Translations under genes and position numbers: made by a program
In this document: positions 1 through 64,000 of the stretch, one piece after another
How the letters are laid out: the number at the start of each line of letters is the position of its first letter
How positions within the stretch are numbered: the first letter of the stretch is position 1
Source: an uncultured Granulosicoccaceae bacterium
GTDB lineage: Bacteria > Pseudomonadota > Gammaproteobacteria > Granulosicoccales > Granulosicoccaceae
Assembly (NCBI GenBank): GCA_938035125.1
Contig: CALHNS010000009.1
Location: 1-64,000, forward strand
Direction of reading: 5' to 3'
DNA: 64,000 nucleotides
Notes under the pieces: generated by a model
Database searches by the model: none
What the model saw: the letters and a program-made list of their open reading frames with translations, nothing else
Told to the model about the DNA's origin: nothing

Positions 1-92
1 TAGCGCAATTTTAGTGGTGTAGGGGTTACCACACAAGCTCCTAAGCCATTGTTTTAAAAAACAATAACCAACAATGAATTAAATACCACCAA

Positions 93-108
93 TGGCACAC
101 GCCCTGCA
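93..108 (+). promoter_or_regulatory. Sigma54 (-24/-12) promoter candidate for the first pilin
   Basis: TGGCACACGCCCTGCA versus consensus TGGCACGNNNNTTGCW: GG and GC correctly spaced, 89 nt upstream of the pilin ATG; pilin genes are classic RpoN/PilR targets. Confidence 0.7.
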
Positions 109-196
109 CTTAACCCTGAGTTGCAGCGGACGATAACTACAACAGTAGATCGCTTGACTTCGACTACTTTAATTTAATCTCTGGAGAAGACCAACA

Positions 197-622
197 ATGG
201 TTAAGAATCAAAAAGGTTTTACACTAATCGAATTGATGATCGTTATCGCGATCATCGGTATTTTGGCAGCGGTAGCTGTACCTCAGTACGGTCAGTACAC
301 TAAGCGCGCTAAGTATTCTGAAGTAGTTACGCATGCAGCTGCAGCAAAAACTGGAGTAACAATTTGCTACCAAGAAGAATCCATTTTAACCAATTGTAAC
401 GGCGGTGCCAATGGAATCCCTGCTGACATAGCAACTGCACGCGGAGTTATCGCAACAGCTACCACAGCAGCCGGCGTAATCACTGCAACGGGCACAGCTG
501 AAGTAGACGGCAAGGTTTACACCCTGACTCCTGCAGAGGCTGGTACAGCTGCTAACAACGACCTTCGTTTAGATTGGACAGTTGGCGGTGATTGTGTAGC
601 TGCTAACCTTTGCAGAGACTAA
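197..622 (+). CDS. pilA: Type IV major pilin (prepilin, class III signal [26 protein letters not shown])
   Basis: N-terminal prepilin motif, C-terminal Cys pair (GDCVAANLC). Confidence 0.93.
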
Positions 623-650
623 GTTCTTAATGCTCAGTTAAAGGTAGTAC

Positions 651-681
651 AAGAGGGCGGAATCATTCCGCCCTCTTTTTT
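651..681 (+). terminator. Rho-independent terminator between the two pilins
   Basis: AAGAGGGCGGAA-TCA-TTCCGCCCTCTT followed by T-run. Confidence 0.9.
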
Positions 682-700
682 CATTTATAAGGACACAACA

Positions 701-1120
701 ATGAAACAAGCTAAAGGATTCACTCTTATAGAATTAATGATTACTATTGCCATAATCGGTATTCTAGCTGGAATTGCAGTACCTCAATATAGCGCTTATA
801 CAAAACGTGCAAAATACTCACAAGTAGTTATTGCCACAATGGACAGGAAAACGGCGGTTTCCATTTGTTTCCACGAGTCAAACGGGTTTGCCTCCTGTAA
901 CGGCACAAGAAATCCGGAAGACAACGTCACTATTCCTGCTGATATTGCAACCCCTGGTTACGGGGTGATAGACACCATAACAACTACACAAGGCGTTATT
1001 ACAGCAACTGGAACGTCTGAAGTTGATGGTAAAACCTTCGTTTTGACACCACAGGATGTGGATTCAGAAATTTCATGGAGTTACAACGGTACTTGTTTAG
1101 AAGTCCAATATTGCAGATAG
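701..1120 (+). CDS. Second type IV pilin paralogue
   Basis: [36 protein letters not shown]; same Cys layout and ATGT(A/S)EVDGK segment as the first pilin. Confidence 0.92.
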   Translation: MKQAKGFTLIELMITIAIIGILAGIAVPQYSAYTKRAKYSQVVIATMDRKTAVSICFHESNGFASCNGTRNPEDNVTIPADIATPGYGVIDTITTTQGVITATGTSEVDGKTFVLTPQDVDSEISWSYNGTCLEVQYCR

Positions 1121-1368
1121 TCACTCTGCGGTATTGGATTTCACTGTTGCCTTATTAGTTTTAGCAGTTATGTACTTGTGTAAAGGTATGTAGTGTTGAT
1201 CTCTTGTGCAAGGTTAACCAACTGCCTGAATTCACCATGTGATTAAATTCGCACACATCACCTGATATAGCGGTGTCTATATCCGCAGTAAAACAAAAAT
1301 CTTCTTAAGCAATCGCTAACTATGCCGATTACCCTGCCAAGGTAAGTCACTTTTACAAAGGTAGGCAA

Positions 1369-3078
1369 GTGAGCGATTCGACTCCAACTTCTGTTAGCTT
1401 GAACGGATTAGCGCGACAATTAATCGCGAACGGCGTGATCACTGAAGAATCAGCGATGCAAGTTTCAGCCGATGCAGAAAATAGCAACAAATCATTTCTA
1501 TCCGCCCTGGCAGAAAATCCTGAAGTAAGTTCATCTTCTGTCTCACAAGTTATCGGAGCCGATTTCGGGCTTCCCGTTTTCGATTTATCACGAATCGATC
1601 CAGAATCCTTACCGCATGAATTTATCACTGAAGAATTGGTGATTGAGCAAAATGCACTGCCCATCATGCGACGCGGATCTAAGTTGTTCGTAGCCATTTC
1701 AGATCCTACAAACAGCGAACCGCTGGATAAATACAAGTTCACATCGGGCCTTAGTGTTGAAGCGGTTATCGTTGAAGAAAGCAAACTGGCAGAAATGCGA
1801 AAGTCTGTTGCCGATAATAGCGGGGGTCTCGACAACAACCTAGATGAGAGTTTCGAATTTGACGTTGAAAACCCAGACGACAACGCTGGGGATGAAGATG
1901 AAGGTTCTGATGTTGACGATACTCCTATCGTTCGCTACGTCAATAAAGTTCTTCTAGACGCCATCAAACGCGGTGCATCAGATATTCACGTAGAACCCTA
2001 CGAAAAAGTGTTTCGAATTCGTTACCGTGTTGATGGTGTGCTGCAAGAAGTGGCAAACCCGCCACTTAACATGGCCATGCGGTTAACGTCGCGTTTAAAA
2101 GTAATGTCAAGAATGGACATTTCAGAACGTCGCGTACCTCAAGATGGGCGTATTAAACTTAAAATTTCGAAAAATAAAGCGATTGATTTTCGTGTTAATA
2201 CATGCCCCACTCTCTTTGGTGAGAAAACTGTATTACGTATTCTTGATCCCAGCAGTGCTCAGCTGGGTATCGATATGTTGGGTTATGAGCCAGAGCAAAA
2301 AGAACTCTATATGGACGCTTTATCAAATCCATACGGCATGATTCTAGTAACTGGCCCAACGGGTTCAGGTAAAACGGTATCGTTATATACCGGTTTAAAT
2401 ATTTTAAATGAACCTGGCACTAACATTTCTACAGCAGAAGATCCTGCGGAAATAAATTTAGAAGGCATCAACCAAGTTAACGTAAACCCCAAAGCGGGCC
2501 TTACGTTCGCAGAAGCGCTTAAGTCTTTCCTTCGTCAAGATCCAGATGTGATCATGGTGGGTGAGATTCGAGACATAGAGACAGGCAGCATCGCCATCAA
2601 GGCCGCGCAAACAGGTCACTTAGTGTTATCTACCCTGCACACCAATGATGCCCCACAAACACTTTCTCGTTTGTTGAACATGGGCATACCCGCTTTTAAC
2701 ATCGCATCTGCGGTTAGTCTTATTATCGCCCAGCGATTAGCGCGTCGATTATGCGAGAACTGCAAAGAAAAAGATGATCTACCCGACAACGTGTTACTTG
2801 ATGAAGGGTTTAAGCAAGAAGATTTAGAAGGTTTAGAAATTTTTAAAGCAGTGGGCTGTAATAAATGTAACGACGGCTACAAAGGCCGAGTGGGCATTTA
2901 CCAAGTTATGAAAATCAGTGAAGCCATGGGCCGAATCATTATGGACGGTGGCAACGCCCTGGACATCGCTGCTCAAGCTCAAGAAGAAAACATCAATGAT
3001 TTGCGTCAATCCGCAATGTTGAAAATAAAGCAAGGCATTCTTAGCCTCGAAGAAGCCAACCGCGTAACGAAGGAATAA
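1369..3078 (+). CDS. pilB: Type IV pilus assembly ATPase PilB (GTG start)
   Basis: Walker A GPTGSGKT, SFLRQDPDVIMVGEIRD, GHLVLSTLHTN, CxxC zinc motifs. Confidence 0.96.
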   Translation: MSDSTPTSVSLNGLARQLIANGVITEESAMQVSADAENSNKSFLSALAENPEVSSSSVSQVIGADFGLPVFDLSRIDPESLPHEFITEELVIEQNALPIMRRGSKLFVAISDPTNSEPLDKYKFTSGLSVEAVIVEESKLAEMRKSVADNSGGLDNNLDESFEFDVENPDDNAGDEDEGSDVDDTPIVRYVNKVLLDAIKRGASDIHVEPYEKVFRIRYRVDGVLQEVANPPLNMAMRLTSRLKVMSRMDISERRVPQDGRIKLKISKNKAIDFRVNTCPTLFGEKTVLRILDPSSAQLGIDMLGYEPEQKELYMDALSNPYGMILVTGPTGSGKTVSLYTGLNILNEPGTNISTAEDPAEINLEGINQVNVNPKAGLTFAEALKSFLRQDPDVIMVGEIRDIETGSIAIKAAQTGHLVLSTLHTNDAPQTLSRLLNMGIPAFNIASAVSLIIAQRLARRLCENCKEKDDLPDNVLLDEGFKQEDLEGLEIFKAVGCNKCNDGYKGRVGIYQVMKISEAMGRIIMDGGNALDIAAQAQEENINDLRQSAMLKIKQGILSLEEANRVTKE

Positions 3079-3085
3079 TAAGAAC

Positions 3086-4306
3086 ATGGCCACTGCAGCA
3101 AGCAAAAGCAACACTATTCTATTTGAGTGGGAAGGCAAAGACGCGAAAGGCAATAAGCAAAGGGGTATGGTGTCCAGCCCCAGTGCTGACTTGGTTAAGG
3201 CGAAACTGCGTCGTCAGGGAATTGTTCCTGGAAAAATAAAGAAGAAAAAAGGTTCAAGTGGCCGAGCTCAGAAGATTGAGCCTGGTGAAGTAGCCATCTT
3301 CGCGCGCCAGTTAACGACCATGATGAAGGCAGGTGTTCCCATGGTGCAATCTTTTGATATCGTTGCCAACGGTATGGATAATAAATCCATGCGCGATATG
3401 GTTATGGGCATTAAAGCCGAGGTAGAGTCGGGCAGTAACTTTACCAGTGCTTTAAGAAAATACCCTGATCAATTTGATGAGCTCTTTTGTAGCTTGGTGG
3501 AAGCTGGTGAGCAATCGGGTACCTTAGAAACTCTTCTAGGTGAAATTGCAGATTACAAAGAAAAGTCAGAGTCATTAAAGAAGAAAATCAAAAAAGCCAT
3601 GTTTTATCCTGTGGCGGTATTGATTGTTGCAGGTATTGTTACTGGTATTCTGCTGGTATTCGTTGTACCTCAATTTGAAACACTATTTGAAGGCATTGGC
3701 GGTGACTTACCTGCATTTACCAAAATGATCGTAAACGCGTCAGAATTCATGCAATCGTCTTGGTGGATAATCGTGGGTATCATCATAGCGGTTGTTATGG
3801 CTTTCAAACAGGTCAAAAAACGCAGCTTGGCGTTCCGTGAAGGGCTTGATCGCGTCATGCTAAAAGCACCGGTATTTGGTGAAATTATTCATAAGTCGGC
3901 AACGGCTCGTTTCTCACGCACACTTGCCACCATGTCTAAAGCCGGTGTTCCCCTGGTGGAAGCGATGGATTCAGTAGCAGGAACCGCAGGTAATTCAGTT
4001 TTTGAAAAAGCTATTTTGAAAATGAAAGACGAAGCCGCTTCAGGTCAACGCCTCACCACCTCAATTGAAAATTCTGGCTTGTTTTCAAACATGGTGACTC
4101 AGATGGTATCCATCGGTGAAGAAGCCGGCTCAATTGATGACATGCTAGGTAAAGTGGCAGACTTCTACGAAGAAGAAGTGGACAACGCGGTTGATGCAAT
4201 GACCAGTTTAATGGAGCCAATCATTATGGCTTTTCTCGGTGTGGTTATTGGTGGCTTGGTTGTAGGTATGTATCTACCGATCTTTAAGATGGGTGATGCG
4301 TTCTGA
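3086..4306 (+). CDS. pilC: Type IV pilus inner-membrane platform protein PilC
   Basis: Two GspF-type repeats; directly after pilB. Confidence 0.95.
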   Translation: MATAASKSNTILFEWEGKDAKGNKQRGMVSSPSADLVKAKLRRQGIVPGKIKKKKGSSGRAQKIEPGEVAIFARQLTTMMKAGVPMVQSFDIVANGMDNKSMRDMVMGIKAEVESGSNFTSALRKYPDQFDELFCSLVEAGEQSGTLETLLGEIADYKEKSESLKKKIKKAMFYPVAVLIVAGIVTGILLVFVVPQFETLFEGIGGDLPAFTKMIVNASEFMQSSWWIIVGIIIAVVMAFKQVKKRSLAFREGLDRVMLKAPVFGEIIHKSATARFSRTLATMSKAGVPLVEAMDSVAGTAGNSVFEKAILKMKDEAASGQRLTTSIENSGLFSNMVTQMVSIGEEAGSIDDMLGKVADFYEEEVDNAVDAMTSLMEPIIMAFLGVVIGGLVVGMYLPIFKMGDAF

Positions 4307-4342
4307 TATAGTCGCGTCTATTTACAAAGAAGCTCGAACATC

Positions 4343-5281
4343 ATGAGCGCTCTCATAGAGTTATTCGCCAACAACGCTGTAGTTTTCTATGGCGTTGTTG
4401 CGTTTCTAGGCCTATTTGTTGGCAGTTTTCTCAACGTGGTGATTTACCGCTTACCGGTAATGATGGAACGTTCATGGGAACAAAGTCTGGCAGAATTTGA
4501 ACTGCAAAAATCACTTGAAGCCGATGGTGTTGACTTAAGTGATGGTGATGCCGTTGAAGCTGCTTTAGCTACACGCAACATCGTACCGCCTGAGAAATTT
4601 AATTTATCGGTGCCCCGTTCACGTTGTCAAAATTGTGGCAACTTGATTACCTGGTGGCAAAACGTACCTGTACTCAGTTACTTGCTGCTACGTGGCAAGT
4701 GTGCAGGGTGCAAACAATCGATTTCGCCACGATATCCCATCATAGAAGTGGTCACCATGCTGCTATCACTAGCGGTGGCTTGGCATTTTGGGCCTTCGCC
4801 ACAAACGGTGGTAGGCATTTTATTTACTTGGGCATTGGTTACGCTCACCATGATCGATTTTGATCACCAACTGCTTCCTGATAGCATCACGCTACCCCTG
4901 TTGTGGTTCGGCTTAATGGTGAACCTTGGAAACGTGTTTACCGACATACAATCGGCTGTGGTTGGCGCAGCCCTTGGTTACTTAATTCTGTGGGGAATAT
5001 TTCATCTTTTTCGCCTAATAACCGGCAAAGAGGGCATGGGATACGGTGATTTTAAATTACTGGCCGCTATCGGGGCATTACTGGGTTGGCAAGTGCTACC
5101 GATGGTCATTTTATTGTCGTCTTTAGTGGGCGCTGTCGTTGGGTTAACGCTAATTGCGATTACCCGCCGAGATAAAAACATTCCCATTCCGTTTGGGCCC
5201 TACCTTGCTGCAGCGGGTTGGATTGCCATGGTATGGGGTGAACCACTCACCGCGGCATATTTCAATTTTCTGGGCGGCTAA
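4343..5281 (+). CDS. pilD: Prepilin peptidase/N-methyltransferase PilD
   Basis: N-terminal FLNVVIYRLP, two CxxC pairs, GxGD (GMGYGDFKLL). Confidence 0.96.
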   Translation: MSALIELFANNAVVFYGVVAFLGLFVGSFLNVVIYRLPVMMERSWEQSLAEFELQKSLEADGVDLSDGDAVEAALATRNIVPPEKFNLSVPRSRCQNCGNLITWWQNVPVLSYLLLRGKCAGCKQSISPRYPIIEVVTMLLSLAVAWHFGPSPQTVVGILFTWALVTLTMIDFDHQLLPDSITLPLLWFGLMVNLGNVFTDIQSAVVGAALGYLILWGIFHLFRLITGKEGMGYGDFKLLAAIGALLGWQVLPMVILLSSLVGAVVGLTLIAITRRDKNIPIPFGPYLAAAGWIAMVWGEPLTAAYFNFLGG

Positions 5282-5354
5282 ACTAAACAAGTCAGTGGGG
5301 CTGTAACATTGGCCACCTTTATTCACGTAACACAGTTAAAAGCACGGTAACGTC

Positions 5355-6194
5355 ATGGTAGAAATGAGTTTTACACAAATACTGGTTCTGGCCATTGTTC
5401 AAGGCCTAACAGAATTTTTACCGGTATCGTCATCGGGTCATCTAATTCTAATCCCGGCTTTAACCAGCTGGCCTGATCAAGGCGTGTTAACTGACGTTAT
5501 GGTGCACGTGGGCAGTTTATTTGCGGTAATTGTGTACTTCTGGCGTGATGTGCTTATGCTATTGAAAGGCACGGGCGAATTGGTGATGTTTAAAAGCACA
5601 CCGGGTTCTCGCATGGCAGGTTACATCGCTCTGGCCACCATTCCGGCACTGGCTTTTGGTGCTTTCATGAAGCTTAGTGGTTTTCAAGATGCCATCCGTG
5701 GGGTTGAAATCGTTGCTTGGAATGCTGTGATTTTCGGTATTTTGTTATACGTGGCCGACGTGGTTGGAAAACGCACCAAAGTGATGGAAGACATGAAGCT
5801 CTCCCCGGCTTTAGTGATTGGTGTGGCGCAAGCCATCGCCATCATCCCTGGCACTAGCCGCTCTGGTATCACCATGACGGCGGCCCGCTTCTTAGGCTTT
5901 GAACGGGCAGAAGCTGCTCGCTTCTCGTTCTTATTAGGCATTCCTGCCATTGCCGCAGCCGGTGGTTACACCGCAATTGAATTATTCGAAACCGGTGGAG
6001 AGATTCCAGCGGATGCATTGAAAGCTGCAGGGCTTACGTTCTTCGCAGCGTTAGCGGCCATTACGTTACTTATGGCGGTGGTTAAACGATTTGGATTTTT
6101 TATGTTCATGGTTTATCGTTTACTACTAGCGTTTGTTTTATTCGGCTTACTCTATGACTGGTTCCCTGGCATCTCAATTTCTGACAAGCTCTAA
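5355..6194 (+). CDS. uppP: Undecaprenyl-diphosphatase UppP (BacA family)
   Basis: QGLTEFLPVSSSGHLIL and IIPGTSRSGITMTAARFLG motifs. Confidence 0.95.
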   Translation: MVEMSFTQILVLAIVQGLTEFLPVSSSGHLILIPALTSWPDQGVLTDVMVHVGSLFAVIVYFWRDVLMLLKGTGELVMFKSTPGSRMAGYIALATIPALAFGAFMKLSGFQDAIRGVEIVAWNAVIFGILLYVADVVGKRTKVMEDMKLSPALVIGVAQAIAIIPGTSRSGITMTAARFLGFERAEAARFSFLLGIPAIAAAGGYTAIELFETGGEIPADALKAAGLTFFAALAAITLLMAVVKRFGFFMFMVYRLLLAFVLFGLLYDWFPGISISDKL

Positions 6195-6197
6195 GCT

Positions 6198-6794
6198 GTG
6201 CGATTAATCGGATTAACCGGCGGAATTGCCAGTGGCAAAACGCTGGTTTCCGATAGGTTCGCAGAATTGGGCGCCCCCATCGTCGATGCCGATTTACTAG
6301 CACGCGAAGTGGTGGCCCCTGGCAGTGAAGGCTTAGCAGGGCTTAAGGCCTTATTCAGTGCTGATATTTTAAATGCAGAAGGAGCTTTAGATCGCGCAGC
6401 CCTTCGGCAAGTAATTTTCCAAGACCCATCGGCGCGAGCACAGGTTGATGACTTGCTGCACCCGTTGATTCGATCATTGTCTGAACAACGAATTGATGCG
6501 CACGCTGTAAAAAATCCACCTTATTTAATTCATGCTATACCGCTTTTAGTGGAAACAGGGCAAACCGATCGCCACGACGATATTGTGGTTGTGGATGTGC
6601 CGGTGAGCACACAACTCAGTCGCTTAATGGAACGCGATGGCAGTACAAAAGAAGATGCACAGCGTATTCTAAATTCTCAAGCATCTCGCGAGGAACGCTT
6701 AGCGGTGGCTACGTTCGTTATTGATAATTCAGGGACGGTGGAGCAAACGATTGCACAAGTAAACGCACTGCATAATAAATTTACTAACGCTTAG
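6198..6794 (+). CDS. coaE: Dephospho-CoA kinase (GTG start)
   Basis: MRLIGLTGGIASGKTLVSDRFAELGAPIVDAD. Confidence 0.95.
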   Translation: MRLIGLTGGIASGKTLVSDRFAELGAPIVDADLLAREVVAPGSEGLAGLKALFSADILNAEGALDRAALRQVIFQDPSARAQVDDLLHPLIRSLSEQRIDAHAVKNPPYLIHAIPLLVETGQTDRHDDIVVVDVPVSTQLSRLMERDGSTKEDAQRILNSQASREERLAVATFVIDNSGTVEQTIAQVNALHNKFTNA

Positions 6795-6829
6795 AACGCA
6801 CAACCATAGGTGCAGGCGAATCAGCCAAA

Positions 6830-7234
6830 CTATTTACACCTACCCAACAACGCATTAACAATAGGCACATTCGCTTCAGGAAAAGAGTACTGCGGCAAAT
6901 CAGCCAACGCAACCCATTGCAACGGCTGACCTTCACGGCCAATTGGAGTGCCGCTAAAGCTAGGAACGATAAACACGTGCAACCTCACGGCCTTATCTCC
7001 GTAGTCGTGCTCAAGAACCATCAGCTTTTCTATTTTTTCTGAATGGATGCCCAGCTCTTCTTCAAGCTCACGATTCAGCGCAGAATCAGCGGGTTCATCA
7101 GCCTCAAGTTTTCCACCAGGGAATTCCCACAGGTTACCTTGATGTTGTTTTGCATGGCGTTTGGCAAGTAACACCTTGCCACCATCTGGGCTCAATATGG
7201 CCCCAGCTGCAACCTCTATCCAATTGGCAGTCAT
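6830..7234 (-). CDS. mutT: MutT-type Nudix hydrolase (8-oxo-dGTP diphosphatase)
   Basis: Nudix box GGKLEADEPADSALNRELEEELGI. Confidence 0.9.
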   Translation of the reverse strand: MTANWIEVAAGAILSPDGGKVLLAKRHAKQHQGNLWEFPGGKLEADEPADSALNRELEEELGIHSEKIEKLMVLEHDYGDKAVRLHVFIVPSFSGTPIGREGQPLQWVALADLPQYSFPEANVPIVNALLGRCK

Positions 7235-7279
7235 CTTATCGCGTAGTCATAAATAAAATGCTTTGAAACGAGACGAACT

Positions 7280-8500
7280 TTAAGTTCTGTATTCAGCGTT
7301 TATGGTGACGTAATCGTGCGATAAATCACTGGTGTAAACAGCGCATGAGTTACTGCCCATACCTAAATGCACACGTACAGTGATATCTGAACTTTGCATC
7401 ACCGCACTACCCTTCTCTTCGGTGTAATCACTATGCAGCAATCCATGTTCAAACACAGGCAAATCGTTTACGTGCACGGTAACTTGATAAGGGTCTAACT
7501 GGTCTATGCCCACCTTACCAATGGCCATAAGTAAGCGCCCTACGTTTGCATCGCTAGCAAACATGGCCGTCTTAACCAACGGTGAATTGGCAATGCCGTA
7601 ACCCACGGCCTTGCAATCTTGCGTGCTAGCCCCGCCGAGAACATCAACGGTTATAAATTTAGTTGCCCCTTCTGCATCTCGAACAATGGCTTGTGCCAAC
7701 AGTAGCAGCACCTCATTCACCGCCATTTGAAATTCGCTCCAACCGGCATCATCCGCTGAAAGAGCAGGCCCCATGCAGGTGGCACACAACATACACGCAT
7801 CGTTAGTAGAGGTATCACTGTCAACCGTTATGGAATTAAATGAGCCATCCACCGCTATTGTTAACGCGGTGTGCAAATCTTGCTGTGACACGGTTGCATC
7901 AGTAAACACATAGGCCAACATAGTGGCCATGTTTGGCTCGATCATGCCCGCACCTTTTGACATACCTGTAACCGTAACGCTTTGTCCGTTAATCGTTATC
8001 GTTTTTGAGGTGAGCTTTGGCACTGTATCTGTGGTCATGATGCCACGAGCGGCTGCTTCCCAAGCCGTTATTGAACTATCTAGGCCAGCGGCAAGCGTTG
8101 GCAGCGCATTTTTCATAATGGCATCGGGTAGCTGCTCGCCAATAACACCCGTAGAAAAAGGCAGCACTTGATCGGTGCCAACATTTAGCGTTTGCGCTAA
8201 AGCTTGGCAATGCCCTGCAGCCGTTGTTATGCCTTGTTGGCCTGTACCTGCATTGGCGTTACCTGAATTTACCAACAAAGCTCTTACACGACCTTGTTGA
8301 GCATTTAAATGTTCTTTTGCAACGGTTACCGGTGCTGCACAAAATGTATTTTGGGTAAACACACCGGCGCTAACGCTCCCTTCAGGAAGGGTAAACAACA
8401 CCATGTCTTCTTGGCCGTTAGCTTTTATGCCCGCTGCGCAGGTGGACAACTGAACACCAGAAACTGCAGATGCTGCCGGTAGCGAAAGATTAACCGGCAT
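7280..8500 (-). CDS. argJ: Bifunctional ornithine acetyltransferase / N-acetylglutamate synthase
   Basis: ArgJ family, KGAGMIEPNMATML autocleavage region. Confidence 0.95.
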   Translation of the reverse strand: MPVNLSLPAASAVSGVQLSTCAAGIKANGQEDMVLFTLPEGSVSAGVFTQNTFCAAPVTVAKEHLNAQQGRVRALLVNSGNANAGTGQQGITTAAGHCQALAQTLNVGTDQVLPFSTGVIGEQLPDAIMKNALPTLAAGLDSSITAWEAAARGIMTTDTVPKLTSKTITINGQSVTVTGMSKGAGMIEPNMATMLAYVFTDATVSQQDLHTALTIAVDGSFNSITVDSDTSTNDACMLCATCMGPALSADDAGWSEFQMAVNEVLLLLAQAIVRDAEGATKFITVDVLGGASTQDCKAVGYGIANSPLVKTAMFASDANVGRLLMAIGKVGIDQLDPYQVTVHVNDLPVFEHGLLHSDYTEEKGSAVMQSSDITVRVHLGMGSNSCAVYTSDLSHDYVTINAEYRT

Positions 8501-8504
8501 AGTG

Positions 8505-11270
8505 TTAGCTCAGCTTGCCATGACACTGCTTAAATTTCTTACCCGAACCACAAGGGCAAGGATCGTTACGACCCACTTTTTCAGAATCGCGTACGAAGGG
8601 TTTTACCGGTTCTGCATTACCCGCTTGTTGATTGCCTTGTCTTGCCGCTGCGGCCGCTGCAATGGCTTGATCAGCTTCACTTTGCGGCTCTGCATCATCG
8701 GCTAAAGCACTGTCAGCAGAAGCGTGTTCGTAGGTAACTTCGGTGGCTGCACCACGACTGGCTTCAGCTTGTTCAACCTGCTCAGCATCGCGAATTTGCA
8801 CGGTGGCAAGTTTCGCTGTGACTTCACGCTTATATTCATCTAGCATGCGATTAAACAATTCGAACGCTTCGCGCTTGTATTCTTGTTTGGGGTTCTTTTG
8901 AGCATAACCACGAAGCCCAACACTTTGGCGCAAATAATCCATGCCAGCCAAGTGCTCTTTCCAGTGCTCATCTAACGACTGCAACATCACAAATTTTTCA
9001 AAACGTCGGAACTGCTCATCTCCTGCGCGTTCCACTTTGCTGTCGTAGCTGGTAACCAGCGTTTCAAGAATTCGAGCGGAGATATCTTCTTCAGGTAAAT
9101 CGGGGTTTTCTTCCAACCAACCTTTTACATCGAAGTCTTCACCGGTTAATCGTTTAAGTTCAACCTGCAAGCCATCAAGATCCCATTGCTCTTCTAGGGA
9201 ACCGGTTGGAATGTAGTCTTCAACAATTGCTGGCACCACTTCGTCGCGTATTTCGTTAACGTATTCAACCACCGAATCGGTTTCCATCAGCTCATCTCGC
9301 TGCTCGTAAACCACTTTTCGTTGATCGTTAGCTACATCATCGTATTCTAATAAGTGCTTACGAATATCGAAGTTATGCCCTTCTACTTTACGTTGCGCAT
9401 TTTCAATGGCTTTAGTAACCCACTTGTGTTCAATGGCTTCGCCTTCTTCCATGCCTAACTTCTGCATCAGGTTACTCACCCGGTCAGAGGCAAAGATGCG
9501 CATTAGGCTATCTTCTAACGATAAGTAAAAGCGGCTTGAACCGGCATCACCTTGGCGCCCAGAACGACCACGCAGCTGGTTATCGATTCGACGAGACTCA
9601 TGACGCTCGGTGCCGATAATGTGCAAACCACCTGACTTAAGCACCGCGTCATGGCGTGGTTGCCATTCGGCAGTCGCTTTCTCAACAGCGGCAGTATCGG
9701 ATGCATCAATACCTTCAATTTCACTTTCTAAGTTACCACCCAACACGATATCGGTACCACGACCTGCCATGTTGGTTGCAATAGTGACAGCACCGGGTCG
9801 CCCTGCATTGGCAATGATGTTCGCTTCACGTTCATGTTGCTTTGCGTTCAACACTTCGTGAGCAATGTTTTTCTGGCGTAGTAGCCCTGCCAATAATTCT
9901 GAAGACTCGATTGATGTGGTACCTACCAACACCGGCTGATCTCGTTTAACGCATTCTTCAATGTCTTCAATGATGGCTTCGTATTTTTCTTGTTGTGTTA
10001 AGAACACAAGATCGGCCATGTCTTTTCGTGCCATGGGTCGATGCGTTGGAATTACCACCACTTCTAAATCATAGATACTTTGAAATTCAAACGCTTCGGT
10101 ATCGGCGGTACCTGTCATACCGGCTAATTTTTCATACAACCTGAAGTAGTTTTGGAAGGTAATGGAAGCAAGCGTCTGGTTTTCACGCTGAATGCTAACG
10201 CCTTCTTTTGCCTCTATTGCTTGATGCAAACCTTCTGACCAGCGACGCCCAGGCATGGTGCGCCCAGTGAATTCATCGACAATTACAATTTCATCGTTCT
10301 GCACGATGTAATCAACATCTTTGGTGTAAAGCGCTTGTGCGCGAAGTGCTGCGTTCAAGTGATGCATGATGGCAATGTGGGCTGGGTCGTAAAGGCTTTC
10401 ACCCTCTTCCAACAAGCCGTTTTTCTGCAGCAAGGCTTCAACGGAATCGTGCCCACTTTCGGTTAAATGAACTTGCTTACTTTTCTCATCAACAGAATAA
10501 TCACCCGGGCCTTCTTCCTCAGCTTGACGCTCTAAGCCAGGCACAATCGTATTGATTTTTAAATACAGTTCCTGATTTTGTTCAGCAGGACCTGAAATGA
10601 TCAGCGGGGTTCTGGCTTCATCGATTAATATGGAATCGACTTCATCGACGATGGCAAAATGCAAAGGCCGCTGCACTTTTTGTTCAATCATGTGCGCCAT
10701 GTTGTCGCGCAGATAATCAAAACCGAATTCATTATTGGTGCCGTAAGTGACATCGGCGGCATAAGCTTTCCGACGGGTGTCGGTATCAAGCCCTGGCACC
10801 ACCACGCCGGTGCTTAATCCTAAAAAGTTGTACAACTGCCCCATCCAGGCTGAATCTCGATGAGCAAGGTAATCGTTTACGGTCACTACGTGCACGCCCT
10901 TTCCAGACAGCGCGTTTAAGTACACCGCTGTGGTTGCCACCAAGGTTTTACCTTCACCGGTGCGCATCTCAGCAATTTTGCCGTCATTGAGCACCATGCC
11001 GCCAATCATTTGCACATCGAAATGACGCATGCCAAACACGCGCTTTCCGGCCTCTCGAACAACAGCAAAGGCTTCTGGCAGGAGCTGAGCTAAGGTTTCA
11101 CCCTTTTCAAGGCGCTCACGCAGCTCATCGGTTTTGCCTTGAAGCGTGGCATCATCCAGCTTTTCGAGCGCGGGTTCTAAAGCGTTTATGGCCTCAACTT
11201 CATTCGCTAACCGTTTAACGATTCGGTCGTTGCTGGTGCCGAAGACTTTCTTGACGAGGTTACCTAACAT
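8505..11270 (-). CDS. secA: Preprotein translocase ATPase SecA
   Basis: [33 protein letters not shown]-terminal zinc motif [17 protein letters not shown]. Confidence 0.98.
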
Positions 11271-11320
11271 GTACTCTTGGACCTTGACCTGCGAGCGCAG
11301 GGTTCGATGGATTCCTTATT

Positions 11321-11342
11321 ATGACACCGAACGGGGTGTCAT
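11321..11342 (-). terminator. Hairpin immediately after the M23 peptidase gene
   Basis: ATGACACC-N6-GGTGTCAT, 8-bp stem, no clear U-run. Confidence 0.35.
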
Positions 11343-12199
11343 CATTGAATGAACAACATAGGGTCAACCGGCTCACCATTCAAATGCACCTCTAAATGCA
11401 CATGGGGCCCAGTCGATCGGCCCGTGGAACCCAATCTTGCGATGATTTGTCCTTGCTCCACTCGTTGCCCGACCGTCACGGTGTTGGATTCGTTATGCGC
11501 GTACCGGCTGGTTAGCCCATCTGCATGCAATAGTTCCACCATATTGCCGTAGGCGTGCACCGAGCCAGAAAAGCTCACCACACCATCTGCCAAGGCCAAA
11601 ATTGGCTCACCGCGCTGGCCGCTGAAATCCACCCCTCGATGCATCCGGGTTTCACCCGTGGACGGGCTTTCGCGCCAACCAAATCGAGACGACATTTGAC
11701 CTTCGAGAACCACAGGACCTGAAAGCCTGAATGCCCGTTCTTGATATCTCAGTTGGTACCAGTCTTTCAAGGCTAGTGATGACTCTTTGATGTGCTGTAA
11801 ATGCTCATCTAATGCGCCCAACGTATCGTCTGCAGCATTAGATTGCGTAGGCGGTGAGAAGACGTCATCGTTCAACATGAAATCGGTTAAATCGAGCCCA
11901 GCATCTTCTGCTAACCGGCGGTATAGCATGCGCAACACGAGAATATCGGCGTGAAGCTTGCCGACCGTTTGAGTGAGTAGTGAATTGTCTCGATTGGCAT
12001 CAAAAGCCGATTCGTCATTGGCACTAGATGAGGCCTCAACAATCGTCATTGGATTTTGTAAGGCTTGCAACACCGGGTCGCCAGAGGATACGGATGATTT
12101 TCCTATTAAAAAACCCAAGCCACCAAATACAATGGCGGCGCCCAACCCACCCAGCCATAAGCTGATGGGGGATCTGTGTTGTAATGAAGATGTGGCCAT
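11342..12199 (-). CDS. Membrane-anchored M23 (LytM-type) peptidase
   Basis: MHRGVDFSGQRGEPILALADG and GPHVHLEVHLNG. Start set at MATSSLQHRSP just before the TM helix; the longer ORF to 12436 is antisense to dciA. Confidence 0.88.
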   Translation of the reverse strand: MATSSLQHRSPISLWLGGLGAAIVFGGLGFLIGKSSVSSGDPVLQALQNPMTIVEASSSANDESAFDANRDNSLLTQTVGKLHADILVLRMLYRRLAEDAGLDLTDFMLNDDVFSPPTQSNAADDTLGALDEHLQHIKESSLALKDWYQLRYQERAFRLSGPVVLEGQMSSRFGWRESPSTGETRMHRGVDFSGQRGEPILALADGVVSFSGSVHAYGNMVELLHADGLTSRYAHNESNTVTVGQRVEQGQIIARLGSTGRSTGPHVHLEVHLNGEPVDPMLFIQ

Positions 12200-12638
12200 G
12201 AAAGATCTCAATATGCTGCTGGCCCCAAGCGCTAGGCAAACCCTACGACTTAACCAGCAGCTTCGCACTGCTTTTTCCCACATTATGCCCGCTGCCGCGC
12301 TTGATGCGGTAGCGCTGTGCCGAGTGGAAAACGACGAGTTGCATATCACGCTAACCAACGCCAGCTGGTTGTCACGCCTACGATTTAGCGAAAAAGCCTT
12401 GCTGAACGAGGTAGCTAAGCTGAATTTATCCGCCAACCGAATCGCCTGGCATGTGCTTCCTGGCAGAATTACACCGCCTCGAAGCCCGTCAATACGTCAA
12501 GACGCACTGGTTATTCCAGAAGGTGCGCCTAAACGAGTCAGTCAGGCGGCCGATCAATTCGACGATAAAGTGCTGCGTCAGGCGCTTAAACGGGTGGCAA
12601 CAACTATGCAGACACGTCTAGACGACAGAAAGCGCTGA
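12198..12638 (+). CDS. dciA: DUF721 / DciA-like protein (DnaB helicase-loading factor family)
   Basis: DUF721-type fold pattern; position between an M23 gene and lpxC as recalled for pseudomonads. Confidence 0.7.
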   Translation: MKDLNMLLAPSARQTLRLNQQLRTAFSHIMPAAALDAVALCRVENDELHITLTNASWLSRLRFSEKALLNEVAKLNLSANRIAWHVLPGRITPPRSPSIRQDALVIPEGAPKRVSQAADQFDDKVLRQALKRVATTMQTRLDDRKR

Positions 12639-12653
12639 ATCGGTACTTTCCCT

Positions 12654-13565
12654 CTAACCGGTGGCTTCGGCTTGAGCGTAGCGAATAGGTGCCGCTTCAA
12701 CATCTTCGTACACCACCTCTTCCCAAGCTGACGTTTGCTGCAGCAGCTCGCGAAGCAATGCGTTATTAAGCGCATGGCCTGATTTGTAGCCAGAGAAAGC
12801 GCCAATCAAACTGTGGCCCAAGAGGTAAAGATCGCCAATAGCGTCCAACATCTTGTGACGAACAAATTCATTTTTATAGCGTAAACCGTCGGTGTTCAAC
12901 ACGCGGAAATCATCGATCACAATGGCGTTGTCTAAACTGCCACCGCGAGCAAGATCGCGCTTTCGAAGCTCTTCAATGTCTCGCATGAAACCAAACGTGC
13001 GAGCACGACTGATTTCTCGAACAAATGAGGTGGATGAAAAATCCATTTCTAGCGACTTGCTTTGATCGGCAAATACTGGGTGATCGAAATCGATGGTGAA
13101 GGCAACTTTGAAACCGTTGAACGGTTCGAATCGGGCCCACTTATCGCCTTCACGCACTTCCACAGGCTTCTTGATACGGATGAATTTTTTTGGCGCGCCT
13201 TGCTCAAGAATGCCAGCAGATTGAATTAGGAACACAAAGGGGGCAGCGGAGCCGTCCATGATGGGCACTTCATCCGAACTCACATCAACAAAACAGTTAT
13301 CGATGCCAAGACCAGCAAGCGCTGCCATTAAATGCTCAACCGTGGACACTCGAACCCCGTCTTTGGCCAACGAGGTGGCAAGCGAGGTGTCATGAACGTT
13401 CAAAGGATGGCCTGGAATCACTACCGGCGGGTGGCTGTCCACGCGACGGAATACCACACCGGTATCGATAGGCGCTGGGCTAAGGGTAAGAAATACCTTT
13501 TTGCCAGTGTGCAAACCGATGCCTGTGGCGCGGATCGTGTTTTTCAGGGTTCTTTGACGTATCAC
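12654..13565 (-). CDS. lpxC: UDP-3-O-acyl-N-acetylglucosamine deacetylase
   Basis: [50 protein letters not shown]. Confidence 0.97.
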
Positions 13566-13684
13566 TGATTTTTTGTCCTACTTCGAGACAACCGAAAGGC
13601 AGCCTTATATATAGCAGCTGTTTTGTAGTTTCACAGTGTTATAGCGCACTGTGTGTAACGGAGTGTTATTGCACCTATCACAAA

Positions 13685-13731
13685 CTGGAAAGGCAGCCCC
13701 TCTTTAGAAGAGAGCGCTGCCTTTTCAGTTC
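13685..13731 (-). terminator. Long hairpin between ftsZ and lpxC
   Basis: 14-bp arms actggaaaggcagc / gctgccttttcagt (one G-T pair) with nested CTCTT-TAG-AAGAG; follows the ftsZ stop. Confidence 0.65.
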
Positions 13732-13797
13732 ACTTCAGACTCTTTACGCCAAAGCACTGCACTTTGGCGAATTTAGCCCATTATCAGCCCGTTGGGA

Positions 13798-15093
13798 TTA
13801 ATCAGCTTGGCGACGAAGGAAGGCTGGGATGTCCAACATTTCCATGTCTTGGCTGCCACCTTGAGCATTACCATGACCGCTTGCAGGAGCTTGCGGAGCA
13901 GCTGGCGCGCGAGTTACTGGCGCAACGGGTCGGCTTTGCGGCTGCTGCGGCTGGCCCTGATAGGGCGTGTACGGAGTCCCACCAATTGATGAACCTGCAG
14001 GTGCGGCTGGACGACCAGCTTGAGCACCACCAGCACTGCCCACACTCATGGTTGGACGAGCTTGCTGACCGGCGACCACGCCAATCGGACCACCTGTGCC
14101 AGTTGCTTTACCACGATTGATGCCTACGCCGACTTGCTGTTGGCCAAGCCCTGTTGCAACGACAGTAACGCGTAGCTCGCCTTCCAGATTTGCATCAATG
14201 GCGGTACCCACAACCACGGTTGCATCATCGGCTGCGAATTGACGCACCACGTTACCGACTTCTTCGAACTCACCAATAGCCATATCCAGACCGCAGGTAA
14301 TGTTCACCAAAATACCGCGAGCACCTAGAAGATCGATGTCTTCTAATAATGGGCTAGAAATTGCCATTTCAGCTGCTTCAGTGGCACGCTCATCGCCGCG
14401 ACCAATACCTGAACCCATCATCGCAAGACCCATTTCCGACATAACCGTGCGAACGTCTGCAAAGTCAACGTTAATCAAACCTGGGTTAGTAATCAATTCC
14501 GCAATGCCTTGAACCGCACCGCGTAACACATCGTTAGCCGCATTGAACGCATCGAGTAATGAAATGTTCTTGCCCAATACGGACAATAACTTTTCATTAG
14601 GAATCGTGATTAACGAATCGACGTGTGTGCGAAGCTCATCGATACCTTGCTGAGCGATGTGCATACGCTTTTGGCCTTCGAATGGGAAAGGACGCGTAAC
14701 AACAGCAACGGTTAGCACACCCATTTCACGAGCAATTTGTGCAACCACAGGAATAGCGCCAGTACCCGTTCCACCACCCATACCTGCTGTGATGAACAAC
14801 ATGTCTGTGCCTTGAATAATATCTTGAATGCGATCGCGATCTTCCATGGCCGCTTGGCGACCTACTTCTGGATTCGCACCCGCACCCAAACCTTTGGTAA
14901 TGCTCTGGCCAATGTGCAACACCGTGGGTGCTGACATGCTTTTCAGCGCTTGCGCATCGGTGTTAGCGCAGATGAAATCTACACCCTCAATGCCTTGCGA
15001 CACCATGTGTTGAACAGCATTACTGCCACCACCACCCACGCCAATTAATTTAATAACCGGTGCGTCGTTAATTGTATCTACGAGATCAAACAT
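13798..15093 (-). CDS. ftsZ: Cell division protein FtsZ
   Basis: [16 protein letters not shown] tubulin signature; C-terminal [13 protein letters not shown]. Confidence 0.98.
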
Positions 15094-15182
15094 ATGTATT
15101 CCCCATGAGAAAAATTCTCAAATTCTAATTGCCCGAAAAAACCGTTTTGGTTAAAGAGGCATCCCCAGTAAAAGTAAACCAC

Positions 15183-16418
15183 TCAAAAATAGCGTTGAAA
15201 CCACTCACTCATTCGCTGCCACATACCCTTCTCAGTTCGGATATCGACAGATTCAGAGCGCGGATTTTTACGCCGCTGTTGACCGAACAGCAAAAGGCCA
15301 ACACCTGTTGCGTGGATCGGATTGCGTACAACTTCCGCAAGCCCTACTACATGCTGCGGATGACCCAAACGAACGGGCATATGAAAAATTTCTTCTGCCA
15401 GTTCAATGACTCCTTCCATTTTGGATGTGCCACCAGTTAGAACTAAACCTGCGGCGCAAGCATCCTCAAACCCGCTTCGCACCAGTTCATCGTGAACCAA
15501 TGTCAGCAGTTCCTCATAGCGAGGCTGGACCACTTCTGCGAGTGTTTGTCTAGCCAGCTGTCGTGCCGAGCGATCTCCTACGCCAGGCACCTCTATCATT
15601 TCCTCTGCCCCTGCAAACTGCGTAAGCGCACAGGCATGACGAACTTTTATTTCTTCTGCAAATTGTGTTGGCGTGCGAAACGCCACCGCAATATCGTTAG
15701 TGACTTGATCGCCTGCCACAGGAATTACCGCGGTGTGACGAATGGCTCCTTCGGTATAAACAGCGATATCAGTGGTACCGCCGCCCATATCTACCAACAC
15801 AACACCCAGCTCTTTTTCATCATCAGTTAATACCGATTGGCTGGATGCAAGCTGTTCAAGAATGACGTCTTCCACTTCTAACCCACAACGACGCACACAT
15901 TTAGAAATGTTTTGTGCAGAGCTTATTGACCCTGTAACCAGATGCACTTTAGCCTCTAGGCGCACACCAGACATTCCAATAGGTTGCCGAATGCCGTCTT
16001 GATCATCGATGATGAATTCTTGCGGCAGCACATGAAGGATGCGTTGATCGGCAGGAATAGCCACAGCTTTTGCAGCATCAACCACACGTTCAACATCTTC
16101 TTGTTCCACCTCGGTGTTGCCAATGGCCACAATGCCGTGAGAATTCAAACTGCGAATGTGACTGCCCGCAATCCCTGCAAACACGCTCTTTATTTCTACA
16201 TCGCACATACGTTCTGCTTCGTTCACAGACTTCTGTATGGCATCTACCGTACTGTCGATGTTGATAACAACACCTTTTTTCAATCCTTCCGAACGAGCGG
16301 TACCCATACCCAGCAATTCGATACGGCCGTCTTCAGTAATTTCGCCCACCATCGTGACAATCTTCGACGTACCAATGTCGAGACCCACGATCATTTCTCT
16401 GTCAGTGTTACCGGCCAT
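15183..16418 (-). CDS. ftsA: Cell division protein FtsA
   Basis: VGLDIGTSKIVTMVGE, VDMGGGTTDIAVY; adjacent to ftsZ/ftsQ. Confidence 0.97.
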   Translation of the reverse strand: MAGNTDREMIVGLDIGTSKIVTMVGEITEDGRIELLGMGTARSEGLKKGVVINIDSTVDAIQKSVNEAERMCDVEIKSVFAGIAGSHIRSLNSHGIVAIGNTEVEQEDVERVVDAAKAVAIPADQRILHVLPQEFIIDDQDGIRQPIGMSGVRLEAKVHLVTGSISSAQNISKCVRRCGLEVEDVILEQLASSQSVLTDDEKELGVVLVDMGGGTTDIAVYTEGAIRHTAVIPVAGDQVTNDIAVAFRTPTQFAEEIKVRHACALTQFAGAEEMIEVPGVGDRSARQLARQTLAEVVQPRYEELLTLVHDELVRSGFEDACAAGLVLTGGTSKMEGVIELAEEIFHMPVRLGHPQHVVGLAEVVRNPIHATGVGLLLFGQQRRKNPRSESVDIRTEKGMWQRMSEWFQRYF

Positions 16419-16425
16419 GAATTCG

Positions 16426-17226
16426 CTAAATCACACCTGGTGATGGTTTGCGCCCTGTAAACGCAAAACCGTTGTTGTATCTCATATCAAAACGCAATAA
16501 CTGCCCAGCCTGCTCTTCACTAACTAGCCGGTCGTGTACTGCAATGAATTTTTGCAAACGCTCTCGTTGCCGCTCATAACCGAGCTTTACAATCACAGAA
16601 TTTGATAATTCCAATGTTTGCGAATGTCGGTCGTCTTCACTTAACAAAACAATACTTAAATTAATCTCGGCTAATTTTGTTTGGTAATGCCGGTAGTCAT
16701 CTAACACGGCATCATGACGTCCATCTGCACCGGTTAAGCGCGGCAATGCAGAAAAATGTTCCTGCCATTCCAAATGACGCGAACTGTCAGGATGCAACTG
16801 CGGCGGTACAAACATCTCGTGGCGTTTACTCACCAAGCCGTAGCTATTCCAACGAGCAGCTGGCTCATGTTCTTCTATATCAACGGTTAAACGCCCTGGC
16901 CATTCACGGCGCACATGCGCTGCTGCCACCCATGGCAACATTTCCATTTTGTTTCGAACCCGTTCAATGTTGACAGCCAGTAAACCTTTTTCAAGATCGG
17001 CCTCAACCAGCTCAGTTAAATAACGTCGATCGGTGTAATCCAATGTGCCAAGAACATCCACGTTACGCACAGGAAAAATGCGAGGATCTTTCGCCACTTC
17101 CGAAAGCATTAAAAACAAAGTAACTACGAACACTAAACCCAATACACTGATCAGAAATCGTGTACCTGCCGGAATTTGGCTCATGCGAGTAGGAAAAATT
17201 GGCATGCGAGTGGCTGATGTGTTCAT
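16426..17226 (-). CDS. ftsQ: Cell division protein FtsQ
   Basis: Single TM + POTRA-type region (PVRNVDVLGTLDYTD), LPWVAAAHVRREWPGRLTVDIEEHEPAARW. Confidence 0.93.
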   Translation of the reverse strand: MNTSATRMPIFPTRMSQIPAGTRFLISVLGLVFVVTLFLMLSEVAKDPRIFPVRNVDVLGTLDYTDRRYLTELVEADLEKGLLAVNIERVRNKMEMLPWVAAAHVRREWPGRLTVDIEEHEPAARWNSYGLVSKRHEMFVPPQLHPDSSRHLEWQEHFSALPRLTGADGRHDAVLDDYRHYQTKLAEINLSIVLLSEDDRHSQTLELSNSVIVKLGYERQRERLQKFIAVHDRLVSEEQAGQLLRFDMRYNNGFAFTGRKPSPGVI

Positions 17227-18194
17227 GCAGACACTTCCGAACCCGCTAAGGTTTCTTCTAGTATTCCCACCACCAGATCACTAAACGACATCCCCATTTG
17301 TGCTGCCGCCATGGGCACCAGGCTGTGGGTTGTCATACCAGGTGCTGTGTTGCATTCAATGAAATGCGGCACACCGGCATCGTCCAACATAAAATCTACC
17401 CGGCCCCAATGCCTGCAACCCAGCGCATTAAATACGGTTAACGCATCGCTTTGTATTGATTGCTGAACCGCTTCATCAAGCTTTGGCGGGCAATCATAAT
17501 GAGTGTCGTCAGCAAAATACTTAGCGTGATAATCGTAGAATTCATTTTGTGCACGCATACTGACCAACGGCAAAGCTTTACCCAGCACAACCGCAGCCGT
17601 CACTTCCATGCCCAACATCATTTTTTCAATTAATACAGGCCCATATTGCGCTGCCGTTTCAAACGCCTGAGCGACTTCAGATGCGTTACGCACCAAAGAG
17701 ACACCGATGCTAGAGCCTTCCATTGTCGGTTTGATAACCACTGGCAATCCGATGGAGGCAACCGCAGCTTTGGCATCAGACAATTGGTTTACGCAAACCG
17801 CTTCAGGTGTTTTAACCCCGGCAACACGCGCTAATAATTTCGCTCGATGCTTATCCATGGCTAAGGCCGATGCCATAACACCACTGCCTGTGTAGGGCAG
17901 CCCAGCTAATTCTAATGCGCCTTGTACATGACCGTCTTCACCGCCACGACCATGCAAGATTAAAAACGCTCGATCAAATTCTCGTGCGGCAAGTTCGGCT
18001 ACCAGATTCTTATCGGCATCCACACCGTGCGCATCAACCCCTGCTGCAATCAAACTTTGCAGCACACATTCGCCACTCATGAGCGATACATCACGCTCAG
18101 CAGACCACCCACCCATCACGACGGCCACTTTGCCAAAACGGCTTGCACAAGTTTTGGAATTGCTTGGAGTCATTGCAGCTGCCTCACTAACCAT
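17223..18194 (-). CDS. ddl: D-alanine--D-alanine ligase
   Basis: [22 protein letters not shown]-grasp motifs, [17 protein letters not shown]; start chosen at MVSEAAAM. Confidence 0.94.
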
Positions 18195-19632
18195 GCTGCA
18201 CCTCACTGGCGCCGAAGTGTGCTGGCAAGCTAGCGGCCAAACTGCCGACGCTACCAGCACCTAGCGTTAACACCAAATCGCCGTCACGCATGATTCGGCC
18301 CAAAGCATCAGGCACATTTTCAATGTTTTCAACAAAGATTGGATCAACAGCACCGCGGTTACGGATAGAGCCTGCTAAGGCGCGACCGTCTGCCCCATTA
18401 ATGCGCTCTTCACCGGCTGAATACACTTCGGTCAAAATCAGTACATCAGTATTCGACAAGGCTTCTGCAAAATCTTCAAACAAATCACGGGTGCGCGTAT
18501 AACGATGCGGCTGGAAAATAACCACCAATCGTTTTTCGGGCCAACCGCCCCTAATGGCTGACAGCGTGGCCGATACTTCAGTGGGGTGATGGCCATAATC
18601 GTCATATAAGGTAGCGTGACCACCATCAAGACATGGCAGCAAGCCGTGCGGCTGTACTCGCCGCCCGATGCCTTCAAAATTCATTAAAGCACGGCGAATG
18701 GCATCGGTATTCACCGATAATTCTAAAGAAACCGCGATGGCCGCTAAGGCATTAAGTACATTGTGGTGACCGGGCAAATTAAGCACCACATCGGTTAATT
18801 CACCGCCGTCTTTTAATGACACATCAAATATCATTCGTTGACCGCTTTGACGAACCTTGTGGGCACGAACATCAGCCTCTTCATGGAACCCATAGGTTCT
18901 TACAGGACGTGCCACTTTGGGCAGGATGTCTTGCACGTTCGCATCGTCAATGCAAACAATCGCCAAGCCGTAAAAAGGCAAGTGCATAAGAAAATCAACG
19001 AAGGTTTGTTTGAGTTTTTCAAAATCCCCATCGTAGGTATCTAAGTGGTCAGCATCGATATTGGTAACCACAGAAATGACCGGTTGCAAATACAGAAACG
19101 ATGCATCACTTTCATCGGCCTCGGCAACCAACCAATCGGATTGACCTAAATAAGCGTTAGTGGATGAACTGTTTAGTCGCCCACCAATGACGTAAGTTGG
19201 ATCTAACTCACCGGTGGTTAATAATGATGCAACTAAACTGGTGGTTGTGGTTTTACCGTGCGTACCGGCAACGGCAATGCCTTGTTGAAAGCGCATCAGC
19301 TCTGCCAACATTTCAGCGCGCCGTGCGATAGGCAAACCTAGTTCTCTAGCACGAATAATTTCAGGGTTATCTTCTGGCACTGCGGTTGAAACCACAACCA
19401 CATCAGCGTTTTCCACATGCTCGGCTGCGTGGCCTTGCATAACGGTGACACCCAAACCACTTAAACGCTCGGTTAAGGCATTAGTGTTTAAATCAGAACC
19501 TGAAACCTTAAAGCCTAAGTGATGCATCACTTCAGCGATGCCACCCATACCGACACCACCTACGCCTATGAAGTGCATAGCGCGAACGCGGCGCATTTGG
19601 CTTTTTACTACTGGAGAAATATCGATAACCAT
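18187..19632 (-). CDS. murC: UDP-N-acetylmuramate--L-alanine ligase
   Basis: [32 protein letters not shown]. Confidence 0.97.
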
Positions 19633-20792
19633 CAGGCACTTACCTCATGATTATTAGAAGTTACTTTATCTTGAAATTTAAGCAAAGCGTTGGCAACTTG
19701 TTGTGCTGCCTGAGGCAGATGACATTGTCGCGCTGCTTGACCCATTTGCTTTATTCGATTTCTATTCTCATGAAACGTTGTGATTACTTCACTCAGTTTG
19801 GTTACCGTAAATTCGCTTTGTGGAATAACCACTGCAGCGCCAGCTTGTTCTAAAAATTTTGCGTTCTTGGTTTGATGATCATCGACAGCGTGTGGAAACG
19901 GAACCAACACAGATGGAAGAGACATGGCTGCAATTTCAGAGACAGTCATGGCACCTGAACGGCAGATGACTAAGTCTGCTTTTAGGTACGCATCCATCAT
20001 GTTATCAATAAATTTTTTTACATCTATTTCGTGTTTAACATTCGTGTGCGAAGCATAACGATCTTGAACGCTTTCGTACATAGTTAATCCGGTTTGATGT
20101 ACAACTTTTAGCGAAAAATTTGCATGTTTTACCACTTCAGGCACAACGTTGTTCAACACTTGTGCACCTTGCGAACCACCAACAATTAAAACACTTAAAC
20201 GCGATTGATTTTTAACATCACTTAAAGCATCTTTAGCACTGTTGTTTGCACTGGTTAATTTTGTTTTTTTATCCGCACACTGCTCAATTGTTAAACGCAA
20301 TGGGTTACCCACAGTGATTGCATTCACGGCTTTATCAAACGCATTTGGCATCGCAGAAAAAACGGTTGATGCATAACGGGCAAGTTTACGATTGGTGTAT
20401 CCCGCTACCGCATTTTGCTCATGCAAAACCAAAGGACACCTAGTTAACTTTGCCGCCACCCCAACAGGCCCAGTTACATAGCCGCCCATTCCCAAAACGG
20501 CCGCAGGTTTAAGCTTTATTAACGACCAAATACTTTGGATTAGTGCTACCAACAATTTACAAGGGCCAATGATTCGCCCCAGAAGGCCTTTACCGCGCAA
20601 ACCGGCCACACTCAGCCAAACGATGGGAATTCCTGCATCTGGAATCACGCTGGATTCAATGCCTTTTCGGGTGCCAAACCACACCACAGGAACACCACGC
20701 TTGCGCAGCACATCGGCTACGGCAAGCGCAGGAAAAACATGACCACCCGTGCCGCCTGCTGCAATCACTATTGGGCGAGCGGCAGCCTTCAT
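19632..20792 (-). CDS. murG: Lipid II synthase MurG
   Basis: [29 protein letters not shown]. Confidence 0.97.
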
Positions 20793-22027
20793 ATCGCACG
20801 ACCACGATGATGACTTTTTGACAATGGCTTTCGAGTGGATAACTCTTCGTGCTGTTGATGCCTTAATTCACTTTCTATGCGAAGCAATATCGCAAAAGCA
20901 ATCGCGAATACCACCGCACTACTACCGCCATAGCTCATCATTGGCAAGGTGATCCCTTTGGTAGGCAAGATGCCCATGTTCACACCCATGTTGACGAAGG
21001 CTTGCAAACCAATCCAAACCCCAATACCCAGCGCCAAGTAACCTGCAAATCGAAACCCTAGTTCATCGGCAGTGCGAGCAAGCCGAAAACTTCTCCACAC
21101 AATAAACCCATAGGCTGCAACCACTGCAAGCACTCCGAGAAAGCCCAATTCTTCACACAGGATGGCGAACAGAAAATCGGTGTGTGCTTCAGGTAAGTAA
21201 AAGAGCTTTTGAACACTACCACCCAACCCTAATCCACTGAAGCCGCCACTTCCTATGGCGATAAGTGATTGCGTTAGTTGGAAACCAGAATCAAAAGGAT
21301 CAGAGAATGGATCTAGAAAGCTCGACAAACGACGCATGCGGTAAGGAGAAATTACGATGACAATCAAGCCCACCACCGACAAGCTAAGTATCATGGCAAG
21401 AAATTGCGACACCCGAACACCTGCAATGAATAACATGGCCAAAGAGGTTGTCACAATGACAAACGCTGCCCCAAAATCAGGCTCTAATAACAACAGCACG
21501 CTTGCCACACCAATTAACAATAAAGGCCGTAAGAACCCATGAAACGATTCTCGAACCAATTCACCGCGACGCACTAAATAGCCTGCTAGGTACACGATAA
21601 TCAAAAGCTTTACCGCTTCTGACACCTGCACAGTTAGCACCCCTAGATCTATCCAGCGACGGCTACCGTTTACTTCCTTACCTATTCCAGGCACCAACAC
21701 AAGAGCCAAACAGAACAAGGAAACCAAAATAAGCGGCAACGCAACACGTTCCCAAAACGCGATGGGGATTCGATACACCACACACCCCACTAATAAACCA
21801 ATTACTAAGAAGACCAATTGGCGCATAACGATATAAAAAGGGTTGCCGTGAGTTTCTGCCGCATAGGGCATCGAGGCAGAGGCAATAATGACCAAGCCAA
21901 ATAAACTCAAACCGACTAAAACAATCAACAACGCGTGACTGGCTAACCAGCCCCCAACAGGCATCTCAGGCTTGGTGTTGGCCGTTGATTGTCGGCCCAT
22001 AACAGTTCTTGAAACGATAGATGTCAT
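20789..22027 (-). CDS. ftsW: Peptidoglycan glycosyltransferase FtsW (SEDS)
   Basis: SEDS-type TM pattern, QPD-like LEPDFGAAFV, GILPTKGITLPMMSYGGSS. Confidence 0.96.
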   Translation of the reverse strand: MTSIVSRTVMGRQSTANTKPEMPVGGWLASHALLIVLVGLSLFGLVIIASASMPYAAETHGNPFYIVMRQLVFLVIGLLVGCVVYRIPIAFWERVALPLILVSLFCLALVLVPGIGKEVNGSRRWIDLGVLTVQVSEAVKLLIIVYLAGYLVRRGELVRESFHGFLRPLLLIGVASVLLLLEPDFGAAFVIVTTSLAMLFIAGVRVSQFLAMILSLSVVGLIVIVISPYRMRRLSSFLDPFSDPFDSGFQLTQSLIAIGSGGFSGLGLGGSVQKLFYLPEAHTDFLFAILCEELGFLGVLAVVAAYGFIVWRSFRLARTADELGFRFAGYLALGIGVWIGLQAFVNMGVNMGILPTKGITLPMMSYGGSSAVVFAIAFAILLRIESELRHQQHEELSTRKPLSKSHHRGRAI

Positions 22028-23409
22028 GCCGCTGCTTGCTCCACAGATTCACAAAACAATCGGCCACGCGCCTGATAGTTTTCGAACATATCGAAACTTG
22101 CACACGCAGGCGACAATAAAACCACGTCGCCGTTTTCAGCTAACTGCTTAGATAGCTCTACCGCTTCGTGCATAGAACTTACATCAAATAATTCAGACGC
22201 ACCCTCTAAGGTGGCACGTAACTTAGGGGCATCTTCACCCATTAAAACCACCGCCTTCACCCGCTCTGAAACCACGGGGCGAAGCGGTGCAAAATCAACC
22301 CCTTTGCCCTGCCCGCCTGCAATTAACACAACAGCACCCGGCATTGCTTGAATGGCCTTTATGCAGGCATCTACGTTCGTGCCTTTGGAATCGTTGTACC
22401 AACGCACACCATTGACTTCAGCCACCAGCTGCGTGCGGTGCTCTAAGCCATGAAACGAAGATAAGCCCAGTTTTAATTGCTTAAGCGTTAACTGCAACGG
22501 ATGAAGCAGGGCCATAACCGCCAAGGCGTTCGCCACGTTATGCTCACCGGGCACTTGTAAATCATCAGTGGTTATCACCGCCTGATCATCAACACACAAC
22601 ACTTGTTGATTTGCCAAATTTTTTAATGAAAATTTCGCTTTTTCGTTCGTAGATGAAAACCAAAGCGTATTGTTTGTATTCGCTTCAGGGTGCGTTCTCT
22701 CATCATCGGCATTGGCAACTAAGTAGTTCGCGTTGGAATACACATGACGCTTAACAGCAGCGTAGTGCTCTATGGAGTCGTACCGATCAAGATGATCTTC
22801 ACTGATGTTCAACACCACAGCGCTTAAAGGTGATAATCGTTGCAATGATTCCAACTGATAGCTTGATAATTCAAGCACGTACACCATTGCATTAGAATTT
22901 TTTTCTTGGTTTCGGTGGCTATGCTGCCCAACTTCAGTATTAGAATCAGTTGGCTTTGGCAACACATCCAACACCGCTGTGCCAATATTCCCGCACAGTT
23001 CAACCTGTCGGCCACATTGCTTCAACACATGCGCAGCCATAGAAGCAACGGTACTTTTTCCATTTGAACCTGTAATGGCGATGACATCCCCTTTCACCAC
23101 CGATGCAAATAGCTCAATATCTCCAATAACCGATACACCGGCTGCTAAGGCCGCTTTTATCATGGGGTGTGCGCGTGGAATACCTGGGCTTAGCACCATC
23201 ACATCATAATTTGACGGGTTAACCTCATCCAAACCGGCAACGTAAGCACCTTCATTAAGCAATTGACGAACTTTGTCGCTAGGCGTTGCATTACCATCGG
23301 TTACGTCGAACGCCACATCGTTCGCCAACAAGTAGCGCATAACTGATGCGCCGGTTACGCCGGCTCCAACAACCAGTACTCGTAATTGGCTAAGTTCTTG
23401 TGGAGTCAT
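22024..23409 (-). CDS. murD: UDP-N-acetylmuramoylalanine--D-glutamate ligase
   Basis: AITGSNGKSTVASMAAH, VVLNISEDHLDRY. Confidence 0.96.
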   Translation of the reverse strand: MTPQELSQLRVLVVGAGVTGASVMRYLLANDVAFDVTDGNATPSDKVRQLLNEGAYVAGLDEVNPSNYDVMVLSPGIPRAHPMIKAALAAGVSVIGDIELFASVVKGDVIAITGSNGKSTVASMAAHVLKQCGRQVELCGNIGTAVLDVLPKPTDSNTEVGQHSHRNQEKNSNAMVYVLELSSYQLESLQRLSPLSAVVLNISEDHLDRYDSIEHYAAVKRHVYSNANYLVANADDERTHPEANTNNTLWFSSTNEKAKFSLKNLANQQVLCVDDQAVITTDDLQVPGEHNVANALAVMALLHPLQLTLKQLKLGLSSFHGLEHRTQLVAEVNGVRWYNDSKGTNVDACIKAIQAMPGAVVLIAGGQGKGVDFAPLRPVVSERVKAVVLMGEDAPKLRATLEGASELFDVSSMHEAVELSKQLAENGDVVLLSPACASFDMFENYQARGRLFCESVEQAAA

Positions 23410-24491
23410 TAGCGCAGCTTCAAGGTTGAAAGACCGATTAACACCAACACGACAGTGATTATCCAGAAGCGAACAATGATTCGCGGCTCTGGCCAGCCTT
23501 TAAGTTCGAAGTGATGATGAATGGGCGCCATACGAAAAATTCGTTTGCCGCGTAACTTGTACGAACCCACTTGCAATATTACCGACACCGCTTCTAACAC
23601 AAAAATTCCGCCCATAATGAAGAGCACTAATTCCTGTCGAACCATGATGGCAACCACACCTAATGCAGCCCCTATAGCCAGTGCACCCACATCCCCCATG
23701 AACACTTGCGCAGGATAGGTATTGAACCAAAGAAACCCTAAACCCGCCCCCATAAGCGCTGTACAAAAAACCGTAAGCTCGCCCGAGCCCTTCACATTGG
23801 GAACGAATAAGTACTCTGCAAATACAGCGTGCCCTGCAACATAGGCAATTAACCCTAAACCCGCCGCTACCATCACAGAAGGCAATATAGCTAAACCGTC
23901 TAAACCATCGGTTAAATTCACCGCATTACTGCTGCCGATAATGACCAAAAATGTAAAAGGGATAAAGAACAACCCCATCGGCATGGCCACTTCTTTAAAG
24001 AACGGTACGATGAGCTCAAGCTCGACCGGATCGGTAGCGGTTAGATACAACACAACCACGGCAACACCAGACACCAGAGATTGCCAAAATAATTTTTCGC
24101 GAGCAGACAGCCCATCAGAGTTTGATTGAATGACTTTGCGATAATCATCAACCCAACCGATTGCACCAAAACCGATGGTGACAAACAGCACTATCCAAAC
24201 TTGCTTTACTGACAAATCGGACCAAAGTAGCGTGCTTAGCGCGACGGCAACAATGATCATCGCGCCACCCATTGTGGGGGTGCCTGCTTTCACCAAATGC
24301 GATTGAGGACCATCATCACGAACCGATTGCCCGACTTTGGCTTTGGTTAGCCAACGAATAAGAAACGGCCCAACCACTAAGCAAACCACTAAAGATGTTA
24401 ATGCCGACAATATGGCCCGCAAAGTAATGTATCGCACCACGAAAAACGAATCATCGATCGAGGCCAACCACTCACTGATCAATAACATCAT
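23409..24491 (-). CDS. mraY: Phospho-N-acetylmuramoyl-pentapeptide transferase
   Basis: [33 protein letters not shown]. Confidence 0.98.
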
Positions 24492-25912
24492 GAGGTCACG
24501 CCCTCAGTAAGATCAATGGTTACTGTCGAGGTATCGCGCATTTGCGGCTCGGTTAATGCACCAACCACCACTTCCATTTGACTGCTACGTGAGCCTTTCA
24601 CCAAAACAATGCAGGCATCGCAAAGTTCACTTCCAATAGCACGCACCAATTCAGCATGTGAGGAAAAATGCTTTCCTCCCCCAAAAGCCATTGACGCGTG
24701 TTCGGCTAAATCACCTATTGTCCAAAGATGCTCTATACCTTGCTGTTTGGCGTATTCACCAATTTGCGCATGCCAATCGGCTGCATCACTACCAAGCTCT
24801 GCCATATTGCCCAGAACCATATGACGTTCCCCTGACATACGGGCAAGAACATCTATCGCAACCTTGGCAGAGGAAGGGTTAGCATTGTAAGAATCATTAA
24901 TAATGGTTGACGACTCCAAACCGATGACCGTTTGCAATCGACCCGATACGGCCTGCATACCAGATAAACCTGCCAATACAGATTCACGTTGCACATGCAA
25001 ACATTGAGCGGCCGCCGTGGCTGCCAAGGCGTTCATCACATTGTGCCGCCCCAGTAACGCGAACGGCGTTGACCATGTTTGATCAAGCGTTACTAACTGC
25101 AATTGAGAACGACTGAACCCGTAGCTTTGCTCTGTACCGCATTCGATGCCGCGCACATCAGCATCGTCATGAAAACCGAAAGTTCGAATAGACAACCCAT
25201 CGGCTGCGTTTTTTAATACCGAACTGAATCGATCGTCGGCATTGATTACCCCAAAGCCACCAGCGCACACACCTGAATAGATTTCACTTTTAGCCTGTGC
25301 GATATCCTCAACACTACCAAAGCCTTCTATGTGGGCCGCACCAATATTGGTTACCACAGCCACATCGGGCTGAACCATTGCGGTTAAGTGTGCAATTTCA
25401 CCTACGTGATTAGCACCCATTTCAATAACCGCGTATTGATGTTCGGGGCGAAGTGATAACAACGTTAACGGCACACCGATATCGTTGTTTAAATTCCCTT
25501 TAGTGGATAACGTTGGACCCAGCTGGTTAAAAATGGATGCCAACATCTCTTTAACCGATGTTTTGCCATTACTGCCTGTAACAGCAATAGTGGGCACTTG
25601 ATGCCCTTGAGCCCAAAGCGATGCAATGCCACCTAACGCTTTGCGCGTATCGGCCACTTGCAAAACAGATACATCACTGGCTGCAAAAGAAGAGGCATCA
25701 AACGACTGATCAACCACAACAGCTCTTGCGCCTTTTGCAATCGCATCATTAACGAACTGATGCCCATCGAAGTTTTCACCACGAATGGCAACGTACACAT
25801 CACCTGCAGAAAACTTGCGTGTATCAATACTTACGGTGCTGATGTCAACATCATCACCAACAAGCTGTGCACCAAGCTGGGCACTGCAAACCGACAAAGG
25901 AAGCCTAAACAT
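24488..25912 (-). CDS. murF: UDP-MurNAc-tripeptide--D-Ala-D-Ala ligase
   Basis: [35 protein letters not shown]. Confidence 0.96.
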
Positions 25913-27441
25913 TAACCGACCTCCTTAAGCATTCGCGCCACAGCTTCGCGATCGCTAAATTCGAGCACTCTATTGCCCACAATCTGATAATCCTCATGTC
26001 CTTTACCAGCCACCAAGACAACGTCATCGGGCTGGGCCTGCCAAATTGCAAACTGAATGGCACGCTCTCGATCACCAATTTCTAAAGCAACCGATGGAAC
26101 GCTAAACCCATTGATAATCATTAAGCGAATATGGGCAGGATTTTCCGTGCGTGGGTTATCGTCTGTAACGATAATGTGATCAGCACTTTCTGCAGCTTGC
26201 GCCATAAGTGGACGTTTACCAGGATCTCTATCGCCACCACAACCAAACACCACCCAAACCTTACCGGCTGTGTGTTCACGCACAGCTGCAATGGCTGCAC
26301 TCAAAGCCTGTGGTGTGTGTGCGTAATCAACGATAACCATGGGTTGTGCAAATTCTGCAAATGGCTCCATGCGACCTGGCACTCGGCCCAATTGAGCCAA
26401 AGCATCCACGCTGTCGTTAGCCGCTACTCCACTGGCACGCAATACGGCGTAACAAGCGTTTAAATTTTCCACATTGAAGCGACCGTACAACGGTGTTACC
26501 ACTTCAAACGATTGCTCATTATCGACAATTTCAAACTGTAAACCAGCTCGACTTAATTCAACGTTTTGAGCAATATATTCATTGGTAGGTTGTTTTGAAG
26601 ATGCAGATTCGGTTTCGTTTTTAGTTGTGAAGGTATGGATTTTTACATCTTCAGATTTACCGGTCACACTTTCTGTTTTCAATCGCACACCCAGTGAATC
26701 ATCGCCATTGACCACAATGGAGGTTAAAGAAGGCCAACGAAACAAGGCCGCTTTCGCATCGGCATAGGCTTCTTCTGTTTGGTGATAATCTAAGTGATCA
26801 CGGCCAAAATTCGTAAGTACTGCGATGTCAATGTTCACATCGTTAAGCCGCCCTTCTGCAATACCGTGTGACGATGCTTCCAACGCAACAGCCTTCGCAC
26901 CAGCGTGATGCATAGTTGCCAACATGCGTTGAATGGCAACAGCATCAGGTGTTGTTAAGGCGGTACTGCCCATTGTATCTTTTACACCCCAACCCAAAGT
27001 GCCGATGTAGCCGCACAAGCGACCACTCAAGGTAAGCGCTTCTTTCACAAACTGGCAAACCGACGTTTTTCCATCAGTGCCAGTAATGGCTATAATTTTT
27101 AACTGCTCTGAAGGGTTACCATAAAATTTAGCCGCCAAAGCTGAAGCCTTGTTATCAAGCTCATGCACTTTAATAACCGGTACGTTTGATTCTTTTAGCT
27201 TTAAAGTGATACCACTGTATTTTTCAGGCATTTCAGGCGATACCAACACCGCCACTGCACCGTTTTCCACCGCAGAAATCGCGTACTCATACCCATGAGT
27301 AGTTGACCCAACTAACGCAAGATAGGCATCACCAGATACACACAAACGGCTGTCTTGACACACACCCATCACTTGAAAATCGGCCAGTGAGTCTGGTGCA
27401 TCAATCCATGCTGATAACGGTTTTTCAAAAGCCTCACTCAT
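25912..27441 (-). CDS. murE: UDP-MurNAc-L-Ala-D-Glu--meso-DAP ligase
   Basis: AITGTDGKTSVCQFV, VDYAHTPQAL, DNPRTENP (meso-DAP motif). Confidence 0.97.
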   Translation of the reverse strand: MSEAFEKPLSAWIDAPDSLADFQVMGVCQDSRLCVSGDAYLALVGSTTHGYEYAISAVENGAVAVLVSPEMPEKYSGITLKLKESNVPVIKVHELDNKASALAAKFYGNPSEQLKIIAITGTDGKTSVCQFVKEALTLSGRLCGYIGTLGWGVKDTMGSTALTTPDAVAIQRMLATMHHAGAKAVALEASSHGIAEGRLNDVNIDIAVLTNFGRDHLDYHQTEEAYADAKAALFRWPSLTSIVVNGDDSLGVRLKTESVTGKSEDVKIHTFTTKNETESASSKQPTNEYIAQNVELSRAGLQFEIVDNEQSFEVVTPLYGRFNVENLNACYAVLRASGVAANDSVDALAQLGRVPGRMEPFAEFAQPMVIVDYAHTPQALSAAIAAVREHTAGKVWVVFGCGGDRDPGKRPLMAQAAESADHIIVTDDNPRTENPAHIRLMIINGFSVPSVALEIGDRERAIQFAIWQAQPDDVVLVAGKGHEDYQIVGNRVLEFSDREAVARMLKEVG

Positions 27442-27442
27442 T

Positions 27443-29209
27443 CTAAGAACGATCCCCCGAAGGAGTTTTAGCTTTTGGCAAACTGGGTATTAGTTCTGCT
27501 CGCTCACCGTCAATATCGTCAGGCTCTACCCCTTGCAGTCGTAATGCATGGCCCATGACTTCAGAGAAAATAGGCGCGGCTACAACACTTCCAAAGTGCT
27601 GCCCCCCCTTGGGATCATGAATAACCACTACCGCGGCAAGTTCAGGTTCGCTCACTGGGGCAAACCCTGCAAATAAAGACACATAGCGATCTTCTGCGTA
27701 CCCACCCGATTGAGAACGATGCGAGGTACCGGTTTTACCCGCCACGCGATATCCTGGCACTTTGGCGCGATGCCCTGTGCCTTTTAACACCGCACGTTCC
27801 AACATGTTCTGCACATCTTTTGCGATACGCACATCCACCACTTGCTGTGTGGGTTCTGGCTCATCCACCGCAATAAACGACACCGGTGGCATAGCACCAT
27901 CATTGGCAATAGCTGAATAAGCGCGCACTAACTGCAACGCAGAAACTGACAACCCATACCCATAAGACACACTGGCTTGCTCAATGTGATGCCATAAGGT
28001 TGGGTGGTTAAAATAACCTGCCACCTCACCTGGGAATTCACTACCAGTAGGACGACCAAAACCGAAACTGTCGAACACAGACCACATCTGCTCAGGCTCT
28101 AGTTCACGAGCTACTTTACTGATACCGACGTTACTGGATTTAGTAATGATTCCTGAAAGATCCAACCAACCGTTGTCTCTGATATCACTGATTTTGTACT
28201 TCCCAATGGTGTAGTGCCCAGGCGAGGTGTACACGATGTCGTCTAGCTTAAATTTTCCAGAATCTAACGCTGCGGCCATCGTAAAAGGCTTCATGGTTGA
28301 GCCTGGCTCAAATACATCAGTGATCGAGCGATTTCTTTGCGAGCCGTTACTTCTATCGCTTGTGTCGTTAGGGTTATAGGTGGGGTAATTCACCATGGCT
28401 AACACTTCGCCAGATTTAACGTTCATCACGACCAAGTTCGCAGATTCTGCCTGATGCTCTTCAACGGCTTCTGCCAATGCACGATCAGCAAAATACTGAA
28501 GCTGCTTATCTAGGCTTAAGTGCAAATCTCGCCCCGGTGTGGCTTTTTCAACCAAACCCACGCCTTCAATAAAACGACCGGTTCGATCACGCATCACTTT
28601 ACGTTTACCAGGCCGACCTTGAAGCCACTCGTCATAGGCCATTTCGATTCCTTCACGGCCCCTATCATCGATATCAGTAAAACCAACAACATGCGCTGCG
28701 GCATGGCCACTGGGGTAGAAACGACGAAACTCACGCTCGATCGTTAAACCTTCAATCTCCAAAGCCAACACGTCATCAACCAGCTCAGGTAACACATGCC
28801 GCTTTACGTACATGTATCCCCGTTTTTGATCATTCAATCGATTTACCCGATCGACTAATTTCGCTGGATCGATAGACAAAATTTCACCCATCGCGCTAAC
28901 TTTTTCGGGGAAATCAACCAACTTTCTCGGATTACCTACGATCGTTTGTATCGGTGTACTGATGGCTAAAGGTTCGCCATTTCTATCCAACAACATCCCC
29001 CGATGCGCAGGGATAGCTACGTGCCGAAGCTGCCGCTGAGAACCTTCGTTTTGGTAGTAATCGTAGGAAAATACTTGCAGTTGAAAGGCGCGAATAACCA
29101 GCGATGCGCCGAGCAGCACAAACACACACAATACAAACCCACGACGCAGCGACCACCGACGGCTTAGCTGCTCTGAATTCGTTCTTGTTGTGCTTGGCTT
29201 AACCATCAT
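27443..29209 (-). CDS. ftsI: Peptidoglycan D,D-transpeptidase FtsI (PBP3)
   Basis: STMKPF, SSN, KTGTSH motifs. Confidence 0.97.
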   Translation of the reverse strand: MMVKPSTTRTNSEQLSRRWSLRRGFVLCVFVLLGASLVIRAFQLQVFSYDYYQNEGSQRQLRHVAIPAHRGMLLDRNGEPLAISTPIQTIVGNPRKLVDFPEKVSAMGEILSIDPAKLVDRVNRLNDQKRGYMYVKRHVLPELVDDVLALEIEGLTIEREFRRFYPSGHAAAHVVGFTDIDDRGREGIEMAYDEWLQGRPGKRKVMRDRTGRFIEGVGLVEKATPGRDLHLSLDKQLQYFADRALAEAVEEHQAESANLVVMNVKSGEVLAMVNYPTYNPNDTSDRSNGSQRNRSITDVFEPGSTMKPFTMAAALDSGKFKLDDIVYTSPGHYTIGKYKISDIRDNGWLDLSGIITKSSNVGISKVARELEPEQMWSVFDSFGFGRPTGSEFPGEVAGYFNHPTLWHHIEQASVSYGYGLSVSALQLVRAYSAIANDGAMPPVSFIAVDEPEPTQQVVDVRIAKDVQNMLERAVLKGTGHRAKVPGYRVAGKTGTSHRSQSGGYAEDRYVSLFAGFAPVSEPELAAVVVIHDPKGGQHFGSVVAAPIFSEVMGHALRLQGVEPDDIDGERAELIPSLPKAKTPSGDRS

Positions 29210-29278
29210 GTACTCAATTGTGGCTGTTACTTCGGGCTTAACTTCGGATAAAATCTGATCAATAGTGACTGGTTACAT

Positions 29279-29548
29279 TTACTGAATGATCATTACGGTT
29301 TCTTCCATGTCTGGAAGTGACATTCCTAAACGTTCTTGAGCTGCTCGTTCAATCCGACCGTGCTCAGAAAACGTTCCTTCCTCAATTTGCAGTTGATTCC
29401 ATTCAACATCTAAGCGATCAATCTCTTGTTGACTACTACTTATTTCTGAAAAGCTTTGACGTGATAAATATTTAAAGTACACAACACCTACAGCGCTGCA
29501 AAAATTTAATGCAGCAAGTAATGCAACGAGGGTCATAGCATGTGTCAT
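29279..29548 (-). CDS. ftsL: Cell division protein FtsL
   Basis: Short bitopic coiled-coil protein between ftsI and rsmH; ERAAQERLGMSLP. Confidence 0.9.
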   Translation of the reverse strand: MTHAMTLVALLAALNFCSAVGVVYFKYLSRQSFSEISSSQQEIDRLDVEWNQLQIEEGTFSEHGRIERAAQERLGMSLPDMEETVMIIQ

Positions 29549-30489
29549 AACACAGCCTCATCTGGCATCGCTACGCGCTCTGCAATGCGCAGCACTGCAC
29601 TGCGTGCTCGCGGGTTATCACTTAATTCAGCTTCATCGGCTTTAATCATTTTCCCTACCGCACGCCAAGGGTGTGGAATTTCCGCTGGCTGAATAGGCAA
29701 ATGACGAGGTATCTCATCGTTGGGAGAAGGCTTACGCAAATGGTGCTTTACGATGCGATCCTCTAAAGAATGAAAACTGATAACCGAAAGCAACCCACCT
29801 ATTTTTAACGTCGAAGCGGCTTGATCTAACACCGTTCTAAGCGCATCCAGTTCACCATTAACCGCAATTCTTATTGCTTGGAACGTGCGTGTTGCCGGAT
29901 GATGGTGGCGCTCCCAACGAGGGTGGGCAGCTTTTACGATTTCAGCTAAACGGCCAGTGGTATTAATGTTTTCTACAGCACGCGCAGCAACGATCGCGTT
30001 CGCAATGCGCTTTGCATACCGCTCCTCACCGTAAGCCTTAATCACCGTCACCAACTCACTCTCACTTACCTGACGAAGCCATTCAGCAGCCGTCGCCCCT
30101 CTGGATGTATCCATGCGCATATCCAGCTCCCCATCGTTTGAGAAACTAAAACCCCGGCTAGCATCGTCTAACTGAGGCGATGACACACCGATATCAAGTA
30201 ACAACCCATCAACCGTTCCTAACCATTGCTGTGCTGCCATTCGCTGTTCAAGCTGTGAAAAATTTGCTTGCACCACCGTTACACGATGCTCCTCTTTGAA
30301 ACGTTCTTGCGCATGCAAAATCGCTTCAGGGTCTTGATCCATAACTAGCAACTCACCGCTTGCGCCGATCTGTTCAAGAATCAATTCACTGTGACCACCA
30401 CGCCCATAAGTGGCATCTACTACTCGTGCGCCCTCATGTAAATTCAGCGCATCCACGGCAGGCTTCAAAAGAACCGGGATGTGCAACAT
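29545..30489 (-). CDS. rsmH: 16S rRNA (cytosine1402-N4)-methyltransferase
   Basis: MLHIPVLLKPAVDAL, DATYGRGGHS, FQAIRIAVNGEL, ISFHSLEDRIVKH. Confidence 0.97.
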   Translation of the reverse strand: MLHIPVLLKPAVDALNLHEGARVVDATYGRGGHSELILEQIGASGELLVMDQDPEAILHAQERFKEEHRVTVVQANFSQLEQRMAAQQWLGTVDGLLLDIGVSSPQLDDASRGFSFSNDGELDMRMDTSRGATAAEWLRQVSESELVTVIKAYGEERYAKRIANAIVAARAVENINTTGRLAEIVKAAHPRWERHHHPATRTFQAIRIAVNGELDALRTVLDQAASTLKIGGLLSVISFHSLEDRIVKHHLRKPSPNDEIPRHLPIQPAEIPHPWRAVGKMIKADEAELSDNPRARSAVLRIAERVAMPDEAVL

Positions 30490-30950
30490 TAAATATTCAG
30501 TTCCTGGATAAACGAAGGCACTTCATCGGGCGGCAACTGATTTAAATCGTCAGCCCACTTTTCTGATTGCTCATCAAAACGATCAACGTCCCATAATTCC
30601 AGCTTCTTACCTTGACCAATCACTGTGGCTTTTCTATCTATGCCTGCGTACTCTCGCAGTTCACTGGTTAACAACAGGCGACCACTGCTATCAAAATCAA
30701 TTTCCGCCGCATAACCCAAATAAAGCCGTTGATATTGGCGAGCCGCCGGATGCGCATTCGGCAATGCAACGATTTGCGCTTCAAACTGCTGCCACTCGTT
30801 CATGGGATAAATCAACAGGCACCGAGCAGGGTCAGCAGTCACAACGACTGTGCTGACACCGGATGCCTGAAGACGCTCACGTCGCTGCTTAGGCAGCGAA
30901 AATCGCCCTTTGGCATCTACACTGATTTTGGATATGCCACGAAAAAACAT
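30489..30950 (-). CDS. mraZ: Division/cell-wall cluster transcriptional regulator MraZ
   Basis: MFFRGISKISVDAKGRFSLP, AbrB-like repeats, first gene of dcw cluster. Confidence 0.96.
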   Translation of the reverse strand: MFFRGISKISVDAKGRFSLPKQRRERLQASGVSTVVVTADPARCLLIYPMNEWQQFEAQIVALPNAHPAARQYQRLYLGYAAEIDFDSSGRLLLTSELREYAGIDRKATVIGQGKKLELWDVDRFDEQSEKWADDLNQLPPDEVPSFIQELNI

Positions 30951-30972
30951 AATGTTGGAAAAATTAGGCCCG

Positions 30973-31012
30973 AAATCCCACTAATTGACACCATTTGCCA
31001 CTGATCGACACT
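30973..31012 (-). promoter_or_regulatory. Four 10-bp-phased MraZ-box-like repeats upstream of mraZ
   Basis: Minus strand reads AGTGTCGATC AGTGGCAAAT GGTGTCAATT AGTGGGATTT: (A/G)GTG(T/G) every 10 bp, 23-62 nt upstream of the mraZ ATG. Confidence 0.75.
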
Positions 31013-31038
31013 ATACGGCTGCAAATTGGCTGGGTCAA
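31010..31038 (-). promoter_or_regulatory. Sigma70 promoter for mraZ/dcw cluster
   Basis: Minus strand TTGACC-17 nt-TATAGT; -10 overlaps the first MraZ-type box. Confidence 0.8.
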
Positions 31039-31276
31039 TGATGTGACGAGGCACAAAACTTAAAAATTTTGTTAATGAAAACAATAGGTTAGAAAGCTTT
31101 CCAACTTGATATTATGCGCACAAAGCTAAAAAATTCAATAAGTTACGGTGTGTTCTTGATGAACAATTTAAGAGCTATTTGATAAATTATTGTGCAGAAA
31201 ATAGATTCGATAAAACCTGCCGTACGGCAGGTGAAAATTAAGGCAGGAATCGTGGCATTCCAAAGGATTTAAAAAG

Positions 31277-31634
<358 letters not shown>

Positions 31635-31684
31635 TTAAGATTGTACCGATTGCAGGCAGTGCATGTTTGATCACAGATACAAAA

Positions 31685-31718
31685 AATCTCTTGGCACCTA
31701 TTACCGTGCCAAGAGATT
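31685..31718 (-). terminator. Terminator downstream of the CHRD/spondin-like gene, upstream of rnpB
   Basis: AATCTCTTGGCAC-N8-GTGCCAAGAGATT, 13-bp perfect stem, T-runs on both sides (bidirectional capable). Confidence 0.88.
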
Positions 31719-31771
31719 GCTTTTTTAACGCCTAACTAATTAACTAACTAGGCGATTCTGAAGAGCCGTTT

Positions 31772-32893
31772 TTACTGCGGTAATACGGTAACTCGAAGTA
31801 CCTGACCATTCAAACTGACCGATTGTCCGCGTCCGCCAATGCTGCTTACGCGAGTATTCGGATCAGGATCACCTGTGTTAGGCGCGCTCTGACGCTGCAC
31901 TTGATTTGCACCGGTGCCAGGCTCTTCATCTGCTTCAGTACCTGCATCCCAAATAGCGAATTCGCTGCTAGGGATTTCACCGGAAATAGGCTGGCCACCG
32001 ACGAATAGATCAAGGCTGTTATCTGCATCAGTTGCTGTATAGAACCAGTCATTAGATGGAATGAACATGGTGACGAAATCTAGCTTGTCACCATCAACGG
32101 CTTGAATGGTGAATTCATACGAACCACCTGGGCCAATAGGACCTGGCTCAGAAGCGCCCGTAGGGATATTAAACACCGCAGAACCTGGAACAGCCGAGGG
32201 GTAAGGCCCAACGTTACCATCTTCAGCCACCGCTTCTAAGCCTGCATTAGCAGCATCCCGAGGTAATAACAGAGGGCTATCTGCAACTTCTCTGTGAACT
32301 ATATAAGCGCCTGGAGATAAAGGAACGGGTTGCGTAGTTCCATCGGAAAGAACGTTAAGCGTCTCGGGCGTTGAAATATTTTCGAGACGAACAATAAAAG
32401 TTGTGGTGTTGCCCGGATCAATTTGACCTCGAATCTCGCCTGGGCCGTTCGCTTCGGTGTGAACATTGAAATAAAGCTCGCCTCGATTGAATGCGCCTAT
32501 TTCATCGGCCGAAAGGGGTGCGGCATCGGCAGGAACACTCCACGTGCTACCACCGTCATCAGAAGTTAACCCAACTAGAACGGGGCCGGTGGAACCTGAA
32601 AATGCGCGATGAATATGAACCGCCATGGCAGGCCCAGTTAAATTACTGACACCCAAAGTTGCTGTGACATTGCCGTTGTCATCCACAGAAACTTCTGCAG
32701 ATCCTGATGCGCCTGCAGGCACACCTACTGGGGCAGGAATTTCCTGGGAAGCATCCAGGCTTACCGAAATGCCTCGTTCTGCAATCTCTTCAGTCAGTAC
32801 GTTGTTATCGTCATTATCGTTGCTACTGCAAGCACCGAGGGCCAATAACAATGAAAGTGCACAAGCACTTTTAGTCGTTCGCAAATGTTTCAT
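31772..32893 (-). CDS. Lipoprotein with CHRD-like and spondin-N-like domains
   Basis: Lipobox LALGAC; CHRD-like segment (AMAVHIHRAFSGSTGPVLVGL...GELYFNVHTEANGPGEIRGQI) then spondin-like segment (FIVRLENISTPETL...FVTMFIPSNDWFYT); start at MKHLRTTK. Confidence 0.8.
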   Translation of the reverse strand: MKHLRTTKSACALSLLLALGACSSNDNDDNNVLTEEIAERGISVSLDASQEIPAPVGVPAGASGSAEVSVDDNGNVTATLGVSNLTGPAMAVHIHRAFSGSTGPVLVGLTSDDGGSTWSVPADAAPLSADEIGAFNRGELYFNVHTEANGPGEIRGQIDPGNTTTFIVRLENISTPETLNVLSDGTTQPVPLSPGAYIVHREVADSPLLLPRDAANAGLEAVAEDGNVGPYPSAVPGSAVFNIPTGASEPGPIGPGGSYEFTIQAVDGDKLDFVTMFIPSNDWFYTATDADNSLDLFVGGQPISGEIPSSEFAIWDAGTEADEEPGTGANQVQRQSAPNTGDPDPNTRVSSIGGRGQSVSLNGQVLRVTVLPQ

Positions 32894-33311
32894 AATGTAA
32901 AACTCCAAATTTTTATATTAAAAAATCGTTATGTAAATGCAGGTTCTAACTTTTCTGCACACCGTTCAATAAAGTTTGCGAGGTAGGTGAATCAATTTCG
33001 CATTAACGATAATTAGATAGAATGATCACTCTAATTACCGATCGAGAGCTTTGTGTCGACTCAGAACGAAAAGTTCAACTCTCGAAGTCATTGGTTCGTT
33101 CGAATATGCGATAGGCGCCGCAAAATACGATGTGGCTCATATATTGGATAGTTGTATTCAGGTCATTCCGACTCCATATAAACCGCTATATGAGATACCG
33201 GGCGGTACGAGGGAACGGGCTGTACGAGATAAGTGTCAATCTATAGTCTTTTGGTCCTAGACCTATGCTGTAATAGTGCAACCGAATGCATTCGCATTTT
33301 TGGAGATAATA

Positions 33312-33881
33312 ATGGGACGAACAAGTAAAAGAGAACAGATACTTGATACTGCTGAAGAGCTGTTCGTTCACAATGGCTATACGGCAACTGGTATCAACGA
33401 AATTATTGAAGAAGCAGGTGTTGCCACCATGACGCTTTACAATAATTTTGAAAATAAAGAGCAACTGATCATTGCCATGATTGAGCGCAGGGCAGAACGC
33501 TTCAAAGCACTCTTTGAAGAAAATGCTAATAGCGTTTCTGATGATCCTTACGAACAGATTTTGTCAGTTTTCGATCTAGTCGATGCCTTGATTGTTTCTC
33601 AACACGGCACTGAACAAGGGTTTCCTGGGTGTGCTTTCATTAAGGCCTCATTAGAGTTTGACAGCCCATCACACCCTGTTCGTCTAGCGGCCCTAGTGCA
33701 AAAGAGCGATATCCTAGGGCTTTTTGAAAAACTGCTGAAAAAGGCGGGATATTCTCAAGTTAAAGAAAAAGCTTTAGAGCTGCATATTTTGTTTGACGGT
33801 GCGATTGTGCAAGCTCATGTACTTGGCAATAAAAAGAGCGCAAAGCGCAGTCGAGCTATGGCGATAAGCCTGCTCGCTTAA
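33312..33881 (+). CDS. TetR/AcrR family transcriptional regulator
   Basis: HTH ILDTAEELFVHNGYTATGINEIIEEAGVATMTLYNNFENKEQL; start at MGRTSK with RBS GGAGA. Confidence 0.93.
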   Translation: MGRTSKREQILDTAEELFVHNGYTATGINEIIEEAGVATMTLYNNFENKEQLIIAMIERRAERFKALFEENANSVSDDPYEQILSVFDLVDALIVSQHGTEQGFPGCAFIKASLEFDSPSHPVRLAALVQKSDILGLFEKLLKKAGYSQVKEKALELHILFDGAIVQAHVLGNKKSAKRSRAMAISLLA

Positions 33882-33919
33882 AATTAGTCTGCTCGCTTAG
33901 TACCTCATACGACGATTAC

Positions 33920-34759
33920 CTAAGGCTTCAATTCCAACACTCGGTTATAAGCATCCTGCTTAGACACATTCAAAAGCTCAGCTGCGCAGCGAGCCACCGC
34001 TTTTGGCGGCAGCTGATCAATCAAAGCCTTGATTAACGCATCAAGCTCCAAGGTGCTCGTGGTGGGCACTTGTTCACACCCTGCAATCACCAATACAAAT
34101 TCACCGCGAGTTTGATTCGAGTCGGCTTTAACTTGGCTCAATACCTCACCAATAGTGCCGTGCAACACCGTCTCAAATTGTTTGGTCAATTCCCTAACCA
34201 AAGTCATCTCGCGATCTGCACCCAATACCGTTAACAGGCTCTCCAGAGAGGCAAGAATACGGTGCGGAGACTCATACAGCACAATAGTGCTTGAATCGTC
34301 ACGCAACTTGGCCAGCCAGCGTTCTCTCGCCGCGCTTTTAGCCGGTGGAAAACCAACGAAACGAAAGCTATCGGTAGGCAATCCAGACACACTCAAAGCC
34401 GCCAATAAGGCCGAAGGCCCTGGTATGGGAGACACCTTCACGCCAGCCTGCAAACACGCCCGCACTAAACGATAACCAGGATCACTGATGAGCGGTGTAC
34501 CCGCATCGCTTATCAACGCGAACGACTCACCTGCCTGCAACGCGTCGATAATCGAGCTAACCTTGGCAAGTTCGTTATGCTCATGTAAGGATTGGGTTGG
34601 GGTTGACACACCGTGGTGACGCAATAAATTACCGCTGTGTCGAGTATCTTCAGCCAAAATTCGATCAACGCCTTTTAGAATGGCGATGGCACGAGCTGAC
34701 ACATCATCCCGATGACCAATTGGCGTGGCCACTATGTACAGAGTATGCTTTACAACCAT
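33920..34759 (-). CDS. rsmI: 16S rRNA (cytidine1402-2'-O)-methyltransferase
   Basis: LYIVATPIGHRDDVSARA, EDTRHSGNLL, SDAGTPLISDPGYRLV. Confidence 0.96.
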   Translation of the reverse strand: MVVKHTLYIVATPIGHRDDVSARAIAILKGVDRILAEDTRHSGNLLRHHGVSTPTQSLHEHNELAKVSSIIDALQAGESFALISDAGTPLISDPGYRLVRACLQAGVKVSPIPGPSALLAALSVSGLPTDSFRFVGFPPAKSAARERWLAKLRDDSSTIVLYESPHRILASLESLLTVLGADREMTLVRELTKQFETVLHGTIGEVLSQVKADSNQTRGEFVLVIAGCEQVPTTSTLELDALIKALIDQLPPKAVARCAAELLNVSKQDAYNRVLELKP

Positions 34760-36716
34760 GAATGCACAGACTCAAGCGCGTATATACCGCGCAACTCGAT
34801 TGGCGCTAAGCCTACTGCTAGGAACCGTATTGCTCAGCGGGTGTGGATTTGGCGGCGGTTTGAAACCGAAACCGGTCGATGACCCGTCTATAAGCAGAAT
34901 AACAGACGCAGGCGCACGCAGGGCTTTGCAGCGAGGCAACCCTCAGGCAGCCGCCGACATCTATACAAAGCGTGCGGCAAATGCCTCCAACGCAGAACAA
35001 CAACAAGACTATTTACTGTTCGCCGCAGAAATACTATTCGATCGTGCCTTAGTTGCTCCTGGGCTTATCAAGCTTGCAGACCTTGTCCCGGTAATGGCAA
35101 CACCTGAGCTGCAAATTCGGCGCGATATCGTGCAATCCAAAGCCTATCTTTACAGTGATGATCCAGAAGCTGCCCTACTTGCATTGCCACAACCTGCAGA
35201 CGTTGCCGACCCATTACACCAAGCAAGAGTTTATGAAACGCAAGCGTTGGCGTACAACCTGTTAAAAGACGCCGACAATGAATTGCAGGCTAGGATTGAA
35301 TTAGAAAACGCCTTAAGTGACGTTAAGATCATCGATCGCAACCACAGCCAGATATGGCAGCTGCTCACCTCGTTACCCAGAACCACTGTTGAATCACTAA
35401 CCACCAACGTAAGAAGTGATGTGTATCAAGGCTGGATTGAACTGCAGCTGGCTCATACGGCCATTGATGAAGCCTCGCGTTTAAATCGATTAGCGCAGTG
35501 GCGAGAACTCTTCCCCGATCACCCAGCAAACGATCGCTTTATTACTACTTTAGATACGCGAGAAGCGCCAACCACGATCGTTGCTGATGGTGAAGTGAAT
35601 GTTATTGCCGTACTTTTGCCCCTTTCCGACTCACGTATGGGGCGTGTAGCCGCAGCGGTTCAAGACGGTATCGTAGTTGCACACCGGCATGCTCAAAGCC
35701 GTGTGAAAACACCCACTGTAAGATTTTATGATGTGGGCGCAACACCTGCTGCCGCGCGAACAGCGTACACCGCTGCATTAAATGATGGCGCCAATGCCGT
35801 CATCGGCCCGCTTCGAAAAGAATCGGTTGCAGCCATTGTTACGCAACGCGAAATCCCTGTACCAACAGTTACGTTAAACACCGTTGATGCGGGTGTGCAG
35901 CAAGGACAGCTCAACAATCTCATTCAATTTGGATTGGCACCTGAAGATGAAGCACGATCGGCCGCATCGCGTGCCATCGGTTTGAATTTAAGGAACGCGG
36001 TGGTTTTACAAGCCGACGATTCTCGCGGTGATCGCGAAGCGCGTGCCTTTCAACAAGCGATGTATAACTTAGGTGGTAACGTGGTGCACGTTGCGGTATT
36101 ACCTAAAGATCAATACGACTATGGCAACGAAATCAAAGATGCATTGCTCATTACACAAAGTGATCAACGTTTTAGAGCCTTAAGTCGTACTGTGGGCCAA
36201 AAGCTTTTTTTCGAGCCCACCATTCGAACTGATGCTGACATGGTGTTTTTAGCCGTTGGCTCAGAGCAAGCCCAATCGGTACGTCCACAATTGGATTTTT
36301 TCTACGCCGTTGAGCTTCCTAGGCTGGGTACATCTCGCCTTGCTTCAGGCACAGATGATTTAAAAGTTAATAAAGACTTAAACAGCCTTTTCTACCCTGG
36401 CACTCCGTGGCAGCTAAGAAAATCACTTCGACAAGACCCACTTCGACAAGAGATTGTGGCGAACTTCCCAGCGGCTAGTGGCGTTTACGCAAACCTATAC
36501 GCCTTGGGTGTTGATGCCTTTAACGTGGCAACACAGCTGGATACGTTAAGCTCTGGTTCAAGACTGGACGGTTACACCGGCGAGCTGCAATTAACCTCAG
36601 ATGGCCGCATTCAGCGCTACCTAGACTGGGCTCAGTACCAAGAGGGTGTATCGGTGGGCGTGAAGCGAGTGGAAGCCCCACAATCTGCTGAATTGGCTGG
36701 TAGTTCGCCTAATTGA
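34758..36716 (+). CDS. lpoA: Penicillin-binding protein activator LpoA-like lipoprotein
   Basis: Lipobox LLSGC, C-terminal periplasmic-binding-like fold (VIAVLLPLSDSRMGRVAAAVQDGI); rsmI/lpoA/yraN context. Confidence 0.88.
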   Translation: MNAQTQARIYRATRLALSLLLGTVLLSGCGFGGGLKPKPVDDPSISRITDAGARRALQRGNPQAAADIYTKRAANASNAEQQQDYLLFAAEILFDRALVAPGLIKLADLVPVMATPELQIRRDIVQSKAYLYSDDPEAALLALPQPADVADPLHQARVYETQALAYNLLKDADNELQARIELENALSDVKIIDRNHSQIWQLLTSLPRTTVESLTTNVRSDVYQGWIELQLAHTAIDEASRLNRLAQWRELFPDHPANDRFITTLDTREAPTTIVADGEVNVIAVLLPLSDSRMGRVAAAVQDGIVVAHRHAQSRVKTPTVRFYDVGATPAAARTAYTAALNDGANAVIGPLRKESVAAIVTQREIPVPTVTLNTVDAGVQQGQLNNLIQFGLAPEDEARSAASRAIGLNLRNAVVLQADDSRGDREARAFQQAMYNLGGNVVHVAVLPKDQYDYGNEIKDALLITQSDQRFRALSRTVGQKLFFEPTIRTDADMVFLAVGSEQAQSVRPQLDFFYAVELPRLGTSRLASGTDDLKVNKDLNSLFYPGTPWQLRKSLRQDPLRQEIVANFPAASGVYANLYALGVDAFNVATQLDTLSSGSRLDGYTGELQLTSDGRIQRYLDWAQYQEGVSVGVKRVEAPQSAELAGSSPN

Positions 36717-36822
36717 TCTGTGGCTTACATAAAATCGCGCAAAACTAGGTAATGTGTGGCTTGTGAGTTAATTCAGTGCTTTGGGTGGCCGATGCACTGC
36801 TAAAGCGGTGGTTAATTTCTCC

Positions 36823-38526
36823 ATGCCAATTTCAGAAGCTGATAACAGACCAAAGATAGCCAGGCGTTCAGCCGATGATGTCATGACGTTAGAGCGCATG
36901 GGGTCATTCCATCAATGTCGCTTAAGTTTCATGCGACAGCTAACACGGCGCATGGCAGCAGAGCAATGGCAATTCAGCCGCCCTCATTTCAACATAGATG
37001 AAAACGGCGTGGGCTATGCGGTTTATACCGCAGCCTATCCCGGCGGCAAGGCATCGTTAGTTGCCTTCGCTCATGATCTGCCCGACGAGCTAAGATCTGA
37101 TCGTGTAATCGCCGAGCAATGGGACACCACCTTTTCATTATTCAACGGCGAGCCAACGGCCGAAGACATTCAACGCTTACAAAACAATGTGCCCTTGCAA
37201 GAAGCTGGGCGCGTTAGTGAATCTGAACTCACCCTCTCAAGGGCAAATCGATCCGTTCGCCTTTGGGAACACGTTGTGGATGCCTTATCGCAAGGCAATC
37301 AACCGAATGAACAAGCCTTACACGATGTGGGTTACTTAATGCGCACAACGGCTGTATACGGTTCGGGAAAATTCGGTGCAGCCGACAGAGAACAACTTAA
37401 GAGCGACTTAAGTAATCCTAATACATTTAAAGCGCCATTTTCCGTTGAGATGTTAACCGTTTATTTAATTCGCACCTTTGTTAGAGATTTGGTTAATCAT
37501 GCTGCGTTTTGCAAAGGCCGTGAGAACGCGATTGAACTAAGCCCAGACTTAGCTCGTGGGTTAGGCATTGGTAATTCCACTGGTTTAGGCATGGCGCCAT
37601 TTTTAATAAACCACCCCGTGCTTATAAGCAATTGGATTTCAGCTAAAGAAGAGGCTATAGCCCGTGTGCGTTCCATTGAACAAGTAACCGATGATGATGT
37701 TAAAAGCGTCTTTATTTTATTGAAACGTATGCAATTACTAACTGAACGCTGGCAATCTGCGCATCCCATTCAACAAAAGAAATTAGCCGCTTTAACAAAC
37801 GATTTAGATCAAGTAGAACAGTATTTAACCCAAGCATCGGTTAACACAGCGTTTTATTGGAATGAGCTAACGAACTGGTGCGAGCAGCATTTAAGCACCG
37901 AAGGCCAAGAATGCATGGCCTCGTTAATGCTCGAACCCTACGCTGAGATGATAGACGGCTTAAGTGACTGCATGGACGACCCCATCAGTAGCACTCTTCG
38001 AATTGATGGCACGCAAACCATCGAAACCACATCAGAACTTATAAAAACAAGTTTCGGCTGGGCAACGGATATCAACTGGGCATCAGAAAAAGCTACCGCA
38101 CGTTGCTGGTATGTGTCAGAAGAAAAATTAGAACCTAGATTGGGTGAACGATACGAAGAACCCATCAATGATTATGAACAACCACTAGCGCCAGCGCGTG
38201 ATGCGGTTGCTGCATTAAACGCGATGCAGTCTTGGGATAATAAAAAAAGAGTGGCCGAATTTTTAGTGGTACACCCCGAACACAGACGAACAGTGCAACG
38301 TGCTCAATGGAGCTCAATGGCCCCCTATGGCGAAATTAGAGACAACACGATCGATGCCTCTATGCTTCCCATCGATTTATTAAGAGCAAAATTATCATTC
38401 TTTGGCGCTACTCGATTCGACCCGCGATCGGATCGCTGGGTGCGTATTTGCTTATACCCTGGTGCACCCTACCCTGAGGAACTCAACACCGATAATGCCG
38501 ATCTTTGGATATACCCTGATGCTTGA
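36823..38526 (+). CDS. Uncharacterised protein (581-aa ORF from 36781; about 567 aa from the ATG at 36823)
   Basis: Intact ORF with coding character; Gly-rich LARGLGIGNSTGLGMAPFLINHPV; overlaps the next gene by 4 nt; no family recognised. Confidence 0.8.
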   Translation: MPISEADNRPKIARRSADDVMTLERMGSFHQCRLSFMRQLTRRMAAEQWQFSRPHFNIDENGVGYAVYTAAYPGGKASLVAFAHDLPDELRSDRVIAEQWDTTFSLFNGEPTAEDIQRLQNNVPLQEAGRVSESELTLSRANRSVRLWEHVVDALSQGNQPNEQALHDVGYLMRTTAVYGSGKFGAADREQLKSDLSNPNTFKAPFSVEMLTVYLIRTFVRDLVNHAAFCKGRENAIELSPDLARGLGIGNSTGLGMAPFLINHPVLISNWISAKEEAIARVRSIEQVTDDDVKSVFILLKRMQLLTERWQSAHPIQQKKLAALTNDLDQVEQYLTQASVNTAFYWNELTNWCEQHLSTEGQECMASLMLEPYAEMIDGLSDCMDDPISSTLRIDGTQTIETTSELIKTSFGWATDINWASEKATARCWYVSEEKLEPRLGERYEEPINDYEQPLAPARDAVAALNAMQSWDNKKRVAEFLVVHPEHRRTVQRAQWSSMAPYGEIRDNTIDASMLPIDLLRAKLSFFGATRFDPRSDRWVRICLYPGAPYPEELNTDNADLWIYPDA

Positions 38527-39296
38527 TAACCCTTAGCGGCAAACGAACAGTGAATACGTCTATAAACGAAGTGGCTGCGTTAGCCCGAAAAGCTGCAAAA
38601 GGCGCTGGATACTCTTGGTCAATGGCTGATGAAGTCGCTTTTGCAACCACTTGGTTGTGCCGAAACGGTGTTGAAGCTGCCAGCATGGTCGCCACCCACT
38701 TAGATCAAATCAGCAACATCGGCGTTGATGCCTTAAAACTCAGTTCGCTAACTTTTCCTTGGCGCGGCACTGAGAAAGGGCTGTGTTCGGTATCAGCAGG
38801 TGCCGTTTTTTCAGATCTTGCAACTGAACCCGATGTGCAATCTACAGAGCTTATTGATGTCGTGTCGCCCATGCTATTAATTCCCTTTGTGGCGTATGCC
38901 AGCCAACGGTTGGTAAAACACCACAACTCATTAACAATTGAAGATGCTAACAGCAATAAATTAGCCTGCCTATCATCAGTGAATTGCGATTCATTCAGTG
39001 CAAACATTGCAGCTGTTGAAAATCATGCCTGGCTGCATGGCTTAACACGACATAACGCATCGGATACGAAAAGCGAATTAATATCAGATAAAAAATTATC
39101 TGCAGGTATTACTCACTGCACGATGAAAACCTGCGCTATTGAAGCACTCAATGACAACCCCAAGCCTGCGCGCCATCGGCTGGATATTCCATCAGATACG
39201 CTTGATAAACTGAATCATTACGCAAGCCTAACTTACGCTCCAGCAACTGAAGCTTCCAGAGAAGGTGCCGGCGCAGGAACAACGGACAACGATTAA
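38523..39296 (+). CDS. DUF3726-like protein
   Basis: N-terminal SINEVAALARKAAKGAGYSWSMADEVAFATTWLCRNGVEA pattern; overlaps the upstream ORF. Confidence 0.6.
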   Translation: MITLSGKRTVNTSINEVAALARKAAKGAGYSWSMADEVAFATTWLCRNGVEAASMVATHLDQISNIGVDALKLSSLTFPWRGTEKGLCSVSAGAVFSDLATEPDVQSTELIDVVSPMLLIPFVAYASQRLVKHHNSLTIEDANSNKLACLSSVNCDSFSANIAAVENHAWLHGLTRHNASDTKSELISDKKLSAGITHCTMKTCAIEALNDNPKPARHRLDIPSDTLDKLNHYASLTYAPATEASREGAGAGTTDND

Positions 39297-39349
39297 AAAA
39301 CCCCGTAAGCTAATACTCACCCTATCTTATTATCCGACAAGGACGTCGA

Positions 39350-39790
39350 ATGAACCGTACTAAATCATCAACCCCTGATAACCACAAAAAGGGCCGCTGG
39401 GCTGAGCTTTTAACTGAACGTTGGTTAAAATCAAAAGGGCTAACCCCGCACTCAAGAAACTACCACCGACGTTTAGGCGAAATTGATTTAGTGCTGCGCG
39501 ACAACAGCAAGAACACTTGGGTGTTTGTGGAAGTAAAATATCGAGGATTGCGGGCAAAGGTATCAGGTATTGATGCCATTACCGCCGGTAAAAAAAGACG
39601 GCTGCAGAAAACGGCTGAATTATTTCTGCAACGTCAGCATGACCAAACCAGCGCAGCCCGCATCGATGTAGTGGTAATCACGCATGAATCCAACCTTTGT
39701 GAAAACAATCCGCCTTATCTTGATTACGGCCATGTTCACGATGTACTTGGCGAGCATTCCCTACATTGGATTCAGAACGCAATTGAATAA
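39350..39790 (+). CDS. yraN: YraN family (UPF0102) endonuclease-like protein
   Basis: GRWAELLTERWLKSKGLTPHSRNYHRRLGEIDLVLRD...VFVEVKYR. Confidence 0.93.
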   Translation: MNRTKSSTPDNHKKGRWAELLTERWLKSKGLTPHSRNYHRRLGEIDLVLRDNSKNTWVFVEVKYRGLRAKVSGIDAITAGKKRRLQKTAELFLQRQHDQTSAARIDVVVITHESNLCENNPPYLDYGHVHDVLGEHSLHWIQNAIE

Positions 39791-39839
39791 GCTCTTATCC
39801 AATGAGCCAGCTTAAGATGAACCGCTTTGCAACGAATCG

Positions 39840-40247
39840 CTATTTTACGACGGTTAAGTTCGGTCGTTTTATTTCGCTAGAAGGCGTTGGCTTATCATCG
39901 CTGCCCTTAGGTGATGAGGGATCAGGCGGGGTGCTGTCATCTTGTTCACCGAACATCATGCCTTGACCATTTTCGCGCGCGTATATGGCAATAACACTTG
40001 CCACCGGCACGTTAACGTCCATCGCCGTGCCGCTAAACCGCGCGTTGAAGGTAACGGCGTCGTTCCCCAGTACTAGGCTGTGCGTGGCTTCGGGGCTAAT
40101 GTTCAGTATGATCCGACCGTTTTCTACAAACGAGCGCGGGACTTCAACCTCATCGGAGGTGGTTTCCACCAACATATATGGCGTAAAGTTATTGTCCACG
40201 ATCCATTCGTACAACGCACGGATCAAATATGGCCGACTGGATGTCAT
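39840..40247 (-). CDS. sspB: ClpXP protease specificity-enhancing factor SspB
   Basis: RPYLIRALYEWIVDNNFTPYMLVE, acidic tail with C-terminal PNLTVVK. Confidence 0.93.
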   Translation of the reverse strand: MTSSRPYLIRALYEWIVDNNFTPYMLVETTSDEVEVPRSFVENGRIILNISPEATHSLVLGNDAVTFNARFSGTAMDVNVPVASVIAIYARENGQGMMFGEQDDSTPPDPSSPKGSDDKPTPSSEIKRPNLTVVK

Positions 40248-40873
40248 GCGTTCCTCAAAGCTTTTTCAGCAACCGATAGGCTGTTCTGAAAACCATCACG
40301 ACTGAAAATCCGGTTTGCGTATGCGCTTACCGCTTCAGCCCCTCCAGGGAGAACAATGCCATATTGTGGCAATCGCCACAACAGAGGCGCTAGGGTGGCA
40401 TCTAATATGGAATATTCTTCACTAAGAAAGAACGGCATGGCAGCAAAAACACTGCTGGACGCGTTCAGCGAATCGGTTAGCTGAGCAGCGGCTTTGGATT
40501 GAGTGGATGTGTCAGAACTTGCCAATGCAGGTAATAAAGCGTACCAATCGGCCTCAATACGGTGCAAAGCCAAACGGGTTCTGGCACGAGACACTGGGTC
40601 AACCGGCAGAAGCGGTGGGTGCGGGTATCGCTCATCAAGGTACTCATTGATGACCTTTGCATCGTACAACCCCAAATCCCGATCGATAAGCGTGGGAAGC
40701 GATGCCGTGGGGTTCACCACCATCAGCTCTTCAGGCAATACGCCACCTGCAGGCTCGATAATTTCAGCGTTGATGTCTTTTTCGGCCAAGACAAGCCGAA
40801 CACGATGACAATGGATACAGTCTGCATGGGAATACAAAGCCATTGCCGATTGGTGATTCGCTGAAGTACTCAA
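40244..40873 (-). CDS. sspA: Stringent starvation protein A (GST-like)
   Basis: GST fold; HRVRLVLAEKDINAEIIE; paired with sspB. Confidence 0.93.
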   Translation of the reverse strand: MSTSANHQSAMALYSHADCIHCHRVRLVLAEKDINAEIIEPAGGVLPEELMVVNPTASLPTLIDRDLGLYDAKVINEYLDERYPHPPLLPVDPVSRARTRLALHRIEADWYALLPALASSDTSTQSKAAAQLTDSLNASSSVFAAMPFFLSEEYSILDATLAPLLWRLPQYGIVLPGGAEAVSAYANRIFSRDGFQNSLSVAEKALRNA

Positions 40874-40886
40874 TGCCTAAGACTCC

Positions 40887-40918
40887 AAAGCCCGGTCGAT
40901 GGGTATCGAACGGGCTTT
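40887..40918 (-). terminator. Hairpin between petABC and sspA
   Basis: AAAGCCCG-(TCGAT/ATCGA)-CGGGCTTT, 8+5 bp stem, short U-run. Confidence 0.6.
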
Positions 40919-40966
40919 GTTAGTGTTTCAATTAGCGTAAATGTAAATAGCTGTCTGTCTTCACCG

Positions 40967-41761
40967 CTATTTACGAATGTCCTTCCAGTATTCTTGCTTC
41001 AAGAACCAAGTAAGGATGGCCATACCGAATAGAAACAACATAACCCAAAAGCCAATACGTTGCCTTTGCTGCTTTATGGGGTCTGAGAGATAAGCTAAAA
41101 ATGCGGTTAAGTCAGTAACCATTGCATCGTATTCTTCAGGCGACATGGTGCCTTCAGTAGCTTGCTCTAACCCCACCATCACTTTCGTTTCTACACCGTC
41201 TTGCTCTTGCACTTCATATACGGGCTTCTGCCAACCTTGGTATTCCCACAATACGTGCGGCATAGCAGCACCTGGATATACCACGTTATTTACACCAACA
41301 CCGCCACGTTCTTCATCAAGATAAAACGTTTTCATGTACGTGTAGATCCAATCGGCACCACGCGAACGAGCCGTTAAGGCTAAATTAGGCGGCACCACAC
41401 CGAAGGCCTGACGACCGTAATCCGTTGTCATGGCATTAGCCATTAGAGAACCCACTTTGGTTTGTTCACCGGATTTATCGGTGGTGAACACAAAGTTTTC
41501 AAGCGTCTCTTCTTCAGATAAACCTAAATCTTTCGCCATACGACTGTAACGGTGATAGTCCGCTGTGTGGCAACCCATGCAGTGATTCACAAACACTTGC
41601 GCGCCACGCTGTAAAGACTTCTGATTGCCCGTGTCGATAATGGGAGTTTCTAATGCGACACCGCCGCCACCTGCTGCAAGTGCAGAACCTGCCACGGTGG
41701 ATGCAACAATTAATACGATGGATTGTGCTTTTCGTAGCGTTGACATGGTCAGTGCACTCAT
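40967..41761 (-). CDS. petC: Ubiquinol-cytochrome c reductase cytochrome c1
   Basis: CMGCH haem motif, C-terminal TM anchor. Confidence 0.95.
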   Translation of the reverse strand: MSALTMSTLRKAQSIVLIVASTVAGSALAAGGGGVALETPIIDTGNQKSLQRGAQVFVNHCMGCHTADYHRYSRMAKDLGLSEEETLENFVFTTDKSGEQTKVGSLMANAMTTDYGRQAFGVVPPNLALTARSRGADWIYTYMKTFYLDEERGGVGVNNVVYPGAAMPHVLWEYQGWQKPVYEVQEQDGVETKVMVGLEQATEGTMSPEEYDAMVTDLTAFLAYLSDPIKQQRQRIGFWVMLFLFGMAILTWFLKQEYWKDIRK

Positions 41762-42999
41762 GATGTCACCCTTTCTGGAACGGGCTTCGTGTTCTCGTTT
41801 TTACTGATGATAAACAGGCCGACAAAGAAACCAAAGTAAACTAACGAACCCAATCGCGAGATGAATGTGCCCACAGGTGTTGGCGCTTGCATACCGAAAT
41901 AACCCAGTACGACAAAAGCTACAACAAAAGAGCCCAGTAGAATCTTATAAGCGACTGAACGGTAACGGATAGAGCGAACACGGCCGCGATCGATCCATGG
42001 CAAAAAGAACAACACAACAATCGCAGCTCCCATTGCTAACACACCACCTAACTTACTGGGCACCGCACGTAAGATGGCATAAAACGGTGTGAAGTACCAA
42101 ACCGGTGCGATGTGATCAGGCGTTTTCAAAGGATCGGCAGGAATGAAGTTCGGATGCTCTAAAAAGTAGCCGCCCATCTCTGGTGCAAAGAACACGATCG
42201 CGAAAAACACGATTAGGAAAATCGTCGCACCAAACAGATCTTTCACTGTGTAGTACGGGTGGAAAGGGATGCCGTCTTTCGGAATGCCTTCCGCATTTTT
42301 GTGGCGTTTGATGTCTACACCGTCGGGGTTATTCGAACCCACTTCGTGCAAAGCAATAATGTGCGCAACCACCAAACCAATCAACGCCAGAGGCACCGCA
42401 ATAACGTGCAAGGCGAAAAAACGATTCAATGTGGCATCAGACACAATGTAATCACCTTTCAACCAAAGGGTTAGCGCATCCCCAATACCGAATGGAATAG
42501 CACCAAACAGCGAGATGATAACTTGCGCACCCCAATAACTCATCTGACCCCAAGGCAATAGGTAACCCATAAAGGCTTCAGCCATTAAGGCTACATAAAT
42601 CAGCATGCCAAAAATCCAGATTAGTTCACGCGGCTTTTGATAAGAGCCGTACATTAATCCTCGGAACATGTGCAGATAAATCACCACGAAGAACATGGAT
42701 GCGCCGGTGGAATGCATATAACGAATAAGCCAACCGAAATTCACATCACGCATGATGTATTCAACCGATTTGAACGCCAAATCCCCATCGGGCTTGTAGT
42801 TCATGGTTAGAAAGATTCCGGTAACGATTTGAATAACCAGCACCATTAACGACAATGCGCCAAACAGGTACCAGAAATTGAAGTTTTTCGGAGCGTAATA
42901 TTTAGTGACGTGCTCTTCTAACAACTTTGTTAGAGGAAAGCGTTCGTCAATCCAACCGACAACGCCTTTACCACTTTCTGCGTTCTTATCTACGCTCAT
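41758..42999 (-). CDS. petB: Ubiquinol-cytochrome c reductase cytochrome b
   Basis: NFWYLFGALSL, PEWY-region equivalent PVWYFTPFYAILRA. Confidence 0.97.
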   Translation of the reverse strand: MSVDKNAESGKGVVGWIDERFPLTKLLEEHVTKYYAPKNFNFWYLFGALSLMVLVIQIVTGIFLTMNYKPDGDLAFKSVEYIMRDVNFGWLIRYMHSTGASMFFVVIYLHMFRGLMYGSYQKPRELIWIFGMLIYVALMAEAFMGYLLPWGQMSYWGAQVIISLFGAIPFGIGDALTLWLKGDYIVSDATLNRFFALHVIAVPLALIGLVVAHIIALHEVGSNNPDGVDIKRHKNAEGIPKDGIPFHPYYTVKDLFGATIFLIVFFAIVFFAPEMGGYFLEHPNFIPADPLKTPDHIAPVWYFTPFYAILRAVPSKLGGVLAMGAAIVVLFFLPWIDRGRVRSIRYRSVAYKILLGSFVVAFVVLGYFGMQAPTPVGTFISRLGSLVYFGFFVGLFIISKNENTKPVPERVTS

Positions 43000-43643
43000 G
43001 CTGCTGCTCCAGAATCTTCGCCCACCTTAATCAGATCGTCTGATAAGAACTGGTACGGAGGAACTTCAAGGTTGGTTGGTGCAGGTACACCCGAATACAC
43101 CCGCCCTGCCATATCGAATTTAGAGCCATGACACGGACAGAAAAAACCACCCGCCCAATCGCTGCCTAAGTCGGGTGGCGCAATTTCGGGGCGATAAGTG
43201 GGAGAGCAACCCAAGTGCGTGCAAATACCTACCACCACAAACAGGTTAGGTTTTATCGAGCGCACATCGTTGGTTGCATAGGCTGGCTGTTGTTCCACTT
43301 CGGAATCAGGATCGCTGAGCTTTCCTAAGTCGCTGCGTAAACTAGCTAACGCTTCTTCGGTGCGATTGACAATCCACACGGGCTTGCCTCGCCATTCCAC
43401 CGTCATCATTTGACCGGGCGCCAATTTACTGATGTCGGCTTCAACCGGTGCGCCTGCCGCTTTTGCGCGAGCACTGGGTGACATGGAACCCAGCATGGGC
43501 AGTAATAACGCCACAGCACCTGCGCCACCAGCAACCGATGCGCCGGTTACCAAAAGGCGTCGTCGTTTGGGATCTTCAGGTGTTGTTGCGAAAGAACTTT
43601 CCACCGCAGACTGAACACCCGTTGCCTTTTTCTTCGAACTCAT
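42996..43643 (-). CDS. petA: Ubiquinol-cytochrome c reductase Rieske iron-sulfur subunit
   Basis: CTHLGCSP and CPCHGSKFD Rieske motifs. Confidence 0.97.
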   Translation of the reverse strand: MSSKKKATGVQSAVESSFATTPEDPKRRRLLVTGASVAGGAGAVALLLPMLGSMSPSARAKAAGAPVEADISKLAPGQMMTVEWRGKPVWIVNRTEEALASLRSDLGKLSDPDSEVEQQPAYATNDVRSIKPNLFVVVGICTHLGCSPTYRPEIAPPDLGSDWAGGFFCPCHGSKFDMAGRVYSGVPAPTNLEVPPYQFLSDDLIKVGEDSGAAA

Positions 43644-43803
43644 GGAAGGACTCCAAAGTCTCTTTTATTACGTCTGGAATTACGAATTGTTAACCGCACA
43701 AGATTACCACACAGAGGCTCATCAAATGGCGCTGACGCTGCGTTCCAAAGTCCCTTGCACTGGACGACAAAACGCGCAAGCACCCGTCGATTTATTGCCG
43801 CCA

Positions 43804-44562
43804 TCAAGCCGGATTATCAATGTCGATATGGTGATGTTTAATGTCGAACTTACTGGCAAGATGTTCGCCAAATGCCTGCACCCCATAACGTTCAGTCGCG
43901 TGATGCCCTGCGGCGATGTACAGCAAACCTTGCTCATGAGCCTCATGCGTGGTTTGCTCACTAATTTCACCACTTATATAGGCGTCAACGCCCAGCGCTG
44001 CAGCGTCGTTCAAAAAACGCTGCCCACCGCCCGAACACCAGGCCACAGTGCGAATTAGGTGGTCTTTACGGCCCACAGCCAGACAAGGCCTTTGCAGATT
44101 ATCCGATAGGGAATGTGCAAAGTCGTCAGCGGCTTGGGGGGACACCAATTCTCCTTGCCACAGCAAACCAGGAACACCACCGGCTGTGTGCTGGGCTGTC
44201 ACTTTTAAGTCGAATCGTTTGGCTAGTTGGGCGTTGTTGCCAAATTCTTGATGGCAATCCAGAGGCAAGTGATAGGCTAACAAAGCGATGTCGTGTTTTA
44301 TCAAACGCTTGATACGCTCATACTTCATACCGATGAGGGCGCCACTCTCCCCTTTCCAAAAGTACCCATGGTGAACCAGAACGGCGTCCGCACCTGCCTC
44401 AATGGCGGCATCTAGAAATTTTTCAGAAGCCGTAACACCTGTTATCAGTGTGTTAACGTTTTCTCGGCCCGCAACTTGTAATCCATTAGGGCAGTAATCT
44501 TGGAAAAGCGTCAACTCCAGTGTTCGGTTACTATAGTCAACAAGTATTGACAGTTGTTCCAT
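43804..44562 (-). CDS. Nif3-like dinuclear metal-center protein (YbgI family)
   Basis: DYCPNGLQVAG, VLVHHGYFWKGE, DAYISGEISEQTTHEAHEQGLLYIAAGHHATERYGV. Confidence 0.95.
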   Translation of the reverse strand: MEQLSILVDYSNRTLELTLFQDYCPNGLQVAGRENVNTLITGVTASEKFLDAAIEAGADAVLVHHGYFWKGESGALIGMKYERIKRLIKHDIALLAYHLPLDCHQEFGNNAQLAKRFDLKVTAQHTAGGVPGLLWQGELVSPQAADDFAHSLSDNLQRPCLAVGRKDHLIRTVAWCSGGGQRFLNDAAALGVDAYISGEISEQTTHEAHEQGLLYIAAGHHATERYGVQAFGEHLASKFDIKHHHIDIDNPA

Positions 44563-44572
44563 TATTCAGGCC

Positions 44573-45772
44573 GTGTACGTTTTGAAATCCATCACATTTA
44601 TAGCAATCTGTGCAGTGATTGGCTCGCTTATCGGCGCCACTAGTTATGCCTTGATAAAACAGAATGGTGACCCGCGAAACAATAGCAATACTACGGTGTT
44701 CTCACAGGTTCCACAGCCACAACCGGCATTAGAACTTGCCGAGCTTCCTACGCCTGCAACCGCTACTGAACAACCCACTCAGCAAATCAACCGATTTTCT
44801 TATCACGACGGTATCTCCCGCGTTGCGCCTTCCGTGGTTAGCCTGTACACCAGTGAAACCATTTATCGCGCCCCCATTGCCGACATATTGCAAGACAGCA
44901 TCAACCCGCGCATTGCGCCATCAGAGCGCCGCGCCACCAGCCAAGGCTCTGGGGTCATCATCGGTTCTGATGGGCTAATTGTTACTAATAATCATCTCGT
45001 TGCCGATGCCGATCAAATTTATGTGGTGCTAAGCGATGGCAGCTTGCATCAAGGTACGGTTGTGGGGGCCGATCCGGAAACCGATTTGGCTGTAGTCCGC
45101 ATTCCAGCCGCCGGGCTGCCTGCAGCACCGGTAGCAGATAACTTTTCGCTGCGCGTAGGCGATATAGTGCTAGCTATTGGCAACCCATTTGGGGTGGGTC
45201 AAACCGTCACCCAAGGCATTGTCAGCGCCACACGCCGCCAAGTGGCAGGCAGCAGCGCTTGGCAAAACTTTGTTCAAATTGATGCAGCGATTAATCCCGG
45301 CAACTCTGGCGGTGCGTTAATCACGCCAGATGGCAATTTAGTGGGCATCAACACCTCAGTATTCATGCGTGAAAGCGGTGCAGAAGGCATTGGATTCGCC
45401 ATTCCGGCAAGCCTTTTAGAGCAAGTCGTGCCACAAATCATTGAACATGGCCGCGTGATTCGCGGTTGGCTAGGTATCGATGCCGATGAGCTGCCGCTAT
45501 ACCCAACGGTCAATGAGCTGGTTGATACAGGCGCTGTTATCACCGGCGTGTTAAGAAAAAGCCCTGCTGACATCGGCGGTTTACGCCAATACGATGTCAT
45601 CACAGCCCTCGATGGCGAGAAAATTGAGCATGCTCGACAATTGTTACTCACCGTTTCCAACAAACCCCCAGGCAGTGTTATCACCTTATCGATAAACCGA
45701 GGTGGGGCACTAGGCACCATCCAGGTGCAACTGGGCGAGCGGCCGCAGTTACAAGCTGTGAATTTACGCTGA
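44573..45772 (+). CDS. DegS/AlgW-type periplasmic serine protease with one PDZ (GTG start)
   Basis: N-terminal TM, NHLVADAD, DAAINPGNSGGALI, single C-terminal PDZ. Confidence 0.93.
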   Translation: MYVLKSITFIAICAVIGSLIGATSYALIKQNGDPRNNSNTTVFSQVPQPQPALELAELPTPATATEQPTQQINRFSYHDGISRVAPSVVSLYTSETIYRAPIADILQDSINPRIAPSERRATSQGSGVIIGSDGLIVTNNHLVADADQIYVVLSDGSLHQGTVVGADPETDLAVVRIPAAGLPAAPVADNFSLRVGDIVLAIGNPFGVGQTVTQGIVSATRRQVAGSSAWQNFVQIDAAINPGNSGGALITPDGNLVGINTSVFMRESGAEGIGFAIPASLLEQVVPQIIEHGRVIRGWLGIDADELPLYPTVNELVDTGAVITGVLRKSPADIGGLRQYDVITALDGEKIEHARQLLLTVSNKPPGSVITLSINRGGALGTIQVQLGERPQLQAVNLR

Positions 45773-45850
45773 AAAACCTCCAAAATTGAACTACACCTAA
45801 GTATTGTGCTGAAAAGCCAGCAAGCAGCAGTTCTCAAAACTAAAACCTTT

Positions 45851-45879
45851 TTGGTGGCTTGGCAATAAGGCCGTATAAT
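45851..45879 (+). promoter_or_regulatory. Sigma70 promoter candidate directly before the DUF1919-like gene
   Basis: TTGGTG-17 nt-TATAAT. Confidence 0.6.
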
Positions 45880-45890
45880 CTCAAGGACTT

Positions 45891-46589
45891 ATGGTGGAAC
45901 GATTCCTACAAAAAGCACGCAAACTCAATGTTCTTCGGCACATCCGCGGAATAAAGAGCCGTGATTTCTCGCTTATAGCCAGCAATTGCACAGGCACCTT
46001 GCCCTATCGCTTTTTGGATATGCCTCATTTATCACCCACCGTAAACCTGTTTTTCTTTGCACCGGATTACTTAAAGTTTGCCTCTCGACTAGAGCATTAT
46101 CTTGCACAGCCATTGCAATTCATAGAAACTTCTAAGTACGCAAAGGGCCGCGAAACGCACAGTAAGCATGGGCATTACCCCATCGGCTTACTTGATGACA
46201 TTGAAATTCATTTCATGCATTACAGCAGCGAAGAAGACGCCAAAACGAAATGGGAAAGACGTTCAGCACGTATCAACTTTAATAACTTGATTTTTACGTT
46301 CACCGACAAAGATCTTTGCACGCCTGAATTAATCCAGCAATTTAATCAACTGCCTGGACGTAAGCTTCTGCTTACCTCTAAGCCCATGCCGTGGATTCCA
46401 TGCGCCGTGCCAGTGCCTGCGTATCGAGGCTGCAGTGAGATCGGTGATGCTTACACACGTTATGACCACCTAACCCATGTAAATTATCGCGGGCTGGTCG
46501 ATGGCCCAGAAGTTATTCAACCCGACGTGTTATCTCAAGTTAGCCTGAGTACTAACGAACCCTCGCTGGGCGGACCGATCAGCAGCTGA
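45891..46589 (+). CDS. DUF1919-like protein (exopolysaccharide-associated family)
   Basis: LIASNCTGTLPYRFLDMPHLSPTVNLFFFAPDYLKF...YPIGLLDDIEIHFMHYSSEEDAKTKWERRSARIN. Confidence 0.75.
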   Translation: MVERFLQKARKLNVLRHIRGIKSRDFSLIASNCTGTLPYRFLDMPHLSPTVNLFFFAPDYLKFASRLEHYLAQPLQFIETSKYAKGRETHSKHGHYPIGLLDDIEIHFMHYSSEEDAKTKWERRSARINFNNLIFTFTDKDLCTPELIQQFNQLPGRKLLLTSKPMPWIPCAVPVPAYRGCSEIGDAYTRYDHLTHVNYRGLVDGPEVIQPDVLSQVSLSTNEPSLGGPISS

Positions 46590-48806
46590 ACCCAGTAGTA
46601 CGCTTGCCAAACTCGCAAGCCACACCCACGACATAGCACCACCACTGGTTTGCGGTGAATTAAACGATACCGGACTACCCGTACCCACACTTGAATTAAA
46701 CGTGGTGTTAGTACCTGAGTTCGTATTAACCGCCACAAGATCGCCGCTAATATTTTGCTGAATACCCATATTCAACGCCACCCCGTTATTCGCAGGTGTG
46801 GCATCTAACACCCCAACCGCATTGACAACGGCTGTAAGCCTTGGCAAGCCTTCCGATGCGAACGGAAAAGAGATTTCTGCAACCGATTTAGGCGCTATTG
46901 ACGACAATCGACACTCAGCGCTACCCAAGGTGGTGGGTGTACAAACCTCAGGCCATTCGACCGATGCGGTGCTGTCCACTTCTACATCCAACACAGCGGA
47001 TGCTGGATAGCTTGAATCGTTGTTGGTGACACCCACTTGCACCGTGTTGCCAAAGTGCTGAAGCCCTAGTGATAAATCTAATGCGGGCAAAAAGCAGGAA
47101 CGACTGCGCGAATTAACAATACTACTTTGGCTGCATGTAGACATGGTTGTGGCCGTAAAACCTGAAATACGCGGCGACATCAACATACCGTTTTGTCCTG
47201 CGCATTCGGTATCGGTATCGTGTTGCGCACCCAGTGAATGCCCAAGCTCATGAGTTAACAATACATCAGTAAAACTTGATGGCGTGGTAACGCCAACATC
47301 ATAACCATCGGTTCGACAAGCTGTATCAATCCACGCCAAACCGAGTGTAATGTCGGTTTTCGGGTTGCCAGTAAATAAATAAACCAATCCGCTTTCGCTA
47401 AACAAGGTTCTCTTGTTCAATCGATAATCACGAAAATTTCTTAGCATCTGCTCTAAGGTTGATGGCCCTATCGCCATTGGGTCAGTAACCGATCCATCGT
47501 GCACGATGGTTTCGTTCAATCGAATGGTTAAACCTAACGGACGGTAAATGGCGTCGGCAACGTTCAACCCATTGATTGCATGAACCAAAGCTTCACCATT
47601 GTAGTAACGGTTGTATTGGCTATCGATAACCACCGACATGGGCACAATTTGCATATCTGTGCGAGAGGACGAGCGTTTACTCGAACGCTTAGATTGGTTA
47701 GATATCTCTAACGGCGTAGGTAAACTATCCAGCATTAACGGCAGTTCTTCTTCCGAACCGCCTAATTGTATTTTCGCGCCAGCGCGATTTTTCGGCTGAT
47801 AATAATCCAAAGTACCGATAAGATCCTCAGGGTGTAATCGATGTCGCTTACCGTTTCTCATCACAACACCATGAATGTCATTGTTGGACAATACAACACG
47901 CGCCCAAGAATCGGACTCACCATTGACATAGCCTGAATACACACCCACTGAAGGTGGCACGATGGAGCGAAGCTGCGCATCGAACCATTCGGATGATTGC
48001 GTTAGCGAACTGGGTTGCAACACTAAATCCAATTCAACTCCCCCAACCAAAACGCTTAGGCTTAGTTGATTTTCGTTTATCTCATTGCGTTTTGATAACG
48101 TGGAAGAACGATTGCGTTGCGTAGATAAAATTTCCAATCGGCGATCGGCTCGATCAAACCAATAACGCGATAAAACGTTACCTCGGGCCACACGAACACC
48201 GAAGGGCAAGGTCATACTGGTGTGCCGGTCACGAAGTGCTGTAAATAACGCTACAGCGGTTTGGGTTTGACCCGACTGTTCATGAGCAATCGCGTTCAGA
48301 TAATCGGCCGCATCCAAATAAGCCGTATCGGGTGCGCGCTGTTTTAATTCGGCAATATGCGCACGAGCGGTGTCGTAATCGAATCGCTCCATAAGATGCA
48401 CATAGGCCATTAAATATATAGCATCATCAACCAAAGAAGACGATGGGGCCTCGATGACTAAATCACGCAAATACTCCAACGCTTTATCAGGATTACCTGC
48501 ATCACGCTCATCTAATGCGTACAAAAACGTTAACAGCTCACTGCCTGCAATATCGGCTTCGTGCAACACGGCAATTCTGGTTTTAACGCCAGCAATATTT
48601 GAAAAATTAGGATACTGACGCTGTAGGTATCGAAGTTCTTGCAGAGCTTGCTTGAACTGCCCAAGACTAATATTGGCTTTGGCATTTTGGTAGGCCACCG
48701 AAGCGGCCTGCTCATTAGCAACAACAGGGGCCGCTTGGAGCAGCCCTGCCGCGAGAAACAGCCCCAATACCAGCCTTGTTAAGCAGGAATGCAACCGGGT
48801 CATCAC
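46530..48806 (-). CDS. Secreted reprolysin/M12-like zinc metalloprotease with TPR-like N-terminus and GlyGly-CTERM-like tail
   Basis: Signal peptide, HELGHSLGAQHD zincin motif, propeptide-like YSGYVNGESDSWARVVLS, C-terminal GG + hydrophobic segment. Confidence 0.82.
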   Translation of the reverse strand: MMTRLHSCLTRLVLGLFLAAGLLQAAPVVANEQAASVAYQNAKANISLGQFKQALQELRYLQRQYPNFSNIAGVKTRIAVLHEADIAGSELLTFLYALDERDAGNPDKALEYLRDLVIEAPSSSLVDDAIYLMAYVHLMERFDYDTARAHIAELKQRAPDTAYLDAADYLNAIAHEQSGQTQTAVALFTALRDRHTSMTLPFGVRVARGNVLSRYWFDRADRRLEILSTQRNRSSTLSKRNEINENQLSLSVLVGGVELDLVLQPSSLTQSSEWFDAQLRSIVPPSVGVYSGYVNGESDSWARVVLSNNDIHGVVMRNGKRHRLHPEDLIGTLDYYQPKNRAGAKIQLGGSEEELPLMLDSLPTPLEISNQSKRSSKRSSSRTDMQIVPMSVVIDSQYNRYYNGEALVHAINGLNVADAIYRPLGLTIRLNETIVHDGSVTDPMAIGPSTLEQMLRNFRDYRLNKRTLFSESGLVYLFTGNPKTDITLGLAWIDTACRTDGYDVGVTTPSSFTDVLLTHELGHSLGAQHDTDTECAGQNGMLMSPRISGFTATTMSTCSQSSIVNSRSRSCFLPALDLSLGLQHFGNTVQVGVTNNDSSYPASAVLDVEVDSTASVEWPEVCTPTTLGSAECRLSSIAPKSVAEISFPFASEGLPRLTAVVNAVGVLDATPANNGVALNMGIQQNISGDLVAVNTNSGTNTTFNSSVGTGSPVSFNSPQTSGGAMSWVWLASLASVLLGSAADRSAQRGFVSTQANLR

Positions 48807-49432
48807 AAATCGCCGTTTGCAGCTTTAGATCCAGACGCTTTCTCTTCGCGGAAGAAACTCAACACATCACTGCAGTTTTTCATAGCACTGCGGATTTCAT
48901 CCATGTTGGGTTCTGGTTGCGATGCCAGATTGTTCATCGCTTGGGTTTCTACGCGTGCTTCTTCAACCTTTTCTTGAATCGTTTTGGTGGCACGATTCAT
49001 AGCCAACATCAACTCGCTGAATTCTTTGTCGTCACTCTCTCGTAAACGCACATTCAGATTACCATCACCGATTTCATTCAGTGCACGGTGCATAGCCAAT
49101 ATGGGGTTGCCTAATTTACGAATCACGAACACCGCTATGGACATCGTAACCACTGCGTTGATTACCAACATCACTGCTAACCACTTCGCCATCATGGTAG
49201 TAACCGAGGGAATCTGCTCATTCATCTTAGCCATGTCTTCTGAGGTAAACAGAAGTGGCGCGGTTCCATCGACGATATCGCCTAACAAGAAGTAATAGAA
49301 CACACCCAGCACTAACGTAGATTGAACTACGAAGAACAGAGTTAGCCACATGACTCGGCGAATCTGGGTAAATCGGAAAGCCTTGTCACGAATGAGCGAC
49401 AGCGGGAATATTGCATCTGATGAACGAGCCAT
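48803..49432 (-). CDS. Membrane protein with HAMP domain
   Basis: Two TM helices flanking a periplasmic loop; HAMP-like KLGNPILAMHRALNEIGDGNLNVRLRESDDKEFSELMLAMN. Confidence 0.8.
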   Translation of the reverse strand: MARSSDAIFPLSLIRDKAFRFTQIRRVMWLTLFFVVQSTLVLGVFYYFLLGDIVDGTAPLLFTSEDMAKMNEQIPSVTTMMAKWLAVMLVINAVVTMSIAVFVIRKLGNPILAMHRALNEIGDGNLNVRLRESDDKEFSELMLAMNRATKTIQEKVEEARVETQAMNNLASQPEPNMDEIRSAMKNCSDVLSFFREEKASGSKAANGDL

Positions 49433-49581
49433 AGGAGCTAAACCGAAAACTTCTTTATCTAGATAAAGTAGAAATCGGCTTAAGGCTCTTAAGCTTTACG
49501 TTTTAAGCGTATTGTTCAGTCTGTGAGGATCGCGATAGCAACACAACGCACAGTTTTTGTGATGCAGCTCTCTTTATGAAA

Positions 49582-50631
49582 CTAAGCCGAGCGCCGTGCT
49601 ATCACAGCTTCTGCCAAGCCTTCTAGCATGGGCACCGTATTGTCCCAAGACACACACGCATCGGTAACGCTTTGACCTTTCACCAAAGGCTTGTTTGAAG
49701 GGCTTTGATTCCCTTCCACCAGGTTACTTTCGATCATGACACCCATAATGCGAGAATCGCCCAATTTCAGCTGCGCGCATATATCACCGCATACATAGCT
49801 TTGCCGGCGATGCAACTTACGAGAGTTCGCATGACTGCAATCAATCATCACCCGCTCTGGCAAACTGGCTTTTGCTAGCAGTGCACATGCAGCATCGACA
49901 CTGGCGGCATCGTAATTAGTGCTTGAACTGCCGCCACGCAAAATTAAATGCCCACCAGGATTACCCGCAGTTCTAAAAATAGCCGACTGCCCTTCTTTGG
50001 TTACCGATAAAAAACTGTGCGGGTGACGCGCTGCGCCAATAGCATCTACAGCAATTTGAACACTGCCTGCGGTACCGTTTTTAAACCCAACAGGACATGA
50101 CAAGCCCGATGACAATTCTCGATGGCCTTGGCTTTCTGTGGTGCGCGCACCAATAGCGCCCCAGCCAACAAGGTCTGCTATAAATTGCGGGCTGATTAAA
50201 TCTAAATACTCAACGCCTGCAGGCACACCCATATCGTTAAGATCAGCCAATAAGGTACGCGCCGTTTCAAGGCCCTTATTAATTTGAAAGCTGTTGTCCA
50301 TTAACGGATCATTGATCAGCCCCTTCCATCCGATAGTGGTTCGCGGCTTTTCAAAATACACCCGCATGATTAAACATAACTCGCTGGCAAATCCTGCGCT
50401 TACGGCTTTTAGCTTCTGGGCGTATTCTTTCGCAGCATCAACATCGTGTATGGAACATGGGCCAACCACGACAGCTAGGCGATCATCTTCACCGTTAAGT
50501 ATGCGCTGCACAGAATCGCGCGCGCGGGTCACCGTGCTGGCAGCTTGCGAAGAGACGGGCACTTTGGCAATCAAACTTGCTGGTGTTTGAAGTTGCTCAG
50601 TTCCTGTAATGCGTAAATCATCAGTGGACAT
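49582..50631 (-). CDS. 3-deoxy-7-phosphoheptulonate synthase (class I, AroF/G/H type)
   Basis: VVVGPCSIHDVDAAKEYA, RVYFEKPRTTIGWKGLINDP, MIDCSHANSRK. Confidence 0.95.
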   Translation of the reverse strand: MSTDDLRITGTEQLQTPASLIAKVPVSSQAASTVTRARDSVQRILNGEDDRLAVVVGPCSIHDVDAAKEYAQKLKAVSAGFASELCLIMRVYFEKPRTTIGWKGLINDPLMDNSFQINKGLETARTLLADLNDMGVPAGVEYLDLISPQFIADLVGWGAIGARTTESQGHRELSSGLSCPVGFKNGTAGSVQIAVDAIGAARHPHSFLSVTKEGQSAIFRTAGNPGGHLILRGGSSSTNYDAASVDAACALLAKASLPERVMIDCSHANSRKLHRRQSYVCGDICAQLKLGDSRIMGVMIESNLVEGNQSPSNKPLVKGQSVTDACVSWDNTVPMLEGLAEAVIARRSA

Positions 50632-50660
50632 AATAGTTAGTGTCTTTCTCAGTTCTTAAA

Positions 50661-51296
50661 TTAACTTGTTTGCACAACCGCATGGCGCATACGTTCAATA
50701 ATGGGCGCGATTTCATCATGGCGAACTTTCATAGAAACGCGATTAACGACCAACCGAGCACTGCTACTGGCCACATGCTCCAACGCTTCTAACCCATTTG
50801 CTTTTAATGTATTGCCTGTATCAACTACATCAACAATGGCGTCGGCAAGCCCAGTTAATGGAGCAAGCTCCATTGAACCATACAGTTTAATTATTTCAAC
50901 TTGCCGACCTGTGGCGGCAAAATGCTTGCGCGCGCAGTGGGTGTATTTTGTGGCAATTCTTAAGCGCGTGTTTTTACTTAAGTCCATGCCTTTAGGGCCA
51001 CACACCATAAGCTTACATTTGGCAATGCCTAAATCGATTGGCTCAACCAGACCATCACCACCGTGTTCCAATAAAACATCCTTACCCACAACGCCAAGAT
51101 CAGCCCCTCCGTGTTGAACGTAAGTGGCCACATCCGATGCGCGAACAATGAGAAATTCAACATCCCCTCTCGTGGACGGCAAAATCAATTTGCGCGATGT
51201 TTCTGGCGATTCAGCTGGGTGTATGTCCGCGGCAGCCAACAGTGGCAAGGTGTCGTCGAAAATACGACCTTTCGACAAGGCGATTCGAAGCGTCAC
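50661..51296 (-). CDS. hisG: ATP phosphoribosyltransferase, short form
   Basis: [48 protein letters not shown]; 211 aa short form. Confidence 0.95.
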
Positions 51297-52580
<1,284 letters not shown>

Positions 52581-52627
52581 TTATTAAATTGACGGCTTGC
52601 CAGCCGCTGGAGGCGCAATTATACCGA

Positions 52628-52921
52628 TTATATGAACGAGCTGACTTGGCAGATCCGGGACAGTTTCTGGATAGATTCGGGCAAATTCTGATGATTCAGC
52701 GTGCACTTAAGCTCTGAAGCCCGTTCTTGCCATGAAAGCAGCAGTGCCAGAGCCGCACTGTTGGCATGGGTAACACCTGAAAAATCAACCACCAACGAGC
52801 CATTGGGTAAAATTTGCCCATTAATTTGATCGAGCAATTGGGGAGCTGTTGCAAAATCTACAACACCAGAGACGCGGCAAACATCCCCTTCAACGTTAAT
52901 TTCTGACCGGCTGGTGTCCAT
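52628..52921 (-). CDS. mlaB: STAS-domain protein MlaB
   Basis: STAS-like SLVVDFSGVTHANSAALALLLSW; operon position. Confidence 0.88.
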   Translation of the reverse strand: MDTSRSEINVEGDVCRVSGVVDFATAPQLLDQINGQILPNGSLVVDFSGVTHANSAALALLLSWQERASELKCTLNHQNLPESIQKLSRICQVSSFI

Positions 52922-52930
52922 AAATACGTT

Positions 52931-53542
52931 CTAGCGGCTGTTACGTTTACGCAGAAACGCTAATAGGCCATCAATACCCTTGGCATTGATTTCGTCGGTA
53001 AATTTCTGCCGAAAATTACTCACCAAGCTTAGGCCCGCCACTTCGATGTCATAAATCTTCCAGCCTTCTTTGTCACGCAGTTTGTAAATCACAGGAACAT
53101 CTGAACCGCCGTTTTGTTTGAAAGCGGTTCGTACAATGGCTCGATCATCTCGGCTTTCAGGTCGGTACGGCTCAAATTCAATAGCTTCACCACTGTATTG
53201 CGTCATGGCAGATGTGTATGTATTTAGCAGCAACGTTTTAAATTGTAAGACCAAATCTTTCTGCTGATCTTTATCGGCGTTGCGCCAGTTCTTACCAATT
53301 GATAAACGCGTCATGGTGACAAAGTCGATGTGCGGCACAATCAATTCTTCGGCTTTTGCATCAACCAATGATTTATCGGCGCGCACCTCATCAATGTTAT
53401 CGGCCAAAAACGATAACATTTCGGTTATTGCGCTTTGCACTAACTGCTGCGCTGGGTGTTCATCTTGAGCATACACAGCATTAGAGAACAGCAACAACAT
53501 CGCAGCGATTGCGGCTCGTAATGATTTATTGATTAACGGCAT
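52931..53542 (-). CDS. mlaC: Periplasmic phospholipid-binding protein MlaC
   Basis: Signal peptide; Tol-Tol-Ttg2-like IDFVTMTRLSIGKNWRNADKDQQ; start at MPLINKSLRAA. Confidence 0.93.
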   Translation of the reverse strand: MPLINKSLRAAIAAMLLLFSNAVYAQDEHPAQQLVQSAITEMLSFLADNIDEVRADKSLVDAKAEELIVPHIDFVTMTRLSIGKNWRNADKDQQKDLVLQFKTLLLNTYTSAMTQYSGEAIEFEPYRPESRDDRAIVRTAFKQNGGSDVPVIYKLRDKEGWKIYDIEVAGLSLVSNFRQKFTDEINAKGIDGLLAFLRKRNSR

Positions 53543-53579
53543 GACTACTTCCTTTCCTGATTCGTATAACTTGAACCCA

Positions 53580-54029
53580 CTATTGATCCACCAACACACG
53601 ACCAATAAGCCGTTCAAGCACTAACGCTGATTGCGTTATTTCAAATTCACCGCCATCGGTTAAGTATTCAATGTCCCCACCTGGGTCCAATCCGATGTAC
53701 TGCTCGCCTAAAAGCCCTGCTGTGTAGATACTAGCGATCGTATCCAAAGGGAACTCGGCATAATCTTTATCGATATTCAGAGTAACTCGGGCTCTGAAGG
53801 TTTCAGGGTCATATTCAATTTTTGAGACCTGCCCCACGCGAACACCGCTAGCCGATACCGGCGCTCGCGGTTTCAAGCCGCCGATGTTCTCAAAATACGC
53901 GGTTACTTTGTATCCATCGGTACCCGTCAAACTGGCCAAGTTACTGACCTTCATGGCTAAAATGAACATCGCCGCCAAAAACAGCAACATAAAAAAGCCA
54001 ACGGTTAATTCAATAGTTCGAGAATTCAT
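53580..54029 (-). CDS. mlaD: MCE-domain protein MlaD
   Basis: N-terminal TM, MCE core YFENIGGLKPRAPVSASGVRVGQV. Confidence 0.95.
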   Translation of the reverse strand: MNSRTIELTVGFFMLLFLAAMFILAMKVSNLASLTGTDGYKVTAYFENIGGLKPRAPVSASGVRVGQVSKIEYDPETFRARVTLNIDKDYAEFPLDTIASIYTAGLLGEQYIGLDPGGDIEYLTDGGEFEITQSALVLERLIGRVLVDQ

Positions 54030-54042
54030 CTTTTATAACGAC

Positions 54043-54822
54043 CTATACCGAAAACATAACGGCGGTAAGTAGAAAATCCAACCCCAAGACGGCAAGTGAA
54101 GATTTAACCACCGTCCCAGTGGTGGCTGATGCCACGCCTTCAGGTGTCGGCACACAATCAGCGCCTTGAAAAATAGCGATCCAGTTGACCACTAAACCAA
54201 ATACCACAGCCTTAATTAATCCGTTCAACACATCGGCTTTAAAACTGACAGCACTTTGCATTTGCGACCAATAGGCTCCGGCATCAACACCGAGTAATTC
54301 AACGCCAACCAAATGCCCACCTAACACACCCACAGCACTGAACATGGCGGCCAATAAAGGCAAAGCAATAAAGCCTGCCAAAAGTCTAGGGGCGAAAATG
54401 CGACGGTAAGGATCGATGGCCATCATTTCCAAACCCGACAATTGCTCTGTTGATTTCATGAGCCCGATTTCTGCCGTCATTGCAGAACCTGCACGACCTG
54501 CAAATAAAAGCCCAGTAACCACTGGCCCTAGTTCGCGCACCAAAGTGAAGGCCACGACCACGCCTAAAGATTCTTCAGCACCGAACCTGACTAAGGTGTT
54601 GTACCCCTGTAATGCCAACACCATGCCGACAAACAATCCAGACACTAAAATTATGGATAGGGTTTTGACGCCACTGGCGAATAACTGTTGATTGAGTAAA
54701 GAAAATTTTCGTATGGGCTCGCCAATGGCCAAGACGGTTTGAATCAAATGCAGCAACGCGCGCCCAAGGGTGGCCACAGCGTTTAGTGTTCCAGCACCCA
54801 GCGATTGAATGAGATCAAGCAT
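54043..54822 (-). CDS. mlaE: ABC permease MlaE
   Basis: FTLVRELGPVVTGLLFAGRAGSAMTAEIGLMKSTEQ. Confidence 0.96.
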   Translation of the reverse strand: MLDLIQSLGAGTLNAVATLGRALLHLIQTVLAIGEPIRKFSLLNQQLFASGVKTLSIILVSGLFVGMVLALQGYNTLVRFGAEESLGVVVAFTLVRELGPVVTGLLFAGRAGSAMTAEIGLMKSTEQLSGLEMMAIDPYRRIFAPRLLAGFIALPLLAAMFSAVGVLGGHLVGVELLGVDAGAYWSQMQSAVSFKADVLNGLIKAVVFGLVVNWIAIFQGADCVPTPEGVASATTGTVVKSSLAVLGLDFLLTAVMFSV

Positions 54823-55711
54823 CGAGGCGCGCCTCAGTGGTAGCTAAATCTTGGCCGTAGTCTGGTGCTTTTAACTGGAACGGCACAGGGCCATCCGAAC
54901 GGCCATTTAAAAATTGCTGCACCCAATCTGATGAACTATTTTGAAGTTGCTCTGGCGTGCCCGCTTCAACCACTTTGCCTTCAGAAATGACGACCACATG
55001 ATGCGAGATGGATAACGCTTCTGCTAAATCGTGCGAGACGATGATGGACGTCAACCCTAAAGCACTATTCACCGTGCTGATTAATTCCAACAACACTCCT
55101 AAAGATATGGGATCTTGCCCGGTGAAGGGTTCGTCGTACATGATCATCATTGGATCCATAACCAAGGCCCGAGCTAAGGCTGCTCGCCTTGCCATACCGC
55201 CAGAGAGTTCTGCGGGCATTAAGTCTCTTGCACCCCGTAGCCCCACAGCGTGCAAACGCATTAACACCAGTTTATGAATGAGTGATTCAGGAAGTTCGGT
55301 GTGTTCTCGCAACGGAAACGCCACGTTGTCGAAAACGTTTAGGTCGGTTAATAAGGCGCCAGATTGGAACAACATTCCCATGCGTTTACGCAAGGCATAC
55401 AGATCGCGTCGCGACAGCTTTGCCACCTGCTGCCCATCAACTTCGATGCCGCCAGCGCTGGGTTTCAACTGACCACCAATGAGCTTCAATAAGGTGGTTT
55501 TCCCCGTGCCACTGGGGCCCAGAATGGTGGTGATACCACCTTGCGGAATATCCGCATTTAATCCACTAAAGATGGTTTTGGACCCACGGCTGAAATGTAA
55601 GTCGCGAATTTTGACCAGCGTGGTGTTTTGGTCTGACAAACTAAAGGACTCTATCCGACGTTTATGGATTGTAAACTGAAGGTTTATTGTAGCAGTCCAA
55701 TCCCCTATCAA
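54815..55711 (-). CDS. mlaF: ABC ATPase MlaF
   Basis: GPSGTGKTTLLKLIGGQL, LSGGMARRAALARAL; start uncertain (TTG at 55639 would give a more typical length). Confidence 0.94.
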   Translation of the reverse strand: MIGDWTATINLQFTIHKRRIESFSLSDQNTTLVKIRDLHFSRGSKTIFSGLNADIPQGGITTILGPSGTGKTTLLKLIGGQLKPSAGGIEVDGQQVAKLSRRDLYALRKRMGMLFQSGALLTDLNVFDNVAFPLREHTELPESLIHKLVLMRLHAVGLRGARDLMPAELSGGMARRAALARALVMDPMMIMYDEPFTGQDPISLGVLLELISTVNSALGLTSIIVSHDLAEALSISHHVVVISEGKVVEAGTPEQLQNSSSDWVQQFLNGRSDGPVPFQLKAPDYGQDLATTEARLDA

Positions 55712-55820
55712 TAGCAGATGGATGTATCAACATGTACCGAACTGCATCAGATCAGGTAAGCGTTCTTGTGCCAAATCACTACACTACTTAGATACTTAAA
55801 CCCATTATTTTCTGATCATC

Positions 55821-56702
55821 ATGATGCCGCGCACTCTACTTTTGTTGTTCATGCTGCTGATTTCGACTGCTTGCGCCACTAATCCTTCTAATGGCCCCAT
55901 TTACGATCCTTTAGAACCAGTCAACCGAAAGGTGTATGCCTTCAACAACACGATTGATCGAGCAATACTAAAGCCCGTTGCTCAAGGATATTTGAAAGTA
56001 ACCCCTCGCCCTATCCAAACCGGGGTTAGAAATTTTTTCAGTAATCTGGGCGACATTACCGTTTTGGCGAACGATTTGTTGCAATTGAAATTTAAACAAG
56101 CAGCCAGCGATGCCAGTCGCCTATTAGTGAACAGCACCATCGGGTTGGGTGGGTTGATCGACTGGGGCACCCCGATGGGATTACCAAAACATAATGAATC
56201 GTTTGGGCAAACGTTCGGAGTTTGGGGGTTCGGCGAAGGCCCCTATGTCGTGCTACCACTTTTTGGGCCTAATAATTTTCGATCTACGGCAGGGTTGGTT
56301 ACCGATTCGACATTAATCAGCAGCCCCACTCGCTCTCGAATCGCCAGCAGCGATGCCCAATTCGGTTTAACCATTCTGGACGTGGTTAGCCTTCGTGCCC
56401 AATTTCTGGACGCCAGCCGCTTACTCGATCAAGTGGCTCTTGACCCTTACCAAACCACACGCGATTTCTGGATTCAACGCCACCGAAACGCAACGTGGGA
56501 TGGCAAGAAGGATGTTCGCCCTCGAACCGCTAAACCAGCATCGCGAGGCGATGACGAGCTCGATGAGCTCGATGAGCTGGATGAGCTCGATGAGCTCGAT
56601 GAACTCGATGAACTCGATGAACTCGATGAACTCGATGAACTCGATGAACTCGATGAACTCGATGAACTCGATGAACTCGATGAACTCGATGAGTTGGACT
56701 GA
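55821..56702 (+). CDS. mlaA: Outer-membrane lipoprotein MlaA (VacJ) with (DEL)16 C-terminal tail
   Basis: Lipobox LLISTAC, YDPLEPVNRKVYAFNNTID, RNFFSNLGDITVLANDLLQ. Confidence 0.95.
   Translation: MMPRTLLLLFMLLISTACATNPSNGPIYDPLEPVNRKVYAFNNTIDRAILKPVAQGYLKVTPRPIQTGVRNFFSNLGDITVLANDLLQLKFKQAASDASRLLVNSTIGLGGLIDWGTPMGLPKHNESFGQTFGVWGFGEGPYVVLPLFGPNNFRSTAGLVTDSTLISSPTRSRIASSDAQFGLTILDVVSLRAQFLDASRLLDQVALDPYQTTRDFWIQRHRNATWDGKKDVRPRTAKPASRGDDELDELDELDELDELDELDELDELDELDELDELDELDELDELDELDELD
56553..56696 (+). repeat. 16 tandem 9-bp units (consensus GATGAACTC), in frame in mlaA
   Basis: Units 6-15 (56598-56687) are ten identical GATGAACTC copies; flanking units carry only synonymous changes (GAC, GAG, CTG, TTG). 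Confidence 0.98.
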
Positions 56703-56741
56703 ACCCACTGTGTTCGTTCTAAGCCGTGTAGAGTCTACGCT

Positions 56742-57725
56742 GTGAATACAGAGCCTCTTACCGACCCATCCCAGTGGACAGAACTTGCCTTAGATGTTTT
56801 ACGCATCGAGGCGCAAGCGGTCCAATCATTGGAATCTCGATTGGGCGCAGAGTTTGTTGAAGCCTGTCGCCTACTGCTGGCAACCAAGGGCCGAGTTGTG
56901 GTTTGCGGCGTGGGAAAATCAGGGCACATCGGCCATAAAATCGCGGCCACTTTGGCAAGCACGGGCACCCCGTCTTTTTTCCTACATGCCGCCGAAGCGA
57001 TGCACGGTGATTTGGGCATGCTGCGCTCAGGCGATGTGGTCATAGCGATCTCCCAATCGGGCTCTTCTGGCGAACTGCTGGCTCTACTGCCTGGGCTTAA
57101 ACATTTAGGCTGCCCTCTCATTAGTATGAGCGGCAATCCAAATTCGCCTTTGGTTGAAGCGGCAACCGTTGCTTTGGATGTTAGCGTTGAGCGTGAAGCC
57201 TGCCCATTAGGGCTTGCCCCCACCGCCAGCACAACCGCAACGCTTGCTCTTGGCGATGCCCTAGCCATTGCCTTATTGGGTGCACGCGGCTTTGATAAAC
57301 AAGATTTTGCTCGATCTCATCCTGGCGGGCGATTGGGCAGGCGTTTACTCGTGCGAGTAAGTAAAGTCATGGCCAGTGGCGTAAATTTACCCACTGTGGT
57401 CCCTGGTGAAAAACTCACTCAAGCCTTACTAGAAATGAGTGCTAAGGGCTTAGGCATGGTGGCTGTGTGCGAACAAAACAAACTGCTAGGAGTTTTTACC
57501 GACGGTGATTTACGACGTGCGATCGATCGAGGTGCCGATGTTCAAACCGCTGTCGTTAACGATGTGATGACGACCGATCCTGCGACTACCACCAGTAATA
57601 CCCTTGCGTTCGATGCCGTAAATGCCATGCAAGAACGAAAAATCACCTCGTTACCGGTTGTCGATGATGAACAATTGGTGGGTGTGGTTACCATGCATCA
57701 ACTGCTTCAATCTGGGGTGGTGTAG
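56742..57725 (+). CDS. kdsD: D-arabinose-5-phosphate isomerase (SIS + two CBS), GTG start
   Basis: VVCGVGKSGHIGHKIAATLASTGTPSFFLHAAEAMHGDLG; CBS pair. Confidence 0.95.
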   Translation: MNTEPLTDPSQWTELALDVLRIEAQAVQSLESRLGAEFVEACRLLLATKGRVVVCGVGKSGHIGHKIAATLASTGTPSFFLHAAEAMHGDLGMLRSGDVVIAISQSGSSGELLALLPGLKHLGCPLISMSGNPNSPLVEAATVALDVSVEREACPLGLAPTASTTATLALGDALAIALLGARGFDKQDFARSHPGGRLGRRLLVRVSKVMASGVNLPTVVPGEKLTQALLEMSAKGLGMVAVCEQNKLLGVFTDGDLRRAIDRGADVQTAVVNDVMTTDPATTTSNTLAFDAVNAMQERKITSLPVVDDEQLVGVVTMHQLLQSGVV

Positions 57726-58306
57726 TGCGCTGGTTTTATCGCTATTGGCCCGTGATTCCGCTGATTTTGCTGGTGGTGTTTGCACAAAACTGGGTTGAAG
57801 ATGAGCCTGATTCTGTGCAGGTTGAAGAAACCATCAACATGCAACAAACCCAATCAGATTATTACTTAGAAGATTTCACCACTCGCAAATTTGATATGAG
57901 TGGAAATTTGGAATATCGCGTCAGCGGAAAGAATTTGTTGCATTATCCTGACGATGATCGCTCCGAAATCTTAGCCCCTACTGTCATACTACTGCGCGAA
58001 GGCATTCGATGGGATATCACTTCAGCGCGCGGTGAATTGCGCAGAAGCCCCGACACCTTTACGCTGGAAGGTAGCGTACAGCTTGAACGCGCTATCGAAG
58101 GCGAACATGATTTAAGCATTCGCACCGATCAGCTGTCGGTTCGAACCGATACGAATGAAGTGAGCACCGATCTTCCCATTGAAGTTATTGCTGATGGCTG
58201 GCAGATGAGTTCGGTTGGGTTGGAGTCTCGCATCGATGAAGGCAAGTTGATTTTTTTATCCAAAGTTAAAGGTCATTATGATGCTGCAACACCTGATTCT
58301 GAATAA
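57725..58306 (+). CDS. lptC: LPS export protein LptC (GTG start)
   Basis: N-terminal TM, YYLEDFTTRKFDMSGNLEYRVSG; precedes lptA. Confidence 0.92.
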   Translation: MRWFYRYWPVIPLILLVVFAQNWVEDEPDSVQVEETINMQQTQSDYYLEDFTTRKFDMSGNLEYRVSGKNLLHYPDDDRSEILAPTVILLREGIRWDITSARGELRRSPDTFTLEGSVQLERAIEGEHDLSIRTDQLSVRTDTNEVSTDLPIEVIADGWQMSSVGLESRIDEGKLIFLSKVKGHYDAATPDSE

Positions 58307-58790
58307 GCACACGTTACTAAGCGTTGTATTGGCACTGGCTGTAGGCACCTTTTCTCATGCGAAAACAGGTGACGAGACTCAACCCATCGATGTCAGTGCG
58401 GATCGCTCCGAATACGATGACAAAAAAGGGATTCAACGGCTTGTTGGAAACGTAGAAATTGTTCAAGGCAGCATGAAAATCAAAGCCCAAGAAATTGCGA
58501 TTCATTTAAAGGACAATCGCTTGGCAAGGATTGAAGGCGACGGCAACCCTATTCGCTTTGAACAACAGAATGATTTAAATGAAACTATTGTGGGTGAAGC
58601 CAATGCTATCGACTACAACGCAGCCGATGGCACGCTGGTTTTATCGGGTAACGCCCGCTTAAAACAGCCTCGACAAGAACTGAACAGTAGCCGAATTGTG
58701 TTTAACTCTCGCGCACAAACGGTTAAGGCCGATGGGGGTGATCAGGGCCGCGTGAGCATTCGGATTCAACCTCCAGAACCTGAACAATGA
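58278..58790 (+). CDS. lptA: LPS transport periplasmic protein LptA
   Basis: Signal peptide, [36 protein letters not shown]. Confidence 0.94.
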
Positions 58791-59530
58791 GCGAACCGGT
58801 TGTTCGCCGTGAATTGCAAGCAGTTGAACTGCACAAGGCGTATAAAAAAAGAAAAATCCTTGAAGGCGTATCGTTATCGGTTGCCAGCGGCGATGTCGTC
58901 GGTTTATTAGGCCCCAACGGAGCCGGCAAGACTACTTGTTTCTATATGGTGGTGGGCTTAGTAAAGCCCGATCAAGGATCCATTTTACTCGACGGGAAAG
59001 ACATTACAGAATACCCAATGCACGCACGTGCTCGTGCTGGCGTAGGTTACTTGCCACAAGAAGCTTCGGTGTTTCGTCAACTCAGCGTTGCGCAAAACAT
59101 CACCGCAATTTTAGAGACGCGAAAAGAGCTTAGTAAATCTGACCAACGCGATCAGCTGGAACAATTATTAGAAGAACTTCAAATCGGCCACATTCGTGAC
59201 AGCTTGGGAGTAGCTTTGTCTGGCGGCGAACGGCGCCGGGTTGAAATTGCAAGAGCACTGGCTGCTGAGCCAGGTTTTATTTTATTGGATGAACCTTTTG
59301 CAGGCGTTGACCCTATCTCAATCATTGACATTCAACGCATCATAGAACACCTTAAAAAGCGCAATATTGGCGTACTGATCACCGATCACAATGTGCGAGA
59401 AACGCTTGGCATTTGCGATAGAGCGTATATCTTAGGCCGAGGCACACTCATTGCCGAAGGCAGCCCAGATTCTGTGCTTGATAACGATGAAGTGAAACGG
59501 GTATACCTCGGCGACGATTTCAAAATCTAA
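58787..59530 (+). CDS. lptB: LPS export ABC ATPase LptB
   Basis: [46 protein letters not shown]. Confidence 0.97.
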
Positions 59531-59784
59531 CTCGCAGATCCTTTGTGCCTGCACTTAACGCTGGCAACACAACACTTGGTGTTATAAAAACCCCGTATCT
59601 ATCGTCATTTATTTGGCGATTTATGGCTGCGTGACAATATAGTCATGCATTAGGCCCGCTTGCGGCCCAATTTCTGCTGGTTGTAAAGCTATCACTGTCA
59701 GCCATACTCAACCCTACTGCTTTGATTAATCCTTAACCAAAGCGATTCGTTCACTGTACTTTTGTACCGCGCCAGGATTTAGTT

Positions 59785-61359
59785 ATGAAACAGGCTTTGC
59801 AAATGAAGATGGGCCAGTCATTGGCCATGACTCCCCAACTGCAACAAGCCATAAAGCTGCTGCAACTCTCCACCTTAGAGCTGCAGACAGAAATACAAAG
59901 CGCTCTTGAAAGCAATCCCATGCTGGAAGTTAACGATGAAGAGGGAGAGGCGGCTAATGGCGCCGATGCGGCCGAAAGCGTAGAAGCGCGAGAAGCCAAA
60001 CGCGCCGACGAACAAGAGGATACCCCTAACGCCGATGTTGATACCCCCCCTGAAATAGAGCGCGAACCAGGGTTAGACGACACCATCGTGACTGAATTTG
60101 ATGCGCCGAGTAATAATCAAGACGACATCATGCCCGAAGATTTACCGGTGGATAGCGCTTGGGACGACATCTACGATTCCGCTCAGCCAACGCCCATGGT
60201 GGGTGGCGCAGAAGGCGGTGAACACCGTGACTTTACTGAATTCCATAACGCCGACACCACCAGTATCCAAGATCACTTAATGGAGCAGGTGCGTTTTTCA
60301 AATATGTCTGAGCGAGATCAGTACACCGCAGAAACGGTAATCGATGCCATTAACGATAAAGGGTACTTAACCGACACCGTAGATTCATTGCTTGAAGGGC
60401 TTAACAAAGACATTCACGATGAATCGATGTTTTTCGATCGCTCAGAAGTTGAAGCGGTATTACACCGTGTACAGCTATTAGAACCTGCAGGTTGTGGCGC
60501 ACGAGACGCCAAAGAATGCATGCTCATTCAATTGTCACAAATGCCTGACAGTAACATCGTTGAGATCGCAAAACGAATCGTGCTCGATCAATTAAATTTA
60601 CTAGCCGTAAACGATTACGCCCGAATGCGCCGTCAACTTAAAGTGACAGAACCCGATTTAATGGAAGCCATAGCGTTAATACAAAAACAAGTTGATCCGC
60701 ATCCTGGTCGCCAAATCGTGAACGATCATGACGAATACATTGTGCCCGATGTGTTTGTTAAAAAAGTGAAAGGTGTTTGGCGCGTTGAACTGAACCCTGA
60801 CATTGCACCGAAACTTGGTATTAACAGCATGTACGCCGGTATGGTGAAACGTGCTGATAAAAGTGAAGATAACAATTTCTTACGCAATCATTTACAAGAA
60901 GCGAGATGGTTCATAAAAAGCCTACAAAGCCGAAACGAGACACTGTTACGGGTAGCAACCGCTATTGTTGAGCGTCAAAGAAGTTTTCTTGAACACGGCG
61001 ATGTAGCAATGAAACCGCTGGTTTTACGCGATATTGCAGAACAGCTGGAACTGCACGAATCCACCATCTCTCGTGTTACTACCCATAAGTACATACACAC
61101 ACCGCGTGGCATTTTTGAATTCAAGTACTTCTTTTCAAGCCACGTATCCACGGCAAACGGTGGCGAATGCTCAGCCACGGCCATTCGCGCCATGATTAAA
61201 AAGTTCATTAATGAAGAAGATCGTACAAAACCCTTGAGCGATAGCAAAATTGCTAGTCGGCTCGTTTCTGACGGTATACAAGTGGCGCGTAGAACTGTCG
61301 CAAAATACCGTGAAAGTATGGGAATTGATCCATCAAATGAACGTAAGCGCTTGAATTGA
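59785..61359 (+). CDS. rpoN: RNA polymerase sigma-54 factor
   Basis: MKQALQMKMGQSLAMTPQLQQAIKLLQ; RpoN box ARRTVAKYRESMGI. Confidence 0.97.
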   Translation: MKQALQMKMGQSLAMTPQLQQAIKLLQLSTLELQTEIQSALESNPMLEVNDEEGEAANGADAAESVEAREAKRADEQEDTPNADVDTPPEIEREPGLDDTIVTEFDAPSNNQDDIMPEDLPVDSAWDDIYDSAQPTPMVGGAEGGEHRDFTEFHNADTTSIQDHLMEQVRFSNMSERDQYTAETVIDAINDKGYLTDTVDSLLEGLNKDIHDESMFFDRSEVEAVLHRVQLLEPAGCGARDAKECMLIQLSQMPDSNIVEIAKRIVLDQLNLLAVNDYARMRRQLKVTEPDLMEAIALIQKQVDPHPGRQIVNDHDEYIVPDVFVKKVKGVWRVELNPDIAPKLGINSMYAGMVKRADKSEDNNFLRNHLQEARWFIKSLQSRNETLLRVATAIVERQRSFLEHGDVAMKPLVLRDIAEQLELHESTISRVTTHKYIHTPRGIFEFKYFFSSHVSTANGGECSATAIRAMIKKFINEEDRTKPLSDSKIASRLVSDGIQVARRTVAKYRESMGIDPSNERKRLN

Positions 61360-61725
61360 GAAATTGACACCGATTGCGCACTTGAAAAAGCATCAGAAAT
61401 GATGCAGATTGTGAATAAGCCAATTAATTTAGTATTTGCAGAGTCCGATAAATAGAGTAATAAAAGAAATACTGAGTAAATAAAATTTTATAAACAAACA
61501 AGACATGTTGCCGCTTTAGAAAAATTTGCGGCAACACCTCTTAAAAGTATAAGGAACGCTTGATCGCATAATGTTTACACCGATCCGCCAATCCACCCGT
61601 CTAGCAACCACGGCATTCGCCTGTGGTTCATTTGACATAGGCATCGGTATCCCCTCCCCCTCCAGGTTGCGCAAGCAACCCCCTCATTTGTTTTCCATTC
61701 ATTTAAAAATCTCTAGGAGAAGCAC

Positions 61726-62043
61726 ATGAACCTGACCGTAACGGGACATCACGTCGAAGTCACACAATCCATGCGCAATTACGTCAACGACAAACTCGGT
61801 CGATTACAACGACACTCCGAAAATTTATTCAACATACATGTCATCTTATCGGTTGAAAAATCGCGACAAAAAGCTGAGGCCACGGTTCATGTGGCTGGGC
61901 AAAAACTCTACGCTGATACCACCCGACCCGACATGTATGCGTCCATCGATCTTTTGATAGATAAACTGGACAGGCAACTCATACGACACAAAGAGAAAAC
62001 CAAGAGTCATCACAAGCGGGAGAAAATTGATCTAGTGGTCTAA
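61726..62043 (+). CDS. hpf: Ribosome hibernation promoting factor (short form)
   Basis: MNLTVTGHHVEVTQSMRNYVNDKLGRLQRH. Confidence 0.95.
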   Translation: MNLTVTGHHVEVTQSMRNYVNDKLGRLQRHSENLFNIHVILSVEKSRQKAEATVHVAGQKLYADTTRPDMYASIDLLIDKLDRQLIRHKEKTKSHHKREKIDLVV

Positions 62044-62424
62044 AACCCTTGCTTTAACAGCAAGTCATTTGTGAAATTCAACCTTGGCGGTGTGGCCTAG
62101 CAGCTCCAGCTGGGCCATATCGCATCAACCTCCTTTTCGAACAAACTCGCCTTTATCTACCCTCGCACTATCTGCGTAAAGCCCCACTCCAGCAGGCTTT
62201 GCCCCTACTCAATGCAGCTCGCTCAGCACCGACAGACACTCTAAAATCCAGTAATTTTAGGAATTTGCAACGCTGTGGCACAAAAATTTCTATGTCTAAA
62301 TGATTCATTTTGTGTCTTGAGCCACCTGAGTTCTACTTTCCAGTAGGCGAAAGAAGGCGCACAATAACCCCATCATCACAACTTGCTGGCTCGCGCGTGT
62401 TCCGTCCGGACGGCCCTTACAGTA

Positions 62425-62964
62425 TTGACTACAAGCCAAACACAATCAGCAGAAGATTCATCAAAAGCGTCCACGTCGAATTCAGATCGAAGCGCACTGG
62501 ATCTACCTGCCCTATTGACCTTGAACCGCGTCGAGTGCGATTGCGATCTTGGCAGTAAAAAGCGCACGCTGGAAAAAGTGGCTGAACTCATGATGGACGC
62601 ATTCGACGACGAAGAGCTCTCCGACATGCACGTGCTGGATGCGTTAATCAATCGAGAGCGCTTGGGAAGCACCGGCGTAGGTGATGGGGTGGCATTACCT
62701 CATGCACGAATGCCCTCTTTAGTTGAGCCAGCAGCCGTTTTAATTTCATTAGAGAACGGTGTAGATTTTGATGCACAAGATGAGCAAAAAGTGGATTTAA
62801 TCGTGGGGCTTTTGGTTCCTGAAGACTGCAGTGATACTCATTTGCAAATTCTTCGTGGGCTTGCCATGCGATTTAGTAACCCTAATTACCGGAATGCACT
62901 TAGAAATGCTTCCACACAAAAAGAACTTTTCCAAGAAGCCATTCGACCGCTAAACGCGGCATAG
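62425..62964 (+). CDS. ptsN: PTS IIA-like nitrogen regulatory protein; start uncertain
   Basis: GVGDGVALPHARMPSLVEPAAVLISLENGVDFDA; no ATG/GTG codon upstream of the conserved region, TTG at 62425 is a candidate. Confidence 0.88.
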   Translation: MTTSQTQSAEDSSKASTSNSDRSALDLPALLTLNRVECDCDLGSKKRTLEKVAELMMDAFDDEELSDMHVLDALINRERLGSTGVGDGVALPHARMPSLVEPAAVLISLENGVDFDAQDEQKVDLIVGLLVPEDCSDTHLQILRGLAMRFSNPNYRNALRNASTQKELFQEAIRPLNAA

Positions 62965-63005
62965 CAAAGAATGCAGCCAATCACTGGCATGCAAAGGGTG
63001 ACCCC

Positions 63006-63872
63006 ATGACACAACTACTCATAGTCACAGGCATGTCCGGATCGGGTAAGTCTGTGGCTTTGCACACCCTTGAAGACGATGGATATCACTGCATTGATAA
63101 CTTACCTTCTGATTTACTGACAGATGTTATTGATCGTTTAGTCGCAACCAACAGCCGAAAATACGACAAACTGGCCATTGGTGTAGATATGCGTAGTGAG
63201 CAAGCTAACGCCAGCGGCTTATTGAACCTACTGAAGTCCTTGCGTGCGCGTGACGATGTACACACCCGTGTTTTGTTCTTAGACACAGACCGTCGCACCT
63301 TAAGCCAACGCTTCAGTGAAACTCGCCGCCGCCACCCGTTAAGCACTGATGATTCACCTCTGGCTACAGCCATAGATACCGAAGCGCGCTTATTGGAGGA
63401 GGTGAAAGCCTCGGCTGACAAAGTGATCGACACCACGTCTTTAAACCTACACGAACTGCGCGGTATTGTTCGCCATCATGAACACGCCACCGCAGAAAGT
63501 AAATTATTGGTGGTGATTCAGTCGTTCGGGTTTAAACACGGCATGCCGATCAGTAGCGACTTTATGTTTGATGTGCGTTGCCTTCCTAACCCGTACTGGC
63601 AACCAGAAATTCGTCACTTAAGCGGCAAAGACCCTGAGATTATTGAATATCTTGAGGCCCAACCAACGGTTAACGATATGTACAAACACATCAATGCTTT
63701 TTTAACCCACTGGATTCCTCATTTTAATGCCGAGAATCGAGCCTATCTCACCGTATCCATTGGCTGCACAGGGGGTCGCCATCGCTCGGTGTACCTTACT
63801 GAACGACTGGCAAAAAACATCGGCAAATCAAACGAACACGTCTCTGTTCGTCATCGCAACCTCACTAGTTAA
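63006..63872 (+). CDS. rapZ: RNase adapter protein RapZ
   Basis: LIVTGMSGSGKSVALHTLEDDGYHCIDNLP, SIGCTGGRHRSVYLTE. Confidence 0.97.
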   Translation: MTQLLIVTGMSGSGKSVALHTLEDDGYHCIDNLPSDLLTDVIDRLVATNSRKYDKLAIGVDMRSEQANASGLLNLLKSLRARDDVHTRVLFLDTDRRTLSQRFSETRRRHPLSTDDSPLATAIDTEARLLEEVKASADKVIDTTSLNLHELRGIVRHHEHATAESKLLVVIQSFGFKHGMPISSDFMFDVRCLPNPYWQPEIRHLSGKDPEIIEYLEAQPTVNDMYKHINAFLTHWIPHFNAENRAYLTVSIGCTGGRHRSVYLTERLAKNIGKSNEHVSVRHRNLTS

Positions 63873-63883
63873 TAAAAAACCTC

Positions 63884-64000
63884 ATGATGTTGAGTCGTGA
63901 TATCGAAATCATTAACAAATTGGGGCTGCACGCACGAGCAGCGTCTAAACTGGTAAAGCTAGCTTCAGAATTTACCTGTGAGCTGAACATTGAAAAAGAT
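63884..64000 (+). CDS. ptsO: HPr-like phosphocarrier NPr, truncated by the window end
   Basis: Translation MMLSRDIEIINKLGLHARAASKLVKLASEFTCELNIEKD; NKLGLHARAA active-site motif; downstream of rapZ. Confidence 0.9.
   Translation, partial: MMLSRDIEIINKLGLHARAASKLVKLASEFTCELNIEKD

Follow-up and report, generated by a model that had tools for sequence, protein, structure and literature searches.

The opening of an N-methylpyridine carboxylate ring, followed by the action of an aldehyde dehydrogenase and a hydrolase, is known from the trigonelline (Tgn) pathway of Acinetobacter. For homarine (N-methylpicolinate), a bacterial catabolic pathway was reportedly described by Ferrer-Gonzalez et al. (Nat Microbiol 11:1531, doi 10.1038/s41564-026-02313-7) in 2026, and its gene set is said to be named homABCDER, for five enzymes and a regulator, which serves here as a lead only. 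PMC13390433 cites a 2026 publication of a conserved bacterial homarine pathway and reports from it that Mgd takes part in homarine catabolism; in the same article, mgdABCD is adjoined by the gene for the AraC-type regulator TmaR. Ruegeria pomeroyi draws down homarine from its medium (PMC12817926). For DUF3726, the family of one of the two proteins considered below, no description of a function was found in the literature.

The locus studied here lies in a stretch of 64,000 nucleotides (the window) and comprises the following features.

34725..36716, + strand: lpoA, LppC/LpoA outer-membrane lipoprotein (PF04348, E = 3.8e-78); flank, outside the catabolic unit
36823..38526, + strand: gene A, 567-amino-acid uncharacterized protein; can extend to TTG 36781
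38523..39296, + strand: gene B, DUF3726 (PF12525, E = 1.6e-14), truncated pseudo-dehydrogenase of the Ldh_2 family; GTG 38550 is the probable start
38523..38526, + strand: 4-nt overlap (TTGA in the sequence) between the start of B and the stop of A
39350..39790, + strand: yraN, YraN/UPF0102 (PF02021, E = 7.9e-20); flank, outside the catabolic unit

The two open reading frames (ORFs) that a preliminary description placed between lpoA and yraN are both present and open, and profile matches identify the flanking genes as LpoA and YraN. The longest ORF of A begins at a TTG (36781-38526, 581 amino acids), and translation from ATG 36823 gives 567 amino acids; no promoter-like site was found in the gap of ∼106 nt between lpoA and A. 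As listed, the B ORF also starts with TTG (38523-39296, 257 amino acids), and an in-frame GTG at 38550 (B of ∼248 amino acids) matches the starts of relatives better. The sequence quoted as the beginning of B, SINEVAAL..., lies 12 to 13 residues inside the listed ORF, not at its first codon. The reported overlap of the ORFs is genuine, and the start codon has exactly this 4-nt overlap with the stop of A in 76 of 91 relatives. Elsewhere in the window are genes for a CHRD-domain secreted protein (31772-32908, minus strand), a TPR protein with a reprolysin-like (M12) metalloprotease (46530-48806, minus strand), and Sigma-54, PTS EIIA, and RapZ in the usual rpoN-type order (59785-63872).

Twelve of 274 genomes of the class carry A, and the identical 12 carry DUF3726, always adjacent to A; a lack of co-occurrence in other genomes had been named beforehand as refuting the proposal, and A and B were found together in 12/12 genomes. 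One further DUF3726 hit (G201) was spurious, being below the cut-off and in an unrelated open frame of 1190 amino acids. The annotated DUF3726 protein of Mesorhizobium is A and B fused in one gene of ∼814 amino acids. These results support the earlier proposal: A and B are inherited together, share a function, and appear to be coupled in translation. At least 566 relatives of A were confirmed by tblastn in reference genomes; the best 80 of these, which were kept, are mostly from Rhodobacterales, with others from Granulosicoccaceae, Rhizobiaceae, and metagenome-assembled genomes (MAGs) labeled Acidimicrobiales. In the sampled Ruegeria genus, 52 of 54 genomes have A (a genus-level count). Between the window and a sister MAG, A differs mainly at synonymous sites (pN 0.22, pS 0.80) and is, judging by these values, under purifying selection. 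Such divergence, together with the number of relatives, argues that the pair is not a chance arrangement. The contigs labeled Acidimicrobiales (Actinomycetota) carry M19-A-B at 56-59% identity (L066, L070, L071, L074, L081, L084, and L086), and the A tree groups two of them with a Roseobacter; they represent either misbinning or cross-phylum transfer.

Protein A had been called unassignable, and we likewise found no family match in Pfam, NCBIfam, PADLOC, or PHROGs, nor any match to the PDB by profile. An AlphaFold2 model built from 67 sequences (pLDDT 89.5, pTM 0.91) gave no fold match among 350,542 PDB chains searched with Foldseek (best E = 0.28), and the top hits superposed poorly, with query TM-scores of ∼0.12 or less. 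A is thus a family with a confident predicted fold that is unmatched in the PDB. The glycine-rich motif LARGLGIGNSTGLGMAPFLINHP noted previously is present, and its core is among the best-conserved parts of the family: in an alignment of 47 diverse relatives, 48 residues are invariant, including 13 Arg, His264, Glu363, Glu371, and Glu437, as well as Gly248, Gly250, Asn251, Leu255, and Gly256 of the loop at 248-256. No cysteine is conserved across the 47 members. With one invariant His, three Glu, and no conserved cysteine, a metal site is not apparent in A; from the conservation pattern, a pocket that binds carboxylate or phosphate is plausible.

B was correctly described as DUF3726-like (PF12525, 53.9 bits against a cut-off of 22.1). 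It evolves faster than A (pN 0.46, pS 0.72 against the sister), and its model (pLDDT 76.5) is reliable up to about residue 130 and once more around 220-238. The top 25 PDB hits of this model in Foldseek are all Ldh_2 dehydrogenases (probability 0.66-1.00, E 0.022-0.72, TM ∼0.4), and two less decayed B homologues (L010 and L011) pass the Pfam Ldh_2 model (PF02615) with 41.4 and 39.4 bits against a cut-off of 38.8. A profile-profile comparison of B with the Ldh_2 proteins of the cluster described below reached a probability of no more than 22%, across 47 N-terminal columns; since this match is weak, the ancestry of B is read from the Foldseek hits and the less decayed homologues, which show that B shares its fold and ancestry with the Ldh_2 family. 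The ASHG catalytic histidine motif and the NADH-binding segments are absent from all aligned B rows, including that of the window, and B is therefore a truncated dehydrogenase, very likely inactive, that has been kept as a partner.

The neighbors of A were counted over 96 loci. A gene for an M19 "dipeptidase" is found near A in 91 of them, usually directly upstream, followed in frequency by genes for an aldehyde dehydrogenase (ALDH; ∼64/96), a LysR regulator (55/96), an Ldh_2 reductase (33/96), and a BCCT betaine transporter (30/96). The usual set is LysR / ALDH / M19-like / (BCCT) / A / B / (Ldh_2). Roseobacters have the complete set of LysR, ALDH, M19-like, A, B, and Ldh_2, and the sister MAG has it without Ldh_2; annotated examples are found in Phaeobacter inhibens DSM 17395 (two clusters), Aliiroseovarius, Ruegeria TM1040, and Pseudomonas MPC6. 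The family that comes closest to the ALDH is 2,5-dioxovalerate dehydrogenase, with 478 bits, under the cut-off of 750 for that family. These surroundings make the pair catabolic, and what had been presented as a two-gene system is instead the detached core of a cluster of five to seven genes. Both clusters of P. inhibens DSM 17395 (L117 and L162) are on the 262-kb plasmid pPGA1_262, and the second adjoins DMSP demethylation genes and a RidA gene. A deep-branching version of A-B-M19 occurs on Sinorhizobium meliloti pSymB (L119, 9139-20744) and on a Variovorax plasmid (L122), with SBP_bac_8 ABC and tripartite tricarboxylate transporters; the S. meliloti locus also has a class-III aminotransferase, an ALDH, and RidA.

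The closest PDB relative of the M19-like protein of the cluster is 2i5g (E = 2.6e-53), deposited as an "amidohydrolase," which we take to be P. aeruginosa PA5396 of the dimethylglycine operon. Three metal ligands have been lost from the cluster protein, namely, both of the HxD pair and the bridging Glu, which is now Gln; IDGLQY stands in place of DGHND and FGFQN in place of the MEG Glu, and both later His and the Asp ligand are kept. Like it, 2i5g is without the HxD pair and bridging Glu of true dipeptidases. Active-site loss in two partners, B and the M19-like protein, leads to a testable claim on which protein does the chemistry. No orthologue of the cluster M19 was found in the window genome, whose assembly has a completeness of ∼92.5% and breaks off within the ALDH gene; the sole search match, on contig C15, is a canonical M19 with 25% identity and is not the cluster protein. 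The sister MAG has a solitary M19-like gene without A-B (L156, 7684-8676), 80% identical to the Phaeobacter cluster M19 and close to genes for products that, on visual inspection, resemble TIR and CYTH proteins.

In seven loci (L059, L061, L064, L075, L117, L118, and Ruegeria TM1040), a four-subunit sarcosine-oxidase-like operon (SoxBDAG type) and an AraC/GlxA regulator gene directly adjoin the cluster, near its LysR gene. The window genome has two SoxBDAG-type operons. The one on contig C22, adjoined by an AraC/GlxA gene and an ammonium transporter gene, is 64-76% identical to the cluster-linked operon (soxA, soxD, and soxB) and is, by these identities, its orthologue; the ordinary sarcosine oxidase on C35 is 40-52% identical to it (soxA and soxB). 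Given the TmaR-mgdABCD arrangement and the role of Mgd in homarine catabolism, as set out in PMC13390433, the cluster-linked operon is read as putatively Mgd type (N-methylglutamate-dehydrogenase-like), on the basis of gene order and relative identity.

A tie of the system to lpoA and yraN is not supported: the presence of A-B there is an insertion. Of the 17 genomes of the genus that have yraN, 15 have the two flanking genes contiguous; A-B separates these genes solely in the window species and one sister (2/17). Among 18 genus members, 14 have A, and the four without it are 63-88% complete. The window genome has a single copy of A. The sister MAG has both an lpoA-linked copy (∼71% identical to that of the window) and a separate LysR-ALDH-M19-A-B-BCCT operon (A copy ∼55%). 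At the end of contig C56, the window genome retains the LysR gene and ∼223 first residues of the ALDH (82% identical), running off the contig into a gap where M19 and the other cluster genes would lie; its Ldh_2 genes, with 32-43% identity to the cluster Ldh_2, are not claimed as cluster parts. In the A tree, the lpoA-linked copies fall within the operon copies of Roseobacters and apart from the same-genus G258, which suggests that the lpoA-linked copy may have arrived horizontally, with moderate support for its exact placement. The genome comparisons show the pair of the window as a relocated copy of the core pair of the cluster.

We consider it fairly probable that A and B are core subunits of betaine-type osmolyte catabolism, most likely of homarine, to N-methylglutamate and glutamate. 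Homarine would fit the N-methylglutamate end product, the betaine-type transport, the dioxovalerate-like ALDH, Ldh_2 and RidA, and the relation to C-N hydrolases, and we infer that it is the best single substrate and that the LysR-ALDH-M19-A-B(-Ldh_2) set defines the homarine cluster. The solute would be taken up via a BCCT or ABC transporter. With B as a catalytically dead Ldh_2 scaffold that holds or completes it, A would act together with the M19-like protein in an unusual early step in which the N-methylated ring is opened to an N-substituted semialdehyde; it is for this ring opening that an early role of A-B is proposed. The ALDH would convert the semialdehyde to the acid, and the C-N product might be hydrolyzed (by the M19-like protein and RidA) or reduced to an N-methylamino acid (by Ldh_2), after which N-methylglutamate would be demethylated by the Mgd-type enzyme. 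In the window genome, the A-B pair has come to lie between lpoA and yraN, away from its own cluster. An early guess, a dimethylglycine or carnitine pathway, was dropped once the Mgd link and the homarine reference emerged.

A cluster of the same kind might act on another substrate, such as stachydrine, hydroxyproline betaine, carnitine, trigonelline, or another N-methylated solute, which we regard as possible if rather unlikely. Genes for BCCT transporters, a Rieske-type oxygenase, a DMGDH-like FAD enzyme, and MttB-family proteins adjoin some clusters, and the Rieske-type oxygenase beside those of Phaeobacter and Pseudomonas indicates other betaines as well; moreover, the ALDH is similar to ketoglutarate-semialdehyde dehydrogenases such as those of hydroxyproline routes. 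However, those adjoining genes are sporadic, whereas the Mgd-type link recurs in the seven Roseobacter loci, and A is present almost throughout one Ruegeria genus, as would suit an abundant marine osmolyte. The Sinorhizobium cluster, with its different transport genes, probably serves another substrate, as does that of Variovorax; the other transporters, and the aminotransferase of Sinorhizobium, indicate that the A-B-M19 core is not tied to a single substrate.

That the lpoA-linked copy has left the pathway for a new, perhaps envelope-related role with lpoA and yraN seems improbable to us. Its separation from the cluster, its identity of only ∼55% to the operon copy of the sister MAG, where both copies occur, and the gap of ∼106 nt after lpoA, in which no promoter-like site was found, would suit such a role, but this copy retains the residues that do not vary among catabolic relatives, its place in the tree is among operon copies of Roseobacters, its location is confined to two members of the genus, and the window genome retains the LysR-ALDH part of the cluster. 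Hardly credible at all is a toxin-antitoxin, defense, or mobile-element cargo pair, as might be imagined for two coupled genes inserted between conserved housekeeping genes; neither PADLOC nor PHROGs (defense and phage) gave a match, and the neighbors are consistently metabolic. Returning to homarine, the claim of an undescribed system is doubtful, as the cluster fits, by description, the published pathway cited in PMC13390433.

In a bolder reading, possible if rather unlikely, A might be a new enzyme fold that opens the N-methylpyridinium ring without a trigonelline-type flavin oxygenase, in complex with the dead dehydrogenase B and the metal-depleted M19-like dipeptidase, and the A-B-M19 triad might be a general enzyme for C-N ring opening, put to use on different substrates in marine Roseobacters, Sinorhizobium, and Variovorax. 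Under the homarine reading, two hypothetical proteins that are widespread in marine Roseobacters would belong to the breakdown route of an abundant algal osmolyte.

With respect to known families, B of the window is a member of DUF3726 (PF12525), above its cut-off, and this family, for which we found no described function, is here traced to Ldh_2. Compared with the type-2 malate/lactate dehydrogenases of Ldh_2 (AllD, YiaK, and DpkA; ∼335 amino acids), B (∼250 amino acids) retains the helical domain at the N terminus and some of the core but not the ASHG motif and NADH-binding segments. The trigonelline pathway and the proposed route have ring opening followed by an ALDH and a hydrolase in common, but no flavin oxygenase of the TgnA/B type was recognized among the recurring neighbors of A-B, and A would fill its place. 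The homarine pathway of Ferrer-Gonzalez et al., compared by description, appears to share with the cluster the involvement of Mgd and the distribution in marine Roseobacters, and its reported number of genes, five enzymes and a regulator, also fits; in the window, unlike in that pathway, A-B lies off the cluster, between lpoA and yraN. A conserved homarine pathway has already been published, and the structural interest in A and B remains.

Follow-up and report, generated by a model that had tools for sequence, protein, structure and literature searches.

A tandem Asp-Glu-Leu array at the C-terminus of MlaA in the Granulosicoccaceae: a probable multiplication of the MlaC-recruiting peptide

The mla locus and the repeat-bearing tail of MlaA

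The stretch of DNA analysed here (the window; 64,000 nucleotides) belongs to a genome that was assigned, through its named relatives and its kinship, to the genus/family Granulosicoccus/Granulosicoccaceae. It carries mlaA (vacJ), which encodes the outer membrane lipoprotein of the Mla system, a protein of 293 amino acids (positions 55821–56702, forward strand; Pfam PF04333, E = 9e-73). The MlaA domain match scores 244.5 bits against a Pfam cut-off of 25, and phmmer finds the PDB entries 5nuo, 8i8r and 5nuq (E = 3e-26 to 9e-27). By reading, there is a lipoprotein signal (LLISTACAT; MMPRTLLLLFMLLISTACATNP), with the cysteine following the signal peptide. The MlaA domain (residues 28–223; 55902–56489, forward strand) forms a confidently folded core, with AlphaFold2 pLDDT values mostly above 90, and a linker (56490–56552, forward strand), over which pLDDT falls from 76 to 52, joins it to a repeat array.

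From the translated reading frame, the protein ends in GD(DEL)16D-stop. The array consists of 16 nine-base units, as read from a draft assembly (111 contigs, 92.5% complete), at positions 56553–56696 of the forward strand, and is closed by a terminal Asp codon (GAC) and a TGA stop (56697–56702, forward strand). From the 5′ edge the units run GACGAGCTC, GATGAGCTC, GATGAGCTG, GATGAGCTC and GATGAGCTC, followed by a homogenised core of ten identical GATGAACTC units (56598–56687, forward strand) and a single 3′ edge unit, GATGAGTTG; every difference between units is synonymous. An earlier account made from the letters alone (the sequence-only reading) had described this tail, its identical centre and its synonymous edges exactly, and the ten identical units speak for a core that was homogenised recently. 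Tandem Repeats Finder reports a period of 9, 14.9 copies, 97% matches and a score of 233, and since this is its sole array in the 64 kb window, the repeat is not a chance pattern. Products of the alternative frames, (MNS)n and (IEF)n (open reading frames 56395–56745, forward strand, and 56421–56708, reverse strand), were considered and set aside as by-products; in the relative G021 the GATGAGCTA units give TAG in the +1 frame. AlphaFold2 assigns the tail a pLDDT of 52–63, with helical stretches at residues 250–261 and 271–291, and this low-confidence, part-helical model is weak evidence compatible with a flexible helix that may become ordered upon binding.

The mlaA gene adjoins mlaFEDCB in divergent orientation. 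On the reverse strand lie mlaB (STAS; 52628–52921, PF13466), mlaC (52931–53542, PF05494, E = 2e-47, start at MPLINK), mlaD (53580–54029, PF02470), mlaE (54043–54822, PF02405) and the mlaF open reading frame (54815–55711, PF00005), the true start of which is probably internal. The mlaC product is the periplasmic lipid shuttle and the proposed partner of the tail, with a basic patch at GKNWRNADKDQQK. In relatives, too, mlaA is found near mlaC; in E. coli mlaA lies ~0.87 Mb away from the operon. The window MlaD has 149 amino acids, compared with 183 in E. coli, and may be without most of the C-terminal disordered stretch. Downstream of mlaA, reading of the translations identifies kdsD-lptC-lptA-lptB-rpoN, and mlaA occupies the site before kdsD where E. 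coli has yrbG. There is no kdsC between kdsD and lptC (window positions 56742–58306), nor a KdsC (TIGR01670) match in the whole genome at its 92.5% completeness; KDO synthesis may rely on a different phosphatase, or kdsC may sit in the missing part of the genome.

Relationship to the MlaC-recruiting tail of Escherichia coli

The C-terminal tail of E. coli MlaA is known to recruit MlaC. Contact with MlaC is abolished or strongly reduced when the last nine residues of MlaA are removed, or when the charge of D243/D244 or of D247/E251 is reversed, and D243R/D244R in MlaA is rescued by K84D/R90D in MlaC (PMC10719372). Binding is likewise abolished by L245N and I248N and weakened by I241N, and GFP fused to MlaA residues 227–251 binds MlaC with a KD of 57 μM (PMC10245069). 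By estimate, a tail of 25 residues would span about 88 Å (PMC10719372).

The E. coli mlaA gene product ends in AIQDDLKDIDSE, and phmmer pairs DDELDELD of the window protein with the MlaA tails QDELKDID (5nuo), QDDLKDID (8i8r, E. coli) and QGELDEID (5nuq) in the PDB. The likeness to the tail helix of E. coli and Klebsiella pneumoniae is thus one of the same protein and the same place, with DDLKDID or DELKDID set against DELDELD. The hydrophobic residues are spaced i, i+4, i+7 in E. coli (I241, L245, I248) and i, i+3, i+6 in DEL repeats: only the L245/I248 pair is matched exactly and I241 is unmatched. The E. coli spacing is not known to be general. Where E. coli has one motif of ~11 residues on its 25-residue tail, the Granulosicoccaceae have up to 20 tandem DEL units on tails of up to 126 residues. 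An effect on MlaC docking, one of the outcomes put forward in the sequence-only reading, is likely; the same account had treated the tail as an added stretch, and it is better described as an elaboration of the acidic and hydrophobic C-terminus with which MlaA is ordinarily equipped and which in E. coli is the MlaC-recruiting helix.

MlaA proteins of other Gammaproteobacteria likewise end in short acidic tails. Of these, 56 of 61 are net negative, with a mean of 33% D/E (a few entries being poorly delimited), and several have ends such as DLIKELELLE, EEELDEDLDDL or LLDELDEMD. The motif count in this class panel is 15, against 7.1 ± 2.2 in shuffles, which amounts to a modest enrichment. Small independent expansions of the MlaA tail are also seen, namely RELERELERELQ (L206), ELELELERELE (L215) and, in L211, GWPDDPA-like repeats within a stretch rich in Trp, Asp and Pro.

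The last 74 residues of the window MlaA carry a net charge of −28, and acidity of this degree would suit a polyacidic tail that buffers divalent cations or cationic ligands at the outer membrane, or that contacts a porin. This is highly unlikely: cation binding does not call for a Leu at every third position, spacing of the EF-hand or RTX kind is not apparent by reading, and short-tail paralogs keep the D-x-hydrophobic pattern and are not simple polyacids. In E. coli, OmpC is still recovered in pull-downs with tail variants (PMC10719372), and hence porin contact does not use the tail. Nothing was found in favour of the porin contacts or divalent-cation binding that had been suggested for this protein from its sequence.

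Distribution of the arrays in the genus and family

DEL-type arrays are present in 22 of the 25 mlaA genes of the window's genus, in which the MlaA tails span 26–126 residues. In one further gene (G015) the array contains an N gap, after which the frame is shifted to (RAG)n, and two (G005, G016) encode acidic tails without DEL arrays, for example DEFEDFDDEDDELDDEELDDEDEDEE; because these two genomes do without it, the array itself is dispensable. The family's other genera contribute 34 mlaA genes, of which 17 encode four or more DEL units in tandem, reaching (DEL)20, and most of the remainder end in short motifs (DEIDLLDELE, DDIDELDLLDQLD or PDELDLLDELD). Relatives without an array thus keep an acidic end, mostly of the D-x-hydrophobic type, and several family proteins combine an array, a spacer and a terminal PDELDLLDELD. 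With arrays found throughout the genus and family, the possibility of a single-strain oddity was ruled out. Where a genome has several mlaA genes, four or more DEL units in tandem are seen in 9 of 12 copies that share a contig with mlaC and in 3 of 14 unlinked copies. Many genomes of one genus (g20; L148–L179) carry two or three mlaA paralogs, and many of its unlinked paralogs share a conserved stretch, CxVxDCDKIDY, and end in a short motif. A search of an open-access library found no relevant literature on MlaA/VacJ repeats or Granulosicoccus lipoproteins.

Within the genomes sampled, the repeat is specific to this protein. When (DEL)4 was sought with a degenerate DNA pattern in 27 genomes of the genus, it was restricted to mlaA. 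Two extra contigs with (DEL)4 (G017:C3, G019:C67) terminate in the array, beyond which the sequence continues into a kdsD-like SIS protein; they are therefore the other halves of mlaA. A general tendency of the genus towards (DEL)n was considered and is ruled out by this restriction to mlaA. In a class-wide sample of 369 genomes, (DEL)4 occurs in three members of the genus and in one genome of a different family (G103), where (DEL)5 stands at the MlaA C-terminus (...NLADELDELDELDELDELDNSMS); this is the sole match outside the Granulosicoccaceae. A reversed control pattern, with matches in 3 genomes, is about as frequent in this sample; (DEL)4 is thus of ordinary frequency, and it is its location in MlaA that stands out. 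Among the genus genomes the reversed control, (NTYRAGYAG)4, gives 4–6 matches in G039, G041 and G011 only, which suggests that a different gene there has a 9-bp repeat of its own.

The arrays could in principle be artefacts of assembly or collapsed repeats. The assemblies break or collapse the array in G002, G015, G017 and G019, making copy numbers there uncertain; three contigs of the genus end inside the array and one carries the N gap with its frameshift, for which reason copy numbers from metagenome-assembled genomes (MAGs) are unreliable. An artefactual origin is nevertheless very improbable, as arrays occur in ~40 separate mlaA genes, including that of a single-contig genome of 7.78 Mb (G023), with species-specific units, an intact frame and an intact kdsD downstream. 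MAG contigs (L180, L181, L003, L020) break or have N gaps inside the DEL array, and because of such breaks and gaps the mlaA of public MAGs is probably cut short or frameshifted in many cases.

Turnover of the DNA and selection on the peptide

The majority nine-base unit takes 15 forms across species, all of which code for DEL, and close relatives have been homogenised to different units: the window genome (G000) has ten copies of GATGAACTC, compared with nine of GATGAGCTA in its closest relative (G021). The periods of the arrays in relatives are 9, 18, 27, 45 and 54 bp, all of them 9 bp or its multiples, which upholds the expectation that slippage would change the length in frame. In some species, among them G011, G018 and G041, there are higher-order units of 54 bp, (DELDELDELDRLDALDKA)n, which preserve the three-residue phase; G023 has a related unit. 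When DEL units are counted in the MlaA proteins of relatives (one genome per species), copy number is found to vary among species and is not identical; the array had been called 'actively expanding/contracting' in the sequence-only reading, and this is borne out at the between-species level only.

Selection was examined in 37 array blocks comprising 329 interior units, with changes scored against each array's own majority codons. The synonymous fraction of unit changes was 0.80, compared with 0.26 ± 0.03 expected for random changes (omega ~0.09), and Asp was kept in 326, Glu in 311 and Leu in 316 of the 329 units, figures that are biased towards DEL by the use of DEL units to delimit the blocks. 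Looser delimitation gave a synonymous fraction of 0.49–0.57, still well above 0.26, and here variation was greatest at the middle residue of the triplet (A, R, Q, K), giving a constraint that reads D-x-hydrophobic. Because the units differ between species and the changes are mostly synonymous, the DNA has been turned over and rehomogenised whilst the peptide was held. On the evidence of these unit comparisons, it is the peptide that is under selection and not the DNA that encodes it, and the array is a family-wide trait selected at the protein level. A function of the 9-mer at the DNA or RNA level was ruled out, given the many majority units between species and yet a constant peptide.

These results bear on whether the array is a tolerated microsatellite, in a disordered tail that needs only acidity and some hydrophobic residues and that slippage inflates with functionless extra copies. 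The wide range of tail lengths between species, the rehomogenisation of close species with different units and the two genus members without an array would all be expected under such a model. It is nonetheless unlikely, since omega is low and Asp almost invariant, almost every genus in the family has arrays, the 54-bp units hold the three-residue phase, and a general proneness to slippage would hardly be expected to confine (DEL)4 to a single gene in 27 genomes.

The arrays resemble the intragenic VNTRs of bacteria in having a unit that is a multiple of three, so that length changes without frameshift, and a homogenised core with diverged edges; they differ in their location in a periplasmic lipid-transport lipoprotein and in their strong synonymous divergence with a conserved peptide, the variation being known between species. 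With phase-variable contingency loci they share slippage-prone tandem repeats, but they do not form an ON/OFF switch, for the unit is 9 bp and C-terminal and the frame is kept in the arrays read, except in the one with an assembly gap. Compared with the E. coli tail, the arrays of the Granulosicoccaceae show fast copy-number turnover.

A probable multiplied MlaC-recruiting peptide

The surface that the E. coli tail contacts was followed in MlaC at 27 loci of the family (three of 30 were misaligned and left out). The residue called K84 in PMC10719372 is Lys 83 by count on NC_000913, and its equivalent is basic (K/R) in 26 of 27 proteins; that of R90 is basic in 18 and Gln in 9, the window's included, and an additional Lys is present at E. 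coli position 80 (Q80) in 25. The window MlaC has R at the K83 equivalent and Q, with a flanking K, at the R90 equivalent. In this alignment the basic patch is largely kept in the MlaC of the family.

The shared site, the alignment with the E. coli bait, the selection at the peptide level and the MlaC patch together suggest that the (DEL)n array is an MlaC-recruiting peptide multiplied in tandem, its length drifting by in-frame repeat turnover whilst the peptide is selected, and we give this a probability of roughly 0.7. The family-wide presence of the array, its confinement to mlaA, the single-motif tails of paralogs and the greater frequency of arrays in mlaC-linked copies also speak for it. 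Points that weigh against it are the hydrophobic spacing, which leaves I241 unmatched, the Gln at the R90 equivalent in nine MlaC proteins, the two genus members that lack an array, the lower synonymous fraction under looser delimitation and the modest motif enrichment over shuffles. Each DELDELD stretch would act as a bait in the manner of D243-D244-L245-K246-D247-I248-D249 in E. coli, and the whole tail would be an extended, flexible polyanion on which numerous docking registers overlap. A longer tail would reach further into the periplasm and more registers would raise the rate or avidity of MlaC capture, possibly offsetting charge screening in salty habitats. Slippage, or recombination from one unit to another, would shift the copy number in 9-bp steps and in steps of the higher-order units of 18–54 bp; all of these would leave the frame intact, with selection retaining the D-x-hydrophobic triplets.

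A variant of this proposal, overlapping with it in likelihood, holds that reach matters and valency does not, the array serving as a spacer of which only the last units bind MlaC. The proteins in which array and spacer precede a distinct terminal PDELDLLDELD leave room for this, and at 3.5 Å per residue (an estimate reckoned as in PMC10719372) the tail could extend >200 Å. It is possible but doubtful, in that a spacer would not need the Asp and Leu conserved in every unit, and Leu-rich acidic triplets would make an unusual spacer. To be held just as tentatively is an extension of the multiplied-bait interpretation, in which the array might be a multivalent, length-tunable line that captures MlaC across much of the periplasm, with slippage at the 9-bp repeat adjusting how fast, or in which direction, phospholipids are returned between the two membranes.

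Significance

Understanding of how MlaA catches MlaC, and of the direction of transport, rests largely on one weakly binding E. coli peptide (57 μM). The Granulosicoccaceae provide a natural dose series that extends from a single motif up to twenty units in tandem, in many cases with two or three paralogs per genome, and that lets affinity, valency and reach be separated. Here a docking peptide known from a single site appears to have become an evolvable array; in this family of mostly uncultured bacteria, a docking peptide would be evolving by tandem duplication within a core housekeeping system.
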